Source of the DNA: a virus
IMG/VR virus record: IMGVR_UViG_3300034104_000866
Span: 1 to 20,469 of that record
Reading direction: 5' to 3' (one strand)
DNA: 20,469 nt
Each line of letters begins with the position of its first letter. Within the stretch, counting starts at the first letter, position 1. Below, piece after piece: positions 1 through 20,469 of the stretch. The translations under genes and the position numbers were made by a program. Under the pieces are notes generated by a model that ran no database searches, was not told where the DNA came from, and was given only the letters and a program-made list of their open reading frames with translations.

Positions 1-209
1 TCAACAATATCCATGCAAAGAATAGATACATTAAAACGAATTATGTTATTCTCAATCGTGCTACTATTTACAATTATATGCGCTAAAGGAAAAATTGTTT
101 GTTTAGACAAGTCAACAGCGAATATGTCACCCTCCGTTACCGTGTTTATAAACGCATCATTATCAAAGTGTCCTTTTAACGTATCCAGTAAATTATAATA
201 ATTACCCAT
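1..209 (-). CDS. Putative tail-completion/connector-type phage protein, partial
   Basis: An open frame starts with ATG at 209 and runs off the left edge of the window. It gives 69 N-terminal residues beginning MGNYYNLLDTLKGHF and containing the segment DLSKQTIFPLAHIIVN followed by RFNVSILCMDIV. I recall this pattern from short proteins in the head-tail/tail region of Bacteroidota phages, often placed near tail-completion genes, but I cannot name the family firmly. The gene follows the 248-aa gene by 15 nt in the same direction, so it belongs to the packaging/morphogenesis transcript. The C-terminus is outside the window. The opposite-strand frame here (13-198) is a shadow. One copy of the AAACACG word lies inside it at 141-147. 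Confidence 0.65.
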   Translation of the reverse strand, partial: MGNYYNLLDTLKGHFDNDAFINTVTEGDIFAVDLSKQTIFPLAHIIVNSSTIENNIIRFNVSILCMDIV

Positions 210-224
210 TTTTAAATTTTCTTT

Positions 225-971
225 TTAATTCTCTATTTTCAATTTCAGTTCGCTGTCGCTCGTAAGTAAGGTAGGTAAGGCACTTCCGTATTCCCAATTT
301 GGTAACTTCATCAAACTTTGTAACGTCTCCTTTAGCGAGTGCATAGATTGAATTATACCATCCCCACTGCTTATTGAATTGAGTCCGTTCTGAATAGTCG
401 TGTTGAGTTCCTTGTTCTTCTTCATCTCCACTTCCAAAGAGGTAAGCGAAGCTTGAACTAAGTCGTTTCCTAAATGATAAAAAAAAACCGATGCTGCCAT
501 AGCAATATCCAAAGGAGTGTATTTCATTAACTCAGCAAATTCATCCGTTCCTGAATACGGCATTATTTCGTAAGTGCCTTGTTTCGTTTTTTTGGTTATC
601 GGTCTATAAAGAACTGCCATTGCTTTGTGGAATGTTTCAACCTTGCCAATATTGTGGTCTAAGTCTACATATTCACCAAAACTCATATCTTCCAAATTAG
701 GAATGAAACCGAACTCCATGTCTTTTATTTTAAACGTGGTTTTGAAATCCGTCTTTTGCTGGAATAGTTCGTTAAAGTGGTTTGCTAATCCAACAACATC
801 ACTCCATTTAATCTTTAATACGTCACGCATATTTAAACCGCAGAAAATTTCAATAGACTTTTGTGCTATTAACTCTTCATCGTTTGAACCCTCAACCAAT
901 TTCATGAACTTTTGGTAATTCATTAATGGTATCTCACTAAGCGTTGTTGGAATTACTATTTCCGTTTTCAT
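225..971 (-). CDS. Phage morphogenesis-region protein of unknown function
   Basis: A 248-aa soluble protein starting MKTEIVIPTTLSEIPLMNYQKF. The N-terminal half looks like a compact mixed fold. Residues about 120-190 include a helical segment (PLDIAMAASVFFYHLGNDL), and residues 185-225 are rich in polar heptads that could be helical or coiled coil (VEMKKNKELNTTIQNGL). There is no signal peptide, obvious catalytic motif or convincing transmembrane segment. It lies between a small gene downstream of the terminase and a putative tail-completion protein, so a role in tail or head-tail assembly is likely by position only. Length and position would suit a tail assembly protein or chaperone, but I do not recognise the family. 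Start ATG at 971 lies 12 nt after the preceding stop. Confidence 0.75.
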   Translation of the reverse strand: MKTEIVIPTTLSEIPLMNYQKFMKLVEGSNDEELIAQKSIEIFCGLNMRDVLKIKWSDVVGLANHFNELFQQKTDFKTTFKIKDMEFGFIPNLEDMSFGEYVDLDHNIGKVETFHKAMAVLYRPITKKTKQGTYEIMPYSGTDEFAELMKYTPLDIAMAASVFFYHLGNDLVQASLTSLEVEMKKNKELNTTIQNGLNSISSGDGIIQSMHSLKETLQSLMKLPNWEYGSALPTLLTSDSELKLKIEN

Positions 972-983
972 ATTTATATAACT

Positions 984-1154
984 TTATATTTGATAATTGT
1001 AGTAAGCTAAGGCAATATCAAACGCTTGCCCTAACATTTTTGTGTGGATTCGTATTTTCATAGGGTCATCAAACACTATTTTAACCCTAATACCTTTCTT
1101 TTCATGGATGAATTTCTCAACTGTGCGCACCATTAACGGTAGGTCATCTGTCAT
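984..1154 (-). CDS. Small hypothetical protein between terminase and morphogenesis genes
   Basis: A 56-aa frame with ATG at 1154 (MTDDLPLMVRTVEKF) and TAA at 984-986. It lies 9 nt downstream of the terminase stop and 12 nt upstream of the next gene, exactly filling the space, which supports it being real. The product has alternating charged and hydrophobic residues and ends LALAYYNYQI-like (IALAYYNYQI). There is no membrane segment, cysteine cluster or known motif. Function is unknown. It probably belongs to the packaging/morphogenesis operon. Confidence 0.6.
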   Translation of the reverse strand: MTDDLPLMVRTVEKFIHEKKGIRVKIVFDDPMKIRIHTKMLGQAFDIALAYYNYQI

Positions 1155-1163
1155 TTATGTAAA

Positions 1164-2324
1164 TTAATGAATAAAATACTGACCATAATGAGGGTTAACT
1201 CCCAACACTTCCATTTCGTGGTAACGTGCTGCGTCAATGCTGTGGTTGTTGAAGTCAATAGGCTTGTTTAATCTTGCACCTGTTTTATCAGTGTCCCAAA
1301 TGTAGCCACGTAGTTCTTTAATTAGATTAGTGCTGTTTGACGTTACTAAATACTCTTGGCTTTGCATTATCTGAATTCCGAAGTTTATTGAGTCTTTGCC
1401 TTTTGTAACGCCTTTAATCGTCTTTCCGTACCGTCTAATCTCTTCGATTGACTTAGGTTCTGAACTATCGGCGTATATCGGTACGTTATCAGGTAGTATT
1501 TTAGCTATGTCGCTGTTTATCATTCCTGTACGATACACAAGTTCATTAAGTATTCTTTGACCGTTCCATGTATAAACTTCAACGGCTGCGGTGGGGTCAT
1601 TCGTGTATCCAAAGTCTAATCCGATTCCTATCAATCTTGCGTCACTTGGAATACTATCAATCTGTTTCCAGTTAGAGAATATAACGCCCTCAAGCATTCC
1701 TATCTCACCCAATCCATACACACGCCACCAATTACTCCAATACGTGCTTGTAGAGGCTTTCTCGCGGTTCTTTTCTATTTGGTCAATAATTGACTTGTCA
1801 AGAGCTTCATTATCCTTGTAGGTAAGTATTATAAAGTCTGCGTCGGGTTCGTCTTTTAGTTCGGTATGCACCCAAAATTCGTTAGCTGGATTGAAGTCTA
1901 AAAATATCTCTTTTTTAGTCCGTATAGAAAGTTCATTATAAGACTCAAAGGTAACATTATTGCATTCGTTAATATAAAGAATGTCACGGCGAGCACCACG
2001 TAACTTAGAGCTATCATCCGCACTAAAAAATTCAAAAACACTCCCATTTTTAAAATTGTAGGTTAATAAAGATTTGTTGAACTGGTCATCGTTAAATCGG
2101 TTAGTCCATTTAAGTATTTTAAGAAAGTCTTTTAATGCTCCACGTCTTAAATGCGGTATTGACTCAGCAACTACGCTTATTTCAAGTCCTGCTATTCTTG
2201 TTGCTTTATCTATGAGTACGGCTAAAATAGAATACGTTTTCGAAGCCGACGAACCACCCTGAATTATTTTAGTTCGTCTTTTTAAAGCCAGTACCTTATT
2301 CGTTGCTGTCGTTCTCTGAAACAT
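1164..2324 (-). CDS. terL: Terminase large subunit (packaging ATPase/nuclease)
   Basis: A 386-aa DNA-packaging motor that translocates and cuts concatemeric phage DNA at the portal. The N-terminal ATPase has a Walker A-like loop GGSSASKT (residues 23-30), a Walker B with catalytic acid ILYINE (115-120), and a coupling-type segment DFNPANEFW (143-151). The C-terminal RNase H-like nuclease shows three acidic positions: GLDFGY (D237), YADSSEP (D286) and SIDAARY (D364). The motif set matches the PBSX/Terminase_3-6 type. The length is slightly short but complete. The start at 2324 overlaps the small-subunit gene by 29 nt, a usual terS-terL arrangement. Unusually, the portal gene is not next to it: it lies at the far right end of the window, so it is upstream in the direction of transcription. 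Confidence 0.95.
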   Translation of the reverse strand: MFQRTTATNKVLALKRRTKIIQGGSSASKTYSILAVLIDKATRIAGLEISVVAESIPHLRRGALKDFLKILKWTNRFNDDQFNKSLLTYNFKNGSVFEFFSADDSSKLRGARRDILYINECNNVTFESYNELSIRTKKEIFLDFNPANEFWVHTELKDEPDADFIILTYKDNEALDKSIIDQIEKNREKASTSTYWSNWWRVYGLGEIGMLEGVIFSNWKQIDSIPSDARLIGIGLDFGYTNDPTAAVEVYTWNGQRILNELVYRTGMINSDIAKILPDNVPIYADSSEPKSIEEIRRYGKTIKGVTKGKDSINFGIQIMQSQEYLVTSNSTNLIKELRGYIWDTDKTGARLNKPIDFNNHSIDAARYHEMEVLGVNPHYGQYFIH

Positions 2325-2631
2325 CAGGAAATAATGGTTGTTCTAAAATGGTTTGTTCTATCTGTTGTAATGGAGCACCGTAACCGCTATCCATTAGTGC
2401 TTTATACGCTGCTACATCGCCCTCACGTGCTTTTTTAATTAAAGCCAAAGTCATTAAGTCCTCTTGACTCATTGTTTCTTCTGTACCTGTTAAAGGGTTC
2501 TTTAGCTTTTGATTAACTTCTAACCAATACTTTGCTATTGTGCTTCTATTCTTTGCTCCTTTAGGTCTGCCGTTAGGGTTTCCTGTTTCTCCTTTTTGCC
2601 ACGCAGGCTTTAAATTATCTTCTTTTGCCAT
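2296..2631 (-). CDS. Terminase small subunit-like (DUF5681-type) protein
   Basis: A 111-aa protein whose N-terminus carries the signature WQKGETGNPNGRPKGAKNRS (residues 10-29), typical of DUF5681 proteins encoded directly upstream of phage terminase large subunits. The rest is helical and charged (LMTLALIKKAREGDVAAYKAL), as expected of a small DNA-recognition subunit that oligomerises. Its stop lies inside the large-subunit gene (29-nt overlap). I infer that it binds the packaging site and loads TerL. A pair of 9-bp direct repeats with an 11-bp period sits immediately upstream of its ATG. Confidence 0.85.
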   Translation of the reverse strand: MAKEDNLKPAWQKGETGNPNGRPKGAKNRSTIAKYWLEVNQKLKNPLTGTEETMSQEDLMTLALIKKAREGDVAAYKALMDSGYGAPLQQIEQTILEQPLFPDVSENDSNE

Positions 2632-2632
2632 A

Positions 2633-2652
2633 ATCGGTGTTATATCGGTGTT
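2633..2652 (-). repeat. Direct repeat AACACCGAT x2 before the small terminase gene
   Basis: On the coding strand the 20 nt before the ATG contain AACACCGAT twice (2652-2644 and 2641-2633), 11 bp apart, about one helical turn. The first copy overlaps the stop of the methyltransferase gene. This could be a protein-binding site such as a terS/pac contact or a translational operator, or a chance duplication. Confidence 0.4.
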
Positions 2653-3818
2653 TATTTTAATTCAACTCCGTTCTTCTTAATAACTAAACTTGGGTCAAGT
2701 TTTTTCATACGGTCAATGATAACTTGGCAGTATTTCGGGTCAAGTTCCATTCCGTAACACTTCCTTTTTAATTGTTCTGCTGAAACCATTGTAGTTCCGC
2801 TTCCTAAAAATAAATCTAAAACTATTTTATTTTTGTGTAATATATTTTCAATAGCCATAGATGCTAATTCAACAGGTTTTTGTGTTGGGTGTAAATATTT
2901 AGATGCACCATCTTTATTAATACTCCAAACGCTTCCAAGTCTTTTTCCTATTATATTGGCATCTCTATTATATACTAATGCTATTTCAAAATCGCTTAAA
3001 AATGTTCCTTTTAAATCTCCTAATCCACCACCACTTTTATCCCAAATTATCATATTTGTCATTTCTCCTAATGGTTGTAAAAACTCAATCCATTCTTTTA
3101 CTACTTTCCAAGATGTCCATACAAATACAAAGCCATTAGAATAAATTGGCAAATTATTAATCCATTCAGTTATAAATACATTATCATTTTTTAATATTTC
3201 AAATTTTTCAGTTTTAGTTCTAAAATTAGATTGATAGCTAACTCCATAAGGAGGGTCAGTAAATACCATATCAGCCTTTTGTCCATTCATTAACTTTGCC
3301 ACTTGGTCGCTATCCGTACTATCCCCACAAAGTAAACGGTGTTCGCCTATTTCAAATAAATCTCCTAAAATAATATCCGTTTCAATACCACCTTCGGGAA
3401 CATCAAACTCATCCTCTTCTGCTTCAAGTTCTTCTTGAACGCTTAAATCAACTGGTAAATCTAACCCCCAATCATCTAACTTTTCAACGTCCCATTCATT
3501 TGCTAAACTATCCCAATCCCATTCACCAAAACCTACATTATCTTTTATTAAGAATTCGTTTTTTTGTTCCTCAGTCCATTCGTCTGCTATTATAATAGGT
3601 ATTTCTTTTAATCCTATCTCTTTACACGCTTTTAAACGCATATTACCACCTAAGACAACGTATTTACCGTCAACGTCAGTAAAAACGATTAGAGGGCGTT
3701 TATTTAGCATATCAGGAAATTCTTGAATAGACTTAACTAACTTTTGAAATTTTCCGTCTTTTATTATTCTTGGGTTCTTCGGGTTGGGTTTAACCTCACT
3801 TATTTTAACTAACTTCAT
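2652..3818 (-). CDS. ParB-like domain fused to a DNA (adenine/cytosine-N4) methyltransferase
   Basis: A 388-aa two-domain protein. Residues 1-100 form a ParB/Srx-like domain with KPNPKNPR near the start and the box VVLGGNMRLKAC (55-66). Residues 145-388 form an amino-methyltransferase with the catalytic DPPY (188-191), HPTQKP (310-315) and the SAM-binding loop DLFLGSGTT (335-343). DPPY before the FxGxG-like loop is the beta-class order. It probably methylates adenine N6 or cytosine N4 in phage DNA, giving protection from host restriction. No partner restriction enzyme is visible. It sits between small genes and the terminase pair. The DNA for residues about 190-335 looks richer in A+T (many TTA/ATA codons) than both ends, suggesting a mosaic origin. 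The target sequence cannot be read from the protein. Confidence 0.9.
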   Translation of the reverse strand: MKLVKISEVKPNPKNPRIIKDGKFQKLVKSIQEFPDMLNKRPLIVFTDVDGKYVVLGGNMRLKACKEIGLKEIPIIIADEWTEEQKNEFLIKDNVGFGEWDWDSLANEWDVEKLDDWGLDLPVDLSVQEELEAEEDEFDVPEGGIETDIILGDLFEIGEHRLLCGDSTDSDQVAKLMNGQKADMVFTDPPYGVSYQSNFRTKTEKFEILKNDNVFITEWINNLPIYSNGFVFVWTSWKVVKEWIEFLQPLGEMTNMIIWDKSGGGLGDLKGTFLSDFEIALVYNRDANIIGKRLGSVWSINKDGASKYLHPTQKPVELASMAIENILHKNKIVLDLFLGSGTTMVSAEQLKRKCYGMELDPKYCQVIIDRMKKLDPSLVIKKNGVELK

Positions 3819-4019
3819 TTAATTAGGGTTGTATTGATACGTGTTGAATTCTTCTTTTGTTACTGCGTGTATTTCTAAAGAATAAATTTCATAGTCTATA
3901 AAAACACAGTAGTTTATTTCTGCTACTTTCATTATTAACCTTAAAGCGTTCCAGTCTTGTTTATGTTTATTTGGATTCATAAATACAATATAGTAATCGC
4001 TGGTTAATGTTATGCTCAA
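3819..4019 (-). CDS. Small hypothetical protein with TTG start
   Basis: A 66-aa frame from TTG at 4019 to TAA at 3819, directly abutting the next ATG (TAAATG). The TTG overlaps the stop of the 54-aa gene upstream as TTGA, an analogue of the usual ATGA coupling, and supports this start over the internal ATG (codon 14). An AAAACACGAA word lies just upstream at 4028-4034. The product (MSITLTSDYYIVFMNPNKHKQ) has a DWNALRLIMKVAEINYCVFIDYE segment of strand-helix character and no known motif. Function unknown. Confidence 0.6.
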   Translation of the reverse strand: MSITLTSDYYIVFMNPNKHKQDWNALRLIMKVAEINYCVFIDYEIYSLEIHAVTKEEFNTYQYNPN

Positions 4020-4180
4020 TTTTCGTTCGTGTTTTTGGATAGGTTATCTTCATAACTTGTTGAACAAACTGCTAATCTTTGATCCGTGTTTTCAAACTCA
4101 CTTACCATTTTGTCATCGGTCATGCAACGTTGAATGAACTCCGACTTTGATTCGTTACTTGTTGGTTTAGGAATTGGCAT
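4016..4180 (-). CDS. Small protein resembling an HK97-protease-type N-terminal motif
   Basis: A 54-aa frame from ATG at 4180 (MPIPKPTSNESKSEFIQRCM) to TGA at 4016-4018. Residues 11-41 follow a pattern I recall from short phage proteins and from N-termini of HK97-type prohead proteases: ESKxEFIxRCM, then an acidic turn, then QRLAVCxxxY (34-42). Here no protease domain follows, so it is a free-standing version. The start overlaps the end of the 132-aa gene by 14 nt, and the stop overlaps the next start as TTGA. Two AAACACG words fall in it. A capsid or packaging link is likely by motif but unproven. Confidence 0.65.
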   Translation of the reverse strand: MPIPKPTSNESKSEFIQRCMTDDKMVSEFENTDQRLAVCSTSYEDNLSKNTNEN

Positions 4181-4565
4181 CTTCGTAAGTGTTATAAACT
4201 TGTTTTAATTGGTTTACTCTTTCCAAAATACACGATCCACATGAAGTTGGTTCGTTACGTACTCCAAACACTCTGCTATGAATTGCAAGTATTGTTTTTT
4301 GTTCACTTGGTTTTATTACTTCCGACTTTTTGTCAAACCATTCTTTTAACCAATCGTATTCAGCTTGCTCCAGGCACTTCGCCTTTCTGTAAGGAAACAA
4401 CTCGTTTAACTTTGCTTTGCGTTCATCGCAGTTACAATCTTCTCCTAATAACCATTTAGCTACTTTTGCTACTCCAGTTACTTCGAGTACCTTTTCAACG
4501 GTGTCTCCTAATCCTTTGCTTTCAGCTGCTAATATTTCAGCTTTTGTTCGTCTTTTTCTTGCCAT
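4167..4565 (-). CDS. Cysteine-containing hypothetical phage protein
   Basis: A 132-aa protein with a very basic N-terminus (MARKRRTKAEIL), a hydrophobic/helical stretch GDTVEKVLEVTGVAKVAKWL (20-39), and five cysteines placed as CNC (44, 46), C64 and CxxC (109, 112). This spacing could bind a metal ion. The start ATG at 4565 lies 4 nt after the sigma-factor gene, and the end overlaps the 54-aa gene by 14 nt. I have seen similar proteins in Bacteroidota phages near packaging genes but know no function. By context it belongs to the operon carrying sigma factor, methyltransferase and terminase. Confidence 0.65.
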   Translation of the reverse strand: MARKRRTKAEILAAESKGLGDTVEKVLEVTGVAKVAKWLLGEDCNCDERKAKLNELFPYRKAKCLEQAEYDWLKEWFDKKSEVIKPSEQKTILAIHSRVFGVRNEPTSCGSCILERVNQLKQVYNTYEDANS

Positions 4566-4569
4566 GTTT

Positions 4570-5112
4570 TTATTTTATTAATTCGTAATCCTCGTTTTTG
4601 TAGTCCTCATAATGTTCGCCTACTTCTATTTTTAAACTATCCTTGCAGTATTTTAACGTTTGCCATACTGACTTAAAACTTATTCCAGTGCATTTTTGTA
4701 TTTGGCGCGTACTCATTCCAGTATCTCGGTAAAGTTCATATAATAATTTGTCGTACCAATGCCAACTGTTTACTGTTTCGTTTATTTTTACTTCTAATTG
4801 CTTTTGAGCGTTCGTTTTTTCGTATGGACTACTTTCATCTACTAACTGAATTGCCTCCGTTATATCGACTTTCTGTAGCCTTTGTTTACTCTTTTCGAAG
4901 TCATAATACATATTTCGTAAAACAATCCATACAAACCCCTTGTAAATGGTTCCGTTACGGTAAAATCGTTCTTTGTTTTCGTGTTTCGCCAGCTTTAAAT
5001 ACATTTCTTGAACTATATCTTCAGCTAAATAATACTCTCCAAACGAGCGCACAACTTTAATCCAGTGTTTATGGTCTGCGTAAAGGTCATTCAAAAAACG
5101 GTTAGTGTCCAA
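4570..5112 (-). CDS. Phage sigma-70-family (ECF-like) RNA polymerase sigma factor
   Basis: A 180-aa protein with a two-domain ECF-like layout. Region 2 covers about residues 5-75 and shows the typical EYYLAEDIVQEMYLKL (26-41) and FVWIVLRNMYYDFEK (60-74). Region 4 covers about 112-160, with a helix-turn-helix DTGMSTRQIQKCTGISFKSV (130-149). It should bind host core RNA polymerase and redirect it to phage promoters. It is encoded from promoter B just ahead of the methyltransferase, terminase and morphogenesis genes, so a switch to late transcription is the natural inference. Its target promoters are not identified here, and the four conserved A-D boxes are candidates only. The C-terminal 15 residues are acidic (EHYEDYKNEDYELIK). 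The start overlaps the preceding gene by 11 nt. Confidence 0.8.
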   Translation of the reverse strand: MDTNRFLNDLYADHKHWIKVVRSFGEYYLAEDIVQEMYLKLAKHENKERFYRNGTIYKGFVWIVLRNMYYDFEKSKQRLQKVDITEAIQLVDESSPYEKTNAQKQLEVKINETVNSWHWYDKLLYELYRDTGMSTRQIQKCTGISFKSVWQTLKYCKDSLKIEVGEHYEDYKNEDYELIK

Positions 5113-5311
5113 TTATAAACAACAATAAAATAAATAATACAACTATCAAACCACCCAAAACACGAATCAAACTCTTTCGCATTTCCACCTCATTAAACAA
5201 CCATTTCTGAATCTTAATACTCGGAACGCTCCAAACAAAAACAAGTACAGCCCTATCCAAAAAGAATAAGGCTATAATGAAAGGAAATAAAAGTATAGTT
5301 AAGTATTTCAC
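5102..5311 (-). CDS. Small membrane protein
   Basis: A 69-aa product with an N-terminal hydrophobic segment (residues 3-29, LTILLFPFIIALFFLDRAVL) and a second C-terminal one (50-67, VLGGLIVVLFILLLFIIG), separated by an amphipathic basic stretch containing MRKSL. This predicts a two-pass or hairpin inner-membrane protein. It is joined to the zinc-finger gene by an ATGA overlap (5308-5311) and overlaps the sigma-factor gene by 11 nt. The role could be superinfection exclusion, a second holin-like protein, or something else. No family recognised. Confidence 0.6.
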   Translation of the reverse strand: MKYLTILLFPFIIALFFLDRAVLVFVWSVPSIKIQKWLFNEVEMRKSLIRVLGGLIVVLFILLLFIIGH

Positions 5312-5664
5312 ATGGCTAAGTTATGCAATTTTCTTTTATAATTCAGCAAACGTCCTAATGCTCTTGAGCAAATCTCTAATCTATCACTGTATTTTTTAGC
5401 TAAATTAGGTAAGTAACCTTTGTTTGAAGTTTTAATAAAATCGCTCAACATTCTCATTCGTGTTTGCATACCGTCAATCATGTATTCAATGTCCTCAATT
5501 CGCTCTTTAATTAAATCAACATCTAATTGTTGACCAGTTCCAGTGCATGACATACATTCATAATCAACTATATCCTGCAAATAAGGAATTTCAGTTCCAT
5601 TGTGTTCAATTGTTACAGTTCCCCAACCATTACACTCTTGGCAATCTCTTGTTAAATTTTTCAT
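5308..5664 (-). CDS. DnaJ-type zinc-finger protein with C-terminal coiled coil
   Basis: A 118-aa protein. Residues 8-44 hold two CxxCxGxG-like knuckles, CQECNGWG (8-15) and CMSCTGTG (37-44), the arrangement of a DnaJ cysteine-rich finger that binds one zinc ion. Residues 50-115 are helical and charged (LIKERIEDIEYMIDGMQTRM, then YSDRLEICSRAL), probably a coiled-coil or helical hairpin. It is the first gene after promoter B. Its 5'-UTR contains ACAATTAAC, ATTAAAAAC and then ACACGAATT directly before the ATG at 5664. Possible nucleic-acid or protein-binding adaptor. Function unproven. Confidence 0.7.
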   Translation of the reverse strand: MKNLTRDCQECNGWGTVTIEHNGTEIPYLQDIVDYECMSCTGTGQQLDVDLIKERIEDIEYMIDGMQTRMRMLSDFIKTSNKGYLPNLAKKYSDRLEICSRALGRLLNYKRKLHNLAM

Positions 5665-5694
5665 AATTCGTGTTTTTAATTGTTAATTGTTGAA

Positions 5695-5720
5695 CAAATA
5701 TAATTACATTTTTTAATATA
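5695..5720 (-). promoter_or_regulatory. Promoter B (module promoter)
   Basis: The coding strand shows the box TATATTAAAAAA (5720-5709), six bases, then the Bacteroidota -7 element TATATTTG (5702-5695). A -33-like TTGT lies immediately upstream of the box. The box, 6-nt spacing and downstream UTR word ACAATTAA match promoters A, C and D. It sits directly after a terminator and before the zinc-finger/sigma/packaging operon. Confidence 0.75.
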
Positions 5721-5734
5721 ACAACAAAAAGAAT

Positions 5735-5766
5735 AAAAAAAAGCGGAATTTTTTACGTTCCGCCTT
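5735..5766 (-). terminator. Rho-independent terminator after the recombination module
   Basis: The coding strand reads AAGGCGGAA, a loop ACGT-like A-rich segment, TTCCGCTTT, then a run of T: a 9-bp stem (one G-U) followed by eight U residues. It lies between the XRE gene and promoter B, separating the two transcripts. Confidence 0.8.
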
Positions 5767-5774
5767 CCGACCGT

Positions 5775-5828
5775 GTTACCACAATCCAAAAATGATTCAG
5801 TAAGTGTTCTAATGGTAACTATCTGAAT
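5775..5828 (-). ncRNA. Possible pseudoknot in the 3' UTR of the XRE gene
   Basis: Right after the XRE stop, the coding strand has ATTCAG (5828-5823), GTTACCA (5819-5813), CTGAAT (5800-5795) and TGGTAAC (5781-5775). The first pairs with the third and the second with the fourth, so the stems interleave as in an H-type pseudoknot with loops of 3, 12 and 13 nt. The terminator stem follows 8 nt later. It could be a stable 3' end, a processed small RNA, or chance complementarity. Confidence 0.4.
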
Positions 5829-5831
5829 ACG

Positions 5832-6035
5832 TTATTTACTAAAAAACTTTCCTATCTTTTCAATTGATCTACTCGATAAAGTACTTCCACTCATAAATTT
5901 ATGCAGGTTAGGTTGTTTTACTTCTACTAACTTCGAGAAAGCGTTTAAGCTCAATTCGTGTTTTTGTAGGTACTGTTTAACCATTGCCCTCGTTACTTCA
6001 TTCGCTTCGCTTAAAACTTGTGCTGCGTAATTCAT
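5832..6035 (-). CDS. Small helix-turn-helix (XRE/Cro-like) regulator
   Basis: A 67-aa protein, nearly all one helix-turn-helix domain: AMVKQYLQKHELSLNAFSKL (17-36), then VKQPNLHKFMSGSTLSSRSI (39-58). SLNAFSKLVEVKQPNLHKFM fits the scaffold and recognition helices of XRE-family repressors, and the small size matches Cro-like proteins. It probably binds an operator in phage DNA, and the conserved promoter boxes are possible targets. The start overlaps the DUF736-like gene as ATGA. It is the last gene of the recombination transcript, followed by a putative pseudoknot and a terminator. No integrase or excision gene is nearby, so lysogeny is not implied by this gene alone. Confidence 0.75.
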   Translation of the reverse strand: MNYAAQVLSEANEVTRAMVKQYLQKHELSLNAFSKLVEVKQPNLHKFMSGSTLSSRSIEKIGKFFSK

Positions 6036-6289
6036 ATACCATTTAAAAAGTCATCGAATTCTTTTCCATAGTTGGGTCTGCCATTTGGTTTTCCAGCTGT
6101 TGGCTTCGCTTGTTCCTGAACTGGTTTAAAACTTAGGCTTTGAAACTTTCCTTTTTGTCCGTCTTTTACCCATGCTGAAACGTAATACTCAACGCCACCT
6201 ATCGTTGCTTTACCCTGATAATGCGGGTGCGTTTCCTTTTCTCTTTTGTCGTTAGTAAATAACGCTCCGCTGTTGTCTCTCTTTTCCAT
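6032..6289 (-). CDS. DUF736-like / small ssDNA-binding-like protein
   Basis: An 85-aa protein with a signature close to DUF736-type proteins: DNSGALFTNDKREKETHPHY (5-24), then GKATIGGVEYYVSAWVKDGQ (26-45), then FQSLSFKP (49-56). The pattern of short strands with aromatic residues resembles a small OB-like fold. In phages, proteins with this pattern often sit in replication or recombination modules, and this one is encoded downstream of the ERF and exonuclease genes. The tail is Pro/Gly-rich and ends in acidic DDFLNGI, like the acidic tips of single-strand-binding proteins that recruit partners. The ssDNA-binding role is inference. Confidence 0.65.
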   Translation of the reverse strand: MEKRDNSGALFTNDKREKETHPHYQGKATIGGVEYYVSAWVKDGQKGKFQSLSFKPVQEQAKPTAGKPNGRPNYGKEFDDFLNGI

Positions 6290-6290
6290 T

Positions 6291-6509
6291 TTATTTTAAT
6301 TCTAATTTATAATACTCCAATGTTATATCTGCTATTCTTTCCGCATCTTTACGAATTCGTGCTTGTCTATCCTCATTTTCAAATGGACTATGCCATCTTT
6401 CATCTGAAACAGCATCGTAATTCAAATACGTAATTATTGCTTCAACAACTCTCTCTCTTCTTTCATCGTAGTCCATAGGGACTAACATAACTTTTGCTAA
6501 GTTTTCCAT
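6291..6509 (-). CDS. Small hypothetical protein
   Basis: A 72-aa product, MENLAKVMLVPMDYDERRER, followed by a helical segment (VVEAIITYLNYDAVSDERWH) and a charged C-terminal helix (RKDAERIADITLEYYKLELK). No membrane segment or motif. It lies in the recombination operon, 2 nt from its neighbours on each side. Unknown function. Confidence 0.6.
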   Translation of the reverse strand: MENLAKVMLVPMDYDERRERVVEAIITYLNYDAVSDERWHSPFENEDRQARIRKDAERIADITLEYYKLELK

Positions 6510-6511
6510 TT

Positions 6512-6697
6512 TTACTTTGTTTTAATATATAATCGTTTAAATCTTTCAACCGAACAACAAAACTCCGTTATAGGGTTTGTTTCATATTGTCTTATTGTTT
6601 CATACCAAAGTTTGTCTTTTTTAAAATCTTTGATTTGAACTATTTGCTCTCGGGTCGTGTTTTTGTAGTAACCCATTACTTTTAAATCTTCATTCAT
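6512..6697 (-). CDS. Small hypothetical protein
   Basis: A 61-aa basic protein starting MNEDLKVMGYYKNTTREQIV and containing two aromatic segments, with a central EFCCSVERFKRLYIKTK end. It is joined to the exonuclease gene by an ATGA overlap (6694-6697), which supports the start. It contains one AAACACG word (6656-6662), read there as KNT. No recognised family. Confidence 0.6.
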   Translation of the reverse strand: MNEDLKVMGYYKNTTREQIVQIKDFKKDKLWYETIRQYETNPITEFCCSVERFKRLYIKTK

Positions 6698-7365
6698 AAT
6701 TCTAAAATTAAATTGTTATAATACTCTCTTGCTAATTCTATTCTTTCTTTAATTTGTTCTATTACACTTTCGTCTTTTGCTATTTTAAAGACTTTCACGC
6801 GCTTTTCTCTTGGTATGTGGTCAAAGTTATGTTTCTTCTGAACAAAGTCCCTTACATCCAAACTTTCATCAATTAACCCTTGTTTCCAATGTTCTCTTCT
6901 AACTTCATCTTCTACAATTTGAAAAGGTGTGTTTACAAGGCAATAACAAAGTAACGCTTCGTCTTTTCCTGATAACCACATATAACCTTGTAATTGATAG
7001 TAATAATCTTTATTAGGGCATTCGGTTTCAAAAAACGGAAAAGTTGTAGCATCCCAACTGCATTTAACATCCAAAAGAATTTCATTCGTGTTTACGTCAG
7101 GTGTTCCAGTTAAATAATCATTGATTAGATTCTCGTCATTTTTATAGATGAATCCTAAGTCAAGAACTTCATTAACTAATTTGATACCTTCATCTTCAAC
7201 CTCATTACCTTTGTCAGTGTACCTACTCCAAAACTCTTTACGGATTCCGTATTTATGTTCAATAGCAAGTTCCTGAATATAGGTCTTTGTAGTTTTAGAT
7301 AAGACCTCACCCTTTGTTTTGGGTGAAGTCATTATGCGGCCTAATTGTGAGCAACGTATTTTCAT
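6694..7365 (-). CDS. YqaJ-like recombination exonuclease (PD-(D/E)XK fold)
   Basis: A 223-aa protein with the core of lambda-exonuclease/YqaJ-type nucleases: TGTPD (86-90, metal-binding D90), LLDVKC (97-102, the D-x-K motif with D99 and K101), and YYYQLQGYMWLSG (121-133, the Gln motif downstream). It should resect double-stranded DNA 5'-3' to give single strands for the ERF annealing protein encoded two genes upstream, forming a two-component recombination system. The start at 7365 overlaps the ParB-like gene as TGATG. The length is typical for phage members. Host Chi-independent recombination of concatemers is the likely use. Confidence 0.85.
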   Translation of the reverse strand: MKIRCSQLGRIMTSPKTKGEVLSKTTKTYIQELAIEHKYGIRKEFWSRYTDKGNEVEDEGIKLVNEVLDLGFIYKNDENLINDYLTGTPDVNTNEILLDVKCSWDATTFPFFETECPNKDYYYQLQGYMWLSGKDEALLCYCLVNTPFQIVEDEVRREHWKQGLIDESLDVRDFVQKKHNFDHIPREKRVKVFKIAKDESVIEQIKERIELAREYYNNLILEL

Positions 7366-8186
7366 CAGTATCTAAGGCTTATTTTGTTTCTACTCTTGTA
7401 ATTATAAATATCTTCAATTAAAGTTTTGTATTGTTCACGATTAGCACAATCTACCATTGCTGTTGGTTGTAATCTTATTTTGTGCATAAAATCATTAAAA
7501 TCAAATGTTTCTTTTTGAAGTAAACCCATCATTGTTTGAACAAAACCTGTACGATTATAACCAGAATAATAAGGTTTAATCATTCGTATTTTATTAGCCA
7601 TATCTTGAGCCAAATAAATATCTCCGCATCTCCAAGTTCCTTGTTCAAATATTTGTGAAGAACCATCTAATTTACTACCGCTATAAATACTTTTTGCATA
7701 AGTTCTTGTTGTACCACTACCAATATTTTGACATAATGCAATACAATCATTAAAAGTATAATCATCATTTTTATTTGCAAATTCACGTAGTTTAATATAT
7801 GGCTCAACACCCATATTAGCATATCCTTCCATAAAATCTTTTTTACTCCAATTCTTTTGATTAAGATTTAATGTATGAACTTCATTTAATGAATACCCAT
7901 TTACAATAATGTAATAAACAAATGATTCAGCTTCTTTGGCAGCCATTAAACGATGTTGTCCGTCTATTACTTCCATTCGTTCATTAACTAAAATTGGGTT
8001 ACACTTCATTCCATAAACACGAATTGAATCAGCTAATCGCTTAATGTGTTGTAAATTTGGAACTCTGTTTCCGTCAATCTGTTTAAAGATTGATAAATCA
8101 CTTGTTTGATAAACCTTGTTTACCTCTTTTCCTGTTTGCACGTGGTTACTGTACTTCGCCATTGGTGCTGCTGTTGTGTTATACAT
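7365..8186 (-). CDS. ParB/Srx-like domain protein in recombination module
   Basis: A 273-aa protein. Residues 36-90 form a ParB/sulfiredoxin-like domain: QIDGNRVPNLQHIKRLADSI (36-55), NPILVNE (63-69), and the box EVIDGQHRLMAAKEAE (72-87). Residues 90-273 are helical, of unknown fold. ParB-like boxes occur in CTP-binding partition proteins and in phage proteins that regulate or nick DNA. Here the gene sits between ERF and the YqaJ-like exonuclease, so a DNA-transaction role is likely. An alternative start is Met9. The coding DNA is visibly richer in A/T than its neighbours, hinting at a separate origin. It is distinct from the ParB domain fused to the methyltransferase. Confidence 0.75.
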   Translation of the reverse strand: MYNTTAAPMAKYSNHVQTGKEVNKVYQTSDLSIFKQIDGNRVPNLQHIKRLADSIRVYGMKCNPILVNERMEVIDGQHRLMAAKEAESFVYYIIVNGYSLNEVHTLNLNQKNWSKKDFMEGYANMGVEPYIKLREFANKNDDYTFNDCIALCQNIGSGTTRTYAKSIYSGSKLDGSSQIFEQGTWRCGDIYLAQDMANKIRMIKPYYSGYNRTGFVQTMMGLLQKETFDFNDFMHKIRLQPTAMVDCANREQYKTLIEDIYNYKSRNKISLRY

Positions 8187-8195
8187 AGCTTTTAA

Positions 8196-8720
8196 TTATA
8201 TAAGTAATAATGCTTTTTGTTGAACTTCATTTAATTCAAACTTTGCTTGTAGTTCTTCAGCTGTAAATTCACCGTTACGGATAGCTTCTACTGCTTTTAA
8301 AAATCGTTCACCTTGTATTGTAGGCTTTTTTTCAGTCTTTACAACTTTTATTTGTTCTCCAGCTGCATCAACGTCTTTATCGGTTACAATACCTAAAATC
8401 GAAGATAATGCGTAACGTCTTAAATAAGTAATTGCAGAACCTAAAACTTGAAAATCATTCATTCCTTTTAACTGAACGCCTTGAGGAATATCTGTTTGGC
8501 TATCTATTTGTTCTCCGCTTTCAGAATGAAACAATACAGTTACTATTGTTTGCCCATTAATTAACTGAGTGAAGCCTAATCCGTGTTTTTGTAATAACGG
8601 ATTAATCACTTCAAAGATTTTAGGAAGGTCAGCGTACGAATATCCGTAGCCTTGCGTTCCTTTGTGGATCACTGGCACTTCTTGTTGAAATGCTGCTAAA
8701 CTTTTAAATAGGTTTTTCAT
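8196..8720 (-). CDS. erf: ERF-family single-strand annealing recombinase
   Basis: A 174-aa protein with the ERF core: YGYSYADLPKIFEVINPLLQ (25-44), TQLINGQTIV-type strands, then GSAITYLRRYALSSILGI (94-111) and the acidic TDKDVDAAG (113-121). ERF proteins anneal complementary single strands during phage recombination and circularisation. The C-terminal 40 residues form a small helical domain (GERFLKAVEAIRNGEFTAEE). It is the first gene after promoter C, with ACAATTAAA in the UTR, and heads the recombination module with the YqaJ-like exonuclease. Start ATG at 8720. Confidence 0.9.
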   Translation of the reverse strand: MKNLFKSLAAFQQEVPVIHKGTQGYGYSYADLPKIFEVINPLLQKHGLGFTQLINGQTIVTVLFHSESGEQIDSQTDIPQGVQLKGMNDFQVLGSAITYLRRYALSSILGIVTDKDVDAAGEQIKVVKTEKKPTIQGERFLKAVEAIRNGEFTAEELQAKFELNEVQQKALLLI

Positions 8721-8742
8721 AATATAAATTTTAATTGTTTGA

Positions 8743-8768
8743 CAAATATAACTATTCTTTTTAATATA
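8743..8768 (-). promoter_or_regulatory. Promoter C (module promoter)
   Basis: The coding strand shows TATATTAAAAAG (8768-8757), six bases, TATATTTG (8750-8743), then GTCAAACAATTAAA in the UTR. TTGT just upstream of the box can serve as -33. It drives the ERF-exonuclease operon and is nearly identical to promoters A, B and D. Confidence 0.8.
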
Positions 8769-8782
8769 ACAATGGATAAATG

Positions 8783-9235
8783 TTAAATTTTATGATATTT
8801 TTCTTTTGCTTGTAAATATGCGTTTCGTGCTTCTTCTTCAGTATTATAATAACCTAAATAAGTTTTAATTTTATTTATTCTAATATATGAATACCATTTT
8901 TTAGCAACTTTATTAAAATAATACCCTTTAACATTTTTTCTATTCCATTGATTTTGTTGTCGTGTTACTGCTCTTAAATTGCAAATTCTATTGTCATTTC
9001 TAATATTATTAATATGATCAATTTCTATAGGACACTCTTTATTTACCCAGTACCAAGCAAATCTATGGTTTCCTATTGCAAATAATTTATTATTTACATT
9101 AACACTAAACTTCATATATCCGTCTTTTTGAATATAATCAACTTTATTATTAAATCTATTATAAATAATACCAGTTTCTGGATCGTAGGTATAACCACGT
9201 TTAATTGCTAATTCGCATCTTTCTTTTCGTGTCAT
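8783..9235 (-). CDS. HNH homing-type endonuclease with AP2 DNA-binding domain
   Basis: A 150-aa protein when started at the ATG at 9235 (MTRKERCELAIKRGY). The reading frame stays open upstream to 9331, but that part is a structured leader and is not kept. The HNH nuclease covers about residues 55-100: NHRFAWYW, EIDHINN (71-77), CNLRAVTRQQNQWNRK (85-100). The AP2-like domain covers 101-147: KGYYFNKVAKKWYSYI, then KTYLGYYNTEEEARNAY. Free-standing HNH-AP2 enzymes are self-spreading elements in phages. Its very AT-rich coding DNA, own promoter and leader, and position between two operons fit an inserted mobile gene. The target site is unknown. It could also serve as a packaging-associated nuclease, but the AP2 domain favours homing. 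Confidence 0.85.
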   Translation of the reverse strand: MTRKERCELAIKRGYTYDPETGIIYNRFNNKVDYIQKDGYMKFSVNVNNKLFAIGNHRFAWYWVNKECPIEIDHINNIRNDNRICNLRAVTRQQNQWNRKNVKGYYFNKVAKKWYSYIRINKIKTYLGYYNTEEEARNAYLQAKEKYHKI

Positions 9236-9324
9236 AAAATAAAAAAGCCTTAGTGCTTTCAAGGTTGCGGTCTCTACTAACACTAAGGTCTTAAATAAGT
9301 TTCTGAATGTAGCCGCAACCCTAC
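9236..9324 (-). ncRNA. Pseudoknot-capable leader RNA upstream of the HNH gene
   Basis: On the coding strand, GGTTGCGG (9320-9313) pairs perfectly with CCGCAACC (9270-9263), and CCTTAGTG (9288-9281) pairs perfectly with CACTAAGG (9255-9248). The arms interleave (a-b-a'-b'), so the two 8-bp stems would form an H-type pseudoknot. The b stem is followed by CTTTTTT, so it could also act as a terminator with a' in its loop. It begins just after a TATATTTG promoter and ends 12 nt before the HNH ATG. Layout and part of loop 1 (TTCAGAAACTTATTTA) resemble the leader at 12406-12487. Confidence 0.6.
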
Positions 9325-9328
9325 AATA

Positions 9329-9336
9329 CAAATATA
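9329..9336 (-). promoter_or_regulatory. -7 promoter element of the HNH leader
   Basis: TATATTTG on the coding strand (9336-9329), about 9 nt before the first arm of the leader. Upstream is AT-rich without a clear TTTG -33 or the TATATTAAAAA box of promoters A-D, so it would be a different and weaker type. Confidence 0.5.
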
Positions 9337-9351
9337 TAAATTTTTAATTAA

Positions 9352-9714
9352 TTATAAAAATTTTTGTAAACCAATCGCACAATTTTTTATACTATTAGCT
9401 CGTTGATTTAAACTATTAATTTGTTCTTCAATTGTTTTTTTACAATCTGTTGTAAAGTATCCATTAGAATTTGCAACCAGCGGTATTATGCCGTTTGTAC
9501 GTATATAGTTAACCATTTTACGTAATCGGGGACCATTCATTTTAATTTTATAACCTTTCGTGTTTAGGTATTCGTTTAATCGGGTTACTATTAATTCACT
9601 TTTAATTGGGTTCGCCTTTTTGTAGTTTCTGAATCCATGAACCACTACTGGCAGAATCTCCATTTCTTCGCTTGTAAGTTCGTGTGTGAACTCTTCAAAA
9701 TTTGTTACGCTCAT
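9352..9714 (-). CDS. Hypothetical phage protein, possibly winged-helix
   Basis: A 120-aa protein: MSVTNFEEFTHELTSEEMEI, then LPVVVHGFRNYKKANPIKSE, and KMNGPRLRKMVNYIRTNGII (58-77) followed by PLVANSNGYFTTDC. The helix-helix-strand-strand pattern (ELIVTRLNEYL, GPRLRKMVNYIRTNG, IIPLVANSNGYF) looks like a winged helix-turn-helix with a beta hairpin wing, so DNA binding is plausible. The C-terminus is a polar helix. It is second in the short operon from promoter D and just upstream of the HNH unit. I recall similar proteins in Bacteroidota phages, without a known role. Confidence 0.65.
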   Translation of the reverse strand: MSVTNFEEFTHELTSEEMEILPVVVHGFRNYKKANPIKSELIVTRLNEYLNTKGYKIKMNGPRLRKMVNYIRTNGIIPLVANSNGYFTTDCKKTIEEQINSLNQRANSIKNCAIGLQKFL

Positions 9715-9724
9715 AATTTAAGTT

Positions 9725-9958
9725 TTAAAATCCGTAACGCATTACATCTTCATACTCGGCTAAGGTCATTTGATCGTAATGGTCTTGTGCTATGTCTCCA
9801 TTTAGTTCGAATCGTGTTTTTCTAATTTCACGTTCTTTTGCTTCAGCACGTTCAATGTTACGCATAATCATTTTTAGCGTGTTTCTTAAATGGTTTTCAT
9901 CCATTAAATCAATGTCGATTTTTTGACCATTCTTCATAGTCCAGTAATACTTTTTCAT
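9725..9958 (-). CDS. Small hypothetical protein
   Basis: A 77-aa charged protein starting MKKYYWTMKNGQKIDIDLMD. It has a helical centre (HLRNTLKMIMRNIERAEAKE) and an acidic tail with DHYDQMTLAEYEDVMRYGF. The N-terminal strand pair followed by a helix is a pattern I have seen in short Bacteroidota phage proteins, with no known role. It is the first gene after promoter D, with ACAATTAAAAC in its UTR. Confidence 0.6.
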   Translation of the reverse strand: MKKYYWTMKNGQKIDIDLMDENHLRNTLKMIMRNIERAEAKEREIRKTRFELNGDIAQDHYDQMTLAEYEDVMRYGF

Positions 9959-9981
9959 AATTTAAGTTTTAATTGTTGAGT

Positions 9982-10007
9982 CAAAAGTAATTATTCTTTT
10001 TAATATA
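9982..10007 (-). promoter_or_regulatory. Promoter D (module promoter)
   Basis: The coding strand shows TATATTAAAAAG (10007-9996), six bases, then TACTTTTG (9989-9982) and a UTR with CAACAATTAAAAC. The box begins 1 nt after the ninG stop. The -7 element differs from A-C in two bases but still fits TAnnTTTG. There is no clear -33. Confidence 0.7.
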
Positions 10008-10008
10008 A

Positions 10009-10527
10009 TTACAATTCTTTTATCTTTTTTTTATAAGTCAACATAATTTCTCGCAATTCCTCTTTGGTGTATCTTCTTTCTGTTGCTCCATTTTCCTCTA
10101 ACCATTCAACTCGCTCAACTCCGATTTTGTCAATTAGCCTTTTTCTGTATTCAACTTGATTACCTGAAAGCATTACATTACATTTATAACAACTTACCCA
10201 AACATTGTCTTCGTGAAAGCGTACGTTTGAATGTCCTCCAGCACTTAAATAGTGTGATGCGTGTCTTACTCCATTTATTTGTTTACCGCAGCTTATGCAG
10301 TTTTCGTGTTTATCTCGCTCACGTATAAATCGATTAAATACAACTTGTGTCATATTTAAAAAGTCTTGGATAGTTTCTAAGTCTTGTTTCATTTTCTGCT
10401 TTTTAACTTTCCATTGTTTCGCCTTTTCAGATTCTACCCAAACACGAACACACTCATCTTTTAAACAGTATTTCATATTGAATCGGATAGGCTCAAACTT
10501 TTCTTTGCAATGTTTACAGCGTGGCAT
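10009..10527 (-). CDS. ninG: NinG/Rap-like recombination endonuclease
   Basis: A 172-aa protein with the NinG layout: an N-terminal zinc knuckle (CKHC at 4-7, C21 and C26), a basic linker helix (SEKAKQWKVKKQKMK), and a C-terminal HNH-like core with CISC (77-80), RHASHYLSAGGH (88-99), RFHEDNVWVSCYKCN (103-117). In lambda, NinG (Rap) is a structure-specific nuclease that cuts recombination intermediates and supports the Red pathway. Here it would act with the ERF and YqaJ-like proteins encoded further downstream. It follows the coiled-coil gene with a 14-nt overlap, and its stop touches promoter D. Length is close to the usual ~200 aa. Confidence 0.85.
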   Translation of the reverse strand: MPRCKHCKEKFEPIRFNMKYCLKDECVRVWVESEKAKQWKVKKQKMKQDLETIQDFLNMTQVVFNRFIRERDKHENCISCGKQINGVRHASHYLSAGGHSNVRFHEDNVWVSCYKCNVMLSGNQVEYRKRLIDKIGVERVEWLEENGATERRYTKEELREIMLTYKKKIKEL

Positions 10528-10807
10528 CTTTCATTTTTAATTGTGTTTGTAAATCCTTATTCTTAAACTTCTCCTCCATCAATAGTTTTTCAAGTCTAAA
10601 ATTCTGCTGTAATGCTGTTCTTAGTTCCTTTTCCATAGCATCGTAGCTTATTTTCACTTGTTGTAAGTCTGCTAAGCTACGCTCCATTGAATGTATTAAA
10701 TCATATCTATTAGAGGCACGTTCTTTTATTTCCTCAAGACTTAGTTTAATCTTTAAATAGGTAGTGTCTAAGTTTACTTTGCCAGTTATAATTGTCAATT
10801 CGTTCAT
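10514..10807 (-). CDS. Small coiled-coil protein
   Basis: A 97-aa, almost wholly helical protein with heptad-like repeats: IKLSLEEIKERASNRYDLIH, MERSLADLQQVKISYDAMEK, ELRTALQQNFRLEKLLMEEK. No zinc or catalytic residues are visible. The start ATG at 10807 is preceded by AAAAACACGAATAA, one of the AAACACG words near a start codon. It overlaps ninG by 14 nt and follows the helicase gene by 28 nt. Probably a dimeric accessory to replication or recombination. No family recognised. Confidence 0.6.
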   Translation of the reverse strand: MNELTIITGKVNLDTTYLKIKLSLEEIKERASNRYDLIHSMERSLADLQQVKISYDAMEKELRTALQQNFRLEKLLMEEKFKNKDLQTQLKMKDATL

Positions 10808-10835
10808 TTATTCGTGTTTTTGTAAGTTATAATAA

Positions 10836-11795
10836 TCAAAAAGGAACATCTTTATTCATCTTTTCGCTAAACGAAAGTAATTCTTTTCCGTTAACTATAT
10901 CGGGTTCAATCAAAGGTAGTTGTTTAGCTGGAAAACTATTTGAAATTGGTTTCGTGTTTCTAATCGGATCAACTGAATTAATTTTAAACCCTAATCCGTT
11001 ATTAAATTCACACAATACTGGTTCATCTAATCTCGTATGCATTCCGCCCGTGTCCATATCCTTAATTTTTTCTACGTTTACCATAGTGTAATACTTCATT
11101 GTTTCGTGTTTTATTAGCCTGTGAATAACAAACATATCATCACATCTATTTAAAAACGCCTTACCGCCTTCTACGTGGTCTTTTAAAGGTGGTTTAAGGT
11201 GCCCTTTCCACATATGCCCGTCTGCATATAAATTACCGCTCCTACCACTTTCGCTATTTGGGTGCGTGTTTATGTAAATTGTCATTCCCGATTCATTAAC
11301 AAATTGCCTTGCTTGATTTAAAAACTGATAATTACCTTCATAAGTCATAGGTCGGTCAAGTCCTGTAAAAGGGTCAATTAATCCAGCATCGCAGTCGCTA
11401 TCTTTAAATAACTTTAAAATATCCGCAGGAGTATAAAGTTTATCGTTAGGTATAAAATTAAAATACTGCTCTAAGTATGTTGCCGTGCTTAATATCTTTG
11501 AATCTTCTATTTCAGTAAACTTTTGCCCTAAGTACATTTGTATCATATCACGCAATATTTGACCTTTTTGATTTTCACCACTCCAAATGCAAAACTTTAA
11601 ATCGTGTTTTACTGCCAACGTCAAAAAATACCAATTAATCCAATAAGTTTTACCTACGTTATCGTGTCCTAAAATAATATTTAGTTGTTTACGTTTAAAC
11701 AAAAGATGATTATCCAAGTCGCAGTTAATGCCGTAACCCTTTTTTATTTTTCCGTGTTTATAGTCAAGTAGGTATTGTGCTGAATCGCCTATCAT
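10836..11795 (-). CDS. RecA-fold replicative helicase-like ATPase (DnaB/RepA type)
   Basis: A 319-aa protein with Walker A GHDNVGKT (43-50), Walker B-like GLIDPF (138-143, D141), a sensor/motif segment YINTHPNSESGR (174-185) and a later GGKAFLNRCDDMFVIHR region. There is no N-terminal primase-binding domain, so it matches the C-terminal motor of DnaB-like or RepA-like phage helicases. It should unwind the replication fork. It is encoded after a DnaD-like initiator with an ATGA overlap (11792-11795), the typical initiator-helicase pair. The C-terminal 40 residues are low-complexity and may contact a partner. It could instead be a helicase loader, but the motif spacing favours the motor itself. 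Confidence 0.75.
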   Translation of the reverse strand: MIGDSAQYLLDYKHGKIKKGYGINCDLDNHLLFKRKQLNIILGHDNVGKTYWINWYFLTLAVKHDLKFCIWSGENQKGQILRDMIQMYLGQKFTEIEDSKILSTATYLEQYFNFIPNDKLYTPADILKLFKDSDCDAGLIDPFTGLDRPMTYEGNYQFLNQARQFVNESGMTIYINTHPNSESGRSGNLYADGHMWKGHLKPPLKDHVEGGKAFLNRCDDMFVIHRLIKHETMKYYTMVNVEKIKDMDTGGMHTRLDEPVLCEFNNGLGFKINSVDPIRNTKPISNSFPAKQLPLIEPDIVNGKELLSFSEKMNKDVPF

Positions 11796-12388
11796 AATCC
11801 AAGTTGTTTGTTAACATATTCTACTAAATGGTCGGTTTCTTCTTTTTGATATTGTTTAGGGTTTCTACTAAGCCAAGTTCTTAATCTTTGAGATATACCA
11901 AATGTTTTTTCTTTTTCAAATCTAAGTTTTTTATCATTCTCACCGTGTTCAGTCCAATAAAAATAAAAGTCGTTTAGCATATCCCTACCATACTCATCTA
12001 AAAAAGGTTTAAGCGCGTCAGCAAATTTTAATTTGCGTTCTTCTATATTATTCTTTATATTTAATACTTTATTATTTACTGCAAGGGTCTCTTTAAGGGT
12101 GTCTTTAAGGGGGTCTTCAAGGGTATTAATGTTAACTTGTTGTTTTTCAATGCGTTTCAATGCGCCTTGTTTACCAAATTCTTTAGCTTGAATTACGATG
12201 TTCATCGTCTTTTTGTAATTATCAAAATATTTTTTTACAATTTTCTTCTTAATTGCAACTTCATTACCCTGATAATACTCGGTAACTGCATAGAGCCATA
12301 AGGAATAATCGGCTATATTATCAAAAAACTCTTTGGCATATTCAAGGTCTTCGATGTTTACCTTTACAAATTCTTTTTTGTTTGTCAT
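11792..12388 (-). CDS. DnaD-like replication initiator / replisome organiser
   Basis: A 198-aa protein. Residues 10-85 are a helical N-terminal domain (YAKEFFDNIADYSLWLYAVT), followed by a variable linker. Residues about 125-175 carry FLDEYGRDMLNDFYFYWTEH and KTFGISQRLRTWLSRNPKQY, a C-terminal pattern of phage replication initiators that ends in a short helix-turn-helix-like segment. It would bind the phage origin and recruit the ATPase encoded next. The linker DNA contains three GGGT/GGTC-like short repeats (ggtctctttaagggtgtcttt), suggesting an A/T- and G-run-rich segment that might hold iterons. That is speculative. Its own leader and promoter lie upstream. Confidence 0.7.
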   Translation of the reverse strand: MTNKKEFVKVNIEDLEYAKEFFDNIADYSLWLYAVTEYYQGNEVAIKKKIVKKYFDNYKKTMNIVIQAKEFGKQGALKRIEKQQVNINTLEDPLKDTLKETLAVNNKVLNIKNNIEERKLKFADALKPFLDEYGRDMLNDFYFYWTEHGENDKKLRFEKEKTFGISQRLRTWLSRNPKQYQKEETDHLVEYVNKQLGL

Positions 12389-12405
12389 GGTTGTTATTTA
12401 AAGCA

Positions 12406-12487
12406 TAACCCCCGAACCGATAGCCACAACCACGAGGCATTTCGCATTCAGGGGTTAATAAAAAAGTCTTCTGATTCATGTGGTTGT
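12406..12487 (-). ncRNA. Pseudoknot-capable leader RNA upstream of the replication initiator
   Basis: On the coding strand, ACAACCAC (12487-12480) pairs with GTGGTTGT (12433-12426), and TAACCCC (12457-12451) pairs with GGGGTTA (12412-12406). The arms interleave (a-b-a'-b') as in the HNH leader, giving 8- and 7-bp stems. Loop 1 contains ATCAGAAGACTTTTTTA, similar to TTCAGAAACTTATTTA in the other leader. It starts about 14 nt after a TATATTTG box and ends 17 nt before the initiator ATG. A 45-codon frame from ATG 12479 crosses it but looks accidental. Confidence 0.55.
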
Positions 12488-12500
12488 AATTTCAGATAGG

Positions 12501-12528
12501 CAAATATAAAAATAATTATTTAATCAAA
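12501..12528 (-). promoter_or_regulatory. Promoter of the replication module
   Basis: A -33-like TTTG (12528-12525), a 16-nt spacer and the -7 element TATATTTG (12508-12501), followed by CC. It matches the Bacteroidota consensus but lacks the TATATTAAAAA box of promoters A-D. It overlaps the last codons of the 38-aa gene upstream. Confidence 0.6.
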
Positions 12529-12636
12529 CTCAAAATTCTTATAAAAATTATTTGCTACATTAACACGAACCCTCCATTGCTTTATTTTACGATAGTCAAT
12601 CTTTTGCTTAGGGTTGTACAATATAAGAACTCTCAT
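12520..12636 (-). CDS. Very small basic protein at the end of the tiny-gene cassette
   Basis: A 38-aa frame from ATG at 12636 (MRVLILYNPKQKIDYRKIKQ) to TAA at 12520. It overlaps the stop of the preceding gene as ATGA, the same coupling used along the cassette, which argues it is translated. The product is basic, with an N-terminal strand and a WRVRVNVANNFYKNF stretch. An AAACACG word lies 14 nt before its start. Function unknown. Confidence 0.5.
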   Translation of the reverse strand: MRVLILYNPKQKIDYRKIKQWRVRVNVANNFYKNFEFD

Positions 12637-12887
12637 AGTTTTTCTATTTCGTGTTTTACTTGTTTCCAATAATACTCTTGAGTCATATCTTCCATAATAT
12701 TATCTTCAAAACTTTTATATACAATTACATATGGATGATTTAATTCAAGTAATTCATCAACTGCAATCAATGCGCATTGTTTGGCAGTACTTGGAAACAT
12801 TGATTCACTTGGAGGAATACAACCTTTTCTATTAAATGGGTTTCTGTATTTCTTAACTAATTCAAATGCTTTCTCTTTTGGTGTCAT
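12633..12887 (-). CDS. Small conserved phage protein (MTPK...EIEKL type)
   Basis: An 84-aa protein starting MTPKEKAFELVKKYRNPFNR and containing AKQCALIAVDELLEL (35-49) and YYWKQVKHEIEKL at the C-terminus (72-84). This template is common in small proteins of Flavobacterium and other Bacteroidota phages, with no known function. The next upstream gene is a paralogue sharing MTPK at the start and EIEKL at the end. It is coupled to both neighbours by ATGA overlaps. Confidence 0.7.
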   Translation of the reverse strand: MTPKEKAFELVKKYRNPFNRKGCIPPSESMFPSTAKQCALIAVDELLELNHPYVIVYKSFEDNIMEDMTQEYYWKQVKHEIEKL

Positions 12888-13066
12888 AGCTTTTCGATTT
12901 CTGTTATAACTTCTTTTAAAAACTTAATTCGTGTTAATGTAAGCGTTTCCTGAATACGCTGGTGGCAAGTAAAGATAGCGCAGCTTCTCGCTTTCTTATA
13001 ATCTTTTATTTCAAGTCCAATGTAGAACTTGTCTACTAACTCTATTGCAAATTGTTTCGGTGTCAT
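12884..13066 (-). CDS. Small conserved phage protein, paralogue of the next gene
   Basis: A 60-aa protein, MTPKQFAIELVDKFYIGLEI, then ARSCAIFTCHQRI (26-38) and LKEVITEIEKL at the end. It aligns with the neighbouring 84-aa protein (MTPK, ELVxK, AxxCAxI, EVxxEIEKL) but lacks the central insert, so it looks like a diverged tandem duplicate. ATGA overlaps join it to the genes on both sides. Unknown function. Confidence 0.65.
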   Translation of the reverse strand: MTPKQFAIELVDKFYIGLEIKDYKKARSCAIFTCHQRIQETLTLTRIKFLKEVITEIEKL

Positions 13067-13278
13067 ACGTTTGATTTAACTATTATTTCTTTATCACTTA
13101 TTATTTTAAAGCTTCGAGTACGTTCGTATTTCTGCATGAATTGAAGATTCATTCTATTATAAACATCCTCATGGTATTCCTTACCTTTCAAAAGCAATTC
13201 TTTTAACCGCTCAAGTTGTTCTAATAAAACTGCTTCGTTTGTCCATTCGAACACTGCTGTAACTTCTTTTGCTTTCAT
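13063..13278 (-). CDS. Small hypothetical protein
   Basis: A 71-aa protein with a helical centre (EAVLLEQLERLKELLLKGKE) and a basic C-terminus (KYERTRSFKIISDKEIIVKS). A short coiled coil is likely. It is linked by 4-nt ATGA overlaps upstream and downstream. Unknown function. Confidence 0.6.
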   Translation of the reverse strand: MKAKEVTAVFEWTNEAVLLEQLERLKELLLKGKEYHEDVYNRMNLQFMQKYERTRSFKIISDKEIIVKSNV

Positions 13279-13505
13279 TCTTCTGATTTAAAGGTTTCGT
13301 TGTAGTATTGTTCTGCCATGTGATTTCTTGAACCACAATGCGCCCATGTTTGTTCGTAATATTCTTTTTGAATAGTTAATTTAATAGCATTAATCATCTG
13401 CTCTTTCTCCATTTGTTTGGCTTTGTCAAACTCACTATACAAAGTCAAATCAATACCATGATTTTGTTTAAGATTATTAACCAACCATTCTATTGCTGTT
13501 TTCAT
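13275..13505 (-). CDS. Small conserved Bacteroidota-phage protein (AKxMEKEQ type)
   Basis: A 76-aa protein, MKTAIEWLVNNLKQNHGIDL, with FDKAKQMEKEQMINAI (26-41) and a C-terminal AEQYYNETFKSEE. I recall this arrangement of EWLV, AKxMEKxQ and QYYNETF in many short early proteins of Flavobacterium-type phages. No function is known to me. It lies in the chain of ATGA-coupled genes. Confidence 0.7.
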   Translation of the reverse strand: MKTAIEWLVNNLKQNHGIDLTLYSEFDKAKQMEKEQMINAIKLTIQKEYYEQTWAHCGSRNHMAEQYYNETFKSEE

Positions 13506-13708
13506 AATTTAATTCTTTTATGTTTTTCAGTTCTTAATATATCACAATAATTTATTCCGTGTTTTTGTGCGTACCTTAAAACGTACTCTTCACAATACTC
13601 CAACACGGATGAACTATAAAGATGTACATTATTAATACTCACTGCATAACTTATATAGGTTCTATCCTTATACGTTTGCTTTATCTCTCTAATCCATCTA
13701 TATTTCAT
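13502..13708 (-). CDS. Small hypothetical protein
   Basis: A 68-aa protein starting MKYRWIREIKQTYKDRTYIS, with alternating strands, then LEYCEEYVLRYAQKHGINYC and a basic end (RTEKHKRIKL). No motif recognised. The start shares ATGA with the 24-codon frame upstream and the stop shares ATGA with the next gene. One AAACACG word (13558-13564) lies inside it. Confidence 0.6.
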   Translation of the reverse strand: MKYRWIREIKQTYKDRTYISYAVSINNVHLYSSSVLEYCEEYVLRYAQKHGINYCDILRTEKHKRIKL

Positions 13709-13779
13709 TTCTCAAATTTATAAACGTGCCAAACAAAATAAATCAGTAACCCAAACTTAATTAAAAAACTTGCTTCCAT
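13705..13779 (-). CDS. Possible 24-residue membrane peptide
   Basis: Frame MEASFLIKFGLLIYFVWHVY plus KFEK, with ATG at 13779 and TGA at 13705-13707. It ends in an ATGA overlap with the next gene, like other members of the cassette, and its start lies 19 nt inside the end of the 58-aa gene. The centre could cross a membrane once. An AAACACG word (13785-13791) lies 5 nt before the ATG. It may equally be a leader frame for coupling, or accidental. Confidence 0.35.
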   Translation of the reverse strand: MEASFLIKFGLLIYFVWHVYKFEK

Positions 13780-13937
13780 GTTTTCGTGTTTTCGTTGTAC
13801 CTTAAATTACGAGCTTTAGCATGACAAACTCGCATATAAAGTTCAATATCCATATACCCAGTGTTTTTCTTCTTTTGGTCTAACCAATAGTCAATAATCT
13901 CAATCAAAGTTGGATTTGCTTTTTTCTTCGTTCTCAT
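13761..13937 (-). CDS. Small basic hypothetical protein
   Basis: A 58-aa frame from ATG at 13937 (MRTKKKANPTLIEIIDYWLD) to TAA at 13761. It has a basic N-terminus, the segment YMDIELYMRVCHAKARNLRY (28-47), and ends TWKQVF. The ATG overlaps the TGA of the upstream gene as ATGA. Probably real, given good coupling and codon use. Unknown function. It could bind nucleic acid through its basic N-terminus. Confidence 0.55.
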   Translation of the reverse strand: MRTKKKANPTLIEIIDYWLDQKKKNTGYMDIELYMRVCHAKARNLRYNENTKTWKQVF

Positions 13938-14080
13938 GGCATTAAAATTAAAAGTGATACCAACATACCAAACGTGCCGAGAAATAGCGTTAAACCGAAC
14001 GTAACAACCCTTAAAAACTCTTTGTGCTCTTCATTCGCTGGAGTAACTTGGTCTAACAAGTCTAAAAAGTAATTTTTCAT
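13934..14080 (-). CDS. Small single-pass membrane protein, first gene after promoter A
   Basis: A 48-aa frame from ATG at 14080 (MKNYFLDLLDQVTPANEEHK) to TGA at 13934-13936. Residues 24-48 are hydrophobic (VVTFGLTLFLGTFGMLVSLL), predicting one transmembrane helix near the C-terminus. It is the first gene downstream of promoter A, with the conserved UTR word ACAATTAAA 19 nt before the start, and overlaps the next gene as ATGA. This position and type would suit an early membrane protein acting on the host. No family recognised. Confidence 0.6.
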   Translation of the reverse strand: MKNYFLDLLDQVTPANEEHKEFLRVVTFGLTLFLGTFGMLVSLLILMP

Positions 14081-14103
14081 AGTTAATTATTTAATTGTTT
14101 TGA

Positions 14104-14129
14104 CAAATATACTTATATTTTTTAATATA
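14104..14129 (-). promoter_or_regulatory. Promoter A (start of the early region)
   Basis: The coding strand shows TATATTAAAAAA (14129-14118), six bases, TATATTTG (14111-14104), then GTCAAAACAATTAAA in the UTR. The box, spacing and UTR match promoters B, C and D. It lies 34 nt after the terminator of the lysis block and starts the tiny-gene cassette. Confidence 0.8.
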
Positions 14130-14162
14130 GGTTACATTTTTTTCAAATATTTTTTATTAAAA

Positions 14163-14191
14163 CTAAAAAACCCCTACCGAAGCAAGGGTTT
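14163..14191 (-). terminator. Rho-independent terminator after the lysis block
   Basis: The coding strand has AAACCCTTGC, a UUCG tetraloop, then GTAGGGGTTT: a 10-bp stem (two G-U/U-G pairs) at 14191-14168, ending in six T. It separates the structural/lysis transcript from promoter A. Confidence 0.85.
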
Positions 14192-14222
14192 CTCATTAAC
14201 AATTAAACTATGAATTATGAAA
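14163..14222 (-). ncRNA. Candidate ~60-nt antisense RNA
   Basis: A consensus promoter (14228-14258) lies just upstream and a strong terminator just downstream, leaving about 60 nt with no credible frame. Its single-stranded part contains TTTAATTGTTAAT, the reverse complement of the UTR word ATTAACAATTAAA found after promoter B; ten of those bases (AACAATTAAA) also occur after A, C and D. It could pair with the leaders of all four modules. Equally it could be an inert 3' UTR. Confidence 0.4.
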
Positions 14223-14227
14223 TCAAT

Positions 14228-14258
14228 GCAAATATACTACTTTAATCGACGTAGCAAA
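14228..14258 (-). promoter_or_regulatory. Candidate promoter at the end of the lysis block
   Basis: -33 TTTG (14258-14255), an 18-nt spacer and -7 TATATTTGC (14236-14228) match the Bacteroidota consensus well. It overlaps the last codons of the 73-aa gene. The only thing downstream before the terminator is a ~60-nt stretch. Confidence 0.5.
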
Positions 14259-14458
14259 ATCTTTTTAACGATATTACCAACGATTTTAAAAAGACCGCCT
14301 TGCGAGTCGACTTTCACCTCTACTTTGTCAGCGGTCTTATCAACAGTTACATCTATGTTTTTACCATCGTAATCCACTTTTAAATCCCCGTCTTTACGCT
14401 CGATCTTCAAATCTACTTTTTCAGTGTCAATGTCTACTTTTAAATTTTTCTTTGCCAT
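14237..14458 (-). CDS. Small protein with beta-rich N-terminus and cationic amphipathic tail
   Basis: A 73-aa protein. Residues 1-50 repeat short KVD/IDV strands (LKVDIDTEKVDLKIERKDGD, then LKVDYDGKNIDVTVDKTADK). Residues 54-73 (GGLFKIVGNIVKKILLRRLK) are strongly basic and can form an amphipathic helix of the kind seen in membrane-active peptides. The start overlaps the endolysin stop as TAATG, so the gene is the last of the lysis block. No spanin pair is visible, so a disruptin-like outer-membrane-disrupting role is a reasonable guess (see findings). Alternatively it is a DNA- or lipid-binding accessory. Confidence 0.65.
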   Translation of the reverse strand: MAKKNLKVDIDTEKVDLKIERKDGDLKVDYDGKNIDVTVDKTADKVEVKVDSQGGLFKIVGNIVKKILLRRLK

Positions 14459-14976
14459 TATGCTTCATTTGTTGTTATTACTCCTTTTGGTTCTAAATGT
14501 ACCTTGCGAACATTAGCTGGTTGCGCTATCTTCCATGCTGTTCTTCGTGCTTGTGTTAGTCTGCTCTTTGCTATTCGTGCTACGTTAACAGAGTTATTTT
14601 GATTGCCACCTAACACGTGATAGTGCGTTTGGTCTTCACCTACATAGATTCCTACGTGACCGCCGCCATTTCTTTTGAATGTAAGAACATCCCCTAACAT
14701 TGGTTCAGAAACACGGTTGCCAAACTTATTCCAGTTCAATGCCCATAACGGACGCTCAACTACTTCAAGTCCTGCAGCTCTGCAACATTCAGCTATAAAC
14801 AAACCGCACCATGGAATTTCATCGTTAGTGTAAATTCTTTCAAGTCCTAAGTTCTTTGCCCAACCTAATATAATTGGATTGTGTTCTTTACCTACAAATT
14901 CTTTTACTCCAAGTTGTTTAACAGCTTGAACTAAAATTCTCGGTGATTTTTCTTCTTTTAGCCAATCGTAACTCAT
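14458..14976 (-). CDS. Endolysin-like NlpC/P60-CHAP-type peptidase (TIGR02594-like)
   Basis: A 172-aa protein with a Cys/His/Asn catalytic arrangement: IPWCGLFIAECCRAAG (54-69, nucleophile C57), NGGGHVGIYVGED (103-115, H107) and VLGGNQNNSVNVARI (121-135, N125). LGDVLTFKR between them also fits the TIGR02594 family of phage-encoded cell-wall amidases/endopeptidases. It should cut peptidoglycan cross-links or stem peptides at the end of infection. There is no signal peptide, so export must depend on the neighbouring holin-like protein (ATGA overlap 14973-14976). The C-terminal 25 residues look like a short variable tail. Confidence 0.85.
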   Translation of the reverse strand: MSYDWLKEEKSPRILVQAVKQLGVKEFVGKEHNPIILGWAKNLGLERIYTNDEIPWCGLFIAECCRAAGLEVVERPLWALNWNKFGNRVSEPMLGDVLTFKRNGGGHVGIYVGEDQTHYHVLGGNQNNSVNVARIAKSRLTQARRTAWKIAQPANVRKVHLEPKGVITTNEA

Positions 14977-15191
14977 GCCGTTTCGTTTATTTCGTCTTCG
15001 GGTTTAATAGCAAAATACGAATGAGATTCAATGCTTCTTTCAAATGCTGTTGCTAATTGCTTACCATAACATTCATAAAGCTTAATTTTTAATTCTTGTA
15101 CTTCGCTGTGTGTGTACCATAACCACATTGCAAGTACTCCAGTTGCTCCTTGCTTTTTAATAATTTCTAAAAGTTTGGTTATATCAATCAT
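14973..15191 (-). CDS. Putative holin-like protein
   Basis: A 72-aa protein, MIDITKLLEIIKKQGATGVL, with one hydrophobic stretch (GATGVLAMWLWY, 15-26) followed by a helical charged region (SEVQELKIKLYECYG) and an acidic end. The single hydrophobic helix followed by an amphipathic helix resembles BhlA/XhlA-type phage lysis proteins. Immediate position before the endolysin (4-nt overlap) supports a holin or lysis-helper role. The hydrophobic segment is short, so confidence is limited. Confidence 0.6.
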   Translation of the reverse strand: MIDITKLLEIIKKQGATGVLAMWLWYTHSEVQELKIKLYECYGKQLATAFERSIESHSYFAIKPEDEINETA

Positions 15192-15196
15192 TGTAT

Positions 15197-15457
15197 TTAA
15201 TTTTCTATTGGTGGGAATGGTGGTGTTGGTTTTGGTTCGTATGGTATCAAGTCAAGGTCTTTAACCCAAAGAAAGTCAGGATTAACGCATTGCTCCATTT
15301 CCTCTACTGATATTACCCACTGGTCTGTAAGGTTCAAAATTGGATTAAAAAAACTGTCTGGTGCATACCATTGTCCGACTAATTCGTCTTTTTGTACCTC
15401 TGTAAGTAACCCTACATAGGTTAACTTTTGTTCTGTTGTTAAATCTGTTAGTTTCAT
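15197..15457 (-). CDS. Small acidic protein with Pro-rich C-terminus
   Basis: An 86-aa protein starting MKLTDLTTEQKLTYVGLLTE, with FNPILNLTDQWVISVEEMEQ in the middle and a Pro-rich end (PYEPKPTPPFPPIEN). It lies between the duplicated tail protein (ATGA overlap 15454-15457) and the holin-like gene. Short acidic proteins at this place in phages can be tail-fibre assembly factors, but no motif proves it here. Confidence 0.55.
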   Translation of the reverse strand: MKLTDLTTEQKLTYVGLLTEVQKDELVGQWYAPDSFFNPILNLTDQWVISVEEMEQCVNPDFLWVKDLDLIPYEPKPTPPFPPIEN

Positions 15458-17100
15458 ATATTTCTATTTAATGATGTTTGGAATGTGGTTACGCGAGAAT
15501 TTAGGTTAGCTGCTTCTGTGTCAGTTAAGCCGTCACCGATTGATGCAAAAGAATATTGTCTATTAGACCAGTTTTGCATTAAGCCATCATTATTTAACGC
15601 ACCTATTGGCATTATCTTTAATGATAATCTTGAACTTGTTTGAGCTGTATCAATTACTTTACTTCCGTTTTTATAACCTGTTGTATTTGTAGCAGAATTT
15701 CTATTGGCTATAAATAAACCCCTTGAATCTGTATTTGCTACATTTGGATATGTCTGTAATCCGTAATTAGCATAGAATTTATTATCAGTCCATCTTGAAA
15801 TCACTGAGTTTTCAGCAACACCAACAGATGCTGTAACACACCCCATGTCATAACCACCATTTAAATTACTTCTTGAATATATTGATAAATGACCGCTTGA
15901 AATATTTAATGTATTATCTGCAATTAAATAAGTATTTGCCCATCCGTTAGAACCATTTGGAGTATAACCATTATTATCCCAACTACCACCACCATGAAAA
16001 GTCAATCTAAATGCAGCATCTAAATCTCGAGGGTCTTTTAAGTTCCATTTCATTGATGTCGCCGTTCCACCTACAAATGGATAAACCGCCTTCATTTTAG
16101 TCCACAAATTATCAGCTTTTAATCCTATTACTAAGTTGTTTATTGCATTAGCTTCTACTTGGTCTTGTATATCAGCAGCCGTTACAAAAGCCTGTGCATC
16201 TGCATCACTTACTGTTTGAGTTCCTATTGAGCGTCCTAAGGTAGTTTGAAATGCTTGAACTGCTGTATAAAAGTTAGCTGCTTCGGTATCTGTTAAACCG
16301 TCACCTATTGAAGCAAAAGCATATTGTCTATTAGTCCAAAGTGTGTCGTAGTTTCTTTTACCGATATGATATGTAGTATTAGGTTTTGTTGCTCCAGCCG
16401 CACCCATTGAACTTCCTAAAACAGTACTTCCGTTTTTTATTAATTTAAAAGCATTTGAAGCTGTTCTTGTATTAACATAAAAGCCTGTTGAATTAGAGTT
16501 CGTGTGACTAAAATTAGCTGCCATATTCCAATTGTATGATGTTGCAGCGTAATTTAATTCAAGGTCAACTAAAACAGAACCAAAACCTCCTCCCATATCA
16601 ATGCCACCTACATTATTAGTTCTTGAGTATATTGAAATATGGTTACTATTTATATCACTTAAATTAGTTGAAGGATTATAATAGGTTTCAGCAAAAGCAT
16701 TAACTCCATTTGTTTGATACCCATTTACTGAATGCGTACCTCCTCCACTAAACACCAATCTAAATGCTGCATTTGTGTCTAAAGGATTTTTTAAATTAAA
16801 CTTGTGCGTTGAAGCCGTCCCACCAACAAATGGATACAAAGCTGAAAATTTAGTCCAAATAGAATAACCTTTTAAGTCAAGTACTAACTGATTAATAGCA
16901 CTTTGTTGAGTAGGGTCTGTAATTGAAGCCGCTGTGATGAATGCTTGTGCATCAGGGTCTGTTGTAACACCTACAATATCCGTTAAACCCGCCCAACTAT
17001 CAGCGTGAATGTCACCCCAACCAATAGCGTTGTTTGCACCTTGCCCCCAACCTATTGAGTTGTTTGCTGCTCCGTCACCCCAACCGTTACTATTTGCCAT
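15454..17100 (-). CDS. Tail/adhesin protein with two diverged copies of one module
   Basis: A 548-aa protein. Residues 1-34 contain a GWGxG/IGWG repeat (NGWGDGAANNSIGWGQGANN), a motif of Bacteroidota phage tail proteins. The rest is two similar units: 48-292 and 299-548. Each begins DADAQAF-like, has YPFVGGTA and ISIYSRxN/LSIYSRSN, and ends NRQYxFASIGDGLTDTEAAN. The units look beta-rich and lectin-like (jelly-roll type), consistent with a receptor-binding adhesin. DNA between units at 16207-16224 is a short linker. It follows the DUF1566 fibre and precedes the small acidic protein. ATG at 17100, with AAAACACGAA 21 nt upstream. Confidence 0.8.
   Translation of the reverse strand: MANSNGWGDGAANNSIGWGQGANNAIGWGDIHADSWAGLTDIVGVTTDPDAQAFITAASITDPTQQSAINQLVLDLKGYSIWTKFSALYPFVGGTASTHKFNLKNPLDTNAAFRLVFSGGGTHSVNGYQTNGVNAFAETYYNPSTNLSDINSNHISIYSRTNNVGGIDMGGGFGSVLVDLELNYAATSYNWNMAANFSHTNSNSTGFYVNTRTASNAFKLIKNGSTVLGSSMGAAGATKPNTTYHIGKRNYDTLWTNRQYAFASIGDGLTDTEAANFYTAVQAFQTTLGRSIGTQTVSDADAQAFVTAADIQDQVEANAINNLVIGLKADNLWTKMKAVYPFVGGTATSMKWNLKDPRDLDAAFRLTFHGGGSWDNNGYTPNGSNGWANTYLIADNTLNISSGHLSIYSRSNLNGGYDMGCVTASVGVAENSVISRWTDNKFYANYGLQTYPNVANTDSRGLFIANRNSATNTTGYKNGSKVIDTAQTSSRLSLKIMPIGALNNDGLMQNWSNRQYSFASIGDGLTDTEAANLNSRVTTFQTSLNRNI
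15457..16206 (-). repeat. Second copy of the duplicated tail module
   Basis: Protein residues 299-548. Shares YPFVGGTA, the AAFRLxF-GGG segment, LSIYSRSN and the NRQYSFASIGDGLTDTEA end with the first copy. The corresponding DNA is alike but clearly diverged by eye, pointing to an older duplication. Confidence 0.75.
16225..16959 (-). repeat. First copy of the duplicated tail module
   Basis: Protein residues 48-292. Aligns over nearly the whole length with residues 299-548. The central parts (about 165-245 versus 415-500) differ most and may form the variable receptor-contact surface. Confidence 0.75.
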
Positions 17101-17131
17101 ATTTATTTAACTTATTGATTCGTGTTTTGTC

Positions 17132-18082
17132 CTATATGCTAAATTTTCTTACTGCGCGAACATAACCAAATCCAAATGACTTTGATTGGTTAATTGATTG
17201 CCAATTTACATAATACCATGCCTCATTGCTTGAAAGCTCGGTGCTTGACCAATAAGCAGTGACAACTAATTGAGTTCCTGAAATTGAATTCAATGTCTTG
17301 TTTACATTAAACATATTATTATATAATAAACTTAATTCACTTATTGCAGGTAAATACCAATCTGATTTACTATTGTTTGTTGAATCTAAACATAATTTAG
17401 CCGCTCCACTTGTAAATCCTGATTGCCCAACTATTGCATTTGAATTACTTAAACCATCCCAAGTACTTTGAGCTGTTGCGCCTATTGCAGTTCCAGTTAT
17501 ATTACTCCATGCTGAACTTGTACTTAAATCAGTTGTGTCAACAACTAAATAATATTGAACACCATTATCAATATATCTATGAAAAACAACTCCACCCTCA
17601 GAAGATACATATTGTCCTATTTCATAAGTATAACCAGTTCTTGCAGTCCAGCTTAATGTACCACTTCCATTTGTTTGTAATACTTGTCCACTTGTTCCAT
17701 CTGCTGTTGGCAATGTATAGGTAGTGTTGCCAGTTAAATTATTAGCAGCTTTTAAACCTACATAATTAGTGCCGTTATCTGACAATTCCATAAACCTTAA
17801 AGGAGCTGCATTTGAACCACTTGAATCGCCAATTAAAACCGCACCAGTTCCGTTAGGTCTTATTTGAATATTTCCATTAGAAGCGCTTGTAATAGTATGT
17901 CCGTTTACATCTAAGTTACCACCTAATTGAGGCGAAGTATCTAAACTTACCTCGTTAATTTCAGCTCCAGTTACATACTTAGTATCGTAAGTTGATCCGT
18001 TATAATCTGCTATTGGAATCCTATCTGTGCTTTCAACCTTTGCCGCTTTCGCTGTTAGTTGACTTATCTTTACGTCCGCCAT
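17132..18082 (-). CDS. Tail fibre with C-terminal DUF1566/Lcl lectin-like domain
   Basis: A 316-aa protein. Residues 1-45 (MADVKISQLTAKAAKVESTD, RIPIADYNGS) are a fibre-attachment-type N-terminus. Residues 46-150 contain fibre repeats such as PQLGGNLDVNG and TYTLPTADGTSGQVLQTNGS. Residues 150-316 are a DUF1566/Lcl-type domain ending DWYLPAISELSLLYNN, AYWSSTELSSNEAWYYVN and YVRAVRKFSI. This C-type-lectin-like fold occurs in many targets of diversity-generating retroelements, where the last ~40 residues vary. No reverse transcriptase or template repeat is visible in this window, so variation is only possible, not shown. It should bind the host surface. ATG at 18082. Confidence 0.8.
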   Translation of the reverse strand: MADVKISQLTAKAAKVESTDRIPIADYNGSTYDTKYVTGAEINEVSLDTSPQLGGNLDVNGHTITSASNGNIQIRPNGTGAVLIGDSSGSNAAPLRFMELSDNGTNYVGLKAANNLTGNTTYTLPTADGTSGQVLQTNGSGTLSWTARTGYTYEIGQYVSSEGGVVFHRYIDNGVQYYLVVDTTDLSTSSAWSNITGTAIGATAQSTWDGLSNSNAIVGQSGFTSGAAKLCLDSTNNSKSDWYLPAISELSLLYNNMFNVNKTLNSISGTQLVVTAYWSSTELSSNEAWYYVNWQSINQSKSFGFGYVRAVRKFSI

Positions 18083-18142
18083 TTATTTTGTTTAAATAAA
18101 TTTGTAATTTTTTAATGTTTTCAGCCTTAGGCTTGTATTTCT

Positions 18143-18643
18143 TTAAATGAACCATCCAAAATAATTGTTTTGTGTGTCCGGGTACATATCCCCATTTGAA
18201 TTTAAGTTGTATTCAGGAAATAAGTCTTGGTTAAAACTCATGTAATCAATAAACCTTTCAGTGTAGTGTTGAGCTATTGAACGCTCTTTTTCTATTAAAA
18301 AATCTATTTCGTCTTTTTCTACGTTTGTAGCGTTCTCCGAATTGTGTTTAAATACGCCTTTATTAGCGATTGTATAAGCCGCAAAGGGTAAGTATTCAAC
18401 CATCGCCCAATGTATCAGCATAGGCTTTATATAAGTCGTTACAAGCGTTAAATAATTACCACCTAAATCATCGTTTACAATATCATCTTTTATTTTGTCT
18501 AATAATTTAGTGCCTAAGTATGTTTGAATGTGAATATCTTGAGCTACTTTAATCCATTGAATAAAGTTATCCGTGTCTACGTTGCCATTCATGGCTGTAA
18601 ACTTCACGATGTCATCTCTTGTTATAAGTAATGCCTCTGCCAT
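18143..18643 (-). CDS. Head-tail adaptor-like protein
   Basis: 166 aa when started at ATG 18643 (MAEALLITRDDIVKF), which lies 1 nt after the portal stop. The frame is open to an ATG at 18679, but that extension overlaps portal by 35 nt and adds unlike sequence. The product is helical: VDTDNFIQWIKVAQDIHIQT, then YLTLVTTYIKPMLIHWAMVE, and IDFLIEKERSIAQHYTERFI. Helical proteins of this kind directly after portal are typical gp6-like/DUF6712 connectors that join the portal to the tail. No catalytic residues. The C-terminus is tyrosine/asparagine-rich. Confidence 0.65.
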   Translation of the reverse strand: MAEALLITRDDIVKFTAMNGNVDTDNFIQWIKVAQDIHIQTYLGTKLLDKIKDDIVNDDLGGNYLTLVTTYIKPMLIHWAMVEYLPFAAYTIANKGVFKHNSENATNVEKDEIDFLIEKERSIAQHYTERFIDYMSFNQDLFPEYNLNSNGDMYPDTQNNYFGWFI

Positions 18644-18644
18644 C

Positions 18645-20390
18645 TTATTTTCTATAATACCCTCTGTCCTCTCGGTCAATCATTCTTTGACTTACCAAAC
18701 TTGGATTTTTAACAATATAACCTAATTTCGCAGCTTTTGCTCCTGCAATTTGTTTAGCTGTGTTTACATCAATAGCTTGACCCTCAAACGTTGCGTAAAC
18801 TCTTTTATTCCAGCGATGATAACAATTAGGACCACCTTTATACAACCATACTGAATATGTCGAAGCTCCATCAATTCCAAAACCAGCATTAACTGGCTGA
18901 CTTCCCATTTTTATAATATCTTCTTTTCGATAAAGTTTATTTGCTCTCATCATAGATTTGCAAAATTCGCGTCCGTTTTCTTTTCTTTCTCCAGCGTAAA
19001 CATACCGAGTTAAAAATTTAACGCCATCAATAACCGCGTCTTGTCCACTTCGTAAATTAGGTCTCGGATCTCCAGTTGAAACTAAATTAACAACCTTAGA
19101 TAATAAACTTTGCTTTGGCTCTTTGCTTAATATCTCGTTGTCTTTGTCATCTGTATCGTAGTCAACTTCGTGTTCATCTATTAATATCCAGTCAGGATTT
19201 TCATCTTCGCCTAAATCAATTAACGCTTGAGCAATTTTATCACTTTGTGAACTTAATTCAGTTCCTGTTTCTTCAGCTACCTGCTCTTCGCTTTGTGCAT
19301 TCTCTAAGTCCATAAACTCCAAAGGCTGTAAAGTCTTAAAGAATAACTTTAACGAAATTCCATTGTAAGCCAATATCCTATCAAAAGCTTCAAGTAATTC
19401 ATCCTGCATAGGTTTAATAACCATATTATCGAATAAAATACTTGAGTTCTTAAGTTCATCAGCATTCGAACTAAAACCCGTTGACGTTGCAATACCAAAT
19501 AAAAGCGGACTTGTTACGTTATGGCCTAACATAATCTTACGTAAGCACTCCTCACTTAAATACGAATAGTGTTCAGGTGCGTCGTTTAATGGAATATCAT
19601 CTACGGTTGTTTTGCTTGTTTCACTTGCATTAAATGCTACAATAGTTCGTAGTCCTTTAGAACCCGTTAATTGTGCGTTTACTTTGTTTGTAATGATACT
19701 TTGTTGTTCTTCCGTAGGAATACCATTGTTGAAGTTTATAACCTTTGTACCGCTAAAACCGTGTTGAACTTCATTAATCAAATAGTCTGCAATTTCCTCT
19801 TCTAATTTCGCATAAGGAATAGCACCTTGATAATCAGGATAAGCATAATACTTCATTCCTACCGTGTAAGGCTTTACAAAAAGTATTTCTATTTGCTCGT
19901 TTGAAAATCCGTAAGCAGGAATTCTTTTAGGTGCGTACTTTTTTACGTCTTGCCAGTTATCCGAATAATAATATCCCTCTACTTCACCGTCTTTATTACA
20001 CTTTTCAGCACGTAATAAATTAACAGGCATATGGTAAGCCTTTAAAATTCTTTTACGGTCTTTTGAATAATGAACTTGAATAGCGCACTGCCCTAACATC
20101 TTTCTGTCGACTACTAATTTACGTACACAATCAGCATGAAACAAAGACATCATTTGAGCGTACTCATTTGGCTTTTTACTTGCATCTAACGCACTTAAAC
20201 CACGTCCATAAATTAATCTACTTATATTGTTTATTATTGCGTTATTCGTCGTTGAATACGTGTATCTGTCGATTAGATATTGAAAGTAATTATTGTCCTC
20301 ACCGAACTCAACCCAATTATCTCTTTTAGACTCTTGAATTAATGGCGTTTGGTATGAACTTAAATTAATAATATGTATGTTATCACTCAT
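18645..20390 (-). CDS. Phage portal protein with extra C-terminal domain
   Basis: A 581-aa protein. Residues 1-400 have the portal layout: N-terminal arm, FGEDNNYFQYLIDRY, then LMLGQC/KMLGQCAIQVHYSKD, and SYLSEECLRKIMLGHNVTSP with LLFGIATSTGFSSNADELKN (about 280-325). It forms the dodecameric ring for DNA entry. Residues about 455-581 are an extra domain: DGVKFLTRYVYAGERKENGR, EFCKSMMRANKLYRKEDIIK, and CYHRW with YSVWLYKGG. I recall similar tails in Bacteroidota phage portals and MuF-like minor head proteins, but their function is unclear. The start ATG overlaps the upstream gene's end (20383-20390). Confidence 0.85.
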   Translation of the reverse strand: MSDNIHIINLSSYQTPLIQESKRDNWVEFGEDNNYFQYLIDRYTYSTTNNAIINNISRLIYGRGLSALDASKKPNEYAQMMSLFHADCVRKLVVDRKMLGQCAIQVHYSKDRKRILKAYHMPVNLLRAEKCNKDGEVEGYYYSDNWQDVKKYAPKRIPAYGFSNEQIEILFVKPYTVGMKYYAYPDYQGAIPYAKLEEEIADYLINEVQHGFSGTKVINFNNGIPTEEQQSIITNKVNAQLTGSKGLRTIVAFNASETSKTTVDDIPLNDAPEHYSYLSEECLRKIMLGHNVTSPLLFGIATSTGFSSNADELKNSSILFDNMVIKPMQDELLEAFDRILAYNGISLKLFFKTLQPLEFMDLENAQSEEQVAEETGTELSSQSDKIAQALIDLGEDENPDWILIDEHEVDYDTDDKDNEILSKEPKQSLLSKVVNLVSTGDPRPNLRSGQDAVIDGVKFLTRYVYAGERKENGREFCKSMMRANKLYRKEDIIKMGSQPVNAGFGIDGASTYSVWLYKGGPNCYHRWNKRVYATFEGQAIDVNTAKQIAGAKAAKLGYIVKNPSLVSQRMIDREDRGYYRK

Positions 20391-20469
20391 AAACTATAAA
20401 AGTATTTGCAGTTGTATTTGAAGTATATTGCCCGTTGTTAACCGAAAATGTAACTATCGGTTGGTCAGT
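20383..20469 (-). CDS. C-terminal end of an unknown upstream protein, partial
   Basis: An open frame runs in from the right edge and ends with TGA at 20383-20385, giving 28 residues (TDQPIVTFSVNNGQYTSNTT, then ANTFIVYE). It overlaps the portal start by 8 nt, so it is most likely the end of a co-transcribed gene. Too little is visible to assign a function. The Thr/Asn-rich beta character would fit a structural or surface protein. Confidence 0.5.
   Translation of the reverse strand, partial: TDQPIVTFSVNNGQYTSNTTANTFIVYE

Follow-up and report, generated by a model that had tools for sequence, protein, structure and literature searches.

An apparently new family of kissing-hairpin leader RNAs preceding many genes of viruses that infect Flavobacterium-like bacteria

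We analysed a 20,469-nucleotide (nt) stretch of viral DNA (hereafter, the window), in which a minus-strand open reading frame (ORF) at 8783..9235 encodes a homing-endonuclease-like protein of HNH_3-AP2 architecture (Pfam HNH_3, 2.7e-9; phrog_99, 2.4e-41; the AP2 match falls under its curated cut-off). Upstream of it, on the same strand, lies a compact element at 9324-9241 that we call leader 1. It begins behind the -7 promoter element TATATTTG (9336-9329), of the Bacteroidetes TAnnTTTG type, which predicts a transcription start at 9324. Hairpin 1 (9308..9324) consists of the stem P1, GTAG/CTAC, and the 8-nt loop GGTTGCGG at 9320-9313, and the linker TTCAGAAACTTATTTAAGA (9289..9307) joins it to hairpin 2 (9248..9288), which combines a 10-bp stem P2 (CCTTAGTGTT/AGCACTAAGG), a 3-bp stem P3 (GAG/CTT) and an internal loop of AGTA (9278-9275) facing GAA (9260-9258). 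The 8-nt apical loop of hairpin 2, ACCGCAAC (9271-9264), is complementary to loop 1. Behind hairpin 2 come a C, the U-run TTTTTT (9241..9246), which by sequence makes the hairpin intrinsic-terminator-like, then ATTTT and the HNH-AP2 ATG at 9235; the ATG is 12 nt from the stem end and 5 nt from the U-run.

An earlier, sequence-only reading of this site had described two perfect, interleaved 8-bp stems, one of them followed by a U-run, and this description proved exact on the minus strand: stem a pairs GGTTGCGG (9320-9313) with CCGCAACC (9270-9263), and stem b, interleaved with it, pairs CCTTAGTG (9288-9281) with CACTAAGG (9255-9248) and is followed by C and TTTTTT. The geometry is that of two kissing hairpins rather than of a simple H-type pseudoknot, and hairpin 2 was recovered unaided by RNAfold (-13.4 kcal/mol, z -3.9). 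Given that 0.65 interleaved 8-bp pairs are expected per dinucleotide-shuffled window, the single pair in the window is within chance, and the significance of leader 1 derives from its relatives, namely five same-type sequences and a wider class. The five distinct sequences of the leader 1 type show two compensated pairs in the loop–loop helix (loop pairs GGTTGCGG/CCGCAACC, GGTTACGG/CCGTAACC and ATTGCGG/CCGCAAT). The linker part TTATTTAAGA is kept in 5/5 of them and the U-run in all homologues; CAGAA is not kept, reading TAAAA in most homologues, and in L306 the outer U-A pair of P1, located at -1, is missing.

Leaders of this type precede HNH_3-AP2 genes in the window, L303, L304, L307 and L125, and NUMOD4-HNH_3 genes in L302, L305 and L306, and the spacing from U-run to ATG is always 5 nt before both architectures. 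A fixed bond between the leader and the HNH-AP2 ORF was considered and rejected, because the HNH relatives L126-L144 lack the leader and other HNH genes carry it. Because two HNH architectures have it and HNH relatives elsewhere do without, leaders of the leader 1 type appear to be interchangeable parts placed ahead of free-standing endonuclease genes. The leaderless L126-L144 are close HNH-AP2 relatives inserted at many different gene junctions.

A second minus-strand leader lies at 12407..12496, behind another copy of TATATTTG (12501..12508; predicted start, 12496). It precedes a 198-amino-acid (aa) ORF (11792..12388; phrog_19415) in the position of a replication initiator, before an ATPase gene, like gp07, the 'replication initiation protein' of phage tant8-1. 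Its hairpin 1 has the stem CTGA/TCAG and the loop ACAACCAC (12487-12480); its hairpin 2 has a strong stem, AACCCCTGAA/TTCGGGGGTT, which covaries in L244 (AACCCTCGTA/TACGGGGGTT), and the loop GTGGTTGT (12433-12426). Leader 1 displays every feature of the class (promoter, kissing P1 loop, P2-internal loop-P3 hairpin and nearby ORF start), as does the region 12496-12389, except for the U-run. The second leader belongs to subtype C, which lacks a U-run, and a third copy of its loop-1 sequence, ACAACC (12389..12394), touches the start codon. The sequence-only reading had united the two leaders in one undescribed RNA class on the strength of their geometry and a similar loop 1. Their common membership of a broad class without an Rfam match is borne out; the loop 1 likeness fails as a uniting feature, as CAGAA is mostly TAAAA, and the two leaders are of different subtypes. 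Nor could the loop-1 word CAGAA...ACTT...TTTA serve as a class signature, since it has at least 120 mostly unrelated matches in viral contigs and homologues lack CAGAA. A small peptide ORF over the second leader (MNQKTFLLTPEC...) was dismissed as non-coding, because L250 has no such ATG and the reading frame changes freely among class members. The second leader's loop 2 (GGTTGTGG, 12424-12431) is complementary, with one G-U, to loop 2 of leader 1 (CCGCAACC, 9263-9270), both on the minus strand; cross-talk between the two is possible, and the match could be chance.

Related phages were gathered by protein searches of viral contigs. In front of the 198-aa gene, they carry RNAs of differing sequence and common layout, and descriptor searches then turned up many further RNAs. 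Across uncultured phage contigs and phage 11b we found 94 distinct RNAs of kissing-hairpin architecture with 37 different loop pairs, a count that is conditional on loop pairing because the descriptor demands exact loop–loop complementarity. The unbiased test was a covariance model, R1, built without the loop–loop helix and without the promoter: 31 of its 32 distinct sites have a perfect 6-8 nt kiss together with TAnnTTTG, which stands in place by chance in 2.4% of cases, and the exception is a weak match (E 0.11). Across the window and 20 phage contigs that are nearly complete, the descriptor separated the class cleanly: members scored at least 38 and all else at most 34. At scores of at least 37, 1.1 Mb of other viral contigs yielded class members only, and 2.9 Mb of shuffled sequence yielded one match. 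The sequence-only reading had proposed a search for further examples, whose absence it took to suggest chance; examples turned out to be numerous.

Covariation was assessed in an alignment of 13 subtype A members, counting four helices (P1, P2, P3 and loop–loop). In this alignment 99.7% of cells are paired and 21/28 pairs have changed on both sides, including 5/8 in the loop–loop helix. Double-sided changes fill 86 cells vs 25 in shuffles, none of 500 shuffles reaching as high, and all covariation measures collapse when partners are slid by one base. Conserved internal loops take one of two forms, UGAA/GGAU or AGUA/GAA, the latter resembling the bulged-G (sarcin-ricin) motif. In subtype A (for example, L138 and L172), the RNA core is often an open frame, LKKVIDPVNEREVERSGF, whose frame and start are not kept. 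By eye, one subtype B member appeared to contain a hammerhead-like core (GATGAGTA..CCGAAAG), which was rejected because the core letters misfit and are not conserved in the class. The distinctness of loop pairs within a genome (0 identical among 23 pairs) was set aside as evidence, as a random draw gives it with P = 0.34.

The TAnnTTTG element has been confirmed in F. psychrophilum (PMC9723704), and published spacing puts its G at -5 (PMC6847099). With that spacing, the predicted start falls -1 to +2 nt from the base of hairpin 1 (P1) in 77/90 leaders. An ATG-started ORF follows 90/94 members, at a median of 20 nt (interquartile range 17-24) past the terminator stem, and no TAnnTTTG promoter intervenes between stem and ATG in 90/90. 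A U-run of five or more T is present in 81/94 members; leader 1, with stem and U-run between promoter and gene, has the layout of an intrinsic-terminator attenuator. The downstream ORFs form 35 sequence groups of unrelated proteins, among them replication-initiator-type proteins (DUF6291/Phg_2220_C), ParB-methyltransferases, helicases and HNH endonucleases, as well as GIY-YIG-like proteins recognised by eye only. Because phage genomes are compact, nearness to an ORF is expected in part, and the members without a near ORF (L299, L347 and L302 at 8268) count against a cis-leader reading.

Third copies of loop 1, as seen in the second leader, occur in 18/90 leaders (plus one 5-nt, chance-like match) vs 0.6% in shuffles. 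They are found in subtype C and another subtype, vary together with loops 1 and 2 (GGGCAG, GAGCAG, AGGCAG and ACAACC) and all precede replication-initiator-type genes, as judged by position and sequence. In a further contig (L284/L285), ACGCAACCA occupies loop 1 and recurs ahead of the ATG, and loop 2 carries TGGTTGTGT. For the second leader, computed duplex energies are -12.3 kcal/mol for loop 2 with loop 1 and -10.1 kcal/mol for loop 2 with the start region, the latter duplex extending into the AUG. Leader 1 has no third copy, and in it we found no structure pairing directly with the ribosome site or start codon. On sequence grounds, the arrangement of loop 1, loop 2 and start region is the anatomy of a decoy switch, which we infer to operate as one. 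At the level of sequence, the comparisons establish the structure, the promoter element, the terminator-like end, the fixed place before unrelated ORFs and this three-way agreement.

A gene without another promoter and with a terminator in its way makes attenuation in cis the most economical explanation. We consider it reasonably likely that these elements are cis-acting 5' leader RNAs of a phage-borne class, in which loop pairing would set read-through and, in some subtypes, translation would be controlled as well. The transcript would begin with the base of hairpin 1. Behind the advancing RNA polymerase the two hairpins would fold one after the other, hairpin 1 first, and their loops would then pair. 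Hairpin 2 and the U-run would halt transcription upstream of the start codon, the downstream gene would be made solely from read-through transcripts, and the loop–loop pairing would determine how frequent these are. In subtypes with a third copy, loop 2 would have two possible partners: bound to loop 1, it would leave the start codon accessible; bound to the start region, it would mask the start codon. This choice would add control of translation. Regulation of termination and of loop pairing, as well as the signal behind it, is what we infer from this layout. The sequence-only reading had suggested that the terminator stem could compete with the other stem. The terminator has stood up; the competition is not clear, since both helices are kept by covariation across the class and a single drawing accommodates P2 and the kiss without conflict, so that the data do not demonstrate a 'one or the other' switch. 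The effect of loop–loop pairing may be a stronger terminator, a delayed one or a landing site for a protein. Because subtype C and a few others have no U-run, attenuation is not the mechanism for all.

The elements could be free-standing small RNAs, made compact and stable by the kiss, whose trans targets would be RNAs of the phage or the host, with the gene expressed through leaky read-through. Complete promoter-RNA-terminator units, 5' and 3' ends that both lie inside hairpins, and the lack of an ORF within 90 nt in L299, L347 and L302 speak for such RNAs, but in 90/94 members an ORF begins at a narrowly constrained spacing and has no other promoter, third copies before start codons point to action in cis, and subtype C has no terminator; we regard a small RNA as unlikely. 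We give still less weight to a put-like element, whose nascent RNA binds RNA polymerase, which then ignores the element's own terminator and those further on, as HK022 put RNAs do. HK022 putL and putR are ~70-nt two-hairpin RNAs of early phage transcripts (PMC9378689), and ours are two-hairpin RNAs of ~80 nt that open the transcript immediately downstream of phage promoters, with several copies per genome, put too having two or more per phage. However, put elements are themselves no terminators and the description cited (PMC9378689) mentions no kissing loops, whereas here hairpin 2 bears a U-run (81/94), the loops kiss and each copy sits at the start of one gene.

Many of our leaders precede replication initiators, as does the pT181 attenuator, which is placed before repC. 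In that system, a 5' leader with kissing hairpins ends in an intrinsic terminator (PMC4878617), and an antisense RNA, transcribed from the other strand, makes the leader terminate by kissing it. Attenuation of this type appears very improbable here: both kissing partners lie within one RNA, and TAHHTTTG on the opposite strand occurs in 8/93 leaders (8.6%) vs 9.9% of random windows, on which sequence test, showing no antisense promoter excess in the 93 leaders, antisense RNA was rejected. Chance pairing in A+T-rich phage DNA would suffice for the window's single 8-bp interleaved pair, which is near the chance rate, but the covariation survives shuffle and slide controls and the model and shuffle controls point the same way, leaving chance a negligible probability. 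Cis-acting leader attenuation is the reading we retain, and on sequence grounds the class probably decides the on/off state of the gene behind it. More tentatively, and with slightly less than even confidence, we propose that Bacteroidota phages carry a modular 'promoter + kissing-hairpin terminator' cassette, together with a decoy-loop, three-way switch of the replication initiator. If true, the cassette would be exchangeable among replication, modification, homing-endonuclease and orphan genes; loop 1 would copy the start-codon region, one anti-start loop being shared by decoy and start site, and phage replication would be under a self-contained three-way RNA switch.

As to novelty, the Rfam check that the sequence-only reading had called for matched no known family: Rfam 15 gave no match at the window leaders or at 14 loci spanning the main subtypes, and hits elsewhere were sub-threshold only, on the other strand or upstream (for example, Thr_leader in L364). 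We found no published description of a kissing-hairpin class of this kind in the open-access literature. We regard it as an apparently new RNA class, a large family of folded RNAs that probably works like a leader attenuator. Among known systems, the rep leaders of IncI/IncB plasmids form pseudoknots in which a loop pairs beside the start codon of the replication initiator, the pairing activating expression and an antisense RNA opposing it. Subtypes B and C could likewise pair a loop with start-adjacent sequence, but here loop 1 of the same RNA copies the start-proximal sequence. Structured RNA ahead of homing endonuclease genes, which we see before two HNH architectures, also has a precedent in the hairpins before the T4 homing endonucleases, segB, I-TevI and Aeh1 mobE, which are thought to limit expression (PMC2988022). 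In T4, the hairpins cover the ribosome site of long transcripts, whose translation is released at late times (PMC2988022), whereas here the promoter lies ahead of the complete structure and a U-run comes after it.

Among isolated phages, the nearest that encode relatives of the 120-aa protein and of the terminase have Flavobacterium as their host, so the virus of the window probably infects a Flavobacterium-like bacterium. A class member (CGGGCAGG/CCTGCCCG) occupies positions 33,621-33,729, an unannotated gap before PHG11b_62, in the isolated Flavobacterium phage 11b. For prophages, a single protein scan and a narrow RNA pattern in 84,980 genomes yielded no class member, a scope that leaves room for prophage copies. 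To our knowledge, little is known of gene timing in Bacteroidota phages. A leader class that stands before 35 gene groups and includes an example from the sequenced isolate 11b would offer a general way to study that control. The agreement of decoy, loop and start region makes the proposed RNA switch testable, and the wide choice of natural loop pairs is a ready supply of candidate orthogonal regulators.

L299 and L347 (GTTCAGG) and L302 at 8268 (GTCAGA) represent a short variant that has the kiss but no P3; no ORF lies within 90 nt, and a conserved ACATAGnAGTTGTATAAG-like stretch comes next. Such a variant could be an independent RNA, or it could be situated close to an origin. Elsewhere in the window, a strong ordinary intrinsic terminator, GAAACCC...GGGGTTTTTT, occupies 14164-14195 on the minus strand and has only sub-threshold istR-like Rfam scores.
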